Source: Spirochaetaceae bacterium (GTDB taxonomy: Bacteria; Spirochaetota; Spirochaetia; B11-G9). Taken from it: DNA of 64,000 nucleotides. The notes under the pieces are model-generated. The model did no database searches and was not told the origin of the DNA. It saw only the letters and a list, made by a program, of their open reading frames with translations. The stretch is taken from positions 1 through 64,000 of the forward strand of contig WGCU01000043.1 of the NCBI GenBank assembly GCA_015493635.1. The letters run 5' to 3'. Below, piece after piece: positions 1-64,000 of this stretch. The translations under genes and the position numbers were made by a program. How positions within the stretch are numbered: the stretch's first letter is position 1; every line of letters starts with the position of its first letter.

Positions 1-3
1 GTA

Positions 4-46
4 ATTTTTGCCTTCCTTAAGTGGAGGCTGCAAAAATAGTAATTTT

Positions 47-49
<3 letters not shown>
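4..49 (+). repeat. Alternative hairpins in the leader just before 5S rRNA
   Basis: The octamer ATTTTTGC occurs at 4-11 and again at 42-49, and its exact complement GCAAAAAT lies between them at 30-37. The middle arm can therefore pair with the first copy (8 bp, extended inward by about 5 bp between 12-16 and 23-27) or with the second copy (8 bp, 4-nt loop), but not with both. The second hairpin would hold the 5' end of 5S rRNA. The position suggests the 23S-5S spacer of an rRNA operon and a processing role, but 23S itself is outside the window. Confidence 0.5.
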
Positions 50-161
<112 letters not shown>

Positions 162-201
162 TTTTTTTAATTTTAGATGCGTTCCTCACGGTTTACAACC
201 G

Positions 202-266
202 TTCCGGTACGCATCTTTGGATAGAGCGCGGCTTGCGAAGCAAACGCGCGGGCCGGAGTACCGGAA
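202..266. repeat. Nested palindromic element (REP/MITE-like)
   Basis: Three sets of arms are nested: TTCCGGTAC at 202-210 with its exact complement GTACCGGAA at 258-266, GCGCG at 226-230 with CGCGC at 245-249, and GCTT at 231-234 with AAGC at 238-241. The segment lies in a gene-free region, is GC-richer than its surroundings and has no convincing reading frame. It could be a repetitive extragenic palindrome or a structured RNA; copy number in the genome would tell. Confidence 0.45.
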
Positions 267-304
267 GAGCGTAAATGAAGACTTTCAGTAAGTAAATGAA
301 TTAC

Positions 305-379
305 GGTATCAATACCCCGGGTTAAACCCTGTATCCATTCCGCTATCGTGGTCTATTCCGCGGCAAGCTGCGGGGTATT
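305..379. repeat. Second palindromic element with 9-bp terminal arms
   Basis: AATACCCCG at 311-319 is the exact complement of CGGGGTATT at 371-379, giving a 69-bp unit with perfect terminal inverted repeats. Inside the right arm CCGCGGC (358-364) can also pair with GCTGCGG (367-373), and GGTAT-CA-ATACC forms a small palindrome at 305-316. With the element at 202-266 it accounts for much of the gene-free stretch 169-464; nothing else recognisable was seen there. A dispersed repeat is the likely explanation. Confidence 0.4.
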
Positions 380-464
380 TTAAGCTTACTTTCGTGCACT
401 GCACCCTCTCGGGAGTGTGACCAATAAGTTGTCTCGTTCCACTCACCCGTTTGAGAATAAACAT

Positions 465-493
465 TTGTAAATATTTAAAAAAGACGTTACAAT
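465..493 (+). promoter_or_regulatory. Candidate sigma70 promoter of the stress-protein gene
   Basis: TTGTAA (465-470) and TACAAT (488-493) are separated by 17 bp, matching the -35/-10 consensus at 4/6 and 5/6 positions. A purine-rich ribosome site (AAAGGGG, about 500-506) precedes the ATG at 512. Confidence 0.5.
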
Positions 494-511
494 AGGATAA
501 AGGGGCTTCTT

Positions 512-1315
512 ATGATTAAAGAAATAATCGTTGGAATAGACGGATCCGAAGAAAGTTTACATGCATATAAATTTGCATGTCTACTCTCGAAAAATACGGG
601 AGCTTCAATACATGTTTTGTATATTGTAGATCAGCGCCGTACAGAGCTTCCTTATATGTATTCTACAACCTTTTTTGACCTTTCGTATGAAAAGATTTAC
701 ATACCGCCTGACCAGGAACTCCTGTCTTTTTATAAAAAACTACGGAGAGATATGGTACAGTTTGGTAAAAATTGTCTCAAAACTATAAAAGATATAGATT
801 GCCCGTCGCTATCTCCTCCTGAAACAGAGATTACCGAAGGTATCCCCTTTGAGATACTTATTGATAAAGCCGGAGATGAGAGCATGATTCTTCTCGGCCA
901 GTATGGTGAGAATAAAAACTTCCATAAAAATATTCTGGGATCCACGGTAGAGGAGGTCATCAGAAAATCTGATGCTCCCGTAATGGTATGCTCACATCCT
1001 GTAACAAAAATCAAACGTATAGCGTGTTTTGATGACGGGAGCTCATCTTATGAACGTGTAAAGAAATTTATTGATACAAATTTTTCAGAAAACAGTGTGG
1101 ATATTACCCGCTATACTCAACGGAGCGATGCAGATACAGAGGATGCTGTACGTATTAAAAACGAGGCGGAATTACTTGAGGCTGTAGAAAAAGAGAAATT
1201 TGATATAGTTCTCATTGGAGCTCATGGTAAACATAAGGTAACAGAGTATCTCCTGGGATCTCATGCTGTCCACCTGGTGAGAAAAAGCAGTTGTCCAGTT
1301 ATTATTGTTAAATAA
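512..1315 (+). CDS. Universal stress protein, tandem UspA domains
   Basis: A 267-aa cytoplasmic protein made of two Usp folds in tandem. Domain 1 (about 1-165) starts with the typical strand and DGS turn and ends with GQYG followed after ten residues by GST. Domain 2 (about 168-267) carries GAHG followed after nine residues by GS, then SCPVIIVK. These are the G-2x-G-9x-G(S/T) ATP-binding signatures of ATP-type Usp proteins, so nucleotide binding is likely in domain 2 and plausible in domain 1. It is a single gene with its own promoter-like sequence, and cheW follows after 50 bp. Such proteins are linked to stress survival, but the exact role here is unknown. Confidence 0.88.
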   Translation: MIKEIIVGIDGSEESLHAYKFACLLSKNTGASIHVLYIVDQRRTELPYMYSTTFFDLSYEKIYIPPDQELLSFYKKLRRDMVQFGKNCLKTIKDIDCPSLSPPETEITEGIPFEILIDKAGDESMILLGQYGENKNFHKNILGSTVEEVIRKSDAPVMVCSHPVTKIKRIACFDDGSSSYERVKKFIDTNFSENSVDITRYTQRSDADTEDAVRIKNEAELLEAVEKEKFDIVLIGAHGKHKVTEYLLGSHAVHLVRKSSCPVIIVK

Positions 1316-1319
1316 ACAG

Positions 1320-1348
1320 TTGCAAAATAGTGCTTTCTTAATTATTCT
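1320..1348 (+). promoter_or_regulatory. Weak candidate promoter before cheW
   Basis: TTGCAA (1320-1325) and TATTCT (1343-1348) lie 17 bp apart in the 50-bp gap after the stress-protein gene. The -10 match is only 4/6. A good SD (AAGGGAG, about 1354-1360) precedes the cheW ATG. Confidence 0.3.
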
Positions 1349-1365
1349 ATGTAAAGGGAGTAATA

Positions 1366-1848
1366 ATGGCAGAAACTGAGGATAAAAAAATACAGCTGGT
1401 TACCTTTCAGCTTGGAGAAGAATTATACGGTATTGATATTATGACTGTAGAAGGTATCGTACGTGTGGAGGAAACACGGTCCATACCAAATGCACCGCCT
1501 TATGTTGATGGTATTTTTAATCTGAGAGGCGAAATAATTCCCATAATCAGTCTTCATAAAAGATTTCATATAAGAAAATCAGTGATGAGTGAAGAAGATG
1601 AGCTCTTAAGCGGCTTTGTCATTATCAAAATCAGCGGTATGAAACTTGGGATAATAATAGATAAAGTATCAAGAGTTGTAACGGTAGATCTTGAAAAAAT
1701 GCAGCAGCCGCCCCAGATGCTTTCGGGAATAGGCGCGGAATATATACAGGGAGTCTTCAGCCGTGATGAAGGGTATCTTATTATCCTCAATATTGAGCGG
1801 TTGTTCGATCCGAAAGAGCTGCAGAAACTCGGAACTATAAGTAGATAG
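1366..1848 (+). CDS. cheW: Chemotaxis coupling protein CheW
   Basis: A 160-aa protein of the usual CheW length, consisting of one CheW domain. It opens with the family pattern VTFQLGEELYGIDI, continues with a glycine/asparagine turn (FNLRGEIIPIISL) and ends with the second beta-barrel half around residues 90-150 (LGIIIDKVSRVV, then a GVFSRDEGYLIILNIERLF segment). CheW bridges chemoreceptors and the kinase CheA in polar arrays. It sits alone, about 54 kb from the CheA gene at the far end of the flagellar cluster. The next gene follows after 14 bp, so cheW probably heads an operon that also contains nadK and recN. Confidence 0.93.
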   Translation: MAETEDKKIQLVTFQLGEELYGIDIMTVEGIVRVEETRSIPNAPPYVDGIFNLRGEIIPIISLHKRFHIRKSVMSEEDELLSGFVIIKISGMKLGIIIDKVSRVVTVDLEKMQQPPQMLSGIGAEYIQGVFSRDEGYLIILNIERLFDPKELQKLGTISR

Positions 1849-1862
1849 TACGGATAGAATTT

Positions 1863-2885
1863 GTGATATCAGTATTTAAACCTTCAATTAAACGTAAAGA
1901 TATGGACAGAGTGCTTACCTGCCTCATTTCAGATTTTATAGGTTTCGGTGAACGTGCCAGAGAGTTTATACATCTTATTTCTCAGTACCTTGAAGCTGAA
2001 GCAGGAGTGGGATTTCGTGATTATTCCGTTGCTTTCGGGAGTGCTCTTGATCTTCTTGAGCTTGAACCCGGTAGTTCTGTGATTATTTCACCCCTGTCTC
2101 CAGCCTTTTACTATTATGAAATTAAGAGGCGCGGTTTTGATGTTGTCTACGCTGATGTAAATCCGGTAAACGGATGTATGGATCTGTCTGCTATTGCCGA
2201 GCTGCAAAAAAATACTCCCGCAGCATTGTTTCTCCATTTTCCTCTTGGGTTTATTCCCGACCTTGCTTTACTGGAAAATATCACTATTCCTGTGGTTATG
2301 GATATTTCTTCTGCGTTCAGCGGGACATATAAAGGGCAGTCTTTCTGCCAATTGGCAGATATACTTATTGTAAGTCTCGAAGAAGAGGGTATTATTACCG
2401 CAGGCGGTGGAACTTTGGTGGTAAGCGGGAAAAGCAGGTATGTTTCAAAGATTCAAAAATTCAGGAAAATAGTTCCCGTAACTTCACTGTTAACCGATAT
2501 CAATGCGTCACTTGGAACAGTTCAGTTCCATCAGATGGATTCGTTTCTTGAAAAAAGAAAGGCTATTGATGAAATATTCCGTGTTTCTCTTATGAGAGGA
2601 AGACACACAAGGCTGCTTCAGGAAGACGATAGCAATAATGTTCCCTTTTCGTTCCCTGTTTTATTGGAAGGGAATATTCAGGATGTACGTCAGTATGCAC
2701 GGAAAAAGAATATTCGGACAAAAATAGCCTTTGAAGATGCGGTGTTCCTGCAGCATCAAATTGAACGGTATTCTTGTCCGAACGCACTATCCATTGTAAA
2801 GAGATCTATTCTCTTTCCATTGTATCCCTCCTTAAGCAAACGGAATATAGAAATAATTTCCAAAGTACTCACAACACTGCCATGA
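1863..2885 (+). CDS. DegT/DnrJ/EryC1-like protein lacking the PLP lysine
   Basis: A 340-aa protein with the layout of sugar aminotransferases of the DegT/DnrJ/EryC1/StrS family: the FGSALDLLEL helix (about 59-68), the PLP-stacking strand region and the conserved aspartate D147 in VVMDISSAFSGTYKG. At the place where the family has the Schiff-base lysine (usually an SFHATK-type motif before a GEGG turn), this protein reads SLEEEG (171-176) before ITAGGG (178-183), so there is no lysine. It is probably not an aminotransferase and may be a binding or structural relative. The start is GTG with only a weak SD. It lies between cheW and nadK with short gaps, and the context gives no clear pathway. 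Confidence 0.7.
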   Translation: MISVFKPSIKRKDMDRVLTCLISDFIGFGERAREFIHLISQYLEAEAGVGFRDYSVAFGSALDLLELEPGSSVIISPLSPAFYYYEIKRRGFDVVYADVNPVNGCMDLSAIAELQKNTPAALFLHFPLGFIPDLALLENITIPVVMDISSAFSGTYKGQSFCQLADILIVSLEEEGIITAGGGTLVVSGKSRYVSKIQKFRKIVPVTSLLTDINASLGTVQFHQMDSFLEKRKAIDEIFRVSLMRGRHTRLLQEDDSNNVPFSFPVLLEGNIQDVRQYARKKNIRTKIAFEDAVFLQHQIERYSCPNALSIVKRSILFPLYPSLSKRNIEIISKVLTTLP

Positions 2886-2903
2886 GAAGCAGAGGGGGTA
2901 TGC

Positions 2904-3758
2904 GTGAATAAGTCCATAAAAAAAGTATTGATCATTGCCAATCTTCATAAACGGGAGGTTAAAGGCCTCATTGAAGAGATTAAAGATTACCTTGAGCAAA
3001 AGAAAATAGAGGTTGTTGTTTTTGGTTTTATCGGTAAACCGGAAATCCCGGATGTCAGGGGAATAGATTTTGTTTTCTCCTTGGGAGGTGATGGTACCGT
3101 TCTGTATGCTTCAAGGGTAGTGGAAAGTTCAGGGATTCCTATTCTTGCGCTTAATCTTGGGAAATTCGGGTTTATTACAGAAATATCAAAGGCGGAATGG
3201 AAAACAGTATTCGAAAAGTATCAGAAAAATGAGGTTGGCTTGTCACGCAGAATTATGCTCAAAGTAGTTGTGGAAAGAGAAGGCCGGAAAATCATCTCAT
3301 TTAAAGGACTGAATGATGCGGTTATCAGCTGCGAAGGTATTTCAACAATTGTAAAGCTCAGTCTGATGATAAATGACACACCCCTTGGTGAGTACCGGGC
3401 GGACGGTGTTATCGTCGCAACACCAACCGGTTCAACAGCATACAGTGTTTCTGCAGGAGGTCCCATCCTTGATCCGGAACTGGAAGCATTAATTGTTAAT
3501 CCAATCTGTCCTTTCACCCTTTCAAACCGTCCTCTTGTTGTTTCCGGTGATGAAGTTATCACTATTCTTGTTGAAGCGGATCAGAGAGTTGGAATCATCC
3601 TTTCTATTGACGGTCAGGATTCTTTTCCTCTGCTTCCTCATGACAGAGTTATTATAGAAAAATCCCATAGTAAAACACTTCTTGTTAAATCGGATGTCCG
3701 GAATTTTTATGAAATTCTACGATCTAAATTAAATTGGTCGGGGGGCCCCGATGCTTGA
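2904..3758 (+). CDS. nadK: NAD kinase
   Basis: A 284-aa enzyme that phosphorylates NAD to NADP with ATP or polyphosphate. The diagnostic GGDGT motif is at 61-65 (catalytic Asp63), followed by LNLGKFGFITEI and, in the C-terminal half, the nucleotide-binding segment VATPTGSTAYSVSAGGP. The length is normal for the bacterial family. The start is GTG behind a purine-rich site (AGAGGGGG). The last 8 bp overlap recN, so the two are translationally coupled. The nadK-recN pairing is common in bacteria. Confidence 0.95.
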   Translation: MNKSIKKVLIIANLHKREVKGLIEEIKDYLEQKKIEVVVFGFIGKPEIPDVRGIDFVFSLGGDGTVLYASRVVESSGIPILALNLGKFGFITEISKAEWKTVFEKYQKNEVGLSRRIMLKVVVEREGRKIISFKGLNDAVISCEGISTIVKLSLMINDTPLGEYRADGVIVATPTGSTAYSVSAGGPILDPELEALIVNPICPFTLSNRPLVVSGDEVITILVEADQRVGIILSIDGQDSFPLLPHDRVIIEKSHSKTLLVKSDVRNFYEILRSKLNWSGGPDA

Positions 3759-5436
3759 AGAACTTACTATTCAGAATTATGCATTGATTGAGTCTCTTAC
3801 CTTGAAGTTTACTTCCGGGCTTACCATTTTTTCCGGAGAAACAGGAGCAGGAAAATCTATAATAATAGGAGCTCTCGGACTGCTTCTCGGTGCCAAGGGA
3901 GATCCTGGTTTAATACGTACCGGAAGCAGTGAAACAAAGGTATCCGGAGTTATACATGTCATGGAGAATAACGATGCGCAGGCATGGCTTGAAGAACGGG
4001 ATATAGCTGCTGATGATGGTTATGTTGTTATCAGACGGACTGTCCGTTCTGCCGGGAGAGGGACCCTTTCTATCCAATCCATGCCTGTGACGCGAAGCGA
4101 GCTTGCTGAGTTTACCTCGTTTCTCTTTGATATGCATGGGCAGCATGCTCATCAGTCACTGCTGAATATAGATAATCACCGGAAACTCCTCGATAACTAT
4201 TCGGGTATTTCCCGGGATGTCGCACAATTGAGAGAAACCTTTTCCGAGCTGTCCGGATTAAAGAAAAAGCAGGAAGCATTAAAGAAAACTGAACGAGATA
4301 TACTTATTGAGCGTGATATGCTGCAGCATGCAATACAGGAAATAAATGATGCGGAGCTTTCACCGGGAGAAGAAGAAATTCTTATAGATGAAAGGTCGGT
4401 GCTGGTACAGCATGAAAGTTTGATGGTATTGTTTGAAACCTTTAAGGAATCTCTGGCAGCAGAAAGCAGCGGAGCATTGACGAAACTTGGAACAGCTGGA
4501 GAATCCCTCGATAAAATAGCAGGTATTATCAGTTCAGCTGATACGTATAGGGAACGGTGGAATAATGCATTCTTTGAAATTGAAGACATTTTTGAAACAT
4601 TGAAAGCTATGGAGGAGGAAATTGACTATTCTCCTGAACGGCTTGAAGAATGTGAAGACAGGTTGCAGCTTATCCGCAGACTTGAAAAAAAGTATGGTGA
4701 CTCTATAGAGGAGGTACTCAGGTATAAAGCTGAAGCTGAAAAAAAGCTTACAGGGTTCGAGAATCGTGATGCCGATATTTCCTCTCTGGAAAAACAGATT
4801 GCTGTCAAGGAAAAATTTGTTCTTGAAAAAGCGCATTTTATCTCGTCAACACGTAAATCCCGCGGGACAATACTTGAGAAAGAGATTCTCGGCGGGCTGC
4901 ATAAACTTGGAATGGGAAAAGCCTCTTTTAAAATAAGTATTAAAAATCGTGAAACTGGCAATGGAAAGTTTACATGCGGACCGACAGGAATGGATCGTGT
5001 AGAATTCCTTATATCCACCAACGAAGGGGAACCGCTGAAGCCGCTTAAGGCAATAGCCTCAGGAGGAGAGCTTTCACGGATAATGTTAAGTATAAAATCT
5101 GTTCTTGCTGATTCTGATAATATCTCCACCCTTGTTTTTGATGAGATTGATACTGGAATCGGCGGTGAAGTAGCGCTCTCTGTAGGGGAGCATCTTGTAT
5201 CGCTGTCGAGGCACAAACAAATTCTTTGTATAACACACCTTGCTTCCATTGCTGTTTGTGCCGATAGTCAATATAAAGTGGACAAATTAACAGAAGAGGG
5301 GAGAACCTTTACAGAAGTTCATATTGTTAGTGGTGAAGAGAGAGTGAAAGAAATTGCCCGGATGCTTGCGGGTGATACAGAAGGAACGGCATCACTTGAC
5401 CATGCCCGGGAATTATTGCATAAGTATCAGCAATAG
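3751..5436 (+). CDS. recN: DNA repair protein RecN
   Basis: A 561-aa SMC-like ATPase acting in double-strand break repair. The Walker A motif GETGAGKS is at 29-36 of the N-terminal head, two long coiled-coil arms occupy about 155-360, and the C-terminal head carries the ABC signature region (ASGGELSRIMLSIK) and the Walker B FDEIDTGIGG. Length and layout are typical. The ATG lies within the end of nadK behind GGGGGCCCCG, so expression is coupled. A 207-aa open frame opposite this gene is a coding shadow. Confidence 0.96.
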   Translation: MLEELTIQNYALIESLTLKFTSGLTIFSGETGAGKSIIIGALGLLLGAKGDPGLIRTGSSETKVSGVIHVMENNDAQAWLEERDIAADDGYVVIRRTVRSAGRGTLSIQSMPVTRSELAEFTSFLFDMHGQHAHQSLLNIDNHRKLLDNYSGISRDVAQLRETFSELSGLKKKQEALKKTERDILIERDMLQHAIQEINDAELSPGEEEILIDERSVLVQHESLMVLFETFKESLAAESSGALTKLGTAGESLDKIAGIISSADTYRERWNNAFFEIEDIFETLKAMEEEIDYSPERLEECEDRLQLIRRLEKKYGDSIEEVLRYKAEAEKKLTGFENRDADISSLEKQIAVKEKFVLEKAHFISSTRKSRGTILEKEILGGLHKLGMGKASFKISIKNRETGNGKFTCGPTGMDRVEFLISTNEGEPLKPLKAIASGGELSRIMLSIKSVLADSDNISTLVFDEIDTGIGGEVALSVGEHLVSLSRHKQILCITHLASIAVCADSQYKVDKLTEEGRTFTEVHIVSGEERVKEIARMLAGDTEGTASLDHARELLHKYQQ

Positions 5437-5458
5437 AGGGATAAAACAGGAGTTTGTT

Positions 5459-6271
5459 TTGGGAAAAGTCAGCGGTGAAGCACGGAAAATTTACTCTGAG
5501 AGAATAAAAGAGTATAAGGCAGTCATTGAATCAATTCATACACGGGAAAAACAAATACTCGGAGAGATCCAGCTGGATAAAGATAATGCAGGATACCAGA
5601 GAATTGTTCTTGCTGATGAAACCCTCAATATTGTTTCTTATTTTCTTCTGATGAATAAAGTTTCTACGGAACTTCTGGGTTTAAAAAATGAAGAATTACT
5701 AAACAATGCACGAAAGGCATGTTACAAATCTATTATCTATCTAGAGCAGGTGGTAACGGATTATATAGATGTTTCTTTTTCAGAATATGAAGAACAGCTG
5801 GAAAAAATTTCTGATTTTTCTGATGAAGGACGCTGGAAGCTGATCCAAAAACTAGGCTTTTCTATTGATTCGGTAAAACTGGAATATGGAGAAAATACTA
5901 AGTGGAAGTGGGCTTTTGTTGAACTTGAAGGAAGATTCGGTACCGTAGCAAAAAATATACTGAACTTGAGAAAAGTTATTGCGGGAATGGATCCAAGAGT
6001 TGAAGGATATGAAATACGATATGCACATATACATCTTACTCTTGACCTTCTGCAGCAGGCGGCAGACCGGTACAGGGAAAAATATGAATTATCAACAAAC
6101 AGGCTTGATGACTTTAAATTGGCCATTAGATATCTGTCAGCTTTACGGAGGCTGTATGTTCTTATGGGTGAAACAAATGAAAGTGAAGTAATAAAAAAGA
6201 AAATAGAAATATGGAAAACCAAGATGGAGAGTGATCAACGCCGAAAAGAATCAATTTCCAAAAAGCGTTGA
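5459..6271 (+). CDS. Helical protein of unknown function
   Basis: I do not recognise this 270-aa protein. It is charged, has no signal peptide or membrane segment, and appears almost wholly alpha-helical, with heptad-like stretches in the first 60 residues and repeated helical hairpins later. The C-terminal part (about 170-265) could be a TPR-like or coiled-coil module. The frame extends upstream into recN, but a TTG at 5459 preceded by AGGAG (5448-5452, 6-bp spacing) is the likely start. It follows recN by 22 bp and precedes two exported-protein genes, so it is probably part of the same transcript. Confidence 0.7.
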   Translation: MGKVSGEARKIYSERIKEYKAVIESIHTREKQILGEIQLDKDNAGYQRIVLADETLNIVSYFLLMNKVSTELLGLKNEELLNNARKACYKSIIYLEQVVTDYIDVSFSEYEEQLEKISDFSDEGRWKLIQKLGFSIDSVKLEYGENTKWKWAFVELEGRFGTVAKNILNLRKVIAGMDPRVEGYEIRYAHIHLTLDLLQQAADRYREKYELSTNRLDDFKLAIRYLSALRRLYVLMGETNESEVIKKKIEIWKTKMESDQRRKESISKKR

Positions 6272-6288
6272 GGTAAGGACATCCTGAT

Positions 6289-7347
6289 ATGAAAATTACA
6301 AAGCATGTATTTCCACTGTTTTTTGTGCTGCTTTATATCATCTTTTTTGGCAGAACAATTTTCCCTGAAGTTTCTCTCAAACCCAGGTGGGTTAAACGGA
6401 TAGAAACTTCTATCGTATCCGTATCCCCTGAAGGCAATTTTGATCATGCAAAACCATTTAAGTTTTCTGATTGGTTCGGATATTTTCTTTCTAATGGTAA
6501 CATATTGTTTAGTGAAAAAACGCTGTATGGCGTAGCTGTTGATGCGCACGGTTTTATAAATTACTCAAGTGTTAACAACAACCTTCTTGTGCGGTACCCC
6601 AATGGTTTGATAAATGGAACTATTCCTTTGGCAGGATATCCGCTTTTTCAGGGGGGGAAACGGTTTGTCCTTTCTGCTGATGAAAACAATCTTACACAAA
6701 TTAATATGCAGGGGCAGATATCCCGTCAATTTACCTTCAATTCTCTTATTACTGGTATATCAGTAGAGGATGGATTTATCTTTATCGGAACATTGAATGA
6801 AGGAGCTGTCCTCATTAATGAAAAAGGAGAAAAAATATACACTTTCAATCCTGATGTAAGCAAAGTAAACATTATTTATGGAGTGAGTGTGTCCCGTAAT
6901 GACAGGAGTCTTCTTGTTGTTTCCGGGATTGAACCACAGATTCTCACTCTTCTGAGCAGGAGAGGGAATACCTATAGAACAGACTATTCTTTAAAGCTAG
7001 GGACAGCTCTGCGGCATCATGTTATATGTGGATTTTCTACAGATGGAAAAACAGCTTTCATTGAAAGAAAGAACAGTGTTGTGCTGCTGGATATATCGAG
7101 CAGAAATATGGTTACCCTGCCTCTTAATGGTGTACTCCAGAATTGTGTTCAAGATAATTCCCGTGGATTATTTTATACTGTGGCACAAAAAGAAAGGGAA
7201 AGTTTGTTCTCCTCTTTTACCAAGGAAGGAAAAGCGGTATTTTCTTTTATTCTTCCCGGTGAGAATCCGTTTTTTAAGGTTGATAATTCCTCTCTCTACA
7301 TCGGAGCTGAAAACCGTCTCATAAGACTGGATGTGGTAGAGCTATAA
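6289..7347 (+). CDS. Exported beta-propeller-like protein of unknown function
   Basis: A 352-aa protein with an N-terminal hydrophobic stretch (about 8-27) that looks like a signal peptide or signal anchor. The rest is a run of short beta-strand blocks of the type seen in WD40/YVTN propellers: repeated phrases such as GFINYSS, FIFIGTLNEGAVLINEKGEKIYTF and LFYTVAQKE spaced about 40-45 residues apart. No catalytic motif is visible. It overlaps the following LytM-like gene by one base (TAATG), so the two are translated together and probably act in the same envelope compartment. The propeller reading is by eye from residue patterns. Confidence 0.65.
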   Translation: MKITKHVFPLFFVLLYIIFFGRTIFPEVSLKPRWVKRIETSIVSVSPEGNFDHAKPFKFSDWFGYFLSNGNILFSEKTLYGVAVDAHGFINYSSVNNNLLVRYPNGLINGTIPLAGYPLFQGGKRFVLSADENNLTQINMQGQISRQFTFNSLITGISVEDGFIFIGTLNEGAVLINEKGEKIYTFNPDVSKVNIIYGVSVSRNDRSLLVVSGIEPQILTLLSRRGNTYRTDYSLKLGTALRHHVICGFSTDGKTAFIERKNSVVLLDISSRNMVTLPLNGVLQNCVQDNSRGLFYTVAQKERESLFSSFTKEGKAVFSFILPGENPFFKVDNSSLYIGAENRLIRLDVVEL

Positions 7348-8213
7348 TGATGAAACACCTTGTAATTTTGCTGCTTTTTCTTGTTCCGGGACTTCTATTT
7401 TCGTTCCAGTGGCCGCTCAAGAATCCTGTTTTGATTGTAACATTTGCTGAGGATATTGATCATTCTTTCTCGGAAGGAGTAGATCTTGCAAGTTCTCAAA
7501 AAACGGTACATCCCATATCTCAGGGAGAAGTAGTCTTCTATCATAAAGAAAAGAATCGTCAGAATGACATTCCGGCTCCCCTTGGGAATCTCATCGTTCT
7601 ACAGCACAGGAGGGGGCTTTATTCTTTCTACGCACATCTTGAGAACATAAATGTTGATGATACTAATTTTCTTGTAACCGAAAATACTTCACTCGGTAGT
7701 ATCGGAACTTCAGGAATAAGCCGGGGGCAGTCACTGTTTTTCGCTTTACTTGATGGTGAGTTTGATCAGTTTGTTAATCCTTTACTATCATTGCCTCCGA
7801 TACAGGATACTGAAAGGCCGGAGATAGGAAGTCTCTTTTTGAGTACTCCTCATTCACGGGAAAAGGTGGTAAAAGGCAAAACGGTTACTTCAGGAACATA
7901 TACGGCAGCAGTAGAAATCAGGGATTTCAGCAATAATGTTACTTTCTATTGTCCTCTGGCACCTTACAGTATCGATCTCTATGTAAACGGGGAGCTTAAG
8001 AAAAGTATAAAGTTTGAATTTCTTACTTTAAAAGCTGGCAGGCGGGTATTGCAGAATACGCTTCTCTCATTCTCTGATCTGTATAAAGGACCCTGGCTTT
8101 TTTCTGCCGGGTCTCTTGATATACCGCCGGGAGATACCCGTATAGAGTTATCTGTAAAAGATTTTGAAGGGAATGAAACCATAAAAATATTCAGAATTAA
8201 AAGTGTTGAGTAG
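7347..8213 (+). CDS. Degenerate LytM/M23 peptidase-like exported protein
   Basis: A 288-aa protein with a signal peptide (about 1-19), a LytM/M23 fold over about 22-150 and a beta-rich C-terminal domain (about 155-288). The fold is recognisable (SEGVDLAS, LGNLIVLQH, YAHLEN, TSGISRGQ), but the zinc ligands are mostly lost: the first His of HxGxD is Ser42 (Asp46 is kept) and the HLH pair is Ser129 and Phe131. His97 of the YAHL motif remains. By analogy with EnvC/NlpD it may regulate an amidase or bind peptidoglycan instead of cutting it, but no partner is visible. It is coupled to the upstream propeller-like gene. Confidence 0.75.
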   Translation: MMKHLVILLLFLVPGLLFSFQWPLKNPVLIVTFAEDIDHSFSEGVDLASSQKTVHPISQGEVVFYHKEKNRQNDIPAPLGNLIVLQHRRGLYSFYAHLENINVDDTNFLVTENTSLGSIGTSGISRGQSLFFALLDGEFDQFVNPLLSLPPIQDTERPEIGSLFLSTPHSREKVVKGKTVTSGTYTAAVEIRDFSNNVTFYCPLAPYSIDLYVNGELKKSIKFEFLTLKAGRRVLQNTLLSFSDLYKGPWLFSAGSLDIPPGDTRIELSVKDFEGNETIKIFRIKSVE

Positions 8214-8222
8214 ATATCTTAT

Positions 8223-9074
8223 ATGAAAACCTTTTCAAAAGATCCGGGAAATGAGAATAAAAAAGAAATAGTATGTGCGGTGTGCGGAAGTTCGCATAGA
8301 AAGGCAGTATGGAAGTTATCCTCCTTTACCTTTTACCGCTGTACCGATTGCGGGCTCTACTATCAGTATCCGCAGCCGGTTCAGAAAGATCTGACAACCC
8401 GGTATGATGATGAGTACTTTTCTTATGAGTTGGAAAATGAAGGGATTTTTTTTCAACTCATGCTTAAAACACTTAAAGATATATCCTTTGATAGATACAG
8501 TGCTCATCTCCTGAAACAGAAGGATCCAGGCTTTCTTGATGTAGGTTGTGCAACAGGTATGCTTCTGGAGCATATTCGAACCTTCGGCTGGAACGTTTAC
8601 GGTGTTGAAGTTTGTCCTTCATCCGCAGTGTATGGGCGTAAGACCCGGAAGGTTGATATCTTTAACGGAACACTTGAGGATGCTTCCTATCCTGATGAAA
8701 TGTTTTCTGTTGTCCATTCCTCGCATCTTATTGAACATTTAACTGACCCTGCAGGCTTTATTAAAGAGGTGTACCGTATCTTAAAGCCGGGGGGATTATT
8801 TATTACGACAACCCCCAATGCTTCCGGACTCCAGGCTGTTATAAACGGTAAAAGATGGAGATCTGTTATAGCTGATCATATGTATCTTTTCTCTCTGGGT
8901 ACCCTGAGGACTCTTATAGAACAGAACGGGTTCTCTCTTTTCGCGTGGAAAACATGGGGAGGTATACCGCGCGGAGCAGCTCCTGAGATGATAAAAAGAG
9001 GAGCTGACAAACTGGCAAAGAAGTTCGGGTTTGGAGATGTTATGGTACTGGCTGCCCGGAAACCAGAGGAATGA
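8223..9074 (+). CDS. SAM-dependent methyltransferase with N-terminal zinc ribbon
   Basis: A 283-aa class I methyltransferase. The N-terminus has two CxxC knuckles (CAVC and CTDC, within about 17-45) that probably bind zinc. The Rossmann core follows, with motif I FLDVGCATGMLLEHI (about 101-115), a motif-IV-like stretch VVHSSHLIEHLTDP and the post-motif ILKPGGLFITTTPN. This layout is that of a large Methyltransf_11/23 family, several members of which act on sugars, lipids or quinones; the substrate cannot be named. There is no strong SD. The last 35 bp overlap the end of the convergent GH57 gene, so there is no room for a separate terminator. Confidence 0.82.
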   Translation: MKTFSKDPGNENKKEIVCAVCGSSHRKAVWKLSSFTFYRCTDCGLYYQYPQPVQKDLTTRYDDEYFSYELENEGIFFQLMLKTLKDISFDRYSAHLLKQKDPGFLDVGCATGMLLEHIRTFGWNVYGVEVCPSSAVYGRKTRKVDIFNGTLEDASYPDEMFSVVHSSHLIEHLTDPAGFIKEVYRILKPGGLFITTTPNASGLQAVINGKRWRSVIADHMYLFSLGTLRTLIEQNGFSLFAWKTWGGIPRGAAPEMIKRGADKLAKKFGFGDVMVLAARKPEE

Positions 9075-11223
9075 GTTTCAAATCCTCACTGTAGATGCCC
9101 ATAAGATCACAAAGAATAATCATTTGTCTGATGTATTCTTTATTCTTTATCTTTGCTTTACGGAGCTTTGATGCGTTTTCAAATATGATGTTTTGTGTAA
9201 TGGTACGGTCAAAGGATAGTTGTAACTGATCCGCAAGATGAATAAGTGTGCACATTTTGCCGAATACCGCAGCGGGAATAAGTGTACCGTTTGATGTCAG
9301 GTGATCTTTGAGTAGTCTTGAAATGTGATTTACCACCTTAGTCCTGAAGAAATCAGGAACAGGAGTATCAAGGAATCTACTGTATTCCAAAATAAAAACC
9401 AGTTCACTCAGGGTATAATCATCATCGGCGGCGGCAATTCGATCGTTAAGCAGATTTGCCCGTGTTCCCGGATCGATCTCCTGTACATCAGCAATAACAG
9501 CGGAGATATTCGGATTATCTGCATTTTTCATGGATATTGAAAACTCTTCTTTTGTAATTCCGGGAAAAGTTATGCCGTATATGTATACTTCGGTTGTCAT
9601 TGAATCAGTCAATGTCACTGTAAATGTTTCTTCATTGATGCGTCTTATTTTATCAAGAGTGTACTTGCCATAGGACAGAGGATGGTTATGCGAAGTACTG
9701 CAGAAATAAAGAGCAGCCTGATATCCTTCGGGAAATGTATGTATAAGAGTCTTGAAAATGTCCTTTCCCGATCCCTTTTCTTTCAGGTTGCTTTTTGCCC
9801 GGTCAAGGATCTGTAAAAATTCTTCTGTATCTCCGGGAGAAAGGTATTTTTTATAGAGGTTGATTGCTTTTAACGCATAACGCATATTCTGAACCGGTTC
9901 AAGTCCGGAAATTTCAGAAAAAAACCAACCACAGGAAGTAAATGTATAAAGACGGTACCGTTGCCCCTCCAGAAGGGACAGAAATTCTATGCGTGTTTTT
10001 TGATCGGCCTCAGGAATATAGCGGAGAGTAAAATCCCGGGGAGATGTTTCCTTGTTACAAACCGCGCTGTACGCTTTGAGTATTTCCATGGGGTCCTTTT
10101 CTGTAAGGAGCGTGACTTGTTTTTTGTATTCTGTGACAAGCCGGCCGCTTAAGAACGTAAAAGCATCACGTAAGGGGGTTCGCCATTCCTGATTCCATTC
10201 CGGTTCACCCCCCGTCGTACAGCCGCAATTCATAAACCATCTGCAGACACCATGAACACAACTCCATGATGTTCCCTTCTTCTCTTCTCCTTCGCGGAGA
10301 ATCGCTTCTGTATCAGGAGGGAACTCCTCAAGGTACTTTCCGTAATTCGATAGTATAAAATCAGTGCCGGCTTGAACCTTTTTGATAAGTGAGGCAAGAC
10401 ACATATCTCCGAAAGGTTCATGGTGGCCGTATATCTCACCGTCTGTAGCGGTATGAATAAGCCGGGAAGTATTATCGGGGAAATTAATTTTAAGAAGTTT
10501 CGAATATAACTCATCAGCGTTGTGAAGGTAGTGTCCAAAACTGATACCGCTGGCTAGTTCAGGATTATAGAAGAAAACAGCTATTGTCCCGGCAGTACCC
10601 TGAATGAAATAAGATTTATTGGATGGTGCGGGATTTTTACCAAGGAGTTCCCATTCTGATTTTCCCTTTGCGCGGATTGCTTTTGCCTGCCATGGAGAGA
10701 GAATGATAAATTTGATATTCCGGGCTATAAGGAGATCAATAATATGCATATTTACAGCGGTTTCAGGGAGCCATATCCCCTCGGATTCTCTTCCAAAATG
10801 ATGGCGGAAATTATCAAGGCCCCAGAGTATCTGTATCTCTGCGTCTTCCTGGGTATCCAGGGGTAGAATCGTATGGTTGTATCCCTGGGCAATGGCGTTA
10901 CCGTGACCTCCATTTGCACGTGCACTTTCTTCATCTCCCTGAAGTATTTTGCTGTAAACATTCGGAGAATGAACTCGGAGCCAGTCCAGGAGTGTGGGAC
11001 CGAAGTTAAAGGAAAGATAGCGGTAATTATTGATAATATCAGTTATTTTTCCATATTCGTTAAGTACCCGGGAGGCGGAGTTTGCTCCGTAACATTCCTT
11101 GGTTATCCGGCAATTCCAGTCATGGTATGGAGCAGCAGAAGACTGGAGCGGTATGACTCCCGATTCAGGATCTTCTCTGGGGGGCTGATAGAAGTGGCCA
11201 TGTATGATAAGATAGTTTTTCAC
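9040..11223 (-). CDS. Glycoside hydrolase family 57 protein with DUF3536
   Basis: A 727-aa cytoplasmic protein. The N-terminal GH57 barrel (about 1-300) starts with the hallmark IHGHFYQPPRE, has the probable nucleophile Glu154 in IWLPETA and a probable acid Asp261 in HTATDGEIYGHHEPFGD. The large DUF3536 C-terminal domain (about 300-727) is helical. GH57 enzymes cleave or transfer alpha-glucans, and this subfamily is usually found beside glycogen genes, as here with DUF4912 and a branching enzyme across the divergent promoter region. The start is GTG without a clear SD. Substrate and reaction are not established for this subfamily as far as I know. Confidence 0.88.
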   Translation of the reverse strand: MKNYLIIHGHFYQPPREDPESGVIPLQSSAAPYHDWNCRITKECYGANSASRVLNEYGKITDIINNYRYLSFNFGPTLLDWLRVHSPNVYSKILQGDEESARANGGHGNAIAQGYNHTILPLDTQEDAEIQILWGLDNFRHHFGRESEGIWLPETAVNMHIIDLLIARNIKFIILSPWQAKAIRAKGKSEWELLGKNPAPSNKSYFIQGTAGTIAVFFYNPELASGISFGHYLHNADELYSKLLKINFPDNTSRLIHTATDGEIYGHHEPFGDMCLASLIKKVQAGTDFILSNYGKYLEEFPPDTEAILREGEEKKGTSWSCVHGVCRWFMNCGCTTGGEPEWNQEWRTPLRDAFTFLSGRLVTEYKKQVTLLTEKDPMEILKAYSAVCNKETSPRDFTLRYIPEADQKTRIEFLSLLEGQRYRLYTFTSCGWFFSEISGLEPVQNMRYALKAINLYKKYLSPGDTEEFLQILDRAKSNLKEKGSGKDIFKTLIHTFPEGYQAALYFCSTSHNHPLSYGKYTLDKIRRINEETFTVTLTDSMTTEVYIYGITFPGITKEEFSISMKNADNPNISAVIADVQEIDPGTRANLLNDRIAAADDDYTLSELVFILEYSRFLDTPVPDFFRTKVVNHISRLLKDHLTSNGTLIPAAVFGKMCTLIHLADQLQLSFDRTITQNIIFENASKLRKAKIKNKEYIRQMIILCDLMGIYSEDLKLIPLVSGQPVP

Positions 11224-11370
11224 AGAAATAGTTTTACGTATATAGATAAAAAAGTAAAGAGGTCTTTTTCATCCCCCGGAATAAAGGAAGTAATAATCAT
11301 CCCTGTTTGCAGGGTTGACACAGTTATTTAATTTGGGTAAGGATATCATAAGCATCTAAGTGGAGGCACT
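11224..11370. promoter_or_regulatory. Divergent intergenic region between the glycan genes
   Basis: These 147 bp separate the minus-strand GH57 gene from the DUF4912 gene. A consensus TTGACA at 11315-11320 points toward DUF4912, but no good -10 stands at the right distance (TAAGGA at 11338-11343 is poor). Just upstream, CCCTG (11301-11305) and CAGGG (11310-11314) form a small palindrome that could be a protein-binding site. The SD of DUF4912 is GTGGAGG at about 11360-11366. Confidence 0.35.
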
Positions 11371-12108
11371 ATGACGAGAGAACGGCTACGGTCTTTTTCA
11401 ATGAGGGTTCTGCGCGAAATTGCTGAGAAAGAGGGGTTTAAAGGAGTTTCCGCTGTCGGAGACAGGGAAGAGATAATTGATTTCATTCTGGAATCAATGG
11501 CTGACAGCCGTATAGAGCGGGCTGTTCTGAACAATGCTGCCATGAAACTCAAGGGGAATAAGTATGATATTTTTCAGGATGAGCAGCTCATTTCTTCGGA
11601 AAAGGAGATTTACCCTATTCCGGACCGGTATAATGAGACGAAGATAGCTCTCTTGCTGCGGGATCCGCAGTGGGCATATACATACTGGGATATAAACGAT
11701 CAGGATAGAGAGTCTTTGAAGGAGGATGTTTTCTTTGAAGGTTTTTTCCTCAGGGTTTATGAGCAGAATAATGAGAAGTATTCAGCTGCGGCTGTGGAGA
11801 AATATTTTGATATCCCCGTGTCAGAAAGCGATGAAAGCAGATATATAAATCTCCTTCACGGAGGAAAATGGTACTCATTGGGATTATTTGTAATAGTTCA
11901 TAATAAAGAAAGGCTTTTAGCAATGTCTAATGCTGTAAGAAGTCCTCTTGGATATCTTGCTGAAAATTATGACGCATTTTTACAGGACCCCGAAGCAAAA
12001 GAAGTTATTCTCTCAAGTTTGTGGAATTATAAGAAGAGTGGTGATAATACTATTCCTCAACGAATAATTGCAATAATGGATAATCAGCATATGAAGCTGA
12101 AAATTTGA
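11371..12108 (+). CDS. DUF4912 domain protein
   Basis: A 245-aa soluble protein. Residues 1-45 look like a short Rho-N/SAP-type helical module (RSFSMRVLREIAEKEGFKG). Residues about 85-225 form DUF4912, with the characteristic PIPDRYNETKIALLLRDPQWAYTYWDI segment. The function of DUF4912 is unknown, but the domain commonly occurs beside GH57 branching enzymes, as here (15 bp upstream of one), so a role in alpha-glucan metabolism or its regulation is a fair guess. It has a strong SD and an ATG start. Confidence 0.82.
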   Translation: MTRERLRSFSMRVLREIAEKEGFKGVSAVGDREEIIDFILESMADSRIERAVLNNAAMKLKGNKYDIFQDEQLISSEKEIYPIPDRYNETKIALLLRDPQWAYTYWDINDQDRESLKEDVFFEGFFLRVYEQNNEKYSAAAVEKYFDIPVSESDESRYINLLHGGKWYSLGLFVIVHNKERLLAMSNAVRSPLGYLAENYDAFLQDPEAKEVILSSLWNYKKSGDNTIPQRIIAIMDNQHMKLKI

Positions 12109-12123
12109 TCATGAGGACCGATA

Positions 12124-13716
12124 ATGGCTAAAGGATATCTTGGTTTAGTATTACACGCACATCTTCCTTTTGTACGGCATCCGGAGTATGAACGTTTTAT
12201 GGAAGAAGACTGGCTGTTTGAAGCTATTTCTGAAACCTACCTTCCTCTCCTGCGGATGCTGAACCGTTTGAGAGATGAAAATATTCCCTTTAAGCTTACG
12301 CTTTCCATCTCTCCTACACTGTCTTCAATGTTGACAGATGATTTGTTAACAGAACGGTATATAAAGCATCTGAACAGGCTCATTGAGCTTGGTTACAAAG
12401 AGAAAGAACGGGTAAAGAGTGATCCGCGCCTCTATGAAATAGTGGATATGTACCATTCGCTTTTTAAGCTGAATCTGGATGATTTTGTTTCCCGGTACAG
12501 AAAAAATATTCTCTGGGGATTCAGAAACCTGGAAAAAGAGGGATTTCTCGATATTATTACAACAGCATCTACTCATGCGTTTCTTCCTTTGTATACCGAA
12601 TATCCCCAGGCGGTTAATGCACAGATACAGACAGCTATCATCTCTCACGGCAGAAATTTCGGGACTAAGCCCAAAGGATTCTGGCTTCCGGAAATGGGAT
12701 ATGCTCCCGGTATAGAAAAGCAGCTAAAAGCAAATGATATTGAGTATTTTTTCACATCAGCACACGGGATAATTCTTGCTGATAAGCAGCCTAAATACGG
12801 AGTTTATGCTCCGTTGAAACTGCCCAACGGTCTGTATGCTTTCGGTCGTGATTTTACTGCCTCAGATGAGGTGTGGTCAGAGGAGCATGGATTTCCCGCA
12901 GATCCCGTATACAGGGAGTTCTACAGGGATATTGGATATGATCTTTCGCTCGAATATATACGTCCGTTTATTTATGAGCCTGATATCAGGGTAAATACCG
13001 GATATAAGTACTATGCAATTACAGGAAAGGGCGATAAGAAAGATATCTATAATAGAGAAGCTGCTTTGGAAAAGGTAAAAGAACATGCCAGAGAATTTGT
13101 GGAAAATCGGGAAAGGCAGTTGAAAAAACTGTCGGAATTTACTGATTTTGATCCATATTTTCTTGTTCCTTTTGATGCGGAGCTTTTCGGACACTGGTGG
13201 TTTGAAGGTATACAGTGGCTAGAGAACGTATTGAGAATACTCCATACAGGGGAAAATCATATATCTACTCTCAGTCCTGCATCCTATTTAAAGATGAATC
13301 ATGTCATTCAGACGGGAACACCTTCTTTTTCAAGCTGGGGAAACAAGGGATATTCCGAAGTGTGGCTTGATGGGAAAAATGACTGGATTTACCGTCATAT
13401 ACATAAGGCCATCGAGCGGATGACAGAATTGGTGCAGCGTTTTCCCAATGAGAATGGATTAAAACTTCGTGTTTTGAATCAGGCGGCGCGGGAAGTCCTT
13501 TTAAGTATGTCATCTGACTGGCCCTTTATTATGAAGACCGGCACAACTGTTCCTTATGCGGAAAAAAGAATCAGAGAGCATATACATAATTTTAACTATA
13601 TCTATGATAATCTATGCCGTAATACGGTGGATACAGCATGGCTGACCGTCGTTGGTAAAAAGAATAATATTTTCCCGGATGTGGATTACATGATGTTTGG
13701 AGTTAAAAACCCTTAA
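12124..13716 (+). CDS. GH57 1,4-alpha-glucan branching enzyme
   Basis: A 530-aa enzyme that forms alpha-1,6 branches in glycogen. It begins with GYLGLVLHAHLPFVRHPE, typical of GH57 branching enzymes. The nucleophile is Glu190 in FWLPEMGY and the acid/base is Asp351 in PFDAELFGHWWFEG, as in the Thermus and Thermotoga enzymes. The C-terminal DUF1957 helical domain (about 425-530) is present. Length is standard. It lies 15 bp after the DUF4912 gene and is presumably co-transcribed with it. No GH13 branching enzyme or glycogen synthase is in the window. Confidence 0.92.
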   Translation: MAKGYLGLVLHAHLPFVRHPEYERFMEEDWLFEAISETYLPLLRMLNRLRDENIPFKLTLSISPTLSSMLTDDLLTERYIKHLNRLIELGYKEKERVKSDPRLYEIVDMYHSLFKLNLDDFVSRYRKNILWGFRNLEKEGFLDIITTASTHAFLPLYTEYPQAVNAQIQTAIISHGRNFGTKPKGFWLPEMGYAPGIEKQLKANDIEYFFTSAHGIILADKQPKYGVYAPLKLPNGLYAFGRDFTASDEVWSEEHGFPADPVYREFYRDIGYDLSLEYIRPFIYEPDIRVNTGYKYYAITGKGDKKDIYNREAALEKVKEHAREFVENRERQLKKLSEFTDFDPYFLVPFDAELFGHWWFEGIQWLENVLRILHTGENHISTLSPASYLKMNHVIQTGTPSFSSWGNKGYSEVWLDGKNDWIYRHIHKAIERMTELVQRFPNENGLKLRVLNQAAREVLLSMSSDWPFIMKTGTTVPYAEKRIREHIHNFNYIYDNLCRNTVDTAWLTVVGKKNNIFPDVDYMMFGVKNP

Positions 13717-13732
13717 CGGCTGACAGTTATGA

Positions 13733-13978
13733 TCACGGTTGTACCAGACTGAACAGCTCATCACCGGTAACAAGTTCAAGATAGAAAAATGTAGTAACTT
13801 CTCCCCTGGTTTCTTTCGTGGAAATTCTGTACACCCGGTATACGATGGTTTTCGCCGATTTTAATGGAAGTTGTAATGGGAATCCGTTTAAATCAACAAG
13901 TTCATTAAAAGAGGGCGAGCTGGTAGTTTCACACCTGTCACCTTCCGGATAGATAAGAACATTGGAATAAAGTGTCAA
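13733..13978 (-). CDS. Small conserved-looking protein of unknown function
   Basis: An 81-aa protein that I do not recognise. It is predicted beta-rich, without membrane segments or cysteine pairs. Support for it being real comes from the start: TTG at 13978 is preceded on its strand by AGGAG (13989-13985, 6-bp spacing). It ends 16 bp from the end of the branching enzyme gene (convergent) and diverges from mraZ across about 200 bp. A 5-bp palindrome (ACATC 14029-14033 with GATGT 14040-14044) lies upstream. Confidence 0.6.
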   Translation of the reverse strand: MTLYSNVLIYPEGDRCETTSSPSFNELVDLNGFPLQLPLKSAKTIVYRVYRISTKETRGEVTTFFYLELVTGDELFSLVQP

Positions 13979-14099
13979 ATATCTCTCCTATGTTTATTCT
14001 CTTTAATTTATTGTCCTCTGATTGGTAAACATCTTAACGGATGTCAAGCTATAAGTATCGGAATAGAACGCTTTTCTCTTTAATGATTTTTTTATCCGG

Positions 14100-14127
14100 T
14101 TGACAACTGGGCATTATGGGATAGAAT
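14100..14127 (+). promoter_or_regulatory. Promoter of the dcw cluster (PmraZ)
   Basis: A perfect -35 TTGACA (14100-14105) and a -10 TAGAAT (14122-14127) are separated by 16 bp. Two TGGG motifs (14108 and 14117) lie in the spacer. Transcription should start near 14134, at the edge of the repeat array that runs into mraZ. This is the best promoter seen at the head of the 43-kb co-directional block. Confidence 0.65.
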
Positions 14128-14133
14128 AGTAGG

Positions 14134-14181
14134 TGAGTGGGGAAAAGTGGGGGAATTTAGCATAAAGTGGTTGAAAAGTGT
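14134..14181 (+). promoter_or_regulatory. MraZ-type operator repeats
   Basis: Related heptamers recur with helical phasing: TGAGTGG at 14134-14140, AAAGTGG at 14144-14150, AAAGTGG at 14164-14170 and AAAGTGT at 14175-14181. Offsets are 10, 20 and 11 bp. The AAAGTG core equals the box described for mycoplasma MraZ and contains the TGGG-type repeat of enterobacterial MraZ sites. The last copy covers the GTG start codon of mraZ, so bound MraZ would block transcription start or elongation at its own gene. Confidence 0.65.
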
Positions 14182-14639
14182 TGAATGGTGAGTATCGAAA
14201 CTCTCTGGATGAGAAAGGACGTTTTCTTATTCCTGCGAGGATACGCAATGAAATCGGCGGTAATGTTCTTGTTATAACGAGAGCAGTCGATAAATGTCTC
14301 TGGCTCTTTACACCGGATGAATGGCGGCGTATTTCTGGAAGTATTATGGGGTCATCATCCATGTTCAAGTCGAAAACGAGACTGCTCCAAAGAAGAATTA
14401 TTGCTCCCGCACAGGAATGTGAAATAGATAAATCAGGGAGAATAACCATTCCTCCGTCATTACGGGAATCAGCGGGTCTTTCTTCGAAAAAGGAAGCTGT
14501 TATCCTTGGTGTTCAGCGGTATATGGAAATATGGGATGTTGAAACGTATTCCGGGTATCTTGAAGAGAGTGAGAATGATTTTCTTGAAGCTGCGGAAGGT
14601 TTAGGTGATTTACTTCAGTCGGGGTTAAAGACTGAATAA
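14178..14639 (+). CDS. mraZ: Transcriptional regulator MraZ
   Basis: A 153-aa DNA-binding protein of the AbrB/MazE-like swapped-hairpin fold, which in other bacteria represses its own operon and forms ring oligomers. Two repeats are visible, each with the DxKGR-type signature: SLDEKGRFLIPARIR (about 9-23) and EIDKSGRITIPPSLRE (about 82-97). The start is GTG at 14178 or TTG at 14181; both give a protein opening LNGEYRNSLDEKGR or one residue shorter. No clear SD is present, because the space is taken by the repeat array. It heads the dcw cluster, with rsmH 26 bp downstream. Confidence 0.93.
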   Translation: MLNGEYRNSLDEKGRFLIPARIRNEIGGNVLVITRAVDKCLWLFTPDEWRRISGSIMGSSSMFKSKTRLLQRRIIAPAQECEIDKSGRITIPPSLRESAGLSSKKEAVILGVQRYMEIWDVETYSGYLEESENDFLEAAEGLGDLLQSGLKTE

Positions 14640-14665
14640 AATAAAAGGATGGAAACGGGCTGCTC

Positions 14666-15613
14666 ATGGATATTGTACACAGGCCGGTATTAAAAGATGA
14701 GGTTCTCGAGTTTCTTGTCCCTCCAAAGGCAGATGCACTCTTTATTGACTGTACTGTCGGAGAAGGGGGACACAGCGAGTCTTTTTTGAAGCGCTATCCG
14801 GAATTGAAACTTGTAGGACTGGACGCTGATAAGGGGATCCTGAAGGTCGCAAGGGAGCGGCTTTCTGAATACGGAAAAAGGGTCCGGCTTTTTAATACCT
14901 GGTTTAATGTTTTTTTTCGTGAATATCCACTGGGAGGAGAGCGGCCCGATTTAATCCTTTTTGATCTTGGTATTTCTGTATACCATTATGAAAAATCAGG
15001 AAGGGGATTTTCTTTTAGAAAAGATGAGCCTCTCGATATGCGTTTGGAAGAAGATCTGGAGATAACAGCAGGAGATATCGTTAATACCTATCCAGAAGAA
15101 GAACTTGCCAATCTTATTTACACGTACGGGGAAGAACGGTATTCGCGGAGAATTGCACGGGCTATCCTGCGGGAGAGGGGAAAGGGGCCTGTTGTAACAA
15201 CGAAACAGCTGGCTGATATTATCTGGAATTCAGTTCCTCCGGATTACCGGTATGGCCGTATCCATCCCGGAACACGGACATTTCAGGCATTGAGAATTGC
15301 GGTAAACGGAGAGCTCGCCAGACTTGAACATGTGTTGGGTAACGCTTTGAAAATTCTTGCTGTCGGGGGGCGTTTAGGTGTTATTTCTTTTCATTCTCTC
15401 GAAGATCGTATTGTTAAAAGATTCTTTCAGGAGAAGAATAAGTCCTGTTCGTGCCCTCCTGAGTGGCCGATATGTAAGTGTGGAGGACAGCGTATTGTTA
15501 CGATACTTACCAAAAAACCGGTGCGTCCGGGTCAGGAAGAAGTAGATGAAAACGCTCCTTCCAGGAGCGCACGGTTCAGAGTCGTCGAAAAACTTGTGGA
15601 TGAGGAACAATGA
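14666..15613 (+). CDS. rsmH: 16S rRNA m4C1402 methyltransferase RsmH
   Basis: A 315-aa SAM-dependent enzyme that N4-methylates C1402 of 16S rRNA at the ribosomal P site. Motif I is DCTVGEGGHS (about 28-37). The family signatures DLGISVYH, GFSFRKDEPLDMRL and, near the end, GGRLGVISFHSLEDRIVKRFF are all present. The C-terminal cysteine cluster (SCSCPPEWPICKC) is typical. It is the usual second gene of dcw clusters and overlaps ftsL by 4 bp. Confidence 0.96.
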   Translation: MDIVHRPVLKDEVLEFLVPPKADALFIDCTVGEGGHSESFLKRYPELKLVGLDADKGILKVARERLSEYGKRVRLFNTWFNVFFREYPLGGERPDLILFDLGISVYHYEKSGRGFSFRKDEPLDMRLEEDLEITAGDIVNTYPEEELANLIYTYGEERYSRRIARAILRERGKGPVVTTKQLADIIWNSVPPDYRYGRIHPGTRTFQALRIAVNGELARLEHVLGNALKILAVGGRLGVISFHSLEDRIVKRFFQEKNKSCSCPPEWPICKCGGQRIVTILTKKPVRPGQEEVDENAPSRSARFRVVEKLVDEEQ

Positions 15614-15897
15614 GAAAAACGGTAATACTCTTTATGTTGATAACAATTCCTTTCAGCGCTTTTATGACAGTGCAGCAGGTGTTTAAAAATGAACAAATTC
15701 AAAAAGAGGTGCGTACGGTTACGGAAAAGCAGCGGACACTTTTTGAAAAGAACAAGCAGATGCTTACCAATATTGCAATTCTCAGATCACCGGAGAGAAT
15801 CGGTGAGCTTGCAAAGGATGTTCTGCACTTAAAACAGCTTTCAGATAAGAAGATGACATTTGTAGAGATTTCTTCCGGTAAAGAGGGGCAGGAATGA
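15610..15897 (+). CDS. ftsL: FtsL-like cell division protein
   Basis: A 95-aa single-pass membrane protein. The N-terminal hydrophobic segment (about 5-22) is followed by a heptad-patterned coiled coil (about 30-70) and a conserved-looking SPERIGELAKDVLHLKQ stretch. Size, topology and position between rsmH and murF match FtsL, which recruits divisome proteins with FtsQ and an FtsB/DivIC partner. Sequence identity within this family is low, so the call rests on topology and synteny. It overlaps both neighbours by 4 bp (ATGA type). Confidence 0.8.
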   Translation: MRKTVILFMLITIPFSAFMTVQQVFKNEQIQKEVRTVTEKQRTLFEKNKQMLTNIAILRSPERIGELAKDVLHLKQLSDKKMTFVEISSGKEGQE

Positions 15898-17309
15898 TGG
15901 GAAAGAGTCCTGAAAGACTTTTTACAGCTGCTGAAGCTGCTGAGGTTTGTTCCGGTTATCTGCTGGAAAACGGTTACGGACGTCTTGAGATTAGTTCTGT
16001 CATAATAGATTCCAGAAAGGGAAGACGGGGAGCTCTCTTTGTTCCTTTGAAAGGCGAACAGTCTGACGGTCATGCATATATTCCCGACGCTCTTGCTTCC
16101 GGGGCTTCATGTGTTCTTGTAGCATCCTCATGGAAAGAACAGATAGATAAGTTATCGAATACCACTCGAGCCGCGTTTATCATTGTGGAGGATCCTCTGA
16201 GAAGTCTTCAGAAGCTGGCACAGTGGTGGACTGCGAAGTTTCCTGAACTGGTTCGTATCGGAGTAACGGGGAGCAGTGGAAAAACGACAACAAAGGAAAT
16301 CCTCCGGTCAATTCTATCCGTAGGTTCAAATACAAAGGCAAACGAAGGAAATCTGAATTCTGAAATAGGGCTTCCTCTGTCCCTGTTCTCACTACAGAAG
16401 GAAGACCGTTATGGTGTTTTTGAAATGGGTATAAATTTCAAGGGGGAGATGGATATCCTTGCTGACATTTATAAGCCGCAGTTTGCTGTTATTACAAATA
16501 TCGGTACTGCTCACAGCGGTCCTCTGGGAGGAGTCGAAGGAATTTTGAGAGAAAAGACAAAGGTTTTTACGTACTTCTCATCAGAAAGCAGAGCTTTCCT
16601 TTCTGAAAATGATCCGCGGTTGGAGCAGCTCCAACGTGCATGCGGCGGCAGATTTGTCCTTTTCGGAAAGAATTCAACGGGGTCGATAGATGCTGTTGAA
16701 AATCGGGGACTCAGCGGTTGGGATTTTACCTATAAAGGAGAACGGGCTCACTTAGCATTGCCTGGTGAGTTCAATCTTTCTAATATGTATGCAGCGGTAA
16801 CGGCAGCTGAATACTTTGATGTACCTTCCGGAGATATAATAAAAGGTATTGCAGCGGTGTCTCCCCTTTCAGGGAGAAGCAGGATACTTACAGGGCGTGT
16901 AACGATAATTGAAGACTCTTATAACGCCAACGCTGATTCGACTTGTAAAATATTGGAGTTTCTCAACGGGATTACGTGGCAGGGACGTAAAATTGCCGTT
17001 CTCGGTTCAATGAAAGAGCTGGGAGCAGATTCAAAAGAACTGCATACTCTCGTCGGGAGAAAAATCTGCGGTACTGACATGGATGCGGTTTTTATGTATG
17101 GAGAGGAGACTGGAAATATATACAGGTATCTGCGGGATAATAATTTCCCCGGATACTTTTTTTATACTGAAGAGTATGATGAACTGCAGACGGAGCTCCT
17201 GAATTTTGTATCTTCAAAAGATTTGGTACTGTTAAAGGGTTCTCGCTCCATGAAACTGGAGCGTCTTGTTCCGTTTCTTCAATCCCGGGAGGCAGTGCGT
17301 AATGTTTAA
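15894..17309 (+). CDS. murF: UDP-MurNAc-tripeptide--D-Ala-D-Ala ligase MurF
   Basis: A 471-aa Mur ligase that adds D-Ala-D-Ala to the peptidoglycan precursor in the cytoplasm. The N-terminal domain has the MurF pattern SRKGRRGALFVPLKGEQSDGHAYI (about 40-63), the ATP-binding loop GSSGKTT is at 126-132, and the NEGNLNSEIGLPLSL segment and the C-terminal DSYNANADS motif are present. It is the only Mur ligase in the cluster; murE, murC and murD, usually close by, are missing here. Its last 8 bp overlap mraY. Confidence 0.95.
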   Translation: MMGKSPERLFTAAEAAEVCSGYLLENGYGRLEISSVIIDSRKGRRGALFVPLKGEQSDGHAYIPDALASGASCVLVASSWKEQIDKLSNTTRAAFIIVEDPLRSLQKLAQWWTAKFPELVRIGVTGSSGKTTTKEILRSILSVGSNTKANEGNLNSEIGLPLSLFSLQKEDRYGVFEMGINFKGEMDILADIYKPQFAVITNIGTAHSGPLGGVEGILREKTKVFTYFSSESRAFLSENDPRLEQLQRACGGRFVLFGKNSTGSIDAVENRGLSGWDFTYKGERAHLALPGEFNLSNMYAAVTAAEYFDVPSGDIIKGIAAVSPLSGRSRILTGRVTIIEDSYNANADSTCKILEFLNGITWQGRKIAVLGSMKELGADSKELHTLVGRKICGTDMDAVFMYGEETGNIYRYLRDNNFPGYFFYTEEYDELQTELLNFVSSKDLVLLKGSRSMKLERLVPFLQSREAVRNV

Positions 17310-18381
17310 AGAACTTCTTTTACCTCTCGTTGACAAGTTTACCTTCTTTAACATATTTCAGTATATTACGTTCAGGGCGTCCTATGCTGCGGTGACTTCG
17401 CTCTTCCTTTCTCTTCTATTTGGTCCCAAACTGATAGCAACTCTGAAAAGAATGAAGGCAGGACAGGAAATTCGACAAGATGGGCCTGAAACACATCTTT
17501 CTAAATCCGGAACACCAACCATGGGAGGACTTCTCATCCTTGTTACCGTTTCTGTTTCTGTTCTTTTCTGGCAGGATCTTGATAATCTCTATACCTGGAT
17601 TACTCTTTTAACTCTTGTCGGGTTTGGATCAATCGGGTTTGTAGATGATTATCTTAAAATTACAAAGAAAAATACTGAGGGACTTCAGGCAAAGCTGAAA
17701 ATGGGTATACAAATTATCCTTTCCACCGTTATTGTGGTTCTGTTGTATATTTACAGGAACGATCAGACAACACTTCTGTACCTTCCTTTTGTAAAACATG
17801 CAGTACTGGACCTTTCGTATCTGTATATTCCTTTTGGGGTCCTGCTGCTTGTAGGAACATCCAATGCGGTAAATTTAACTGATGGTCTTGATGGACTTGC
17901 CTCAGGACTTGTTATTTTTGTCGGAATAACCTTTGCTGTTATTACGTATCTGACAGGACGGGTTGATTACTCATCCTATTTGCAGATACCGTTTGTACGG
18001 AACAGCGGAGAGCTGACTGTTCTCTGCTTTGCTCTCGTAGGAGCTGCCACAGGGTTTCTCTGGTACAATGCCCACCCTGCAGAGGTTTTTATGGGAGATA
18101 CGGGGAGTCTCTCTCTCGGGGGTGTTATAGGTGTAATTGCCCTTATTACAAAAAAAGAACTGCTTCTGATTATTATTGGAGGTGTTTTTGTTTTAGAAGC
18201 GCTTTCTGTTATTATTCAGGTTGTATCGTATAAGATGCGGAAGAAGAGAGTGTTTAAAATGGCTCCTCTGCATCATCATTTTGAACTGAAGGGGTGGGAT
18301 GAAAGCAAAGTTGTTATCAGGTTCTGGATAGTCGGAGCAATGTTTACAATTTTAAGTCTTTCAACGTTAAAAATACAATGA
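17302..18381 (+). CDS. mraY: Phospho-MurNAc-pentapeptide transferase MraY
   Basis: A 359-aa integral membrane enzyme (about ten helices) that makes lipid I from UDP-MurNAc-pentapeptide and undecaprenyl phosphate. Diagnostic motifs are FVDDYLKI (the double Asp), NLTDGLDGLASG, AHPAEVFMGDTGSLSLGG and the terminal PLHHHFELKGWDE. A longer frame exists upstream, but the ATG at 17302 has an SD (GGGAGG, 17287-17292) and gives the standard N-terminus, so it is chosen. It overlaps murF by 8 bp and ftsW by 4 bp. Confidence 0.96.
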   Translation: MFKELLLPLVDKFTFFNIFQYITFRASYAAVTSLFLSLLFGPKLIATLKRMKAGQEIRQDGPETHLSKSGTPTMGGLLILVTVSVSVLFWQDLDNLYTWITLLTLVGFGSIGFVDDYLKITKKNTEGLQAKLKMGIQIILSTVIVVLLYIYRNDQTTLLYLPFVKHAVLDLSYLYIPFGVLLLVGTSNAVNLTDGLDGLASGLVIFVGITFAVITYLTGRVDYSSYLQIPFVRNSGELTVLCFALVGAATGFLWYNAHPAEVFMGDTGSLSLGGVIGVIALITKKELLLIIIGGVFVLEALSVIIQVVSYKMRKKRVFKMAPLHHHFELKGWDESKVVIRFWIVGAMFTILSLSTLKIQ

Positions 18382-19520
18382 TGGAATATAGTTTTTCAGT
18401 AGAAAAAATCAATCAAAAATCCTCAGATTTCATTCTCCTTTCTCTTATTATTCTTCTTGCGGGCCTGGGAATAGCGACCCTCTTTTCAGCCTCCTACTAT
18501 TACGGTGCTGTCAAGTTTGGAAATCCACGGTATTTTCTGAATCGTCAGCTCCTGTTTATGGCAGCGGGATTTGTTCTCATGTATCTTGTTTCCCGGCTGC
18601 AGATTGAAATTATTGTAAAGAGTATACCCGTTCTGCTGGTTGTAACCCTGATTCTCATGGTAATGACACTTTTGCCGGGGGTTGGGAAAGAGGTCCTCGG
18701 CGGGAAGCGGTGGATTGTCATCGGACATAGTACATTCCAGCCCTCTGAACTGGTAAAACTGACGATTATTCTTTATCTTGCCCATATTCTGAGTAAAAAA
18801 AGTAACCAAAAAAATGATTTTGTAAACGGTATCCTTCCTCCTTTTATCATTGTTACAATTTTTGCCACCCTTATCTATCTCCAGAATGATTTTTCTACAG
18901 CATTCTTTATCCTGTTTATCTCACTTTCAATATTTTTTATTGCGGGAATTCATCTTGGTTACTTTGCTTTCATTTTTACGGCAGTAACCCCCCTTACGTT
19001 TATGCTCCTTTTTACCCGGGAACACAGAGTCAGGAGGCTTATTGCTTTTTTAAACCCCAGCAGTGATCCCTCAAGAGCAGGCTTTCAGGCCATTGCGGCA
19101 AAAGCAGCATTAAGCGGCGGCGGATTATGGGGGAAAGGGCTCGGACTTGGAACGAAAAAGCTTGGCGGTCTTCCTGAAGCTCATTCTGATTTTGTTTTTG
19201 CAGTACTGGGAGAAGAAGCCGGATTTATCGGAATTATAGTAATTCTGACCCTTTTTCTTGCTTTAGCGGTACGGGGGTACGCGCTCGGTTTCAGATACTA
19301 TGAAAAAAATCCTTTTGCGTACTATCTGAGTTTCGGTCTTACGACAAGTATTCTCTACCAGGCTTTGATAAATATAGCTGTTGTATCCGGTGTTGTACCG
19401 GTAACAGGAATCCCTCTGCCGTTTTTTTCGAGCGGCGGTTCTTCAATTATTGTTACCTCAATTATGTGTGGAATCTTGTTGAATCTTTCACGGCCGTCCT
19501 CTTCTGGAGGCTTGAAATGA
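18378..19520 (+). CDS. ftsW: Peptidoglycan polymerase FtsW (SEDS family)
   Basis: A 380-aa polytopic membrane protein of the SEDS family. Septal FtsW polymerises lipid II together with a class B penicillin-binding protein. Recognisable motifs are GGKRWIVIGHSTFQPSELVKL, the QNDFSTAF stretch, LGLGTKKLGGLPEAHSDFVFAVLGEE and the C-terminal PVTGIPLPFFSSGGSS. Position between mraY and ftsQ supports FtsW over RodA. The usual partner gene ftsI is not in this cluster and must lie elsewhere. Confidence 0.93.
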   Translation: MMEYSFSVEKINQKSSDFILLSLIILLAGLGIATLFSASYYYGAVKFGNPRYFLNRQLLFMAAGFVLMYLVSRLQIEIIVKSIPVLLVVTLILMVMTLLPGVGKEVLGGKRWIVIGHSTFQPSELVKLTIILYLAHILSKKSNQKNDFVNGILPPFIIVTIFATLIYLQNDFSTAFFILFISLSIFFIAGIHLGYFAFIFTAVTPLTFMLLFTREHRVRRLIAFLNPSSDPSRAGFQAIAAKAALSGGGLWGKGLGLGTKKLGGLPEAHSDFVFAVLGEEAGFIGIIVILTLFLALAVRGYALGFRYYEKNPFAYYLSFGLTTSILYQALINIAVVSGVVPVTGIPLPFFSSGGSSIIVTSIMCGILLNLSRPSSSGGLK

Positions 19521-20350
19521 GCAGTGTACTTGTTTTTTCACGGGGATCAGGCCGGAAAAGAAAGCATTCACCGGTGAGTAATGTCAGAAAAATGGAACGG
19601 TTTTTTATTATTCTTGTTATTCTCCTTATTTTAACAATAGCTTTTGAAATTCTTTTCCATTTTTATGTGGTTCCGTCTCTTACCATAAAAAAGATTGAAG
19701 TTTCAGCAGACAAGACCCTGGGGATGACTGATAGTGAAATTATCAAGATAACAGGTCTATCCGGAAACAGTAACTATTTTGATGTTAAGAGTGACCTTAT
19801 CAAGCAGAGACTTCTTACGGTTCCTTCAATTAAATCTGTAACAGTTAAAAAAATATTCCCATCAAAGATTTATATAAGAATTGAGAACCGTGTTCCGGTA
19901 GGGGTGTGTTTTATTAAGAGCGCCGGTGGAATGGTGCCGGCTGCAGTAGGTGAAAGCGGAATCCTTTTTCCTGTTTCAAACCGGCTTGATACTGCAGATT
20001 TTCCGGTAATTTCCGGCATAGATATCCCTTCTCTGGCAAAGGGTGCACGGCTGCCTCTTCCCCTTTGCTCCTTTCTTGAAGATCTTGAGAGTATACGTAC
20101 TGCATCACCTGAGCTCTTCAGCTTGATCTCGGAGATAAAATTCGTTAAAAAGAACGGTATGGATTATGATGTCGTTCTTTTCCCGGTAAATTCAAAGATC
20201 CGGGTAAGAATAGGTAAAGATCTCGACATAAAAACGCTTAAGTATATTATAATGATGCTTGATGTTATTGCAAAACAACCGGCAATGAGCAATTTAAAAG
20301 AAATTGACATGAGATCCGGTGAGGTTGTATACAGGATGCGGGGGGAATAA
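19517..20350 (+). CDS. ftsQ: Cell division protein FtsQ/DivIB
   Basis: A 277-aa bitopic membrane protein. A basic N-terminal tail (RGSGRKRKH) is followed by one hydrophobic segment (about 30-52), a POTRA domain (about 54-125, LTIKKIEVSADKTL to IYIRIENRVPVG) and the FtsQ beta domain. It links FtsL/FtsB to the divisome outside the membrane. The frame is open further upstream, but the ATG at 19517 has GGAGG (19506-19510) 6 bp ahead and overlaps the ftsW stop, so it is taken as the start. Confidence 0.9.
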   Translation: MSSVLVFSRGSGRKRKHSPVSNVRKMERFFIILVILLILTIAFEILFHFYVVPSLTIKKIEVSADKTLGMTDSEIIKITGLSGNSNYFDVKSDLIKQRLLTVPSIKSVTVKKIFPSKIYIRIENRVPVGVCFIKSAGGMVPAAVGESGILFPVSNRLDTADFPVISGIDIPSLAKGARLPLPLCSFLEDLESIRTASPELFSLISEIKFVKKNGMDYDVVLFPVNSKIRVRIGKDLDIKTLKYIIMMLDVIAKQPAMSNLKEIDMRSGEVVYRMRGE

Positions 20351-20351
20351 A

Positions 20352-21587
20352 TTGTTGGCTGATGATTTACTGGTAGGTCTGGACATTGGTTCAACAAAAG
20401 TCTGTGCTGTCATAGGCGAGATAAACGAACACGGCGCGGTGGATATTATTGGTGTCGGGGAAAGTGCGTCTGAAGGACTGCGCAGAGGAGTTGTCATCAA
20501 TATAGAATCAACACTGCGGTCAGTAACTTCTGCCATAGAAGCGGCGGAGATGATGTCCGGACGAGAGGTTCATGAAGTTGTAACCGGTATAGCGGGCGCT
20601 CATATAGAGGGAATTAACTCGAGAGGTGTTGTTGCGGTTACCGGGAAGGGAAGAGAGATAAACGAGGAAGATGTGCAGCGGGTTATTGAGGCTGCTAAAG
20701 CTATCGTTATACCGATGGACCGGGAAGTTATTCATGTTATACCCCAGGAGTTTATTGTTGATGATCAGGGAGGTATAAAAGACCCTATAGATATGATAGG
20801 GATACGTCTTGAATCGGAAGTCCATATCATAACAGGATCGGTTACTTCGGCACAGAATGTACTCAAATGTGTTAATAGAGCGGGATTTAAGGTTCAGGAT
20901 ATTGTTCTGCAGTCCCTTGCTTCTGCTGAAGCTGTTCTATCTAACAGTGAAAAGGAACTTGGAGTCCTCCTTGTTGATCTTGGTGGAGGAACAACGGACG
21001 TACTTGTGTATATAGACGGAGCTCCGTATCATACCGATGTTGTTGCCATTGGAGGGGATCAGGTAACGAACGATCTATCCATTATGCTGAAAACTCCCGG
21101 TGATTTCGCGGAGAAAATCAAACTTGAATCCGGATGCTGTTTCATGCCTCTTGTTGATAAAGATGAGGAAGTTATTATCCCCGGTGTTGGAGGGTGGCCT
21201 GCCGCATCTATTCCCCGGTCTGAAGTGTGTAATATTATTGAGCCGAGGATGACTGAGATATTCACCATGGTCAAGGAACAGCTTGCACGGAAAGATTATC
21301 TGAAATTCCTCCGGGGCGGTGTTGTTATTACCGGAGGCGGAGCGAAAATGGCAGGAGTTGTGGAGCTGGCCAGTGAGATTTTTGATGTTCCTGCCCGGGT
21401 AGGGATGCCGCCGCGGCTGGGCGGGCTGTCAGATGTGTACATGAGTCCGGCGTATTCCACCGGTGTTGGTCTTGTGATGTATGAGGCTGCCCAAATGAAG
21501 ACGGATTACCGTGCTTTGAAATCTATGAAAAGAAATTCCGGAGGATTCGGCCGGAAATTAAGGGATTGGATGAAAGAATTTTTTTAA
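20352..21587 (+). CDS. ftsA: Cell division protein FtsA
   Basis: A 411-aa actin-like ATPase that anchors FtsZ to the membrane. The phosphate-1 loop GLDIGSTKVCAVIGE is near residues 8-22, the SHS2/1C insertion follows (about 90-165), phosphate 2 is LLVDLGGGTTDVLVY, and the C-terminal amphipathic membrane-targeting helix is visible in the last 15 residues (KLRDWMKEFF). An open frame extends back into ftsQ, but there is no start with a ribosome site there. TTG at 20352 or 20355, behind GGGGGG ending at 20346, is the likely start. Confidence 0.94.
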   Translation: MLADDLLVGLDIGSTKVCAVIGEINEHGAVDIIGVGESASEGLRRGVVINIESTLRSVTSAIEAAEMMSGREVHEVVTGIAGAHIEGINSRGVVAVTGKGREINEEDVQRVIEAAKAIVIPMDREVIHVIPQEFIVDDQGGIKDPIDMIGIRLESEVHIITGSVTSAQNVLKCVNRAGFKVQDIVLQSLASAEAVLSNSEKELGVLLVDLGGGTTDVLVYIDGAPYHTDVVAIGGDQVTNDLSIMLKTPGDFAEKIKLESGCCFMPLVDKDEEVIIPGVGGWPAASIPRSEVCNIIEPRMTEIFTMVKEQLARKDYLKFLRGGVVITGGGAKMAGVVELASEIFDVPARVGMPPRLGGLSDVYMSPAYSTGVGLVMYEAAQMKTDYRALKSMKRNSGGFGRKLRDWMKEFF

Positions 21588-21630
21588 AATAAATAATCTA
21601 CTACCGTAGCAATCGCTCAGGGAGGGGGCA

Positions 21631-22806
21631 ATGCAGATTGAAGTAATTGAAGACAGAATTAATGAGAATGTAACAGATCCAACGGTGATTAAGGTTATCG
21701 GTGTCGGGGGAGGCGGAAGTAATGCCGTTAACCGGATGATCGAAAACGGACTGAAGAAAGTTGACTTTATCGCGGTTAATACAGACGTCCAGGCCCTTAA
21801 GTTATCGAAAGCACCGTCCAAGCTACCCATCGGGTCAAAGCTTACCGGCGGGCTGGGTGCCGGGGGTGTCCCTGAGATCGGTGAAAAGGCCGCAGAGGAG
21901 AACATGGCGGATATTGAAAATGTTCTTCGTGGATCTGACATGGTTTTTATTACCGCCGGAATGGGAGGCGGTACAGGAACGGGCGCGGCACCGATAGTGG
22001 CACGTATAGCCCGTGAAACGGGAGCGTTGACTGTTGCTGTTGTAACAAAACCCTTTGATTTTGAAGGGCGGAGAAAGATGCAGCTTGCTGAAGAAGGTAT
22101 CAAAAAACTTCGGGAAGCGGTTGATACCCTTATTATCATTCCTAATCAGTATCTTTTGAAAATTGTTGAAAAACGCACCCCCATCAAGGAAGCTTTCCTT
22201 ATGGCAGATGATGTCCTCCGTCAGGGAGTGCAGGGAATCTCAGAGGTTATCACCGTTACCGGTGAGATCAATATAGATTTCGCTGATGTCCGGACCATCA
22301 TGAAGGGCCGTGGAGATGCTCTTATGGGTATTGGTACCGGTGCAGGGGAAAACAGAGCTGTTGATGCTGCTACAAACGCCATTAACAATCCGCTCCTTGA
22401 AGATGCCCGGATAGAAGGAGCGAAAGGGATTCTTATCAATATAACCGGCGGAGAGGATCTTTCTCTTTCGGAGTATGATGAGGTTATAAAGATTGTAACG
22501 GCTAATGCTGATGAAGATGCGCTTATTATTCCCGGTCAGACCATTAATCCGATGATGGATGATCAGGTGCAGGTTACTGTTGTTGCAACAGGCTTTAAGA
22601 ATAACGTAGATTATTCAGTATCAGAGGAAAAGGAAGAGACCCAGGATGAGGTTATACGGTACAAAGACTGGCTGAATCTCCAGAAAGGACTTTCCCGTGA
22701 AACAAAGGGAGGTGGGTTTCTCACCGGAAGGAATCAGCATGAGGTTGATCTTGGAATACCGACAGTCCTGCGTGACAGAAGAGCTGTAGGACAGGAAGGG
22801 GATTAG
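21631..22806 (+). CDS. ftsZ: Cell division GTPase FtsZ
   Basis: A 391-aa tubulin-like GTPase that forms the Z ring. The nucleotide-binding [13 protein letters not shown] is at 24-36, the tubulin signature GGGTGTG at 112-118, and the T7 loop [11 protein letters not shown] is present. The C-terminal tail ends with a variant of the FtsA/ZipA-binding peptide ([11 protein letters not shown]). The SD is strong (AGGGAGGGGG). The 43 bp before it hold no obvious promoter. The Xer gene follows with no gap. Confidence 0.97.
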
Positions 22807-23754
22807 GTGAACGAGGCTGCTTTCCTCAAAGAATATCAGAGTTATCTCTCTTTACAGCTACGGCTTTCAGCTCTGAGTATACAAACGTACCTGCAGGAAA
22901 TTATCGGGTTAGCGTCCTTCATGGAAGAACAGGATAAAACATTGTTGAATGCTGATTCTTCTGACATTATGGACTACTTTACCCGGAGGCAGGAACAGGG
23001 GATTGATCAGCGGACCATAGCAAAGGGGTTAAGCAGTATCCGTTCTTTTTATTCATTTTTATCTTCAGAAGAGTACCGGGTGGATAATCCCGCGGAAAAA
23101 ATAGAATCTCCCGGGAAGTTTGTATCACTCCCGAAAGTCCTGTCACCTGAAGAGGTGGACCTGCTGCTGGTATCAATTGATATTTCAACGGCTGCGGGGC
23201 TACGGGACAGAGCACTTTTTGAACTTATCTATTCCTGCGGTCTGCGTATCAGTGAAGCTGTCATGATAACCTACGGGAACATCTATTTCAAGGAAGATCT
23301 GATTCGGGTAACGGGCAAGCGGAACAAGGAACGCGTTATCCCACTGGGTATCCAGGCTAAACAATGGCTGAAAAAGTATCTTTCTGAAGCGCGTCCCCGG
23401 CTCAAGAAGCAGGGCCGGAAAGATGACCGGCTTTTTCTGAGTATCAGGGGAACGGGAATATCCCGGAAAGGGATCTGGAAACGGTTTCACCGGTATGCCG
23501 CCCTCTGCGGATTAGAGGCAAAGGTACATACTCTCCGGCATTCATTTGCAACGCATCTTATTCAGGGAGGTGCCGATCTCCGGGTTGTCCAGGAGCTGCT
23601 TGGTCATGCTGATATTGCAACCACCCAAATTTACACACATATCCAGAACGCGGATCTTAAACGTACACACCACTCGTTCCATCCGTTAAATAACCGGCAG
23701 GTTAAAGCGGGAGCTCATCATTCTATGTATACAATAGAAGGAGGGAGAGAATGA
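22807..23754 (+). CDS. xerD: Tyrosine recombinase, XerD-like
   Basis: A 315-aa site-specific recombinase with an N-terminal SAM-like DNA-binding domain (about 1-90) and a catalytic domain. All active-site residues are present: Arg147 (SCGLRISE), Lys171, His241 and Arg244 (HTLRHSFATH), His267 (LGHADIATT) and the nucleophile Tyr276. The length suits a XerC/XerD housekeeping enzyme resolving chromosome dimers at dif. The start is GTG directly after the ftsZ stop, so it is probably coupled to ftsZ. A second Xer gene lies 2.7 kb downstream; which one is XerC and which XerD cannot be settled from motifs alone. Confidence 0.88.
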   Translation: MNEAAFLKEYQSYLSLQLRLSALSIQTYLQEIIGLASFMEEQDKTLLNADSSDIMDYFTRRQEQGIDQRTIAKGLSSIRSFYSFLSSEEYRVDNPAEKIESPGKFVSLPKVLSPEEVDLLLVSIDISTAAGLRDRALFELIYSCGLRISEAVMITYGNIYFKEDLIRVTGKRNKERVIPLGIQAKQWLKKYLSEARPRLKKQGRKDDRLFLSIRGTGISRKGIWKRFHRYAALCGLEAKVHTLRHSFATHLIQGGADLRVVQELLGHADIATTQIYTHIQNADLKRTHHSFHPLNNRQVKAGAHHSMYTIEGGRE

Positions 23755-24473
23755 AACGAAGAAACGTACCGGGTTTGGTCCTTCTGTTCATTCTGGCTGC
23801 CGGTTTTCTGGTGTCCTGTAATAAAAAGGAAAGCACGCTGCTGAAAGATCTTGAAAAAACAGAGAATATAAGCGGAAAAAGCAGTACTGAACGGATTGCC
23901 AGTATAAAAAAGGGTTTGGAACGGTATCAGAAAGAAGCGGACCGGACCGTTAAGGCGTCAGCGGAAATTGGTATCTACTACCGGATGCTCGGCCTCGAGT
24001 ATATGAGACTGAAAATGTATGCGGTTGCCCTGGAAAGTTTTAAGAAAGCACTTCATTACTATCCTGAGAACCCTGTTCTCTTTTACTATGCAGGGGTCTG
24101 CGCGGGAAAAACAGCTCAGTCAAAGATAAAAAAAGATGAGAAAGTACTGCTCTTTAGTGAAGCGGCTGCTTATTACAAGCGGGCTGCGGAAATCAACAGT
24201 AATTATACCGCAGCACTCTTTGCCTTGGCGGTTTTAGATGTTTATGAGTTTAACAGACCCTACGACGCTGTTCCTCTGCTTGAAAGAATTGTAAAAAAAG
24301 AACCTGCGAATACAAACGCGATGTTTCTTCTTGCCCGGGCTGATGTAATGCTGGGAAAGAACAGGGAGGCTGTTGATCTTTATAGTAAAATAGTTGAAGG
24401 CTCCGGCAGTGAAAAAGTAAAGAATAATGCACGTGCTCTCAGGGACAGCGTACTAAGCGGAGGCGGATCATGA
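23751..24473 (+). CDS. TPR-containing lipoprotein
   Basis: A 240-aa lipoprotein. The N-terminal signal peptide ends in a lipobox (LVSC, Cys about 24), so it should be lipid-anchored on the periplasmic side or outer membrane. Residues about 60-230 form four to five TPR-type helical repeats (for example YYRMLGLEYMRLKMYAVALESFKKAL and AVPLLERIVKKEPANTNAMFLLA). TPR lipoproteins of this kind often organise envelope complexes. It overlaps both xerD and dprA by 4 bp. A role in division is suggested only by its position. Confidence 0.8.
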   Translation: MKRRNVPGLVLLFILAAGFLVSCNKKESTLLKDLEKTENISGKSSTERIASIKKGLERYQKEADRTVKASAEIGIYYRMLGLEYMRLKMYAVALESFKKALHYYPENPVLFYYAGVCAGKTAQSKIKKDEKVLLFSEAAAYYKRAAEINSNYTAALFALAVLDVYEFNRPYDAVPLLERIVKKEPANTNAMFLLARADVMLGKNREAVDLYSKIVEGSGSEKVKNNARALRDSVLSGGGS

Positions 24474-25471
24474 GCAATGCCCTTCATATTCTTATAAGTC
24501 TCGTTCCGGGCCTTACGCTTCGGGAACGGCTGCACCTGGCCGAGCATTTTTCTGAAGCGGAAGAATTGTCAGCACTGAATTCAAGGGACATTTCTGTAAT
24601 AATCGGAAGGAAAATGCGGACCCGTCCGTTTACCGTTAGAACCATGCTTCCCGAGGTTAAAAGAATTCTTGCATACCTGAATGGAGGAGCCGCCGAAGCG
24701 CTCTGGTTCTGGGACCCCGGATATCCTCCCCAGCTTCGGGAGATCTATGATCCCCCCTGTCTTTTGTATGTAAGGGGAAGCAGTTTTACCCATGATGTTC
24801 CGCATATCGCGGTAGTCGGCACGAGACATCCCTCTTCCGGCGGTACACGAAGTGCTTTTCTTTTCGGGGCTTCCTGTGCACGTGAAGGATTTCCTGTTGT
24901 TTCGGGTCTGGCTCTTGGTATTGACACTGCTGTTCATTCGGGGACAGTCAGGAATAATGGAAGAACAATAGCTGTACTGGGAAACGGTATAGATTCTGTC
25001 TATCCGCCCGCCAATAAAAGGCTGGCCGGGGAGATTGTTGACAGAGGCGGGACAATTGTCAGTGAGTTCCCTCCGGGAACTCCGCCGCTTAGATACAATT
25101 TCCCTAAGCGGAACCGGATTATAAGCGGATTAAGCAGTGCTGTTGTTGTTATTGAAGCCCCTGAAGGATCCGGAGCTCTCATAACCGCTGATTATGCCCT
25201 GGATCAGGGAAGAAGTCTGTTTGTACATTCATGCTGTCTTCAAAGCGGTAAAGGATACGGTTCATGCGGTCTTGCCTTTGACGGTGCGGGGATTGTCGAT
25301 TCCGCGGAGGATCTTCAGTGCTTTTTCAGTAGAAAACAGGGAGAACCTCGTATTATGCTGCTTGATAATCCTGAAGGCTGGGACCTTTCAGAACTTCTTG
25401 AAGCAGAGCTTGACGGTAAACTTATCCAGTATGAGGGAACCTACTACACATGGGGCGGTACTTCGTCATGA
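24470..25471 (+). CDS. dprA: DNA processing protein DprA/Smf
   Basis: A 333-aa protein that loads RecA on incoming single-stranded DNA in transformable bacteria and is widely conserved elsewhere. The Rossmann core carries VVGTRHPSSGGTRSA and VSGLALGIDTAVHSG, with AVLGNGIDSVYPPANK and SEFPPGTPP further on. The N-terminal 60 residues are helical, HhH-like. The C-terminal winged helix is short. The ATG overlaps the preceding stop (ATGA) and the gene overlaps the next xer by 4 bp. The dprA-xer-hslVU-flgB order is shared with Bacillus subtilis (smf-codV-clpQY-flgB). Confidence 0.93.
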   Translation: MSNALHILISLVPGLTLRERLHLAEHFSEAEELSALNSRDISVIIGRKMRTRPFTVRTMLPEVKRILAYLNGGAAEALWFWDPGYPPQLREIYDPPCLLYVRGSSFTHDVPHIAVVGTRHPSSGGTRSAFLFGASCAREGFPVVSGLALGIDTAVHSGTVRNNGRTIAVLGNGIDSVYPPANKRLAGEIVDRGGTIVSEFPPGTPPLRYNFPKRNRIISGLSSAVVVIEAPEGSGALITADYALDQGRSLFVHSCCLQSGKGYGSCGLAFDGAGIVDSAEDLQCFFSRKQGEPRIMLLDNPEGWDLSELLEAELDGKLIQYEGTYYTWGGTSS

Positions 25472-26370
25472 TTGATAAATATCTGTCATATCTTTCCGGT
25501 GTACGGAATCTTTCTCCTGCTACAGTAAAAGCATATACAAAAGATCTTGGGCTGTTCAGGGCTTATCTTGAAATAAACCGTCTTGCCTTCCGGGATGTGG
25601 ATACCCACTCTGCCCGGTACTTTGTGGCCTACCTGAAAGAAAAAAATCTGAAGGATTCATCAATTAATCGTATCTTGTCATCGGTAAAGGGCTTTTATAA
25701 TTTCTGTATCAGGTTTGGTGATGCAGCATACAGCCCTTTTGAACATATTAGAAGTCTTACGGCATCGAGATCACTGCCTGATGTTTTTTCACCGGAAGAG
25801 ATGGAAATGCTTTTATCCTTTCCCGATGGAACACCTTCCGGTATACGTGACAAGGTTATCATGGAACTGTTCTATTCAACAGGATGCAGGATAGCTGAGC
25901 TTGCCGGTATGAATGTGCTTGATGTAAATCTTGCAAAAGGTTCGGTACTTGTCAGGGGTAAAGGGCGGAAAGACAGGTATGTTTTCCTTGCGGATCCTAC
26001 CGTCTCTCTCCTTCACCGTTATCTTCATATCCGGCAGAAAATGGTGAAGCCTTTCGATGTGGATGCTGCCGGTGCCCTTATCCTGAATCACCATGGTGAA
26101 CGGATAACGGTACGGGGACTGCGGTTCGTGCTGAAAAAATATCTGCAGCGCCTTCCGGGGGGTAAAAAGGTAAGTCCTCATTCTTTCAGGCATAGTTTTG
26201 CTACCCATCTGCTAGACAATGGGGCGGATCTGCGGATAGTTCAGGAACTGCTTGGCCATTCATCCATATCAACAACCCAGATTTATACCCATGTCGGTAT
26301 AGAACGGCTCAAGACAGTATACAGAAATACACATCCCCATGGGAAAATGACTTCGGCTAAGGAGATTTAA
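25468..26370 (+). CDS. xerC: Tyrosine recombinase, XerC/CodV-like
   Basis: A 300-aa recombinase, complete in catalytic residues: Arg141 (STGCRIAE), Lys165 (RGKGRKDRY), His238 and Arg241 (HSFRHSFATH), His264 (LGHSSISTT) and Tyr273. The N-terminal core-binding domain (about 1-85) opens with DKYLSYLSGVRNLSPATVKAY. The ATG at 25468, overlapping the dprA stop, gives the standard length; a start six codons earlier is possible but lacks support. Its place directly before hslV matches codV-clpQ of Bacillus, which favours the name XerC. Confidence 0.88.
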   Translation: MIDKYLSYLSGVRNLSPATVKAYTKDLGLFRAYLEINRLAFRDVDTHSARYFVAYLKEKNLKDSSINRILSSVKGFYNFCIRFGDAAYSPFEHIRSLTASRSLPDVFSPEEMEMLLSFPDGTPSGIRDKVIMELFYSTGCRIAELAGMNVLDVNLAKGSVLVRGKGRKDRYVFLADPTVSLLHRYLHIRQKMVKPFDVDAAGALILNHHGERITVRGLRFVLKKYLQRLPGGKKVSPHSFRHSFATHLLDNGADLRIVQELLGHSSISTTQIYTHVGIERLKTVYRNTHPHGKMTSAKEI

Positions 26371-26904
26371 ATGAGTTTTAAAGGAACGACGATTCTTGCA
26401 GTACGAAAAGGGAATAAGGTTGCCATGGCTGGCGACGGTCAGGTTACTCTTGGAAATACTGTTATGAAAGGAACCGCACGGAAGGTGCGCCGTATGTATA
26501 ACGATGAGGTTATTACCGGATTTGCCGGGGCAACTGCAGATGCGTTTACCCTGTTTGAACGGTTTGAAGTTAAGGTTAAAGAGTATAATGGTGATATTAC
26601 CCGGGCAGCAGTTGAACTGGCAAAAGAGTGGAGGACGGACAGAGTGCTGCGTAAACTTGAGGCGATGCTTCTGGTGGCAAATAAAACAAAAACACTTTTA
26701 ATATCAGGGACAGGCGATGTGGTAGAGCCTGACGAGGGAGCTATCGCTATAGGTTCCGGCGGAAATTATGCGTATGCAGCAGCTCTTGCGTATCTTGATG
26801 TATCAGATCTTGAAGTAAAGGAGATAGCTCTGCGAAGTATGAAAATAGCAGCTGGGATCTGTATTTACACAAACAATAACATTATCATTGAGGAGTTGGT
26901 ATGA
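26371..26904 (+). CDS. hslV: HslV protease subunit (ClpQ)
   Basis: A 177-aa proteasome-beta-like peptidase that assembles into two hexameric rings and works with HslU. The N-terminus [28 protein letters not shown] has the catalytic threonine in the GTT motif, exposed after removal of the first residues, and the Lys/Asp residues of the active site. Length is typical. It starts directly after xerC and ends in a 4-bp overlap with hslU. Confidence 0.97.
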
Positions 26905-28268
26905 AAATTGATCTTGATCAGCTTACCCCCAAGCAAATTGTGCGTGAGCTTGATAAATATATTATTGGTCAGAATAAGGCAAAAAAATCTGTCGCTATTG
27001 CGCTCCGCAATAGAATGCGCCGCCGTATGCTGCCTGAGTCGTTACGGGAAGAAATAACTCCGAAGAATATTATCATGATAGGGCCGACCGGTGTCGGAAA
27101 GACAGAAATTGCCCGGCGACTGTCCCGTCTTTGCGGTGCTCCTTTCATTAAAGTAGAAGCAACGAAATACACGGAAGTTGGATACGTTGGAAGAGATGTT
27201 GAATCCATGATCCGGGACCTTATGAGTATCGGCGTTACCATGGTAAAAAGCGAACTTTCCGAAGGTGTTAAGGAAGAGGCAGCCCAGCGGACCGAAGAGA
27301 TACTGCTTGATCTTCTCCTTCCCGGTGTAAAGTCTAAAACCGTTCCTTCCGCAGAAACCGGTGACCAGGCTCTTGTTCAGAGCGGTGCGGGATCATCAAC
27401 GAGAGACAAATTCAGGAAGATGCTGAAAGAGGGAAAACTTGAGGATAAAGTTGTTGAAGTAAATGTTTCAAGCAACAGTTTTCCGGCAATAGAGATCTTT
27501 TCCGGAACCAATTTTGAGGAGATGGATCTGAATCTGGGAAATCTTTCTTCCATGTTCGGAGGAAAAAAGAAAAAAAAGAGGGTCCCCATATCAAGAGCCC
27601 GTGAAATTCTTATGGCCGAAGAAATGAATAAACTTGTGGATACTGAAAGAGCTTCTGAAATTGCCCGGGAACGTGTCGAGGAAATGGGAATAATATTCAT
27701 TGACGAGATAGACAAAGTTGCCGCAAAAGAGGGCCGTTCAGGGGCGGATATTTCACGTGAAGGTGTTCAGCGGGATATTCTGCCGATTGTAGAAGGCAGC
27801 AAGGTGAGTACCAAGTACGGTATTGTTGATACCTCCCATATTCTTTTTATTGCGGCGGGAGCATTTCATATAAGCAAGCCTTCCGATCTTATCCCTGAGC
27901 TTCAGGGCCGGTTCCCTCTACGGGTTGAGCTGGAAGATCTTACGAGTGAAGATTTCCAAAAAATACTGACCCAGACAGAGAATTCGTTAACGAAACAGTA
28001 TGTGGAATTGTTAAAAACCGAAGAGGTAACCCTTGTTTTTACCGAAGAAGCAACAAAAACCATCAGTGAAATAGCGGCTGAAGTAAATACAACAACCGAG
28101 AATATCGGAGCAAGAAGACTTCACACTATTATGGAGCTGCTCCTGGAGGATGTGTCGTTCAATGCTCCTGATCTTAAAGGGCAGGAAATCAGGGTTACTC
28201 CTGAATATGTAGAGGAGAAGTTATCAACGATTGTGAGAGATCAGGACCTTTCACGGTATATTCTTTAA
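26901..28268 (+). CDS. hslU: HslU ATPase subunit (ClpY)
   Basis: A 455-aa AAA+ unfoldase of the HslUV protease. Walker A GPTGVGKT is at 61-68 and Walker [10 protein letters not shown] near 266; the I domain lies between them (about 110-245), and the C-terminal tail LSRYIL that docks into HslV is intact. The gap of 70 bp to flgB is one of the largest in the supercluster but shows no convincing promoter. Confidence 0.97.
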
Positions 28269-28338
28269 AAGGAAATCCTTATGAAGGGGAGGAGAAGCAC
28301 CGAAATTATAGGTGTAGACATTTTGAAAGGAGAAAAGA

Positions 28339-28755
28339 TTGTTTTTAAATAACAGTTTTGGAAAAAATCTTGATATTCTGCAGCGGACAATGGATGTTTC
28401 GATGATCCGGCAGGATGTTCTTGCAAACAACATAGCAAACGCGGATACACCCAATTTTAAACGGTCTGAAGTAAACTTTGAAGCTCAGCTTAAACGGGCT
28501 CTTGAATCGGAGAAACCGGGGACAATGCACGCGGCTATGACAAATGAGAGAGATATCCCCTTTAATCAGCCGATGGATTACCGAAGTGTTATGCCACGGA
28601 GAGTACTGGATTATCTGTCTCAGACGGATAATAACGGGAATAATGTAAATACCGAGCAGGAAAGTATGCTGCTGCTTCAGAATCAGCTGAGATATAATCT
28701 GCTTGCCCGGTCAGTGGCAAATCAGTTTTCACGACTAAATATTGTTTTAAGGTAG
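28339..28755 (+). CDS. flgB: Flagellar rod protein FlgB
   Basis: A 138-aa proximal rod protein of the periplasmic flagellum, exported by the flagellar type III system. The rod-family motif VLANNIANADTPNFKRSEVNFE (about 31-52) is present and the length is standard. The start is TTG, behind GAAAGGAGAAAAG. It opens the flagellar gene block and is followed by flgC after 7 bp. Confidence 0.95.
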   Translation: MFLNNSFGKNLDILQRTMDVSMIRQDVLANNIANADTPNFKRSEVNFEAQLKRALESEKPGTMHAAMTNERDIPFNQPMDYRSVMPRRVLDYLSQTDNNGNNVNTEQESMLLLQNQLRYNLLARSVANQFSRLNIVLR

Positions 28756-28762
28756 GGAGAGA

Positions 28763-29221
28763 ATGGGAATTTTTAGTAGTATCAATATAGCGGCATCGGG
28801 GTTAACCGCCCAGCGGACGCGGCTTGATGTTATATCCAACAATATTGCGAATGTAGATACGACCCGGACTCCTGAAGGCGGTCCTTTCAGACGGAGCAGG
28901 GTTATTTTCCGCCCAAGGGTAGAACAGCCGTACTGGAGATCTCCCTTTTTACCGGAGACGCTCGATAACGGAATTGGCAAGGGCGTCCGCATTGTGGAAA
29001 TAGAGAAGGATAAGGATGCAAAACCTAAACTTGTCTATGATCCCACACATCCTGATGCCATCAAAAGCGGGCCTGAGAAAGGATACGTTGAGATGCCGAA
29101 TGTGAATGTTGTCGAGGAGATGGTTGATATGATTTCTGCTTCCCGTTCATATGAAGCAAATGTCGCTGTAGTCAACGGAAGCAAGGCAATGTTTATGAAA
29201 GCATTGGAAATTGGGAGGTAG
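28763..29221 (+). CDS. flgC: Flagellar rod protein FlgC
   Basis: A 152-aa proximal rod protein. The N-terminal NIAASGLTAQRTRLDVISNNIANVDTTRTPEGGPFRR motif and the C-terminal VNVVEEMVDMISASRSYEANVAVVNGSK helix are the paired ends that form the rod coiled coil. Length is normal. It is coupled to flgB (7 bp) and fliE (3 bp). Confidence 0.96.
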   Translation: MGIFSSINIAASGLTAQRTRLDVISNNIANVDTTRTPEGGPFRRSRVIFRPRVEQPYWRSPFLPETLDNGIGKGVRIVEIEKDKDAKPKLVYDPTHPDAIKSGPEKGYVEMPNVNVVEEMVDMISASRSYEANVAVVNGSKAMFMKALEIGR

Positions 29222-29224
29222 TAA

Positions 29225-29557
29225 ATGAAGCTTTTTAATCCCGCTGAAGTAGCAGGGAATAAAATCAGCCTGGCGGTAACTCATCCCGGGCATATGAAAG
29301 GAACGGTAAAAGGGAACGACAGTCAGCAGGGTACTTCAACCTCGTTCGGCGGTCTCGTCACAAAAGCAGTTAACGGTGCCAATGACCTTGTCCAGACAAG
29401 CGCAGCGTTAACGCAGCAGTATATAACAGATCCTGGAAGTGTTGATGTGCATGATGTCACCATTGCCATGTCAGAGGCAAACCTGGCGGTTTCCATGACG
29501 AAAAGTGTAGTGGACAACGCACTGAAAGCATACAGGGAGATCATAAATATACGATAG
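29225..29557 (+). CDS. fliE: Flagellar hook-basal body protein FliE
   Basis: A 110-aa export-apparatus/rod junction protein connecting the MS ring to the rod. The C-terminal half has the family pattern VDVHDVTIAMSEANLAVSMTKSVVDNALKAYREIINI. The N-terminal 35 residues are poorly conserved, as usual. Position between flgC and fliF agrees. Confidence 0.94.
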   Translation: MKLFNPAEVAGNKISLAVTHPGHMKGTVKGNDSQQGTSTSFGGLVTKAVNGANDLVQTSAALTQQYITDPGSVDVHDVTIAMSEANLAVSMTKSVVDNALKAYREIINIR

Positions 29558-29581
29558 CAGCATTCTTTTTGGGAGGGGAGA

Positions 29582-31291
29582 ATGAATGAATGGCTGAAAA
29601 AAATGACGGCTCAGTTAAAGACTCTATGGAGTAAATTAACTGCCGTACAGAAAATTATCTTACTTGCCATAGCGGGCGTAACGGTGGCAGGATTAATTAT
29701 CCTGTTGAGCATCAGCTCTTCTCCGGATATGGTTCCGCTTATATCAACACCGATAACAGACCAGGGACAGCTTGACCGGATTTCCATTGAGCTGGATAAA
29801 GAGGGAGTTCCGCACAAAATTACCCCCGAAGGTAAAATTTTTGTAAAAGATACAAGGACTGCCCGGCGTATGGTTTCTGTTCTTATGCGTGATGATCTTA
29901 TTCCCAAAGAAACATCACCCTGGGATGTTTTTAAAATGGACCGGTGGAGTCTTACGGATTTTGAACGGAATGTCAACTTGCGGGAAGCGATAACAAAAAA
30001 TCTTGAACAGCATATTGAAGCACTGAACGATGTGGATGTTGCAAAAGTAACGCTTGTTCTACCGAAAGACAAACTCTTTCAGGCGGATCAGAATCCGGTA
30101 ACTGCTTCAGTTATCATTACTCCCCGGCCGGGTTCAGACATCTCAACAAACAGAAAGAAGATAGAAGGGATTGTTAAACTTGTCAAGTTTGCCGTTGAGG
30201 GACTTAAAGAGAGTAATATCGTTATCTCTGATTACAATGGAAAGATCCTTAATGACTTTGCTGATATGGCCCAGTTTGACCGCCTTGAACTTTCCAAACG
30301 GCAGCTTCAGCAGAAAGAAGCTCTGGAAATGCAGTATAAAAAGCAGATTTTTTCAGAGTTGTCGCAGATATTCGGGGCTGACAGAGTGAGCATTCTGAAG
30401 GTAGACATTGATCTTGAATTCAATAAAGAGACAGTGAAAACCGAGGAACATTTCCCCATTACGACAAAAGCAGATAACCCCAGTACTCCGTACGATGAAT
30501 CAAGTTACGTACTTTCCATCCCGCGGTCTACCCAGACGACAACTGAAACCTTCAAGGGTACCGGATTTAATCCTGAGGGACCTCCCGGACAGGAAGGTCA
30601 GACTCCTCCGGCTTACAAACAGCTGGATAATCTGGTCGGTAATTATTCCAAGGATTCAAAGATACAGAATGAGGAAGTAAATACCCGGAACGTTGTTGAA
30701 GAGAAGAGCCCGTGGAATATTAAGCGGATTTCAATTGGTGTAGCTCTTGATGGTGTCTGGAAAAAAGATTTTGACGCCAAAGGTACCCTTGTTGTAAACA
30801 AGAACGGAGAAATAAAACGGACGTACATCCCTGTAACTCCTGAGCAGCTTAAAAAAGCACAGAGTTTAATTGAGCGTGCAATTGGATTCGATAAGGCGAG
30901 AGGAGATGCTGTTTCAGTAGAAACACTGCAGTTTGACCGTACTTCACAATTTCAGGCGGAAGATGCAAAGTACAAAAGCCAGCAGAAAATGCAGCAGGCG
31001 ATACTGTACTCCATCATTGGTGTTGCCGTACTTATTTTAGCTTTTATTATCTTCAGGCTTATCTCAAGGGAAATGGAAAGACGGCGGAGACTGAGGGAAG
31101 AGGAACTTGCGCGTCAGCATCAGATGATGCGGGAAGCAGCCCTTAAAAGTGCGGAAGAGGAAGAGATGGATGTTGCCATGTCTGTTGAGGAACGGGCGCG
31201 GATGGAGATGCAGGAGAATGCAATCAATATGGCCCGAGAGCATCCTGAGGACGTTGCCCAGCTGATACGTACATGGCTGGTGGAGGAATAA
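29582..31291 (+). CDS. fliF: Flagellar MS-ring protein FliF
   Basis: A 569-aa membrane protein forming the MS ring. Two membrane segments flank the periplasmic ring-building domains: about 23-44 and about 476-496. The periplasmic part includes the YscJ-like domain (MVPLISTPITDQGQLDRISIELDKEGVPHKI onward) and the DRVSILKVDIDLEF region. The cytoplasmic tail ends with a FliG-binding segment (NMAREHPEDVAQLIRTWL). The SD is GGGAGGGGA, and fliG starts directly after the stop. Confidence 0.96.
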   Translation: MNEWLKKMTAQLKTLWSKLTAVQKIILLAIAGVTVAGLIILLSISSSPDMVPLISTPITDQGQLDRISIELDKEGVPHKITPEGKIFVKDTRTARRMVSVLMRDDLIPKETSPWDVFKMDRWSLTDFERNVNLREAITKNLEQHIEALNDVDVAKVTLVLPKDKLFQADQNPVTASVIITPRPGSDISTNRKKIEGIVKLVKFAVEGLKESNIVISDYNGKILNDFADMAQFDRLELSKRQLQQKEALEMQYKKQIFSELSQIFGADRVSILKVDIDLEFNKETVKTEEHFPITTKADNPSTPYDESSYVLSIPRSTQTTTETFKGTGFNPEGPPGQEGQTPPAYKQLDNLVGNYSKDSKIQNEEVNTRNVVEEKSPWNIKRISIGVALDGVWKKDFDAKGTLVVNKNGEIKRTYIPVTPEQLKKAQSLIERAIGFDKARGDAVSVETLQFDRTSQFQAEDAKYKSQQKMQQAILYSIIGVAVLILAFIIFRLISREMERRRRLREEELARQHQMMREAALKSAEEEEMDVAMSVEERARMEMQENAINMAREHPEDVAQLIRTWLVEE

Positions 31292-32326
31292 ATGGCAAAG
31301 GCAGAAGCAGGCAAGAAAAAAATCAGTAAAGAACTGACCGGCCGTCAGAAGGCTGCTATTTTTCTCGTTACTCTGGGATCTGAAATATCTTCAGAGATAT
31401 TTAATCATCTGAGGGAAGATGAAATAGAAACCCTTACCTTTGAAATAGCGCGGCTCGATAATGTAGAGCCGGATGACCGTGACAGAGTCCTTATGGAGTT
31501 CAAAGAGCTGATGATGGCTCAGGATTTTATAACGTCAGGCGGAATAGATTACGCCCGGGAACTTTTGGAAAAATCCCTGGGATCACAGAAGGCTGTTGAT
31601 ATTATTAACCGGCTTACGAGCAGTCTGCAGGTTCGTCCCTTTGACTTTATAAGAAGGACAGATCCTGCTCATCTTTTAAACTTTATTCAGCAGGAACATC
31701 CCCAGACCATTGCATTGATCCTTGCGTATCTTGAGCCCGCAAAAGCTTCAATCATTCTCGGCAGTTTACCCCATGAAATACAGTCCGATGTTGCGAAACG
31801 GATTGCTACCATGGACCGGACTTCCCCTGAGGTACTGAGGGAAGTTGAACGGGTTCTCGAAAAGAAACTTTCAACATTGTCCAGTGAAGATTTTACTGCA
31901 GCCGGCGGTGTAGAAAATATAGTGGAAATACTTAACCTGGTCGACCGGTCAACAGAGAAACTCATTATAGAGTCTCTTGAGGAAGACGATCCTGAACTCG
32001 CTGAGGATATCAAGAAACGGATGTTTGTATTTGAAGATATCGTACTCCTTGATGACAGAGCTATTCAGAAAGTACTGCGGGAAGTGGATACCGGTGAACT
32101 GGCGAAGGCACTGCGGGGTGTGGACGCGGAAGTACAGGACAAAATTTTTAAAAATATGTCGAAACGGGCCGCCGCTCTGCTGAAGGAAGAGATGGAATAT
32201 ATGGGGCCGATCAGACTGAAAGATGTAGAGGAAACACAGCAGAAGATTGTTTCAATTATACGTAAACTTGAAGATTCCGGAGAAATTGTTGTAGCCCGTT
32301 CCGGAGAAGATGAGATGGTAGTATAG
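31292..32326 (+). CDS. fliG: Flagellar motor switch protein FliG
   Basis: A 344-aa rotor protein that interacts with FliF, FliM and the stator. The N domain (KAAIFLVTLGSEISSEIF), the armadillo middle with the EHPQTIALILAYL motif, and the C-terminal torque helix region (FVFEDIVLLDDRAIQKVLREVDTGELAKAL) with its alternating charges are complete. Spirochaetes often have two FliG proteins; this copy sits in the main operon and has all torque residues, so it is expected to be the functional motor one. Confidence 0.96.
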   Translation: MAKAEAGKKKISKELTGRQKAAIFLVTLGSEISSEIFNHLREDEIETLTFEIARLDNVEPDDRDRVLMEFKELMMAQDFITSGGIDYARELLEKSLGSQKAVDIINRLTSSLQVRPFDFIRRTDPAHLLNFIQQEHPQTIALILAYLEPAKASIILGSLPHEIQSDVAKRIATMDRTSPEVLREVERVLEKKLSTLSSEDFTAAGGVENIVEILNLVDRSTEKLIIESLEEDDPELAEDIKKRMFVFEDIVLLDDRAIQKVLREVDTGELAKALRGVDAEVQDKIFKNMSKRAAALLKEEMEYMGPIRLKDVEETQQKIVSIIRKLEDSGEIVVARSGEDEMVV

Positions 32327-32353
32327 GATCCATAGTGGTAAGGAGGTCCGCTT

Positions 32354-33262
32354 TTGGCAAAGAACGTTTTTAGAGCCGGTGAAATTATAAACTTGGGGGA
32401 ACGGATTGTTATTGATTCCCCGTTTACCGAGGAGGAACCCATTGAGGAAGTTCCTGTTATGGAAGAGTATGGGGGACCAACAGCTGACGACCTGCGCCGC
32501 GAAGCGGAACTATTCAAAGAACATTGGGAAAAAGAAAAAGAAGATATGATAGCCGCTGCTAAAGCACGGGCAGAGGAAATTATCAGGGATGCGGAACAGA
32601 AGGCTTTTGAGGAAGTTAAGCAGAAGACAGATGAAGCGCAGATTATCCGGCAGGAAGCGGAAGATGAAGCGGTCCGGATAAAGACAGAAGCACGGAACGA
32701 AGCCGATGCGCTCAAAGCCAAAATTGAAGCAGAAGTTGATGAAATCCGCCGGGAGGCGGAGAAGGAAGGATTTGAGGAGGGACGCGAAGACGGGTTTGAG
32801 TCAGGTAAAGGAGAAGTGGAACGCCTTGTAGAACAGCTCCATAGTATGCTGGACAAAATAATCGAAAAGAGAAACGATATAATAGATGAAACTGAATCTC
32901 AGCTTGTCAGTCTTGTTCTCATGATAGCCAAAAAAGTAATTAAGGTTATTTCAGAAAACCAGAAGAATGTTGTTATTAATAATGTTATTCAGGCACTCCG
33001 TAAGTTGAAAAGCAGAGGTGAGGTTCTTATCCGTGTAAATCTTGCAGATGTTGAGCTTACCTCGGAGCATGTCAAGGATTTTATGCGGATGGTTGAGAAT
33101 GTACGCTCTGTAACAGTTGTGGAAGATTCAACAGTTGATAAGGGCGGCTGTATTATTGAGTCGGATTTCGGAGAAATTGATGCGAGAATTTCATCCCAGT
33201 TATCTGAAATTGAGGACAAGATACTTGAACTGGTACCAATAAAAACAAAAGCTGAGCAATAG
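32354..33262 (+). CDS. fliH: Flagellar export regulator FliH
   Basis: A 302-aa protein that binds the ATPase FliI and links it to the switch and the export gate. It has the N-terminal GEIINLGERIVID region, a long Glu/Ala/Arg-rich coiled coil (about 45-165) with the EGFEEGREDGFESGKGE glycine repeats typical of FliH, and a C-terminal domain similar to V/F-ATPase stator subunit E. It is longer than the enterobacterial protein (about 235 aa) owing to the coiled coil. The start is TTG behind a strong TAAGGAGG. Confidence 0.92.
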   Translation: MAKNVFRAGEIINLGERIVIDSPFTEEEPIEEVPVMEEYGGPTADDLRREAELFKEHWEKEKEDMIAAAKARAEEIIRDAEQKAFEEVKQKTDEAQIIRQEAEDEAVRIKTEARNEADALKAKIEAEVDEIRREAEKEGFEEGREDGFESGKGEVERLVEQLHSMLDKIIEKRNDIIDETESQLVSLVLMIAKKVIKVISENQKNVVINNVIQALRKLKSRGEVLIRVNLADVELTSEHVKDFMRMVENVRSVTVVEDSTVDKGGCIIESDFGEIDARISSQLSEIEDKILELVPIKTKAEQ

Positions 33263-33284
33263 ACATTTTATCGGGGGGGGACAA

Positions 33285-34631
33285 TTGTTTGAAAAATATG
33301 AATCGGTTGTTGAAGATCTGGATCCCATAAAATATACCGGTGTGGTTAAAAAAGTCCAGGGTCTCATGATTGAAAGCTCGGGTCCTCAGGTTGTTATCGG
33401 CGAGCTCTGCCATATACTTGTTCCAAAGGGAGAGGGTATTGTTCCTGCAGAGGTAGTGGGGTTCAACGGACAGAATGTACAGCTTATGCCCTTTGGCGAA
33501 ATGGATGGTATAGAACCGGGATGTACAGTTGTTGCCATGGGAGAATCGCTGCATATACAGGTTTCTGACAATCTGCTTGGAAGAGTTCTGGACAGTATGG
33601 GCCGGCCGATGGACGGAAAAGGCAGCATTGGATCTGTTGATTTTTACCCGGTGCATAATACTCCGCCGGATGTTCTGACCCGGCGTAAAATTACGGATCG
33701 TATGATAACCGGAGTACGGGCTATTGATGCGATGACTCCGGTGGGAAAAGGTCAGCGTATTGGTATTTTTTCCGGAAGCGGGGTAGGAAAATCGACGCTT
33801 CTAGGGATGATTGCACGGAATACAAAGGCGGATATAAACGTCATAGCACTTATTGGGGAACGGGGAAGAGAGGTGCGTGAATTCATTGAATCGGATCTTG
33901 GTATAGAGGGACTGGCCCGATCGGTAATTATTGTATCATCCAGTAATACGCCTCCCCTTGCCCGGGTTAAAGGAGCATACGTTGCGACAGCGGTTGCAGA
34001 GTATTTCAGAGACCAGGGGAAGGATGTCATGCTCCTTTTTGATTCTGTTACCCGGTTTGCCCGGGCACAGCGGGAAATAGGACTTGCTGTAGGAGAACCT
34101 CCCGCAACGAGAGGATTTACTCCATCGGTTTTTTCAATTCTACCTAAACTGCTGGAGCGCTGCGGAACCTCTGATAAGGGGACCATAACAGGATTCTATA
34201 CCATACTTGTTGATGGTGATGATATGGATGAACCGGTATCAGACAACGTACGGGGGATATTGGATGGTCATATCATATTAAGCAGGAAGCTGGCTGAATC
34301 ATACCATTATCCCGCTATAGATATTCTCGGGTCTCTGTCACGGCTGGGTACTAAAATAACAACCCGGGAAGAGCAGCGGGCAATGGGGAAAATAAGGAAA
34401 CTCCTTGCTGTGTATACTGATGCTGAAGATCTAATTAACGTTGGGGCATATGCGGAAGGAAGTAATTCGGATATAGATGAAGCAATTGAAAAGATTGACA
34501 GCATAAGAACATTTCTGCAGCAGGATATCCTGGAAAACAGTTCAATTACAGAGACACTGCAGCGTGCTTCAGCTATGGTGGACATGGAAATACCGATGCC
34601 GGAGGAAGTGAATGAGAGCGTTTCGGTTTAA
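33285..34631 (+). CDS. fliI: Flagellar export ATPase FliI
   Basis: A 448-aa F1-beta-like hexameric ATPase of the export apparatus. Walker A SGSGVGKST is at 163-171, the GERGREVREFIE segment follows, and Walker B lies in DVMLLFDSVTRFARAQREI, with the characteristic PPATRGFTPSVFSILPKLLERCG. The start is TTG behind an eight-G run. Its end overlaps fliJ by 20 bp. Confidence 0.97.
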   Translation: MFEKYESVVEDLDPIKYTGVVKKVQGLMIESSGPQVVIGELCHILVPKGEGIVPAEVVGFNGQNVQLMPFGEMDGIEPGCTVVAMGESLHIQVSDNLLGRVLDSMGRPMDGKGSIGSVDFYPVHNTPPDVLTRRKITDRMITGVRAIDAMTPVGKGQRIGIFSGSGVGKSTLLGMIARNTKADINVIALIGERGREVREFIESDLGIEGLARSVIIVSSSNTPPLARVKGAYVATAVAEYFRDQGKDVMLLFDSVTRFARAQREIGLAVGEPPATRGFTPSVFSILPKLLERCGTSDKGTITGFYTILVDGDDMDEPVSDNVRGILDGHIILSRKLAESYHYPAIDILGSLSRLGTKITTREEQRAMGKIRKLLAVYTDAEDLINVGAYAEGSNSDIDEAIEKIDSIRTFLQQDILENSSITETLQRASAMVDMEIPMPEEVNESVSV

Positions 34632-35058
34632 TCTTGAAAAGATCCTCCGCCTCCGGAAACATACCGAGAAGGGCTGGGAAATCAAGCTAGGAGAAATTGT
34701 GAGCAAGTGTAACAATGTTCAGCGTAAAATTAGTTCTCTGGAAATCGAACGGACAAAAAACTTTAAAAAATTTATTCTTCAGAAGAATGGCCTTGCGTAT
34801 CTGCAGCTTGCTGAACGGTATTTTAGCAGGATTGCCGTAGAGAAGAGCTCGCTACATAAAGAGCTGATAGAATTGCAGCAGCAGAAGGAAGAAATTCAGG
34901 AAGAATATCTGAAAGCTTCCCGGGCTGCCAAGGTTATTGAGAAATTGAAGGAAAGAAAGGCTGAGCAGTACTACCGGGAACAGATGCAGGAAGAAATCAA
35001 GGAACTTGATGATATCAATACGCAGAGTGCTGTAAGAAGCAGATCTGTGCAGGTCTAG
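34612..35058 (+). CDS. fliJ: Flagellar export protein FliJ
   Basis: A 148-aa all-helical coiled-coil protein, the F1-gamma-like central stalk of the export ATPase ring. It opens with FRFNLEKILRLRKHTEK, typical of FliJ, and ends in a charged tail. Sequence similarity in this family is low, so size, coiled coil and position after fliI carry the call. The ATG lies within the end of fliI. Confidence 0.88.
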   Translation: MRAFRFNLEKILRLRKHTEKGWEIKLGEIVSKCNNVQRKISSLEIERTKNFKKFILQKNGLAYLQLAERYFSRIAVEKSSLHKELIELQQQKEEIQEEYLKASRAAKVIEKLKERKAEQYYREQMQEEIKELDDINTQSAVRSRSVQV

Positions 35059-35073
35059 AAGAGGGGGATCATT

Positions 35074-35685
35074 TTGGCAGGTGGAACAGGTGCTGGTTTT
35101 AAAATAATACTTCTATTGCTTCTCATTATACTTATTCTTATGGGGGGACTCCTCTGGTTTGATTATCTGGGGCTTATCAATGTTAAAGAGAAATTTGCGC
35201 CGGTTCTTTCCATGGTTGGTATTTCTCCCCCTGAAAAAATAGAAAATGCAGGCGATCTCCTTCTCCTGGAAAAAGAACGGATAAAAAAGCAGACAGAAGC
35301 ACTTGATCTGCGTGCAGAAGCCCTGAATAAGCGTGAAAAGGCGATAAAGAAAAAAGAAAATGAGATTAACGAAAAGGTTGAATCTCTGAATGAACAGGGG
35401 AAAGCTCTTCAAGAAAAAGAAAAATCGTTTAATGAAAGAGCAAAAGAGTACGAAAATAGAGATAAGAACCTGCGTCAGGCTTCAAAGTATTTTGTAGGTA
35501 TGCCGCCGAAAGATGCGGTGGCAAGGCTCCTGAAGATGAATGATCAGGATATTATTGATATCTTACGGGTTACGGAGAAGATGGCACAGGAAGCGGGAAC
35601 AGATTCTATTGTTTCATACTGGTTATCATTGATGCCCGCCGAAAGGGCTGCGGATATAAACCGGAAAATGATAGAAAAGCCTTAA
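35074..35685 (+). CDS. flbB: Periplasmic flagellar collar protein FlbB
   Basis: A 203-aa protein with a cytoplasmic N-terminus, one membrane segment (about 9-31), a long Lys/Glu coiled coil (about 65-145) and a C-terminal helical domain of the MgtE_N type (VGMPPKDAVARLLKMNDQDIIDILRV, about 148-203). In Borrelia FlbB is a base of the spirochaete-specific collar that surrounds the periplasmic motor and positions stators. Layout and position between fliJ and fliK agree. The start is TTG behind AGAGGGGG. Confidence 0.88.
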   Translation: MAGGTGAGFKIILLLLLIILILMGGLLWFDYLGLINVKEKFAPVLSMVGISPPEKIENAGDLLLLEKERIKKQTEALDLRAEALNKREKAIKKKENEINEKVESLNEQGKALQEKEKSFNERAKEYENRDKNLRQASKYFVGMPPKDAVARLLKMNDQDIIDILRVTEKMAQEAGTDSIVSYWLSLMPAERAADINRKMIEKP

Positions 35686-35706
35686 ATAAAAGGCGTGGAG
35701 GAATTA

Positions 35707-36918
35707 TTGCATCAGATGCAGATACCGTTTACACAGAAGAATGAACCAAACTCAGCTGTCAGACAGCAGAAAATACAGGAGCCCCGGAAAATCCAGGGAG
35801 ATAGTTTTCGTACTGTTCTTGCAAAAGAAAGAAAAATTAAAAAAGAGCTGGATCATGCAGACGATAAAAGAAATATTTCGGTTAAGAAAAAAGAGCAGCA
35901 TAAAAAATCAGGAACGGTAAAAAAAGTACACGTGGTTCCTAAGAAAGAAATCAATAAAAAAAAGAAAAATATTCTGTCAGATAGGAAAATAATAAAAACG
36001 GATTTAAAGAAACCTGAAAAGGAAAAATTGAAACGTGGGGAGAAAGAAAAGAACAAGCCTGTTGAGAAAAAGAAAAAAGAAAATATACACAAAATAGAAA
36101 AGGAACAGGTTCATAATCACGCATCTAACATGAATCCTGTTTCTGTATTATTGTCTGCAGGAAGTTTAAAAGATGGAAAAACAACAGCAGTAAAAGAACT
36201 GAATAAAGGGACAAAGGACAAGAAAGAACATGGAGTAAAAAAGGTTTCTCTTTCTGCGTCAAAAGAAACTTCCCACGGGTTAAAGGTAATAGATCTTAGA
36301 AGTAAAAAACGTATAACTGAAAAGGATACCCTGAAAAAGATAAAAGGGAATCACCATAAAAATAGAGATGCAGATGTCCCGGTAAAAAATATAAAGCATG
36401 ATCAGGATCAGGGAAGCCTGGTGAAGCTGGTAACAACGCATCAAACAGATAAAGCCCAGACACCAGATGCCCCCCGTTATTCTGCTCCTGCTGAAGCAAA
36501 AGCAGTTTTGCTGAAAGAGCTTCAGGATAAAATGAATGACCGGATAGTTAAAGAGTCCGGCATAATTCTTAAAGATAATAACAGCGGTGAAATTAAACTT
36601 ATTCTAAAACCTGAAAGTCTTGGGAAAGTAAGAATCAGACTTCATCTTCAAGATAACCAGCTGACGGGAAAAATATTTGTAAATAATCCGCAGGCTCAGG
36701 ATGTTTTTGAAAAGAATATGCAGACCCTTGTCAGGGCTTTTAGTGACAGTGGATTTACCATGTCATCTATGGATGTGTCAGTTGGCGGTAAAGGGAAAGA
36801 CCCGGAGCAGAAAGAAGAAAGAAAAATATCAAATCGTATTCTTGGTACTATAGAGAATTCAATTCCAGTGATGGGGAAATATAAATATTCAGATAATTTA
36901 ATTGATCTGGTAGTTTAG
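35707..36918 (+). CDS. fliK: Flagellar hook-length control protein FliK
   Basis: A protein of about 403 aa with a very lysine-rich, low-complexity N-terminal two-thirds (especially about 20-145) and a folded C-terminal substrate-switch domain (about 265-370) with GEIKLILKPESLGKVRIRL, LTGKIFVNNPQAQDVF and an SGFTMSSMDVSVGG strand. It measures hook length and flips export specificity through FlhB. The frame opens with GTG at 35695, but that codon lies in the SD itself; TTG at 35707, 5 bp after GGAGG (35697-35701), is the better start. Confidence 0.88.
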   Translation: MHQMQIPFTQKNEPNSAVRQQKIQEPRKIQGDSFRTVLAKERKIKKELDHADDKRNISVKKKEQHKKSGTVKKVHVVPKKEINKKKKNILSDRKIIKTDLKKPEKEKLKRGEKEKNKPVEKKKKENIHKIEKEQVHNHASNMNPVSVLLSAGSLKDGKTTAVKELNKGTKDKKEHGVKKVSLSASKETSHGLKVIDLRSKKRITEKDTLKKIKGNHHKNRDADVPVKNIKHDQDQGSLVKLVTTHQTDKAQTPDAPRYSAPAEAKAVLLKELQDKMNDRIVKESGIILKDNNSGEIKLILKPESLGKVRIRLHLQDNQLTGKIFVNNPQAQDVFEKNMQTLVRAFSDSGFTMSSMDVSVGGKGKDPEQKEERKISNRILGTIENSIPVMGKYKYSDNLIDLVV

Positions 36919-36931
36919 CGGAGGATAATAG

Positions 36932-37381
36932 ATGGATTTTACAGCGGCACTTTCAAATTCAGAAAGAGCAAAAGTAAGTATGCAGGTGGACAGCCTGAAC
37001 AAGTCTTTGCATAACGGGAAAACAGTTTCAAAATCTTTGGGTAAAAATGACTTTTTAAAGATACTTATAACCCAGCTCAGTTACCAGGATCCTACGAAGC
37101 CCATGGAGGATAAGGAATTTATTTCACAGATGGCACAGTTTTCATCACTGGAGCAGATGACGAACATGAGCAAAGGTTTTGCTAACCTTAAAGGGATGCT
37201 TATGCAGAGTAATGCTCTGAATTTATTAGGGAAAAATGTGGAAATTATTACAGGAGATAAAGCAGTTACCGGCGTTGTGGAAGAAATATCCGGTAAAGAC
37301 CACCCTCAGCTTAAAGTCGGTGGAAGGTACTATAATTTCAGTGATGTTGAAAAGATTATCAGTAAGGGGGCTTCTCTATGA
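36932..37381 (+). CDS. flgD: Flagellar hook cap protein FlgD (short form)
   Basis: A 149-aa protein that caps the growing hook. The N-terminal conserved block GKNDFLKILITQLSYQDPTKPMEDKEFISQMAQFSSLEQM (about 38-77) is complete. The C-terminal part is much shorter than the enterobacterial protein (about 230 aa), lacking most of the Ig/tudor region, but a small beta domain (about 100-145) remains. Short FlgD forms are known in Firmicutes and spirochaetes. It overlaps flgE by 4 bp. Confidence 0.92.
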   Translation: MDFTAALSNSERAKVSMQVDSLNKSLHNGKTVSKSLGKNDFLKILITQLSYQDPTKPMEDKEFISQMAQFSSLEQMTNMSKGFANLKGMLMQSNALNLLGKNVEIITGDKAVTGVVEEISGKDHPQLKVGGRYYNFSDVEKIISKGASL

Positions 37382-38763
37382 TGCGATCATTATATTCCGG
37401 TGTTTCGGGATTACAGAATCATCAAATAAGAATGGATGTAATAGGAAATAATATTTCCAATATAAATACTGTTGGTTTTAAAAAGGGGAGAGTTACTTTT
37501 CAGGATATGCTTTCTCAAACAATGTCCGGTTCAGCTAAGCCGACTGCTGAGATCGGCGGAGTAAATCCCAAACAGGTAGGTCTGGGGATGACGGTAGCGG
37601 CGATCGATACGATTCAGACACAGGGATCAATGCAGACAACCGGTGTCATGACGGATGTTGCGATTCAGGGGAATGGATTTTTCGTTGTAAAGAATGGAAA
37701 CAAAGAGTTCTTTACCCGGGCGGGGGCATTCGGTCTTGATGAAAACGGGACTTTGGTCAATCCGGCCAACGGTATGAGAGTTCAGGGTTGGACAGCAGAA
37801 AAGGTTGCGGGTCAGGATTTTATAAATACAGCAGCTGATGTCGGTGATTTGAAAATACCTGTTGGCAGTAAAGATCCTGCCGCAGCAACATCGGAAGTGG
37901 ACCTGGCATGTAATCTTGATAAAAGAACCAAAGTTATTGCTCCCGGAGCGGCTCCCGGTGATATCCGGAAGGGAACGTGGAGCATTGATAAAACAATATA
38001 TGATACCTTCGGCAATACACATAAAATGAGAATAGATTTCACCAAGATTCCGAATACAGCAAATCAGTGGAAGGGTACTGTAGTTATTGATCCGGATGGG
38101 ACCGTACCCACAAATACAACAGCAAGCATCGGCCCAGCAGCGAATGCGAACACTTTTACAGTAACTTTCTCAAATCTTGGTGTTCTGCAGTCATCAACTG
38201 ATTCCCAGGGTGCCGTAGTAAATAATGGAGCACTGGATGTAAATGTAGGTTTTGATGTGCCGAATACAGCTCCGAACGCGGCCGGCGGTCAGGTGCGGCA
38301 GACGTTCAAGTTAAAACTTGGAACCGTTGGAAGTGTGGTAGAATCAATGACCCAGTTTGCAGAGAAAAGTTCGACGAAAGCTTACAAGCAGAACGGGTAT
38401 CCCATGGGATATCTTGAGAATTTTAAGGTAGATCAGTCAGGTAAAATAACAGGAGTTTTTTCTAACGGTACAAACCGGCTCCTCGGACAGTTGGCATTGG
38501 CAAGTTTTACAAATCCCGGCGGTCTTGAAAAAGCGGGAGAGAGTACGTATGTAGTCTCAAATAATTCAGGAGATCCAAATATAAGTAATTCTGGTGTAGC
38601 GGGTAAAGGTAAAATTATTGCCGGTGCTCTTGAAATGAGTAATGTCGATCTCGCTGAAGAGTTTACAAATATGATTGTTACACAAAGAGGGTTTCAGGCA
38701 AACTCTAAAACAATAACAACGTCGGATCAGATGCTTCAGGAGCTGTTAACGCTTAAGCGGTAA
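37378..38763 (+). CDS. flgE: Flagellar hook protein FlgE
   Basis: A 461-aa hook subunit. The N-terminal LYSGVSGLQNHQIRMDVIGNNISNINTVGFKKGRVTFQDML and the C-terminal EMSNVDLAEEFTNMIVTQRGFQANSKTITTSDQMLQELL form the D0 helices. Lys165 (in PVGSKDP) and Cys178 (in DLACNL) stand at exactly the numbers reported for the lysinoalanine cross-link of Treponema denticola FlgE, followed by the same Asn179. The hook of this organism is therefore expected to be covalently linked between subunits, which strengthens it for whole-cell torque. Confidence 0.96.
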   Translation: MMRSLYSGVSGLQNHQIRMDVIGNNISNINTVGFKKGRVTFQDMLSQTMSGSAKPTAEIGGVNPKQVGLGMTVAAIDTIQTQGSMQTTGVMTDVAIQGNGFFVVKNGNKEFFTRAGAFGLDENGTLVNPANGMRVQGWTAEKVAGQDFINTAADVGDLKIPVGSKDPAAATSEVDLACNLDKRTKVIAPGAAPGDIRKGTWSIDKTIYDTFGNTHKMRIDFTKIPNTANQWKGTVVIDPDGTVPTNTTASIGPAANANTFTVTFSNLGVLQSSTDSQGAVVNNGALDVNVGFDVPNTAPNAAGGQVRQTFKLKLGTVGSVVESMTQFAEKSSTKAYKQNGYPMGYLENFKVDQSGKITGVFSNGTNRLLGQLALASFTNPGGLEKAGESTYVVSNNSGDPNISNSGVAGKGKIIAGALEMSNVDLAEEFTNMIVTQRGFQANSKTITTSDQMLQELLTLKR

Positions 38764-38793
38764 CGTCCAGCATTACATAACTAAGGGGGAGGG

Positions 38794-38991
38794 ATGATAG
38801 AAGTAACAACGTTGCGGGATAAAATATACTATGTAAATCCGCATCAGATAGAATACATAGAGTGTAATCCTGATACTACTTTTATCATGCTCTCCGGTAA
38901 ACGGCTTATTGTAAAAGAAGATTATCCTACCATCCTGGAAAGGATTATTGAATACAGAAAGTTAATCGGCGCATTTAAGAACGAGGAGTAG
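38794..38991 (+). CDS. flbD: Small flagellar protein FlbD
   Basis: A 65-aa protein of the FlbD family (not the Caulobacter regulator of the same name). The whole sequence fits the family pattern: VTTLRDKIYYVNPHQIEYIE, then TFIMLSGKRLIVKED. Function is poorly known; it is nearly always found between flgE and motA, as here. The SD is GGGGGAGGG; motA follows after 5 bp. Confidence 0.88.
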   Translation: MIEVTTLRDKIYYVNPHQIEYIECNPDTTFIMLSGKRLIVKEDYPTILERIIEYRKLIGAFKNEE

Positions 38992-38996
38992 GCGTA

Positions 38997-39779
38997 ATGG
39001 ATATTGCTTCAATATTAGGATTGGGACTTGGTACCGCTTTCATTTTAATGTCAATGATATTAGGAGGATCGGGACTCGGTGTCTACGTTAATATACCTTC
39101 TGTATTGATGGTAATCGGCGGTTCGTTTGCGGCAATTATGGTATCCAATCCTCTTTCCAGGGTCCTTGGAATTACTAAATATACTTCCCATATTTTTAAA
39201 GTCCCGAATTACGAACTGGAGAAGACCATTTCAACGCTTGTTAATTTTTCTGAACGGGCACGGCGGGAAGGTCTTCTTGCTCTGGAAGATGATATAGAAG
39301 AGGTTGAGGATGAATTTTTAAAAAACGGAATTCAGATGGTTGTTGATGGAACCGATCCGGAAATAATAAAAACAATTCTCTATAATGATCTCAGCCAGCT
39401 TGAAGAGCGGCACGCCATAGGTATAAAGCTTATGTCTGACTGGGCGTCTCTTGCTCCGGCATTCGGTATGATAGGAACCCTTACAGGACTTATCGCTATG
39501 CTTTCGAATCTTGATGATCCGAATGCGATAGGGTCTGGTATGTCTCTTGCTCTTATAACAACGATGTATGGATCTATTCTTGCCAATATGGTTTTACTGC
39601 CTTTTAAAAATAAATTGCAGGATAGAGACCAGGAGGAACGCCTGACCAGAGAGATAATGATAGAAGGAATTCTCTCTATACAGGCCGGGGATAATCCGAA
39701 TATTCTTAAATATAAACTTGTTTCGTTCCTTGACCCTGTCAAACGGCAGAGTATGATGGAGGAACTGTCCGGTGAATAG
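38997..39779 (+). CDS. motA: Flagellar stator protein MotA
   Basis: A 260-aa inner-membrane protein with four membrane segments (two near 5-45 and two near 145-205) and the large cytoplasmic loop between (about 60-140) that touches FliG. Conserved features include the ERARREGLLALEDDIE segment and the SDWASLAPAFGMIGTLTGLIAML membrane/proline region. It forms the ion channel with MotB encoded next door. Confidence 0.96.
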   Translation: MDIASILGLGLGTAFILMSMILGGSGLGVYVNIPSVLMVIGGSFAAIMVSNPLSRVLGITKYTSHIFKVPNYELEKTISTLVNFSERARREGLLALEDDIEEVEDEFLKNGIQMVVDGTDPEIIKTILYNDLSQLEERHAIGIKLMSDWASLAPAFGMIGTLTGLIAMLSNLDDPNAIGSGMSLALITTMYGSILANMVLLPFKNKLQDRDQEERLTREIMIEGILSIQAGDNPNILKYKLVSFLDPVKRQSMMEELSGE

Positions 39780-39789
39780 GAGTTAGGTA

Positions 39790-40521
39790 ATGGGAGCCCC
39801 AGCGAAATGTAAAAAATGTGAAGAGTGTACTGTTCCTGAGTACATGCTTACGTATGGCGATATGGTAACGCTGCTCCTAACTTTTTTTGTATTGCTTTAT
39901 AATCCACAGACAATAGAAGAATCAAGACTGCAGCTTATATTAGCTGCATTCAGCGGTCTTGGAATGCAGAACGGCGGTAATACGCTGCAGGTTGGGAAAC
40001 TGGCGGAGCTAGGAAATACAATCATGTCACTTCCTTCTCTGGAGCATGGCAGGGCTATGGACAAATCCAGGAAAAGAGCGATTTCTCTTTTCCAGCCGGA
40101 AATTAAATCAAAGAAAGTACGTATCAAAGAGGATGAACGGGGCTTAATAATAAGTCTTGCAGCAGATGCCTTTTTTAGAAAGGGAAGTGCCGAGATAGAT
40201 ATGGAAAAAGCCCGTTCGACGTTGCAGAAGGTAGCAGAATTACTTAAAACCCCTGCAATGAATAGCCGTATTTTCAGAATTGAAGGGCATACGGATTCTA
40301 CACCGACAGATCCAAATGGACCCTGGCCGAGTAATTGGGAACTTTCCACTGCCAGGGCTACCAATGTACTGCATTATCTTGTGGATTTTGGTGTTAATGA
40401 GAAAAAATTTCAAGTAGCGGGTTTTGCAGATACTGTTCCCCTTGCATCGAATGATACAGAAGAGGGCAGAGCCTATAACAGACGGATTGATATTGTTATT
40501 TTAACGGATGGGCACTTATAA
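39790..40521 (+). CDS. motB: Flagellar stator protein MotB
   Basis: A 243-aa protein with one N-terminal membrane segment containing the ion-binding aspartate Asp24 (TYGDMVTLLLTFFVLL), a plug/linker region and an OmpA-like peptidoglycan-binding domain (about 110-243; FRIEGHTDSTP and LSTARATNVLHYLV). The N-terminal CKKCEEC cluster resembles cysteine pairs seen in many MotB proteins. The 71-bp gap after it carries a candidate promoter for fliL. Confidence 0.95.
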   Translation: MGAPAKCKKCEECTVPEYMLTYGDMVTLLLTFFVLLYNPQTIEESRLQLILAAFSGLGMQNGGNTLQVGKLAELGNTIMSLPSLEHGRAMDKSRKRAISLFQPEIKSKKVRIKEDERGLIISLAADAFFRKGSAEIDMEKARSTLQKVAELLKTPAMNSRIFRIEGHTDSTPTDPNGPWPSNWELSTARATNVLHYLVDFGVNEKKFQVAGFADTVPLASNDTEEGRAYNRRIDIVILTDGHL

Positions 40522-40534
40522 TGGTATTTTGTGT

Positions 40535-40563
40535 TTGCATTAATCGTACTATTTTGGTAAAAT
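40535..40563 (+). promoter_or_regulatory. Candidate internal promoter before fliL
   Basis: TTGCAT (40535-40540) and TAAAAT (40558-40563) are 17 bp apart in the 71-bp gap between motB and fliL, one of the few gaps of any size in the flagellar block. The -10 matches 5/6; the -35 keeps only TTG. The SD AGTAGGAG lies at about 40578-40585. Confidence 0.35.
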
Positions 40564-40592
40564 TCTTTTCTGTGGAAGAGTAGGAGTTTTTA

Positions 40593-41141
40593 ATGGGTGA
40601 TGAAGAAGTTTTTGCTGAAGAAGAATTAGCCGGCGGAGAAGGGCAGGAGCTTGGAGGGAAAACAGGATTTATACCTGCTGCTATCCTGAAGCTTCTGAAG
40701 TGGGTAGCCCTTGGGCTTGGTGCGATTATTTTCATTGTTACCGTTGTTATTTTTACGGTAAAAATATTAAATAAGGGCCCCCAGCAGGTGGTATATCCTT
40801 CAGCATCGGAAAAGTATCAAGCGACTCCCAAGATCCTGCAGTGGTTCGAGTTGGGACAGATCCGGGCTCAGACGAGCGATGATCATCCGGTGACGGTGAT
40901 TGTGACCCCCAAGCTTGGTTACAAAATGAACGATGCAAAGATTTTAAGTGATCTTATTGCACGAAAAGAGTATCTGATAGATGCGACCCGTACGTTCTTT
41001 TCACTAAAAAAAGCGTCTGAACTTACACCGGATCAAGATGAGAAATTGAAGATGGAGCTGAGAGAAAAACTCAATAAACTGGTAGATAATCAGGAGATAC
41101 AGGCTATTGTTTTTATTGATTTTAATGTTGTAGAGTTTTAA
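40593..41141 (+). CDS. fliL: Flagellar basal-body protein FliL
   Basis: A 182-aa single-pass protein with an acidic cytoplasmic N-terminus, a membrane segment (about 39-61) and a periplasmic stomatin-like domain (about 75-182). FliL rings surround and activate the stator in several bacteria, including Borrelia. Sequence conservation is low, but topology, size and place before fliM agree. Confidence 0.88.
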   Translation: MGDEEVFAEEELAGGEGQELGGKTGFIPAAILKLLKWVALGLGAIIFIVTVVIFTVKILNKGPQQVVYPSASEKYQATPKILQWFELGQIRAQTSDDHPVTVIVTPKLGYKMNDAKILSDLIARKEYLIDATRTFFSLKKASELTPDQDEKLKMELREKLNKLVDNQEIQAIVFIDFNVVEF

Positions 41142-41152
41142 ATGGAGTGTAG

Positions 41153-42175
41153 ATGAACGAAGTACTTTCACAGGATGAGATTGACCAGCTGTTAACAGCA
41201 ATCTCAACCGGCGAAATAGAAACTGAAACGGTAAGTCAGACTCAGGAAAAGCGTAAAATCAAGATTTACGATTTTAAACGTCCTGACAAGTTCTCTAAAG
41301 AGCAGATTCGTACTGTTTCCATTATGCATGAAACCTTTGCGCGGTTAACCACGACCGCACTTTCCGCCCAGCTGCGGAGTCTTGTTCATGTACACGTTGC
41401 ATCTGTAGATCAGCTTACGTATGAAGAATTTATCCGTTCAATTCCAAATCCTACAACCCTTGGTATTATAAACATGGATCCTCTCAAAGGATCAGCTATT
41501 CTGGAGATAGACCCGGCTATAACTTTTTCGGTTATCGATAGACTTTTCGGCGGTCAGGGAGAAAGTACAAAAGTGAACCGGGACCTGTCAGATATTGAAC
41601 AGTCAGTTATGGAAAATATTATTGTCCGGATACTCGGAAATCTGAGGGAAGCCTGGAGTCAGGTAATTGATCTACGGCCCCGTCTTGGACAGATTGAAAC
41701 GAATCCGCAGTTTGCCCAGATTGTACCTCCCACAGAGATGGTTGTTCTTGTTACCCTTGAAACAAAGGTGGGTGAAGTTGAAGGAATGATGAATTTTTGT
41801 ATTCCGTATCTCACCATAGAGCCTATTATAGGAAAACTTTCAGCTCAGTATATGTACTCTTCTGTCAGAAGCGGAAGTACAACTGAGAATTTGAATATAT
41901 TGAAAGACAGACTTTCAACAATAGCAGTTACGGTTATTGCAGAAATTGGAAATATGAATCTTACGGTCCGGGATGTACTTTCTTTACGGAACGGTGATGT
42001 CATTAGAATACCGAATGTCCGTATCAATGATCCGATGGTTTTAAAAGTGGGTAACAGAGATAAATTCTTATGCAGACCGGGAGTTGTCGGGAATAAAATT
42101 GCGGTACAGATAACAAATAAACTGGAAGATGTCAGTAAAGGTGAGATTGAAGAACTCACCGCAGAAGGAGAATAA
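41153..42175 (+). CDS. fliM: Flagellar motor switch protein FliM
   Basis: A 340-aa C-ring protein. The N-terminal CheY-P-binding peptide LSQDEIDQLL is at 5-14, the middle CheC-like domain includes EFIRSIPNPTTLGIINMDPLKGSAILEIDPAITFSVIDRLFGG, and the C-terminal SpoA domain ends the protein (NGDVIRIPNVRINDPMVLKVGNRDKFLCRPG). The gene overlaps nothing but is spaced only 2 bp from fliY. Confidence 0.96.
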   Translation: MNEVLSQDEIDQLLTAISTGEIETETVSQTQEKRKIKIYDFKRPDKFSKEQIRTVSIMHETFARLTTTALSAQLRSLVHVHVASVDQLTYEEFIRSIPNPTTLGIINMDPLKGSAILEIDPAITFSVIDRLFGGQGESTKVNRDLSDIEQSVMENIIVRILGNLREAWSQVIDLRPRLGQIETNPQFAQIVPPTEMVVLVTLETKVGEVEGMMNFCIPYLTIEPIIGKLSAQYMYSSVRSGSTTENLNILKDRLSTIAVTVIAEIGNMNLTVRDVLSLRNGDVIRIPNVRINDPMVLKVGNRDKFLCRPGVVGNKIAVQITNKLEDVSKGEIEELTAEGE

Positions 42176-42177
42176 TA

Positions 42178-43254
42178 ATGAGTGATGGATCATTATCACA
42201 AGATGAAATTGATGCTCTGTTGCAGGGTGACAGTATGGGGTTTTCTACTCCTTCAGCCGGTGGAGATTCCGGTTTTTCTGAAAAAGATAAAAATGACTTT
42301 TCCTCTTTTCTCGGCGAAAATGTTAAATCCATAGAATCAAACCTTTCCGGCATGCTTGGCGAGAATGTTACGATTGGAGCTCCGACGGTGGAAGTCGTAA
42401 ACAGCAGTGATATTCAAAGCCATTTTACGGATTCCATTGTAGAGATAAAAATGGATTTTAATGAAGGTATTGTCGGTCCTCATTCATACATATTTGAGGA
42501 GAAAGCAGCTCAGGTTATTGCCGGTAAAATGATGGGGCAGGATGATGTGGATCTGAACGAAGCTGCCCTTTCCGCTCTTGAAGAAGCTGCCAATACCATT
42601 TCCGGATCAACTGCGACAGCCGTAGGAGATCTTCTGGGAAAAACTATTCTGAATTCACCCGGTAAAACATCCATGCTCTCTCCGACCGAACTTGCGTTCA
42701 ACGATTCTACTGCTGTCCTGGTAAGTTATCCAGTAACGGTGAATGGTCTTGATCCCACGAAAATGGTTGAATTGTATACCCCTGAGAATGCTCAGGAAAT
42801 AGCCAGAACATACGGAGGCGGTTCTGACGCAATGGATTCTACGGGATTGGGAACTCAGAACTCTGCAGGTGCAGCTCAGGGATTCGGGAATCAGGCAATG
42901 CCTCAGACGGGAGGCGGGATGCAGGGTTTTAACCAGGCAAATGTACAGTCAGTTCAGTTTCCGAACCTGGTACCGCAGATGAATCCTACCGAACAGGGGA
43001 ATATCGGTCTTCTCATGGATGTCTACATGGAGATGACTGTTGAGCTGGGGAGGACAAAACGTTTAATTAAAGATATACTCGGTATGGGTGAAGGAACCAT
43101 TATCGAGCTTGATAAACTTGCCGGTGAACCGGTTGATATTCTCGTAAATCACAAATTGATAGCCAAGGGAGAGGTTGTTGTTATTGATGAGAATTTCGGT
43201 GTTCGTGTTACGGAAATAGTTTCTCCCATGGACAGAGTAGGCGATCTGTCATGA
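42178..43254 (+). CDS. fliY: Flagellar motor switch phosphatase FliY
   Basis: A 358-aa protein with three parts: an EIDALL-type CheY-binding peptide (LSQDEIDALL, 6-15), a CheC-like domain (about 40-215), and, after a Gly/Gln-rich linker (about 215-265), a FliN SpoA domain (about 275-358). The CheC-like domain keeps one phosphatase signature: Ser132, Glu136, Asn139 and Pro161 fit the [D/S]x3Ex2N...P pattern. The first site of CheC is not recognisable. It is therefore likely both a switch component and a CheY-P phosphatase, as in Bacillus. Confidence 0.92.
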   Translation: MSDGSLSQDEIDALLQGDSMGFSTPSAGGDSGFSEKDKNDFSSFLGENVKSIESNLSGMLGENVTIGAPTVEVVNSSDIQSHFTDSIVEIKMDFNEGIVGPHSYIFEEKAAQVIAGKMMGQDDVDLNEAALSALEEAANTISGSTATAVGDLLGKTILNSPGKTSMLSPTELAFNDSTAVLVSYPVTVNGLDPTKMVELYTPENAQEIARTYGGGSDAMDSTGLGTQNSAGAAQGFGNQAMPQTGGGMQGFNQANVQSVQFPNLVPQMNPTEQGNIGLLMDVYMEMTVELGRTKRLIKDILGMGEGTIIELDKLAGEPVDILVNHKLIAKGEVVVIDENFGVRVTEIVSPMDRVGDLS

Positions 43255-43283
43255 AATAATATAAATCACAAACGGGAGGGGAT

Positions 43284-43871
43284 GTGATTACAACAAAAAA
43301 AGCTTTCTACAGCGTTCTATTTATCTTTATACTCAGTTTTCCGCTTATAGCTCAGGAGACTGTTCCTGCTGCCGATGAAACAAAACTTTCTGTAGAAACG
43401 GCAACAGCTGTAGCAAATCCTCAAACTCCCGCTTTAAATGAAAATCTGTCAGCGTTTTCTGTCTGGGATGTTGTGCGTATGGTTCTTGTACTCGGGGGAG
43501 TACTTGGTGTTATTTATCTGCTCTTCTATCTTCTGAAAAAAATGGGGCATCAGATTAAGGATGCCGGTAATGTAATAGACGTGATAGCAACAAAAAATCT
43601 TACTACGAACAGTGCTGTTCACCTTATAAAAATAGGTGGTCAGATATTTTTAATTGGAGCGGGTGACGGAAATATACGTCTGTTGTCTGAAATAACAGAC
43701 AAAGAAACCCTTGACCAGCTCACTCTTGAGAATAGTACAGCAGTCACTCAAAACCGATCGTTTTCCGAAGTTATCCGGGGTGCCTTGAAAGGCGGCGGAG
43801 TTTTAAAGGATATCGATAAAGAACGGAGTACGTTCTTGAAACAACAGAAAAACCGTTTGAAAAATATGTAG
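43284..43871 (+). CDS. fliO: Flagellar export assembly protein FliO/FliZ
   Basis: A 195-aa protein with a cleavable-looking signal peptide (about 1-23), a periplasmic linker (about 24-60), one membrane segment (about 65-88) and a cytoplasmic FliO domain (KNLTTNSAVHLIKIGGQIFLIGAGDGNIRLL). FliO helps to assemble FliP in the export gate. It is similar to the signal-peptide-bearing FliZ of Bacillus. The start is GTG behind GGGAGGGGA. Confidence 0.87.
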   Translation: MITTKKAFYSVLFIFILSFPLIAQETVPAADETKLSVETATAVANPQTPALNENLSAFSVWDVVRMVLVLGGVLGVIYLLFYLLKKMGHQIKDAGNVIDVIATKNLTTNSAVHLIKIGGQIFLIGAGDGNIRLLSEITDKETLDQLTLENSTAVTQNRSFSEVIRGALKGGGVLKDIDKERSTFLKQQKNRLKNM

Positions 43872-43892
43872 GATCATCATCCTGGGGGGGGA

Positions 43893-44705
43893 ATGAACAC
43901 TAAAATATTAATTATTATTATTGTAATTGGACTGATAATTCCGGTATCAATGCTTTTCGGGCAAACTGCGCCGGCAGGCGGGAACGGTCCGACAGCTGTA
44001 AACGGGCAGACGCTGAACGGCATTAATATTCCTTTTGTAAATCTGACCGTAAGAAACCCGCAGAATAATAAAGAGGTAGCTTTATCATTACAGCTTCTTC
44101 TTTTCCTTGCGGTTATAACTCTTTCTCCTTCCATAATAATATTAACAACTTCCTTTTTGCGGATAGCTGTTGTTTTTGATTTTATCAAACGGGCGCTTTC
44201 TCTGCAGCAGGTACCTCCAAATCAGGTTTTAATGGGGGTCGCACTCTTTTTGACATTATTTATTATGTGGCCGACTTTTAATACAATATATGAAAAATCA
44301 TTCAAGCCCTTTTCAGAAGGGAAAATAGGTATCCAGGAAATGTATGACAATGCCGCTGCTCCTTTAAGAATATTTATGTATAAGCAGATGGATGGAAATT
44401 ATAAAAACATCCAGCTGTTTATGAATATGCGGGGATTAAAAAAACCTAAAAACTTTTCGGAAGTTCCTACCTACGTGCTTATACCCGCTTTTGTTCTTCA
44501 TGAACTAACCGTGGCATTTAAAATTGGAATTTTGCTTTTTATACCATTTATTATAATAGATATGGTTGTCGCTTCAACCCTTATGTCCATGGGTATGATA
44601 ATGCTTCCCCCGGTAATGATTTCCATGCCTTTTAAAATTATTCTTTTTGTTCTTGTCGACGGATGGGGACTCATTACACAGCAGCTTATCATGAGTTTTA
44701 AATAG
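43893..44705 (+). CDS. fliP: Flagellar export gate protein FliP
   Basis: A 270-aa inner-membrane protein with an N-terminal signal sequence (about 1-25) and four membrane helices. The family signatures SPSIIILTTSFLRIAVVFDFIKRAL and QQVPPNQVLMGVALFLTLFIMWP are intact, as is the C-terminal VDGWGLITQQLIMSF. Five FliP subunits with FliQ and FliR form the export gate. Confidence 0.97.
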   Translation: MNTKILIIIIVIGLIIPVSMLFGQTAPAGGNGPTAVNGQTLNGINIPFVNLTVRNPQNNKEVALSLQLLLFLAVITLSPSIIILTTSFLRIAVVFDFIKRALSLQQVPPNQVLMGVALFLTLFIMWPTFNTIYEKSFKPFSEGKIGIQEMYDNAAAPLRIFMYKQMDGNYKNIQLFMNMRGLKKPKNFSEVPTYVLIPAFVLHELTVAFKIGILLFIPFIIIDMVVASTLMSMGMIMLPPVMISMPFKIILFVLVDGWGLITQQLIMSFK

Positions 44706-44716
44706 GGAGGTTCAGA

Positions 44717-44986
44717 ATGACAATTGGATTTGCGGCTGGACTCATGAAAGACGGTATATTACAGATTCTTTTGATGAGTGCACCGGTGCTTCTTATCGGT
44801 ATGACTGTCGGGCTTATTATTTCCATTTTTCAGGCAACAACATCAATTCAGGAACAGACGCTTACCTTTGTGCCCAAGATTATTGCAATATTTCTTACTT
44901 TGGCATTTTTTGGTCCATGGATGCTTACGTCCATGCGGGAGTATGCTTTTAAAATCTTTGGCTTGATATCTCATATGAACGGATAA
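44717..44986 (+). CDS. fliQ: Flagellar export gate protein FliQ
   Basis: An 89-aa protein with two membrane helices joined by the conserved GLIISIFQATTSIQEQTLTFVPKI loop. It is a standard-length FliQ, coupled between fliP (11 bp) and fliR (8 bp). Confidence 0.96.
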   Translation: MTIGFAAGLMKDGILQILLMSAPVLLIGMTVGLIISIFQATTSIQEQTLTFVPKIIAIFLTLAFFGPWMLTSMREYAFKIFGLISHMNG

Positions 44987-44994
44987 AGGAAACA

Positions 44995-45786
44995 ATGAAT
45001 ACAGAGCTGATAACAGCAAATGTACAGATATTTCTCATCGTTTTTGTCCGCATCCTTGCGCTTCTTCAGACAGCACCGCTCATGTCATCATCATCTCTGC
45101 CCGGTATAATTAGAGTCGGACTGGCATTGATAACGAGTTTTTCCGTTGCCCCATGGGTTATTCAATCGGGATATCCGCTGCCGGATAATGGTCTTTCTTT
45201 TGTGCTTATCCTTGCGGGAGAAGCGGTTATCGGCATTTCTATCGGTCTTATCCTTACGGTGATGTTTTCTGTATTTACTGTTTCCGGGCAGTTCTATACG
45301 GTTCAGATGGGGTTTGGTGCTTCACAGGTTTTTGATCCGCTGGCGCAGATACAGATTCCACTTATGGGACAGTTTCTTAATCTTATTGCAATGTTTGTTT
45401 TCCTTCTGGACAGCGGTTTGCAGAAGATTTTTCTTACGGGTATTCTTAGATCTTTTCAGAGTATCCGCGCAGTGGACTTTATGCTGTTAAAGGAACCTCT
45501 TTTTAAAATATTTTTACAGAGTTTATCGGTACTTTTTAAGCAGGCTCTTGTCATAGCATTCCCTATACTCGGTGTCCTGCTCCTCGTTTCTGTTTCCATG
45601 GGGCTTTTGGCAAAAGCCGCACCTCAGATGAATCTGCTGATGCTTGGATTTCCCATTAAGATAAGTGTTGCGTTTCTCATGCTCTTTATTACCATCCCCT
45701 TACTTATGGAAGTGTTTGCCAGAATCGTAGATTCGAGTTTTTACGGTGTTATGCAGTTCCTAGATAGTATGAGGGGGCAGGTATGA
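44995..45786 (+). CDS. fliR: Flagellar export gate protein FliR
   Basis: A 263-aa membrane protein with about six hydrophobic segments. The family motifs RILALLQTAPLMSSSSLPGIIRVGLALI and GFGASQVFDPLAQIQIPLMGQFLNL are clear. FliR completes the FliPQR gate. The last 4 bp overlap flhB. Confidence 0.95.
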   Translation: MNTELITANVQIFLIVFVRILALLQTAPLMSSSSLPGIIRVGLALITSFSVAPWVIQSGYPLPDNGLSFVLILAGEAVIGISIGLILTVMFSVFTVSGQFYTVQMGFGASQVFDPLAQIQIPLMGQFLNLIAMFVFLLDSGLQKIFLTGILRSFQSIRAVDFMLLKEPLFKIFLQSLSVLFKQALVIAFPILGVLLLVSVSMGLLAKAAPQMNLLMLGFPIKISVAFLMLFITIPLLMEVFARIVDSSFYGVMQFLDSMRGQV

Positions 45787-46940
45787 GTACGGTGTATGAT
45801 AATACTCTTTTTACCTACATACCATTAACCCGTTCACAATTCTCTTTTGACATTCAGTGGTTTGCGGCGGAGGATGAAGGCAGAACCGAAGAACCGACAG
45901 AACTTAAAATAAAAAAGGCGCGGGAAGAGGGTAAAGTAGCAAAGAGTGCCGAGTTCTCATCGGCTATCGTTCTGCTGTTTCCCATAATATCGCTTGGGAT
46001 ACTCAGCCCGTATATTCTCCATCAGATGGAAGGGATGATCAGATTCTATCTCAGTATAGCTACACAGTCAAATGTTATAGGGGAATCACGGCTGTTTTAT
46101 GCCTTTATGGTATATCTTGTTAAACTTGTCGGACCCATAGCAGTTATAGCCTTTGTCGCGGCGCTGCTGGCAAATATTCTGCAGGTTGGTTTTGTTTTTT
46201 CAGTAAAACCCATCACGCCGGATCTTAACAAGATAGCACCGAACTTTTTAAAATTCTTTCAGAAATCGTTTTTTTCCGGAGAAGCAGCGTTTAATCTTGT
46301 TAAATCAATATTCAAGGTTGTTATCATTGGTATTGTAGCTTATTTTAATATTAAAGCAAAAATGGGAACCATCGTTCAATTTCTTACTTCTCCTTTTAGT
46401 CAATCTTTTATTACACTCTCTAAAATAGCATTCAGTATTCTTATTGAGGCTTCTCTTGCCATGCTTCTTCTTTCACTGCCTGATTATTACTTCCAACGGA
46501 AAAAGCATCTTGAATCTTTAAAGATGAGTAAGCAGGAAGTGAAAGAGGAGCGTAAAAGTACAGAAGGGGATCCCCTTATCAGAAGCAGATTGAGAGAAAG
46601 AATGCGGGAAATTATGAATCAGAATATGCTCCAGAAGGTCCCGGAAGCTGATGTCATTGTAACGAATCCAACTCATTTTGCTGTCGGTATGGAATGGGAA
46701 AGAGAGGCTATGGTAGCTCCCATGGTTGTCGCAAAGGGACAGGATAATATGGCGCTGCGGATAAAGGAAATAGCGAGAGACAATAATGTTCCCATCGTGG
46801 AAAACAAACCTCTGGCCAGAGCACTTTATGCGGAAGTTGAAATTGGTGATGTCATTCCTGAAAAGTATTATCAGGTTATGGCAGTTATTCTCGCAGAGAT
46901 TTATAAACTTGATGAGGATAGTGATGAACATGTATCATAG
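45783..46940 (+). CDS. flhB: Flagellar export switch protein FlhB
   Basis: A 385-aa protein with four membrane helices and a cytoplasmic autocleaving domain. The cleavage motif NPTH starts at Asn295 (cut between Asn295 and Pro296). Before the usual EEPTELKIKKAREEGKV start there is a 30-residue extension ending in FDIQWFAAEDEG, which resembles the FDLQFFA-type start of Firmicutes FlhB, so the real start could be slightly downstream. It controls export specificity with FliK. Confidence 0.96.
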   Translation: MSTVYDNTLFTYIPLTRSQFSFDIQWFAAEDEGRTEEPTELKIKKAREEGKVAKSAEFSSAIVLLFPIISLGILSPYILHQMEGMIRFYLSIATQSNVIGESRLFYAFMVYLVKLVGPIAVIAFVAALLANILQVGFVFSVKPITPDLNKIAPNFLKFFQKSFFSGEAAFNLVKSIFKVVIIGIVAYFNIKAKMGTIVQFLTSPFSQSFITLSKIAFSILIEASLAMLLLSLPDYYFQRKKHLESLKMSKQEVKEERKSTEGDPLIRSRLRERMREIMNQNMLQKVPEADVIVTNPTHFAVGMEWEREAMVAPMVVAKGQDNMALRIKEIARDNNVPIVENKPLARALYAEVEIGDVIPEKYYQVMAVILAEIYKLDEDSDEHVS

Positions 46941-46957
46941 CAAAGGAGGCCCCCTGA

Positions 46958-49084
46958 ATGGCTAATACAAAAAGCTTTATCAGGAATCAACTTTTAACGG
47001 AACGGAGTGATCTCCTTGTTGCTGTCGGTGTTGTTACCATTATCGGGATGCTCGTTATTCCGCTGCCGACGGTTCTTCTGGACATTTTTATGTCTTTCAA
47101 TCTCATGCTGAGCCTTCTTATTATTCTTATTGTCATGTACACAAAGCGGGCGCTTGATTTCTCTGTTTTTCCAACGTTACTTTTAATTTCTACCGTATTC
47201 GGTCTGGCTCTGAATGTCAGTTCTACCCGTCTGATTCTTTCTCAAGGGGAAAATTTCAATGGGAAAATAGTTCGTGCCTTTTCAACATTTGTTGTTGGTT
47301 CTTCGGGTTCCGGGGGACTTGTTATAGGGTTTATTATCTTTATCATCCTTATAGCTGTGCAGTTTATCGTTATTACGAAAGGTGCCACCCGGGTTGCTGA
47401 GGTTGCGGCACGGTTTACGCTGGATGCATTACCTGGAAAACAGATGGCCATAGAGGCTGCTTACAATTCAGGATCCCTGACAGAAGAAGAAGCGACTCGG
47501 CGTAAGAATGAACTTCAAAAAGAAGTAGATTTTTACGGCGCTATGGACGGTGCTTCCAAGTTTGTATCAGGGAATGTTAAGGTCGGTATACTCATTACTG
47601 CCATAAATGTTATTGGAGGAATAATTACCGGTGTAACAATTCATGGTGAATCAATTGGTAGTGCTCTCCATACGTACGTTTCATTAAGTATAGGTGATGG
47701 ATTAATTACCCAGTTTCCCGCTCTGCTTATATCTACTGCTACCGGTCTCATTGTAACCCGGGCTATATCTGATGGAACATTTGGTACTGATGTATCAAGC
47801 CAGTTCACTCAGCAGGCAAGAATTTACTGGATTGCCGGCGGTTTTCTCATGCTTCTGGGAATCCTTCCCGGTTTTCCATGGTACGTATTGTTCCCCATGG
47901 CGGCTCTTACCTTTCTCCTTGCTTACCGGCTTTCCAAGAAGGAAATCGCGGCGGGCACTGCGTTGGAAAAGGGGACAGAGGAAGAAACAGTTCAGGAATC
48001 ACCTGTAGAGATCTCTCCAATTGTTCCTCTTGACCCGCTGTCTCTTGAGCTTGGGTATGGACTTATTCCTCTTGTAGATAAAGAACATGGTGCGGAGCTT
48101 CTCGACAGAATAACCCGTATCCGCAGAGAATCGGCCCTTGAGCTCGGCCTTGTTGTTCCCCGGATCAGAATTATTGATAATATGCGCCTTGAGCCGAGTG
48201 AATACAGCATTAAGATCAAGGGTGTTTCTATTGGAACAGGAATTATCAGGATTGCTCACTACCTTGCAATTAACCCGGGAACGGTGGAGGAACCGATAGA
48301 GGGCGAAACGACAAAAGATCCTGCGTTTGGGCTTCCTGCCCTGTGGATAGGTGAGGATCAGAGGGATCTTGCTGAAAGAAGAGGCTATACTGTGGTTGAT
48401 ACACCATCAATTATTGCAACCCATTTAACTGAAATTATCAAGAAATACGCCCATGAAATGCTTGGAAGACAGGAAGTTAAATCGATTCTTGATACTCTGC
48501 ACGAAGATTATCCTGCAGTAGTAGATGAAGTAAGCAAAGTGCTTTCTCTCGGCGAGATACAGAAAGTCCTTCAGGGGCTCCTTATTGAGCAGGTATCTAT
48601 ACGGAACATGGTTCCCATTCTTGAAACTTTAGCTGATTATGGTGTAGTTTCTAAAGATATCGGTTTACTGATAGAGAAAGTCAGGCAGACCCTGGGTCGT
48701 CAGATTTGTCTTCAGTATGCGGATGAAGACAAGAAATTAAAAGTACTCACTATAGATCCTGAATTGGAACAAACCATCATTGATTCACGCCTTGATACAG
48801 CAAACGGTCCTGTTGCTGCTTTGGAGCCTGATACACACCGTTTATGGATCAATGCTGTGGTAAATGCAGTTCACAGGATGCAGCAGTCTGGACTCCTGGG
48901 GATTATTCTCTGTTCTGAGGCAGCGAGACGGCTCGTAAAACAGAGCACTTCCAGGGATCTGCCAGAACTTGTTGTTCTTTCAGTTCCGGAAATTGTTACG
49001 GATATCATAGCTGAAGGGGTAGGTGAGATATCATTAAAAATAAAGGAAGAAGAAGCCGTTTCTTCTCCTGCAGTGGAAGGATAA
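46958..49084 (+). CDS. flhA: Flagellar export protein FlhA
   Basis: A 708-aa protein: eight membrane helices (about 20-330) with the FHIPEP-region pattern (TRVAEVAARFTLDALPGKQMAIEA) and a cytoplasmic domain (about 360-708) that forms the nonameric chaperone/substrate docking ring. Length is standard. The SD is AAAGGAGG, and flhF follows after 4 bp. Confidence 0.97.
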   Translation: MANTKSFIRNQLLTERSDLLVAVGVVTIIGMLVIPLPTVLLDIFMSFNLMLSLLIILIVMYTKRALDFSVFPTLLLISTVFGLALNVSSTRLILSQGENFNGKIVRAFSTFVVGSSGSGGLVIGFIIFIILIAVQFIVITKGATRVAEVAARFTLDALPGKQMAIEAAYNSGSLTEEEATRRKNELQKEVDFYGAMDGASKFVSGNVKVGILITAINVIGGIITGVTIHGESIGSALHTYVSLSIGDGLITQFPALLISTATGLIVTRAISDGTFGTDVSSQFTQQARIYWIAGGFLMLLGILPGFPWYVLFPMAALTFLLAYRLSKKEIAAGTALEKGTEEETVQESPVEISPIVPLDPLSLELGYGLIPLVDKEHGAELLDRITRIRRESALELGLVVPRIRIIDNMRLEPSEYSIKIKGVSIGTGIIRIAHYLAINPGTVEEPIEGETTKDPAFGLPALWIGEDQRDLAERRGYTVVDTPSIIATHLTEIIKKYAHEMLGRQEVKSILDTLHEDYPAVVDEVSKVLSLGEIQKVLQGLLIEQVSIRNMVPILETLADYGVVSKDIGLLIEKVRQTLGRQICLQYADEDKKLKVLTIDPELEQTIIDSRLDTANGPVAALEPDTHRLWINAVVNAVHRMQQSGLLGIILCSEAARRLVKQSTSRDLPELVVLSVPEIVTDIIAEGVGEISLKIKEEEAVSSPAVEG

Positions 49085-49088
49085 GATT

Positions 49089-50267
49089 ATGCAGTATTTT
49101 ACAGAAACAGCACCGACACACCGAGAGGTCCTGGAAAAAATAACCAGTAAGTATGGAGAGAGAGCTAAAATACTTTCTCATAAAACGGTGAGAATCGGTG
49201 GATTTTTAGGACTTTTTTCGAAGGAAGGAGTAGAAATATCCGGGTATATTGCCCATGACCTTCCCCGGAAACAAAAACTCAATCTGGAAGAGGAAAAGAA
49301 AAAAATACTAGATAGTGTAAAAAATGAGAGTACCATTCTCAAGGTGCTTGAAGAAGTAAAATCCATAAAAGAACACATTGAAACAGGAACAACCTTAGCT
49401 CCAGGAGAAAAGAAGCATCCTTCTATTGATAAAATTGAAAATCTACTCTCGGAGAACGAGTTTTCTCTTTCATATATTCGGGAAATTAGCGGACGCTTGA
49501 AGCATTCTCTTACGGTAGATGAGCTTGATAATTTTGATCTGGTTCAAGATACTGTTATTGAATGGATCGGAGAAAGTATAACGATTGATAAAGACGGATT
49601 TAATTCATCACGGGTTGTTATTCTTGTGGGGCCGACAGGAGTTGGTAAAACAACTACCATAGCAAAACTTGCTGCTATCCACGGTATAGGAACAAACGGT
49701 AACAGGGCTAAAACGGTGCGTATGCTTACTATTGATAACTATAGAATTGGAGCGCAGAAACAGATAGAAACCTACGGTGAAATTATGGATATCCCCGTGG
49801 CGGTTGTTGAAACCTATCACGAACTCCAGCAGAAAATTACCCTTTTCAATGATGCTGATCTGATTCTTGTTGATACTATCGGCAAGAGTCCGAAAGACTA
49901 CCAGCAGCTTGCGGAAATGAGGAAAGTGCTGGATGCCTGCGGCAGTACATCGGAAGTGTATCTTGCCATGAGTGCGACAACGAAGGTGTCCGATGTAAAA
50001 GAAATTCTTCAGCAGTTTGAGCCCTTCAATTACCGGTCTGTTATTTTAACAAAGCTGGATGAAACCATGAGAATAGGGAATATTATCAGCGTACTGCATG
50101 AAAAACGGAAAAGCTTAACATACATTACTGATGGACAGGTTGTTCCTCAGGATATTGAACCGGCAAGGATTATCCGGTTATTAAAGAATCTTGAAGGGTT
50201 TACCTTAAAAAAGGCTGCATTATATAAAAAATTTAAAGAAAGAGAGGCTGTAGAAAGTTATGACTGA
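49089..50267 (+). CDS. flhF: Flagellar SRP-like GTPase FlhF
   Basis: A 392-aa GTPase that sets the site of flagellar assembly. An N-terminal B domain (about 1-115), an N domain and the G domain follow, with [10 protein letters not shown] at 181-190, the DTIGKSPKD switch (usual DTAGR) and TKLDE for guanine binding. In spirochaetes flagella insert near the cell poles, so a polar placement role is plausible. It overlaps flhG by 8 bp. Confidence 0.95.
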   Translation: MQYFTETAPTHREVLEKITSKYGERAKILSHKTVRIGGFLGLFSKEGVEISGYIAHDLPRKQKLNLEEEKKKILDSVKNESTILKVLEEVKSIKEHIETGTTLAPGEKKHPSIDKIENLLSENEFSLSYIREISGRLKHSLTVDELDNFDLVQDTVIEWIGESITIDKDGFNSSRVVILVGPTGVGKTTTIAKLAAIHGIGTNGNRAKTVRMLTIDNYRIGAQKQIETYGEIMDIPVAVVETYHELQQKITLFNDADLILVDTIGKSPKDYQQLAEMRKVLDACGSTSEVYLAMSATTKVSDVKEILQQFEPFNYRSVILTKLDETMRIGNIISVLHEKRKSLTYITDGQVVPQDIEPARIIRLLKNLEGFTLKKAALYKKFKEREAVESYD

Positions 50268-51123
50268 CCAGGCTGAACAACTGAGAGAGATAATGAGAAC
50301 CCGTAATGAAGATAAAACTTCTACGGGCAAGACCAGGGTTATTGCAGTTTCAAGCGGAAAGGGCGGTGTTGGAAAAACAAACATGTCGATCAATCTTGCG
50401 ATTGCGTATGCCCAGCTTGGTAAGAAGGTTATTGTTATGGATGCCGATCTTGGCCTTGCAAATGTAAATGTAGCCCTTGGTATAATCCCTAAATATAATC
50501 TTTACCATCTAATCAGAAAAAAGAAAAAAATGAAGGATATCATTCTTGATACCAACTATGGTATTCAGTTTGTAGCCGGAGCTTCAGGGTTTTCAAAAAT
50601 TGCGAATTTATCGGAAGATGAACTGGAAAATTTTATTGAGGAAATATCTACAATGTCTTCCGCTGATATTATTGTTATCGATACCAGTGCCGGGGTTTCT
50701 CATAACGTCCTCTCTTTTATAGCTGCTGCGGATGATGCCATTATTGTTACAACACCTGAACCCACAGCAATTACCGATGCGTATGGTATAATAAAAATTA
50801 TTGCGACAGAGATAGATAATATGAACCTTGGACTGAAACTCATTGTTAACAGGGTAAAGAGTGTTACCGAAGGGAAAAAAGTAGCAGAACGGGTTATAAG
50901 TATAGCGAGTCAGTTCCTTAATTTGAAAGTTGATTATCTTGGTTATGTTTATGAGGATCCCGGTGTTTCAAATGCTGTTCTGAAGCAGAAACCATTTATG
51001 ATTCTCGATCCTGGCGGGAAAGCTGCGATATGTGTAAAGCATATCGTAAGTAGATTAGAGAAAGTGGAGTTTAAAGAAGGTGGAGGAGTAAAACAGTTTA
51101 TCAGAAAGCTGATAGGGAGGTAG
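50260..51123 (+). CDS. flhG: Flagellar number regulator FlhG (MinD-like ATPase)
   Basis: A 287-aa ParA/MinD-type ATPase. The N-terminal DQAEQLREIM helix (3-12) is the DQAxxLR motif that stimulates FlhF GTPase activity. The deviant Walker A KGGVGKT is at 34-40, and VIDTSAGVSHNVLSF is the second nucleotide segment. The C-terminal membrane-targeting helix is present (KQFIRKLIGR). FlhF and FlhG together control flagellum number and position. Confidence 0.94.
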   Translation: MTDQAEQLREIMRTRNEDKTSTGKTRVIAVSSGKGGVGKTNMSINLAIAYAQLGKKVIVMDADLGLANVNVALGIIPKYNLYHLIRKKKKMKDIILDTNYGIQFVAGASGFSKIANLSEDELENFIEEISTMSSADIIVIDTSAGVSHNVLSFIAAADDAIIVTTPEPTAITDAYGIIKIIATEIDNMNLGLKLIVNRVKSVTEGKKVAERVISIASQFLNLKVDYLGYVYEDPGVSNAVLKQKPFMILDPGGKAAICVKHIVSRLEKVEFKEGGGVKQFIRKLIGR

Positions 51124-51141
51124 CGGCTCTATGAAACTTGC

Positions 51142-51170
51142 TTGACGGCAGCCCCCTATTGGCGTAATCT
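51142..51170 (+). promoter_or_regulatory. Weak candidate internal promoter before the 51191 gene
   Basis: TTGACG (51142-51147) and TAATCT (51165-51170) are 17 bp apart in the 67-bp gap after flhG. The -35 is 5/6 but the -10 only 3/6. If active it would drive the membrane protein, fliA and the genes up to cheA separately from the upstream block. Confidence 0.25.
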
Positions 51171-51190
51171 GTTTATACAGGAATGGAATT

Positions 51191-51742
51191 ATGAGAGATT
51201 GGAAGATAATAGCTATTTTCTCCGGAATTGCATTTGTACTTTCCTTTATTGCAGGAATTGCAGGGGAAGTTTCCGTTACCGGAATATTTATCCGGGCTTT
51301 GGCTGGTGGATTGGTATTCGGTCTTTTGGCTTTTGTCATTACACGTATTTTTCATAAATTTCTACCTGAGATCTATGGAAATGAAGATCAAATAGAAGAA
51401 GTACCTGTGGTAGAACCAGGTTCAGGTGTGGACATTGTTATTGATGATACTGAGGATGAATTGGAAACTGAGGTATCAGCAGAGATGGATACATTACAGA
51501 AAGAAACAGAATCAGAACCATCGGATGATGTATCAATATTACCGGAGGAAGATGATGGCGATAACGGAGAATTGCCAAATATTGAGAGGTTTTCCGATGT
51601 TTTTGATACGGCTGTTGAAAACGCAGAAGATAGATCAGCCTTAACAGGCAGCGCTTCAGTTGATATAATGGGACAGGAACAGGATCCCGGCACCGTAGCT
51701 AAAGCAATAAGAACAATTATGAAAAAGGATCAGGAAGGTTAG
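51191..51742 (+). CDS. Membrane protein with acidic cytoplasmic tail, unknown
   Basis: A 183-aa protein with two close membrane helices (about 7-25 and 30-55) and a long, acidic, disordered-looking tail (about 62-170, rich in Glu, Asp and Ser). No family is recognised. Its place between flhG and fliA, where Bacillus has che genes, suggests a flagellar or regulatory role in spirochaetes, but nothing in the sequence shows the function. The SD is AGGA with 9-bp spacing. Confidence 0.72.
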   Translation: MRDWKIIAIFSGIAFVLSFIAGIAGEVSVTGIFIRALAGGLVFGLLAFVITRIFHKFLPEIYGNEDQIEEVPVVEPGSGVDIVIDDTEDELETEVSAEMDTLQKETESEPSDDVSILPEEDDGDNGELPNIERFSDVFDTAVENAEDRSALTGSASVDIMGQEQDPGTVAKAIRTIMKKDQEG

Positions 51743-51745
51743 TAC

Positions 51746-52534
51746 ATGGCTGAAAAACTCTTGGAGAAAAAATCGGAAGCAGAACTTTGGCTGCTCTTTA
51801 AAAAGAACAGAGATCCTGAAATCAGAGATATGTTTGTGAAACAGTATGCGCCACTGGTGAAGTATGTTGCGGGAAAAGTTGCTATGGTGATGCCGCATAA
51901 TGTGGAATTTGATGATCTCGTGGGATTTGGAGTTTTTGGTCTCTTTGATGCGATAAACAAGTTTGATCCGGAAAAACATGTAAAATTTAAAACATACGCG
52001 GTTACAAGAATCAGGGGAGCTATTCTTGATGAACTGCGGTCAATTGACTGGGTCCCGCGTTCGGTGAGGCAGAAAACAAGAGAAATTGAGGATACCATAC
52101 ATCATCTTGAGTCGTCATTGGGACGGTCTGCAAATGACAGGGAAATAGCAAAAGAAATGAGAATGTCATTGAAGGATTTTCATAAAACAATGATGAAAAT
52201 AAGCGGGACATCGATTCTTTCTTTGAATGATGTCTGGTATACCGGGGATGAGAATGACAAGGTGTCTATTGTTGACAGTATAGAATCTCCTTCCAGTCTG
52301 AATCCTGATATGATAATAGAGAAAGAAGAAATAAAGAGGGTTATTGTTGATGCTATCAATGAACTTCCTGAAAAAGAAAAAAAGGTTCTTGTTCTTTACT
52401 ATTATGAAGATCTGACGTTGAAAGAGATTGGGAAGGTGCTGGAAGTAACAGAGTCCCGTATCAGTCAGCTGCATACCAAAGCAATAATGCGGTTAAGGGC
52501 CAAGCTGACCAATATAAAGAAAGGAATTTTCTAA
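51746..52534 (+). CDS. fliA: Flagellar sigma factor FliA (sigma28/WhiG type)
   Basis: A 262-aa sigma factor with regions 2, 3 and 4. Region 2 includes [73 protein letters not shown], typical of the FliA/SigD/WhiG group; region 4 has [41 protein letters not shown]. It would direct late flagellar/chemotaxis genes. No flgM anti-sigma gene is adjacent. Confidence 0.96.
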
Positions 52535-52550
52535 AGGCGGTTTTAAAGAG

Positions 52551-54488
52551 GTGGTTGATCTCACTGAATTACGCAATTATATGAAAGCTCAGGCGGAATC
52601 TGACCGCAATATGAAGTGGGTGCAGGTTGAAGGTGTGGATATTGAAGATGCTCTTCGCCAAGCCGCGATTGAATTGGGGCTTCCTGTTAAGAAACTTGAC
52701 TATGAAATACGTGAGAGCGGCAGGAAAGGGAAACTGGGGCTTCGGCCAAAAAAATGTGTAATTGTTGCTTACCCGTCACTTGTCTCAGAAGAGGCGGAAG
52801 CCGAAGCAGAAGAGGATTTTATTGTTGCGGGAGTTGAAGAAAAACCTGTTGATGCTGATGGCAGGGTTACGGTACGTTTTACTGATGAAGGAGTACTTCT
52901 AAAGGTTTTCCCTCCGGTAGGAAGAGGGCGCAAAGTAACGGTAAAAGAAGCGCTGGCCAAAATAAAAGAACGATCAGTAAAAGATATCGATACCAGCCTT
53001 GTTGAAAAGGTTGTAAAAGAAGCAAATGAGGAATTCGTTAAAATTGGTGATTTTGCTTACAACCCTGCTGCGGATCCGGTTATAACTATCGATATAACAG
53101 ATTTTGATATGAAAGCCTTTATATCAATTATGCCTCCTGGACCGGGAGGCATAGATATTGATTATGAAACAGTAGAATCGTTCTTAAAGAACAACAATGT
53201 TATTCATGGAATTAATGAAGAGCTGATCCGGAATCTTGAGGATTTTCCCGTTTACGGTAAACCGATTCTTGTTGCCGAAGGTACAAAACCTGTCAATGGA
53301 AGCGATGCCAGGATTATCTATAATTTCAATACAGATAGATCCAATGTGAAGTTGAAAGAAAAAAATGGCAGGGTGGATTTCAAGGAACAAAATCTCATAA
53401 AAAATGTTGTCGAGGGACAGGCTCTTGCGAGAAAAGTTCCTGCGGAGCAGGGGAAATCCGGAAGGACGGTTACCGGCAGACTGCTGCCGGCGGAAGATGG
53501 GAAGGATGTTGAAATTGGAATTGGTAAAAATGTAAAATTATCAGAAGACGGCAATACTGCTATAGCAGAAATTAATGGCCAGGTAATTATGCTGGGTAAC
53601 AAACTCAATGTTGAACCTATTTACGTGGTGAACGGTGATGTAAATCTTAAAAACGGCGGGAATGTTATTTTTCTGGGTACAGTTCTTGTCAAAGGGAGCG
53701 TAACGGATGGTTTCAAGGTAAAAGCAGCCGGGAATATCGAGGTAATGGGAAACGTCGGGAAAAGTGAACTTGATGCAGAAGGGGATATAATTATTCATCA
53801 GGGTGTTAATGGTAAAAGTTCAGGGTTTGTACGAGCAGGCAAAGGGGTCTGGTCCAAGTTTATTGAAAACACCATAGTTGATGCAGGTGAAATTGTATTT
53901 GCTACCGATGGCATTATTAATTCGAAAGTAGATGCCCAGCAGAAAATTGTCTGTCAGGGGAAAAGGGCCACTATCGTGGGAGGGGTCCTTCGGGCGGCAG
54001 AAGAAATTCATGCTAAGACGCTCGGTACGGTTGCGGGATCAGAGACTGTTTTAGAGGTAGGATACGACCCCAAGAAAAAAGAACGTCTTGTTGTCATAAG
54101 TGAGGAAATTGAGGCCCTCGAAAAAGAACTCGAAGAGATTAACCTGAATGTTGTAACGCTTCAGCGGCTGATGAAAACAAAGAAAAAACTCCCTGATGAT
54201 AAGCAGGCTTACTATGATGATCTACTTGAAAAACAGAAAGATACCGTTGACAGAAAAAATGTTCTTGAAGATGAAAGTCTTGAAATTAAGGAGTATCTTG
54301 AAAGTCTGGAGGTAACTGGACGTATTTCAGCTTCCAGCAGGGTTTTCCCCGGGGTGAAATTGTCTATTAAGAATGCGTATCTTGAGATAAAGAGTGAATA
54401 CAAAGCTGTTACGTTTATTAACGAGGACAGACTTGTAAAGATAACTAAATATGAGGAGTTGGAGGAGGATTACTCCCAAAAGTACTAA
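52551..54488 (+). CDS. Jag_N–FapA (DUF342) protein
   Basis: A 645-aa protein. Residues about 19-75 match the Jag N-terminal domain (VQVEGVDIEDALRQAAIELGLPVKKLDYEIRE, then GKLGLRPKK). The rest is FapA/DUF342: a mixed domain to about 310, a right-handed beta-helix (about 340-500) with repeats such as VNGDVNLKNGGNVIFLGTVLVKGSV, and a coiled coil (about 510-600). It probably forms polymer-like or surface assemblies, and DUF342 proteins are often linked to motility and polar organisation, but the role here is unknown. The start is GTG with AAAGGCGG about 10 bp upstream. Confidence 0.85.
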   Translation: MVDLTELRNYMKAQAESDRNMKWVQVEGVDIEDALRQAAIELGLPVKKLDYEIRESGRKGKLGLRPKKCVIVAYPSLVSEEAEAEAEEDFIVAGVEEKPVDADGRVTVRFTDEGVLLKVFPPVGRGRKVTVKEALAKIKERSVKDIDTSLVEKVVKEANEEFVKIGDFAYNPAADPVITIDITDFDMKAFISIMPPGPGGIDIDYETVESFLKNNNVIHGINEELIRNLEDFPVYGKPILVAEGTKPVNGSDARIIYNFNTDRSNVKLKEKNGRVDFKEQNLIKNVVEGQALARKVPAEQGKSGRTVTGRLLPAEDGKDVEIGIGKNVKLSEDGNTAIAEINGQVIMLGNKLNVEPIYVVNGDVNLKNGGNVIFLGTVLVKGSVTDGFKVKAAGNIEVMGNVGKSELDAEGDIIIHQGVNGKSSGFVRAGKGVWSKFIENTIVDAGEIVFATDGIINSKVDAQQKIVCQGKRATIVGGVLRAAEEIHAKTLGTVAGSETVLEVGYDPKKKERLVVISEEIEALEKELEEINLNVVTLQRLMKTKKKLPDDKQAYYDDLLEKQKDTVDRKNVLEDESLEIKEYLESLEVTGRISASSRVFPGVKLSIKNAYLEIKSEYKAVTFINEDRLVKITKYEELEEDYSQKY

Positions 54489-54811
54489 TGCCTGTTCAGC
54501 CTATTGATTTACAGACACTATTTGCTCATATGAATCAGGTTGGAAAAATTCAGGCTGATTTAAAAGAGGGTGTCATCCTTCAACAGGCTGAAAAAGGTAA
54601 TGAGCTGGTAAAAGAGACTCAGCATAAAAATAAGAGTGTCAATGAAACCGGGAGTGCAGAGGAAGAAGAAGCGAAGGTAAAGGAAAAAACACCCGAAGAG
54701 GGATCAAATCAGAAGCAAGGTGAAAAGAATGAACCGGAAGAGAAAAAACCTAAAAAGAAAAATTTCTATACGGATCCTGCGCTTGGTAAAAATATAGACA
54801 TCACGAGCTAG
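54488..54811 (+). CDS. Small charged protein of unknown function
   Basis: A 107-aa protein that I do not recognise. The first 40 residues are likely helical (PIDLQTLFAHMNQVGKIQADLKEGVILQQAEKG); the rest is lysine/glutamate-rich and probably disordered. Its ATG overlaps the preceding stop (TAATG) and the next gene follows after 10 bp, so it is translated within the operon. Similar small proteins may be conserved in this position in other spirochaetes, which would test it. Confidence 0.65.
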   Translation: MPVQPIDLQTLFAHMNQVGKIQADLKEGVILQQAEKGNELVKETQHKNKSVNETGSAEEEEAKVKEKTPEEGSNQKQGEKNEPEEKKPKKKNFYTDPALGKNIDITS

Positions 54812-54821
54812 GAGTATACAG

Positions 54822-55283
54822 TTGACACTGGCAATTATAAGTATTTGCATCAATGCGGGTGTTATTATCCTGCTTTATATAAAGCTCTCAAAAGAAATCC
54901 ATAAATCTGGATCTTACGACTACATCATCGGAGAAATACGCAAAGATGTTGACGATCTCGTTGTTCAGATAAATCAGACTGCGGAGCGGAACATCAGTCT
55001 TATTGAGGATAGAATAAAAAAAATCAGCGATCTTCTTGTATTGGCAGATAAAAGGATAAAGCTTCTCGATAAAAGGCCGTTACCTCGTTACAACGACCTT
55101 CGTCAGGTGGTTCTTCCAGATGTTAAACAAACGAGGAATGATCAGAAAATCAGCAAGAAGGAACAGGTTCTTGAACTTCATAGGAATGGTTTCTCTTCTG
55201 GTATTATAGCGGCAAAAGCTGGCATTTCTATTGGAGAAGTTGAACTAATTATATCTCTGTCTTCAGGTAAGGAAGGAAGATAA
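54822..55283 (+). CDS. SwrB/DUF6115-like membrane protein
   Basis: A 153-aa protein with an N-terminal membrane helix (about 2-22), a coiled coil (about 35-85) and a C-terminal helix-turn-helix-like motif (KKEQVLELHRNGFSSGIIAAKAGISIGEVELIISL, about 116-150). This layout, and its place shortly after the flagellar sigma gene, match Bacillus SwrB (YlxL), which promotes assembly of the flagellar switch/export complex. Homology is inferred from architecture and synteny, not from an alignment. The start is TTG behind TAGGAG. Confidence 0.7.
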   Translation: MTLAIISICINAGVIILLYIKLSKEIHKSGSYDYIIGEIRKDVDDLVVQINQTAERNISLIEDRIKKISDLLVLADKRIKLLDKRPLPRYNDLRQVVLPDVKQTRNDQKISKKEQVLELHRNGFSSGIIAAKAGISIGEVELIISLSSGKEGR

Positions 55284-55285
55284 TT

Positions 55286-57145
55286 ATGAGCGAAAAAAAA
55301 TTGTTTAAGACATTTGTCGTCGATAGCAGAAACTTTATAGATGCCATTGTTCATATCATTACAACCCTTGAACAGGATCCAGGTAATTCTGAATTAATTC
55401 TTCAGGCATACAGGAATGCTCATTCATTAAAATCGGAAGCTGCATTCCTGAGGGAAGAAGAAGTTGTAAAAATTGCTCATTCCATGGAAAATATATTTGA
55501 AAAATATAAGAAGCCAGGTACCTTTATTACAAAACCTGATCTGGGAAAAATAAAATTCTCGCTGGATCGTATAAACGAGATTATTGATTACTATACCGGC
55601 ACTACAATCGATAGTACGGGTACTGCTGAACAGACAGAAAAAGAAAAGGATACTGATATTTTAAGTATTCCGTCTTTTACAGCATTTGAAAAGGCCCTTC
55701 TTCGGGAGGCAAAGGAACGGGAAGAGAATTTCTATCGTCTGACTTTTGAGATTGATGATAACTGTCCTATGAAATATGCGAAGGCTTTCCTCGTTATCAG
55801 CAATCTTGAGACCCTTGTAAATGTTATTCGGACAGTTCCCGCTTTCGGGGATGAAGATGAGCTGCTCTATAAAAAGATGAGTATTTATTTCACAGCTTCA
55901 GTCCATGAAAAAGATATATACTCAGCCGTTAATATTGATCAGGTTACCAGTATTAAAATTGCTTCTCTCTCTTATGAACTGATGTTGAAAACTTCTTCTT
56001 TTGATTTTGTACGAAAATTGAAAAAGAGCAGTCTTCATGTTGATGCAGATAAACTTGATGAAATAGTAAATTATATTGATGAAATAAAAATTGATATTCA
56101 TCGTCTGATGAAAAATATGGAAAAATCAGAAGTTCAGAAATCTCTTTTGAAGTATGCTGAGCGGATAAAAGAGTATTCAATGGGTCTTGAAGAAGTGGTC
56201 AAAGATATTGAGATGGTATCGCTCGGAGATTCATTTAATTTTTTTAACCGTTATGTACGGGAACTCGGGTTAAAACGTGGAAAGAGAGTTTCTCTTGATA
56301 TTGCAGGAAGTGATATCAGGGTATCAAGAAATGCGGGAGAAATAATATCAGAAATTCTTTCTCATCTTATAAAAAACGCAGTCGATCATGGTATAGAAAC
56401 AGAAAACGAACGAATTGCTGCAGGGAAACCCCCTGTGGGAAATATAAAGATTAAAGCAGAACAGATCGATGATACGCTTCGTATTTCGGTAGATGATGAC
56501 GGCCGGGGAATTGACCGGAACGAAATTGCTTCAAAATTAACAAACGGAGCGGTAGATCTTACTAAGGATGAGAATCTCCTGAAAGTTCTTGTACAGTCGG
56601 GAACAACGACAAAGGAAAATGCTGATTCTCTTTCAGGCAGAGGTATTGGTCTTGATATCGTCGCCCATAAAATAAAGCAGCTTCAAGGAGGAGAGCTTCT
56701 CCTTGAAAGTACCATGAATGAAGGGACCCGGTTTACTATTGTTATACCCGGAGGTTTTACCTTGACAACCTTTCAACTGGTGCGGTCAGGTTCTCTTATA
56801 ATAGCTGTTGCTGTAAAGAACGTATACAAGATTATTGATGTTACCATGGAAAAATATACAACAGGAAGTGAGGGGTTTCTTCTGCTGGAAAATGTGCCTG
56901 TTTTCACGCTTGATGGGAAAGTGTTTGCAACTGACAGAAAACCGTCTGAGACAAAAGGGGTTTATCTGCGTTATTTAGGAAAAGAAGGGATTTTCCTTAT
57001 TGATGAAATTCTTTTTGAAAAATCTCTGTCAGAGCAGGATCTTACCCTTGTTATTGATGATAATCAGTATCTTTACAAAGTCCTTTATGGAGGAACCCCG
57101 GCTGAATATCTTTTTCTTAACCCGGCGCTTGTTGCGGATAAGTGA
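55286..57145 (+). CDS. cheA: Chemotaxis histidine kinase CheA
   Basis: A 619-aa kinase with the full CheA order: Hpt/P1 (about 1-105) with phospho-acceptor His46, a P2-like CheY-binding region (about 148-230), a P3 dimerisation hairpin (about 248-330), a HATPase domain (N box HLIKNAVDHG with Asn364, DDDGRG near 403-408, GRGIGLDIV 451-459) and a CheW-like domain (about 490-615). The Hpt motif reads HSLKSEA instead of the usual H(T/S)xKG, and P3 has IDEI instead of the common VGEL, so it is divergent. It is the last gene of the flagellar block. Confidence 0.85.
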   Translation: MSEKKLFKTFVVDSRNFIDAIVHIITTLEQDPGNSELILQAYRNAHSLKSEAAFLREEEVVKIAHSMENIFEKYKKPGTFITKPDLGKIKFSLDRINEIIDYYTGTTIDSTGTAEQTEKEKDTDILSIPSFTAFEKALLREAKEREENFYRLTFEIDDNCPMKYAKAFLVISNLETLVNVIRTVPAFGDEDELLYKKMSIYFTASVHEKDIYSAVNIDQVTSIKIASLSYELMLKTSSFDFVRKLKKSSLHVDADKLDEIVNYIDEIKIDIHRLMKNMEKSEVQKSLLKYAERIKEYSMGLEEVVKDIEMVSLGDSFNFFNRYVRELGLKRGKRVSLDIAGSDIRVSRNAGEIISEILSHLIKNAVDHGIETENERIAAGKPPVGNIKIKAEQIDDTLRISVDDDGRGIDRNEIASKLTNGAVDLTKDENLLKVLVQSGTTTKENADSLSGRGIGLDIVAHKIKQLQGGELLLESTMNEGTRFTIVIPGGFTLTTFQLVRSGSLIIAVAVKNVYKIIDVTMEKYTTGSEGFLLLENVPVFTLDGKVFATDRKPSETKGVYLRYLGKEGIFLIDEILFEKSLSEQDLTLVIDDNQYLYKVLYGGTPAEYLFLNPALVADK

Positions 57146-57150
57146 AAAAG

Positions 57151-57921
57151 TTACTCATCTTCAATTTCCAATTTTATCGGACAATGGTCGGAACCGGTAA
57201 TATCTTTAAGAATTTCTGACTTCTTAATACTCCCAGCAAAGGCTTCATTGACGCAATGATAGTCTATTCTCCATCCGATATTTCTTGCTCGTGCATTGAA
57301 TCGGTATGACCACCAGGTATAATTTCCCGGTTCGGAATTGAATGTACGGAATGTATCAATAAATCCATGAGAAGTAAACATGTCCATCCATGCCCGTTCT
57401 TCGGGCAGATACCCGGGATTTTTTTCATTGGTATCTGGATTTGCAAGATCAATGGATTTATGTGCTATATTATAGTCACCGCAAAGAATTATGTTTTTCC
57501 CTTTTTTTACAAGATCTGAAGTATAATCAAAAACAGCGGAACAAAAATCAAGCTTGAAAGCCAGCCGTTTCCCTTCTGACTGACTGTTGGGAAAATAGCA
57601 GTTAATAAGGGTAAAGTTTTTGTATTCTAGGACAAGGGTTCTTCCTTCACAGTCAAATTCTGCCACATCAAGATTTCTGACACTTATCGGCTTTTCCTTC
57701 GCATAGACCGCTACTCCGCTGTACCCTTTTTTTTCCGCGCTTCGGAAAAAAGGGAGATATCCCGGTTGTTCAAAAAAGGTTTTAGAGAGCTGTTCTTCTT
57801 GTGCTTTTGTCTCCTGAATGCAGAGAATATCAGGACTTTCACTCTGAAGCCATTCAAAAAGGCCCTTTTTTTCTGCTGCTCTGATACCGTTAACATTCCA
57901 CGAAACAATTGTTTTATTCAT
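57151..57921 (-). CDS. xthA: Exodeoxyribonuclease III
   Basis: A 256-aa AP endonuclease/3'-5' exonuclease of the ExoIII family used in base-excision repair. Motifs include SWNVNGIRAA, LCIQETKAQEEQ, GYSGVAVYAKEKP, CGDYNIAHKSID and, near the end, GWRIDYHCVNE and GSDHCPIKLE with the catalytic Asp-His pair. Its start overlaps the ABC-F gene by 8 bp. The gene ends 5 bp from the convergent cheA, leaving no room for separate terminators. Confidence 0.95.
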   Translation of the reverse strand: MNKTIVSWNVNGIRAAEKKGLFEWLQSESPDILCIQETKAQEEQLSKTFFEQPGYLPFFRSAEKKGYSGVAVYAKEKPISVRNLDVAEFDCEGRTLVLEYKNFTLINCYFPNSQSEGKRLAFKLDFCSAVFDYTSDLVKKGKNIILCGDYNIAHKSIDLANPDTNEKNPGYLPEERAWMDMFTSHGFIDTFRTFNSEPGNYTWWSYRFNARARNIGWRIDYHCVNEAFAGSIKKSEILKDITGSDHCPIKLEIEDE

Positions 57922-59839
57922 ACGTTTTTAACCTCTTCAGTTCGTTTTCTATCTCTTCCCAATGTACGTTTATTTTCTCCTGCTGATTGATGTTTTCATC
58001 CATCTGATGTTTTAATTCCCGGGCTTTTGTTCCATCAGAGTAATTAACAGGATCAGCAAGCTCCTTTTCAAGTATTTTATACTTTTCTTCAAGATTTTCC
58101 AGCTCTGCAAGAAGATTGTTTTCTTCTTTCTTAAGACGATTAATACGGTTCTTTGTCTGTTTTTGTTCAAAATGATTTATTTTCCCGGCAGAGGGTATTC
58201 CTGTTTTCTGTTTAGGTGAATGATAGGCCGTTTGGTTTCCTTTTTTCCATATAAAGTATTCATAGTCCCCCTGGTAATCTTTAGGTCCATCGGAGGTAAG
58301 ATCGATTACCCGGGTGGCCAGGTTCTCAATAAAATACCTGTCATGAGAAACAAAAATGAGAGTTCCTGAATATGAACGTAGTGCCTTGAGAAGAATATCC
58401 TTTGAGTGAATATCAAGATGATTTGTCGGTTCATCAAGAATAAGGAGATTAGCAGGATAGAGCAGAAGTTCCAGAAGAGCCAGCCTGCTTTTTTCCCCAC
58501 CGCTTAAAACATCAAGACTTTTATAAATATCATCACCACGGAAAAGAAATGCCCCAAGCATACTACGCAGCCGGGGAATAAGGTGCGTAGGAGCATGTGC
58601 TTCAAGTTCATCAATCACCGTGAGCTTCCTGCCTTGAAAGCGCAGGAGATCTTGAGAGAAATAACCGGTATTAACTCCTGTACCAAGGTGGATCTCTCCA
58701 GAGAAGTCAGTATCTTCCCCTGAAAAGATTCTTAAAAGTGTCGTTTTTCCTGCTCCGTTTACTCCTGAAATGACAATTTTTTCGCCTCGTATGACCGAAA
58801 ATGATAGAGCATTAAAAACAACATGACTGCCATAGGATTTTGAAAGGTTGTTAACCGTAAGTACCTGTTTACCTGAATGAGGAGGATCAGGGAAACTGAA
58901 ATGTATACTCTTTAAATTCTCAGGAATTTCAACAGGAACTATTTTTTCAAGAAATTTCATTCTGCTTTGAACAAGAGACGCCTTAGAAGCGTTATATCTG
59001 AATCTGTTAATAAAGTCTTCACATTTTGAAATTTCTTCCTGCTGTTTCCGATATTGCTCAGTTAATGTTTCAAGTTCCGCTTCTCTTGTTTTTTCGTATG
59101 CAGAAAAGTTACCCTTGTACCGTTTTAATTTTCCGTTAAACAGTTCAATAACTTCTTGAACCGTAACATCAAGAAAGTAACGGTCATGCGAGACAACAAG
59201 AACTCCTCCCTTGAAATCTCTGAAAAATTTTTCAAGCCAGTTTCGAGCTTCCAGGTCAAGATAGTTTGTCGGTTCATCCAGCAGCATAATATCTGGTTTG
59301 CTGAGAAGAACTTTTGCCAGGGCTATTCTCATCTGCCATCCGCCTGAAAACTCTTCACATTGTTTGTTGAAGTCATCTTTACCGAATCCAAGTCCTGTCA
59401 GTACTCTGGTAATTTCCTCATTCCTGTTGTAATAACCATTGTCTAAAAGGGTTTCTTCAAGGGTATGATGTCTTTCAATGAGGGTCTGTAGTTTTTTTTT
59501 GTCATTGGTGTACTGCATTTGTTCGGCGGTGCGGTCTCTTTCCTCAATAGTTTTATGAAGATACCTGAAAGCACTGTCAGCCGCTTCTAGGAGTGAAACT
59601 CCACTATGAACGAGTCCATCCTGGGGGAGATATCCAAGCCGAGTATCTTTACCAGAAGTAACCATTCCTTTGTCAGGTTTAAGTATTCCGGCAATAACCT
59701 TTAAGAATGTTGTTTTCCCGCTTCCGTTACTGCCTGATAAGGCAGTTCTGCTTGATGAGCTGATGTTAAGTGTTACATCGGAGAGTATTTCCCGCTCTCC
59801 GAAAGAAACAGATATACCGGATAACTGTATAAATGCCAT
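57914..59839 (-). CDS. ABC-F family ATPase
   Basis: A 641-aa cytoplasmic protein with two ABC cassettes and no membrane domain. Cassette 1 has Walker A GSNGSGKTT and signature CEEFSGGWQMRIALAKVLL; cassette 2 has GVNGAGKTT and VLSGGEKSRLALLELLL; both have LLDEPTN(Y/H)LD. A linker (about 245-325) and a C-terminal coiled coil (about 560-640) follow, as in Uup/YdiF-type factors. ABC-F proteins act on ribosomes, some giving antibiotic resistance; no specific subtype can be assigned. It starts 9 bp after the lipoprotein gene. Confidence 0.93.
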   Translation of the reverse strand: MAFIQLSGISVSFGEREILSDVTLNISSSSRTALSGSNGSGKTTFLKVIAGILKPDKGMVTSGKDTRLGYLPQDGLVHSGVSLLEAADSAFRYLHKTIEERDRTAEQMQYTNDKKKLQTLIERHHTLEETLLDNGYYNRNEEITRVLTGLGFGKDDFNKQCEEFSGGWQMRIALAKVLLSKPDIMLLDEPTNYLDLEARNWLEKFFRDFKGGVLVVSHDRYFLDVTVQEVIELFNGKLKRYKGNFSAYEKTREAELETLTEQYRKQQEEISKCEDFINRFRYNASKASLVQSRMKFLEKIVPVEIPENLKSIHFSFPDPPHSGKQVLTVNNLSKSYGSHVVFNALSFSVIRGEKIVISGVNGAGKTTLLRIFSGEDTDFSGEIHLGTGVNTGYFSQDLLRFQGRKLTVIDELEAHAPTHLIPRLRSMLGAFLFRGDDIYKSLDVLSGGEKSRLALLELLLYPANLLILDEPTNHLDIHSKDILLKALRSYSGTLIFVSHDRYFIENLATRVIDLTSDGPKDYQGDYEYFIWKKGNQTAYHSPKQKTGIPSAGKINHFEQKQTKNRINRLKKEENNLLAELENLEEKYKILEKELADPVNYSDGTKARELKHQMDENINQQEKINVHWEEIENELKRLKTYE

Positions 59840-59848
59840 GAGAACCGT

Positions 59849-61141
59849 TTACTGTGTTTGAAAAGCAAGAATCAGCGGTGAAGCTGTCTGCCGTACCACA
59901 AGATGATTCTGGATATATGAACCGGGAACAAATGTTAACTTCAGTTTATTTTCTGATAGTTTAAAAAGGAAGTTGACATCAGTCTTTTTTATTCCGGAGG
60001 TAAATGAAAAGGTAATGACTCCATCCGCATCCGCCTGAAGGTCAGGTGAAACAAACGTATCAAAATAAACTTTTCCGGTATTTCCGGAATTTTTAGGGAT
60101 GACAAGAGGAATGAGACGGGAATTGTTTTTCCAGGAAAAATCCCTGTTACTGTAGAAATTTATTGTTCCATACGCACTGCTTACATAGGTTGATCCGTTT
60201 TTTGACAGCGATTCATATAAAGCAGTTCTACGATCCATTTCATTACTTATTACATCCTCCATATTGTCAATAACATAGTACTCTGATAGTATCTTTTCCC
60301 CTTCGTGCTGGTATTGAACTCTGATGTGGGTATCAGAAAGGACAGAAACTTCCAGGCTGTCATCGCCTATGGAGAAAGAACGTTTGTCAATGAGCACCGG
60401 TTTTTCCCATGAATAGGTTACACTATATGCCGGGGTAGTGATTGTCACTGTCTTATTTTCAAGATTGGGGAACAATCCAATCTGCGGTTTAAAGGAATGA
60501 AGTACTATTGTTTCATTTTTTATCATTGTTACAAAGAGTGCTGGATGATAACTTTTTGAAAAAGCAGCTGTTAGCAGCTCTTGAGCAGGATTAACTTGTT
60601 TCTCAGGAGGAACAGAGCTGTCATAAATATCAAGATAGTGATCGAAACAGAATCCTTTTGTACCGTCTTGCGTAAGTACATTATACCAATAACCAGTGTA
60701 CTGTCCTACATTTTTCATAGACTCGGAACGGCCGATGATTTTTATGATCTGGCCTTTTTTCATTTTATAAACCCGGGAAGATGACACTTTGGGGCCTTTA
60801 CGGATAAGAAGTCCATCTTTTAAATTTCTTGCAAATATTGTTTTGTATTTTATTACATTCTGTGCAGCACGGGATGCTTCTGTTTCTTTTTCATACAGTT
60901 CAATCCGCCATGTAGGAAGCTCCAGTGTTCCTTTCCCGTTTGTTCCTTTTACAGAATAACTATTGTTTATTTTAGACTTTGAAATGACAGGGAGAACAGC
61001 GCCTGTGGAAACAATATTTTCGTTGGGTGACCACAGAAGTACTCCATAACCGATATATTTTTCTTTGCATGAAGTAACAAGAGCAATAAGGACAAGTGTG
61101 CTCATTAGTACGGGCAGTGTACTGTTTTTGAAAAATTTCAT
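59849..61141 (-). CDS. SH3-domain lipoprotein
   Basis: A 430-aa lipoprotein. The signal peptide ends in a lipobox (VTSC, Cys about 25). Residues about 105-178 resemble a bacterial SH3 domain (FARNLKDGLLIRKGPKVSSSRVYKMKKGQIIKII to the KGFCFDHYL end). The remaining 250 residues are beta-rich and not recognised. SH3b domains often bind peptidoglycan or peptides, so a role at the cell envelope is likely. It belongs to a five-gene minus-strand operon. Confidence 0.8.
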   Translation of the reverse strand: MKFFKNSTLPVLMSTLVLIALVTSCKEKYIGYGVLLWSPNENIVSTGAVLPVISKSKINNSYSVKGTNGKGTLELPTWRIELYEKETEASRAAQNVIKYKTIFARNLKDGLLIRKGPKVSSSRVYKMKKGQIIKIIGRSESMKNVGQYTGYWYNVLTQDGTKGFCFDHYLDIYDSSVPPEKQVNPAQELLTAAFSKSYHPALFVTMIKNETIVLHSFKPQIGLFPNLENKTVTITTPAYSVTYSWEKPVLIDKRSFSIGDDSLEVSVLSDTHIRVQYQHEGEKILSEYYVIDNMEDVISNEMDRRTALYESLSKNGSTYVSSAYGTINFYSNRDFSWKNNSRLIPLVIPKNSGNTGKVYFDTFVSPDLQADADGVITFSFTSGIKKTDVNFLFKLSENKLKLTFVPGSYIQNHLVVRQTASPLILAFQTQ

Positions 61142-61153
61142 TCTCTTCCCCTT

Positions 61154-61987
61154 CTAATATATTATGATAATGCGGCCGCTGTATATAAGATTAATAGTGC
61201 TTTTTCTGGAAAGTATTTTTGCTGCTTCCGAAGCTGGAATTATTATATCAGTATTATTAATTCCAAACAATCCTCTTGCAGCTATCTTTAAAGGATGTAA
61301 ACCGACTCTTTTTTCCAAATTCCGCATATTTAAATCTCTTCTAAACCCTACTGTTCCCCATTTCCTGATACTTTCAGGATCGACATTATATTTATCCATA
61401 ACAAGGTTCATCGTGTCATCAAAAATACGGGGGAAGAGTGACGGGATAAACGAGCCGTTACTTATTTTTCCGAACAGAGGCAGTGTTTTCTTTATGTAGA
61501 TGATTATACCGGTAAAATCTGTTGAAGGGACAAACCTGAGCAGTGGTGAAATTGGTGAACGCTGTTTATGCTGCATGAAAAGACCAGCAATGTCTGGATA
61601 GAGATTCAGTATGTATTGGATTTCTACACTTTTCATGTCGCCGGAAAGGATTGAATAAGTCCGGTGGGCTTTGTTTGATAACGCATAGATTCCCGAAATA
61701 CTTTCAGGATGCTGCTGGATATATTCCTTCACCGTCGTTCGGGAATCAAGAACGAGAGACTGGATCTGGTTAAAGATAATATCCTTTAAATCATCACTGA
61801 CTGTGTCTTCGGCCTTGCTTTTTAGAGCCGGAAGAACCATTTCGGATCTTTCAAGAGGATATGAAATAGTAAGAATCCATTCTCCCTCTACCCATTTTGT
61901 TTGAGATGATACGGAATAATTCTCCGCTGTTAAAAAGACGGCTGAACATAAGAAAAGTACTGCTGATACACATATTTTCTGAATCAT
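61154..61987 (-). CDS. Exported protein of unknown function
   Basis: A 277-aa protein with a signal peptide (about 1-21, ending AENYS). No domain is recognised. The C-terminal half (about 155-277) has conserved-looking blocks (FTGIIIYIKKTLPLFG, IFDDTMNLVMDKYNVDPESI) and ends in strands (INLIYSGRIIIIY) that recall LPP20/FlgP-type proteins, but this is only an impression. Its ATG overlaps the stop of the TPR lipoprotein gene (TAATG), so both are translated together and probably work together in the envelope. Confidence 0.7.
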   Translation of the reverse strand: MIQKICVSAVLFLCSAVFLTAENYSVSSQTKWVEGEWILTISYPLERSEMVLPALKSKAEDTVSDDLKDIIFNQIQSLVLDSRTTVKEYIQQHPESISGIYALSNKAHRTYSILSGDMKSVEIQYILNLYPDIAGLFMQHKQRSPISPLLRFVPSTDFTGIIIYIKKTLPLFGKISNGSFIPSLFPRIFDDTMNLVMDKYNVDPESIRKWGTVGFRRDLNMRNLEKRVGLHPLKIAARGLFGINNTDIIIPASEAAKILSRKSTINLIYSGRIIIIY

Positions 61988-63054
61988 TACTCAGCTCCTG
62001 AAAATGGTTTGTCTCCAAAATATATTCCAGCCCATTCCCATTGGCCATGTATCTCCGGATCAGCAGGAAAATAAACACGTCTGAAATACAAATACCATGT
62101 TCGAATCCGGTATGACCAGCCCCAGGTTTTTAAATAGGCTTCCTTCGCGTTTGAATCCCTGTCCAGCGAAGCAGCATAACTAATGCGCTGATGCATAAAA
62201 ACACTTAGGTTCGAGAGGAATTCGTTATTTGCAGGAACTTTTACCTGTTCCCATGATATGGCAAAGAAGTTCACCTTTGCCCGGTAACGGCTCAGCCTTC
62301 GGTAGTCCCGTCTTCTGATGGCATATTTAATAGCCTTTACAAGATCGTCCAGATTTGCCATGGTCCAGTTTTTATTCCGGTAATCATAAAAATCAATGAT
62401 AGCTTTTATCCGCTTTTGGGCATCCAGATGCCCTGGAATTTTGGTATCGGGGTATTTCAGGAAGTTCTTATATGCCTGAATAGCAAGATCCCATTCTCCA
62501 AGCTCTTCATAGGTCTTGGCAAGATAGTAGTACATTGGTCCGGGATCAATTTCGTTTTTAAAACGGGCAAGAAGTTCCTTATAATAGTTAATCCTTACAT
62601 CAGGATCTTTAACAAGTTTTATAAGATGAGAGAGACACGTATAATGAACAGATGTCCCATGAACAAGAAGATCCGAGTAATTGTTCAGGATACGCTCAAA
62701 ATAAAGGACAGCGAAAGGATCTGCTCCTTTGTCAAGATAATCCTGAGCAACAACAAGAAGGTAATACGCATCAAAAGAGTCGCTGCTGTTCTGTTCTACA
62801 TAGGTTGTCAGAAACAAATTTAACTTTTCAAAATTTCCCGTACTGTGAAGAATCTTGATTATTTCCTGAATAACAATGAAGTTACTTTCAGGAGTCCTGG
62901 ATTGATCTTCAAGCATCCTGGATAATTGAATAAGTTCTTTTTTCTGCTTTTTTGTTCCTGCCAGATAGTAAGGTGCTGCGCCGATACTGCAGCCTGCCAT
63001 GGTTATCAGGAAAACAAGAATCACTAAGTATGCTGTATATTTAAGTAACTTCAT
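61987..63054 (-). CDS. TPR-like lipoprotein
   Basis: A lipoprotein of about 355 aa. The ATG at 63054 gives a clean signal peptide with lipobox (MAGC, Cys about 22); an upstream in-frame start would add 18 unlikely residues before it. Residues about 60-235 consist of TPR-like helix pairs (for example ILHSTGNFEKLNLFLTTYVEQ and YYYLAKTYEELGEWDLAIQAYKNFLKYP). The C-terminal third is rich in Arg, Tyr and Trp. It is the first gene of the minus-strand operon; its SD is weak. Confidence 0.78.
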   Translation of the reverse strand: MKLLKYTAYLVILVFLITMAGCSIGAAPYYLAGTKKQKKELIQLSRMLEDQSRTPESNFIVIQEIIKILHSTGNFEKLNLFLTTYVEQNSSDSFDAYYLLVVAQDYLDKGADPFAVLYFERILNNYSDLLVHGTSVHYTCLSHLIKLVKDPDVRINYYKELLARFKNEIDPGPMYYYLAKTYEELGEWDLAIQAYKNFLKYPDTKIPGHLDAQKRIKAIIDFYDYRNKNWTMANLDDLVKAIKYAIRRRDYRRLSRYRAKVNFFAISWEQVKVPANNEFLSNLSVFMHQRISYAASLDRDSNAKEAYLKTWGWSYRIRTWYLYFRRVYFPADPEIHGQWEWAGIYFGDKPFSGAE

Positions 63055-63078
63055 TCTGTAGATACTATCATAGCTTGG

Positions 63079-63110
63079 ACCTCTAAGCAATAAGAGGTGA
63101 CAAATCACCT
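63079..63110. promoter_or_regulatory. Overlapping inverted repeats in a divergent control region
   Basis: ACCTCT (63079-63084) pairs with AGAGGT (63093-63098), and AGGTGA (63095-63100) pairs with TCACCT (63105-63110). The two perfect 6-bp palindromes share AGGT, so only one can form at a time. The element lies in the 138 bp between the divergent lipoprotein operon and the aminotransferase gene. It could be an operator with three half-sites or a leader RNA with alternative hairpins. A T-run (63119-63125) follows at 8 bp. Confidence 0.4.
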
Positions 63111-63140
63111 GAATATCATTTTTTTAACAGACCCTGAAAC

Positions 63141-63186
63141 TTGACCGCTCTTCCTGTGGAGAATTATACTGGATTTTGTAAGGAGG
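63141..63186 (+). promoter_or_regulatory. Promoter and ribosome site of the aminotransferase gene
   Basis: TTGACC (63141-63146) and TATACT (63165-63170) are 18 bp apart, each matching 5/6 of the consensus. A perfect SD AGGAGG follows at 63181-63186, 6 bp before the ATG at 63193. The leader is therefore very short. An in-frame ATG at 63187 lies directly after the SD and is an unlikely start. Confidence 0.55.
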
Positions 63187-63192
63187 ATGTTT

Positions 63193-64000
63193 ATGAACAG
63201 TGTACGGAACTCCGGTCTTTCTGGTGTATGGACCCACGCTACTGATATTGTTGTTGAAAAAGGGGAAGGTATCTATCTCTATGATACCGAAGGAAAGAGA
63301 TACATAGACTTTACAAGCGGTATCGGTGTCGTGAATACCGGGCACTGTCATCCGGAAGTTGTAGCCGCAATTCAGAAACAGGCAGCAGCACTTATTTTCG
63401 GGCAGCTGAATATTGTTACCCATAAGCCGGTACTTCAATTGGCCGAAAAGCTTAATACTCTAACACCGCCGGAGCTTGACACCTTCTTTTTCTCCAACAG
63501 CGGTGCCGAAGCAGTAGAAGCAGCAGTAAAACTAGCCAAGCATGCTACCGGAAAGACAAACATCATTGTTTTTAACGGCAGTTTTCATGGAAGAACACAT
63601 CTGACCATGGCAATGACGACAAGCAAGCCTATCTATCGGAAGAAATATCAACCCTTGGTAGCCGGTATATTTACCTCGCCCTATCCCTATGCCTATTACT
63701 ATGGATGGCCTGAGAAGGAAACTCTTGATTTTGCGGTGAAGGAGCTTGAGAAAGTTCTGGCATCCCAGACTTCACCTGAAGAAACTGCCGCAATTATTGT
63801 TGAGCCTGTACTTGGCGAGGGAGGATACGTTGTTCCCCCCAATGGATTTTTAAAAAAAATACGGGAAATTTGTGACAAAAATGGAATCCTTATGATAGCT
63901 GATGAGATTCAGTCCGGGTTCGGCCGTACCGGCAGGTTTTTTGCGTTTGAGCACGAACAGATTGTTCCGGATATCGTTACCATAGCAAAGGGAGTTGCGT
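63193..64000 (+). CDS. Class III aminotransferase (GabT-like), cut by window end
   Basis: The first 269 codons of a PLP-dependent class III aminotransferase. Visible features are the YLYDTEGKRYIDFTSGIGVVNTGHCHPEV start, NSGAEAVEAAVKLAKHATGK for phosphate binding, FHGRTHLTM, EPVLGEGGYVVPP, ADEIQSGFGRTG (Asp contacting the pyridine nitrogen) and the probable Schiff-base Lys266 in TIAKG at the very edge. The pattern fits 4-aminobutyrate aminotransferases best; related omega-aminotransferases cannot be excluded. It continues to the right. Confidence 0.88.
   Translation, partial: MNSVRNSGLSGVWTHATDIVVEKGEGIYLYDTEGKRYIDFTSGIGVVNTGHCHPEVVAAIQKQAAALIFGQLNIVTHKPVLQLAEKLNTLTPPELDTFFFSNSGAEAVEAAVKLAKHATGKTNIIVFNGSFHGRTHLTMAMTTSKPIYRKKYQPLVAGIFTSPYPYAYYYGWPEKETLDFAVKELEKVLASQTSPEETAAIIVEPVLGEGGYVVPPNGFLKKIREICDKNGILMIADEIQSGFGRTGRFFAFEHEQIVPDIVTIAKGVA

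Follow-up and report, generated by a model that had tools for sequence, protein, structure and literature searches.

The gene that stands between cheW and nadK in the genome of a Spirochaetaceae bacterium encodes a protein with the predicted fold of a DegT-type sugar aminotransferase that lacks the lysine with which these enzymes form a Schiff base with PLP, and that lysine is missing from all of the orthologues examined from the same class. The reading that we favour, with moderate confidence, is that the protein is a pseudo-aminotransferase that works free of PLP and is now probably a ligand-binding or regulatory protein, likely a dimer. The window, which is the whole stretch of DNA that was analysed, is 64,000 nt long and corresponds to positions 1–64,000 of contig WGCU01000043.1 in assembly GCA_015493635.1.

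The pseudo-aminotransferase gene (positions 1863–2885) has a GTG start and encodes 340 aa. It is separated by 14 bases from the upstream neighbour cheW (1366–1848) and by 18 bases from the downstream neighbour nadK (2904–3758), which encodes NAD kinase and overlaps recN (3751–5436), the conserved third member of the run, by 8 bases; all four genes are on the forward strand. A 5S rRNA-like sequence was noted, by eye only, at positions 50–165, just 5′ of the usp-cheW-nadK run. The protein matches the Pfam profile PF01041 (DegT_DnrJ_EryC1) nearly end to end with a score of 99.2 bits (cut-off 19.8), and none of the NCBIfam equivalogs (PseC, ArnB, WecE and others) scored above its cut-off with the window protein, the best being PseC with 82.3 bits against the 423.5 required. 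An AlphaFold model made with 42 orthologues as input has a mean pLDDT of 93.7 and a pTM of 0.92, and when Foldseek was run with this model the top solved matches were ArnB and other DegT-type sugar aminotransferases (TMq approximately 0.92). Hence, the protein is predicted to have the fold-type-I aminotransferase fold, and the claim of an earlier note on this DNA that the DegT fold is kept was borne out by the profile score, the model and the match to ArnB.

At the place of the family motif S-F-x-x-x-K the window protein has SLEEEG (residues 171–176, codons at 2373–2390, forward strand), which puts Gly176 in the column of the PLP lysine and leaves the protein without the catalytic lysine of the motif. 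The Asp that binds N1 of PLP in this family is retained as Asp147 (codon at 2301–2303, forward strand) and is found in 125/126 orthologues from the class. Both features had been pointed out in the earlier note, which set SLEEEG against an SFHATK-type motif, and the alignment agrees. Residues at the lysine column were counted across the class in a non-redundant set of 126 orthologues, where column 176 is occupied by D (34), G (32), S (18), C (17), N (12) or H (10), with A, L and T found once each and K in 0/126. As a control, 20 canonical DegT paralogues were taken from the same genome set, two of them from the window's own genome, and all 20 have Lys in this column. Chance or sequencing error is ruled out because not one of the class orthologues has Lys there. 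The earlier proposal that no Schiff base can form at the usual place is supported by this family-wide absence of lysine in the class and by the erosion of the phosphate-binding motifs described below. Its companion, that no His has replaced the lysine, is true of the window protein, which has Gly, but does not extend to the 10 orthologues with His in column 176.

Lysines elsewhere in the protein were examined by conservation rather than by distances in the model. An alternative Schiff-base lysine was rejected, as no Lys is invariant among the class orthologues, the nearest being K281, where Lys is found in 85 %. The N-terminal Lys columns interchange with Arg, which is unable to replace a Schiff-base lysine, and hence they provide no substitute. 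In some class orthologues (L021, L026, L179, L180 and L188) a Lys lies one residue early, and it is not conserved. A Lys one residue before the lysine column, for example in DFSSKQ, was also seen in three relatives from other classes (L132, L134 and L138, groups f44/f57), where it is possibly a shifted or relic lysine.

The same loss of lysine, which the earlier note had proposed to look for in other spirochaetes, was found across the class and in most of the relatives from other classes. Matches were found in 50 of 59 related genomes, approximately 48 of these matches being clear orthologues, and in broader samples the profile of the orthologue family was matched in 156/199 genomes of the class and in 97/120 genomes of the phylum, with lower scores outside the class. 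The best 80 matches in a named genome collection all had spirochaete titles, among them Sphaerochaeta, Bullifex porci and Marispirochaeta. One orthologue (L177, 3917–5188) comes from a single-contig genome of 1,139,633 bases. It was observed to have a long insertion ahead of the conserved C-terminal FPLYP segment.

Forty loci of other classes from the phylum sample were read one by one. In the Brachyspira-like genomes, with a Serpulina variable-surface-protein gene nearby, the motif is canonical apart from an Arg in place of the lysine, further relatives carry M, D, S, E or Q at the lysine column, and four deep relatives (L142, L154, L157 and L162) keep Lys. When the tree was rooted on the canonical paralogues the whole family fell into one clade (SH-aLRT 100) with the Lys-bearing members near the base, though some of these were placed with weak support. 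A minimum of two lysine changes is needed on the rooted tree, and a single clade of members without lysine was not rejected (AU p 0.41). The four Lys-bearing relatives belong to the same clade as the window protein and differ from it in keeping S-F-x-x-x-K, which gives them the look of ordinary aminotransferases at that motif, and one of them, L154, shares the locus, adjoining nadK and recN. Because such relatives exist, one of them at the nadK-recN locus, we conclude from the sequences that an ordinary aminotransferase probably stood at this locus and lost its lysine early, once or twice.

The phosphate cup of the DegT enzymes (SGT, GxNxR) is not retained in the class. Canonical residues have been lost from the SGT Thr (column 55, variable), from GYNYR (columns 205–209, unconserved) and from Ser171, and this, together with the missing Schiff-base Lys, separates the window protein from ArnB and the other DegT/DnrJ/EryC1/StrS sugar aminotransferases (PF01041), with which it shares the predicted fold, the profile match, Asp147 and the glycine-rich segment after the lysine position. 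This GGG segment remains, and Gly183 is invariant (126/126 class orthologues). The alignment suggests that three other residues stand in place of the eroded cup, all encoded on the forward strand: Arg52 in the old phosphate cup (codon at 2016–2018; R in 107/126 orthologues, where the canonical paralogues for the most part have N or S), Tyr83 (2109–2111; Y in 110/126, and T, S, C or P in the paralogues) and Glu173, two positions beyond the former phosphate Ser (2379–2381; E in 108 and D in 8 of 126, and Y, H or F in the paralogues). From the alignment and general knowledge of the DegT family, we take these residues to lie in the pocket. Columns 52 and 173 covary among the class orthologues (R-E in 104, K-D in 4, most other losses joint) and show the strongest coupling among 1035 column pairs (phi 0.78, against 0.57 for the pair ranked second), suggesting an Arg52–Glu173 ion pair. 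Though the raw signal is strong, mapping of the two columns on the tree gave 5 and 8 independent changes, which are too few, and the coupling was not significant with relatedness counted; covariation was accordingly rejected as proof of a contact.

The course of events that we envisage starts from an ordinary DegT/ArnB-type sugar aminotransferase beside nadK-recN, in which loss of the lysine and of the phosphate cup would have left no covalent PLP and probably no bound PLP at all. The old cofactor pocket would have been rebuilt around Asp147, Arg52, Glu173 and Tyr83, with a likely ion pair between Arg52 and Glu173. The protein would, by analogy with the family, probably form a homodimer, and it would bind a ligand, perhaps still a sugar-nucleotide-like one, or act in regulation, and be expressed together with NAD kinase. 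The repurposing suggested in the earlier note finds support in the family-wide lysine loss, in the eroded PLP phosphate motifs, in the lack of any other invariant lysine and in the strong selection described below; the protein may, as that note also put it, serve in binding or as a structural component. Non-covalent binding of PLP or PMP by the pseudo-aminotransferase is possible, as D147 and the GGG segment are still present.

The strongest competitor of a PLP-free binding or regulatory protein is a new chemistry performed in the rebuilt pocket. The protein would then still be an enzyme, performing either a ColD/E1-type PMP reaction with another base or a PLP-free reaction that uses D147, E173, R52 and Y83. 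A precedent exists in the sugar 3-dehydratases ColD, E1 and SpnQ, which have a DegT-type fold with the catalytic lysine replaced by His and which establish that replacement of the lysine, as has also occurred in the window protein, can alter the chemistry of this fold (PMC8987622). The charged, near-invariant columns of the inferred pocket, the presence of D147 in 125/126 orthologues and the His at the lysine column in 10/126 are further points in favour. However, those dehydratases have a catalytic His and use PMP, whereas the window protein has Gly in place of any such His and column 176 is variable in its family (D, G, S, C, N, H), and PMP binding is itself doubtful because the phosphate cup is eroded. 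We consider that the protein is rather unlikely to be an enzyme.

The gene order bears on two further readings. Among class loci that are non-redundant and have enough flanking sequence, nadK is directly downstream in 100/104, and cheW is directly upstream in 68/100. The position between cheW and nadK, reported in the earlier note together with a proposal to search for the same context elsewhere, hence holds in the window and is near-constant in relatives on the nadK-recN side, but cheW is not a constant neighbour. In the Sphaerochaetaceae the gene precedes nadK and there is no adjoining cheW. In the Borrelia-like (f20) and f7 genomes, from which the pseudo-aminotransferase is absent, cheW directly precedes nadK and recN follows; recN was found in 28/29 genomes without the pseudo-aminotransferase. 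A DegT gene with the lysine motif was observed 3′ of recN in f7 genomes; one such gene, with S-[FY]-x-x-x-K, lies on the forward strand shortly 3′ of recN in genome G013 (L239, 5033–6340), and there is a partial copy in L240. As the f20 and f7 genomes keep cheW-nadK without it, neither CheW nor NadK needs the pseudo-aminotransferase. A role in regulating NAD kinase, or as its partner, would account for the constant order of the genes, including the 10 loci of other classes in which nadK is downstream on the same strand, but the f20 and f7 genomes and the many other-class genomes that keep the protein away from nadK argue against this role, which we regard as improbable. What keeps the gene in front of nadK may be co-expression and not contact. 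That the protein is fused to CheW or NadK at some loci was also rejected, as the long frames there look like read-through and, by eye, include no extra domain. A part in chemotaxis alongside CheW, as the upstream cheW of 68 class loci might indicate, is very unlikely and was rejected on the Sphaerochaetaceae loci without an adjoining cheW and on the Borrelia-like genomes that keep that cheW without the protein.

Outside the class, a gene for a GlgC/GlgD-like protein, with ADP-glucose pyrophosphorylases as its closest profiles, immediately precedes the DegT-like gene at 7 loci of three deep lineages (L154, 4708–5856; L139, 2808–3938; L169, 741–1883); the class genomes tested gave weak partial matches to it or none. 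By eye, its N-terminal half is without the usual glycine-rich nucleotidyltransferase signature, and it may likewise be non-catalytic. This neighbour suggests a link to sugar metabolism. A 6-pyruvoyl-tetrahydropterin-synthase-like gene was seen directly 3′ of the DegT-like gene at L135 (5061–5429) and at five similar loci, in another class.

There are known cases of PLP-fold subunits without the lysine; the LCB1 subunit of serine palmitoyltransferase is such a pseudoenzyme and needs an active sister subunit. Like LCB1, the spirochaete pseudo-aminotransferase is a lysine-less fold-type-I protein kept by selection, and it could in the same manner pair, as the inactive subunit, with an active DegT aminotransferase in a heteromer, since further DegT genes, these with Lys, are present in the genome from which the window comes. 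However, several spirochaete genomes lack an active DegT sister. As a second DegT-family gene (PF01041, E≤1e-10) is missing from four genomes that are 95–99 % complete (G034, G040, G116 and G129), obligate partnership is excluded as a general rule, and we give the heteromer very little credence. In genomes such as G013, G021, G250 and G264 other DegT-family genes are present and the pseudo-aminotransferase is absent.

For the closest pairs listed, 20 in number and in part duplicate records, dN/dS ranges from 0.02 to 0.31, and because these values are well below 1 the pseudo-aminotransferase is maintained by strong purifying selection. Though no other gene of the run changes as fast, gene decay or an error in the sequence, to which we assign a negligible probability, is already refuted by the intact frames across the class and by dN/dS.

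In the literature searched, which was mostly open-access, we found no description of a spirochaete pseudo-aminotransferase family, and nothing of relevance on TP0440, on pseudoenzymes of the DegT type or on the gene order. Lysine-replaced members of the fold are already known, and what is new is a phylum-wide pseudo-aminotransferase with traceable ancestors. A family match alone would lead to annotation as an aminotransferase, very probably in error as far as the class is concerned. Retention across most of the phylum, including in a genome of 1.14 Mb, implies that the protein does something that is selected for. Tentatively, it could be a phylum-wide ligand sensor or regulator derived from a dead sugar aminotransferase, whose rebuilt pocket would recognise a new small molecule and which, in spirochaetes and probably in Treponema among them, would influence either the supply of NADP or the metabolism of envelope sugars. 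The Lys-bearing deep relatives and the intermediates, such as the Brachyspira-like members with Arg, form a stepwise series from an enzyme to a presumed non-enzyme, and because such a series exists, what replaces catalysis becomes directly testable.
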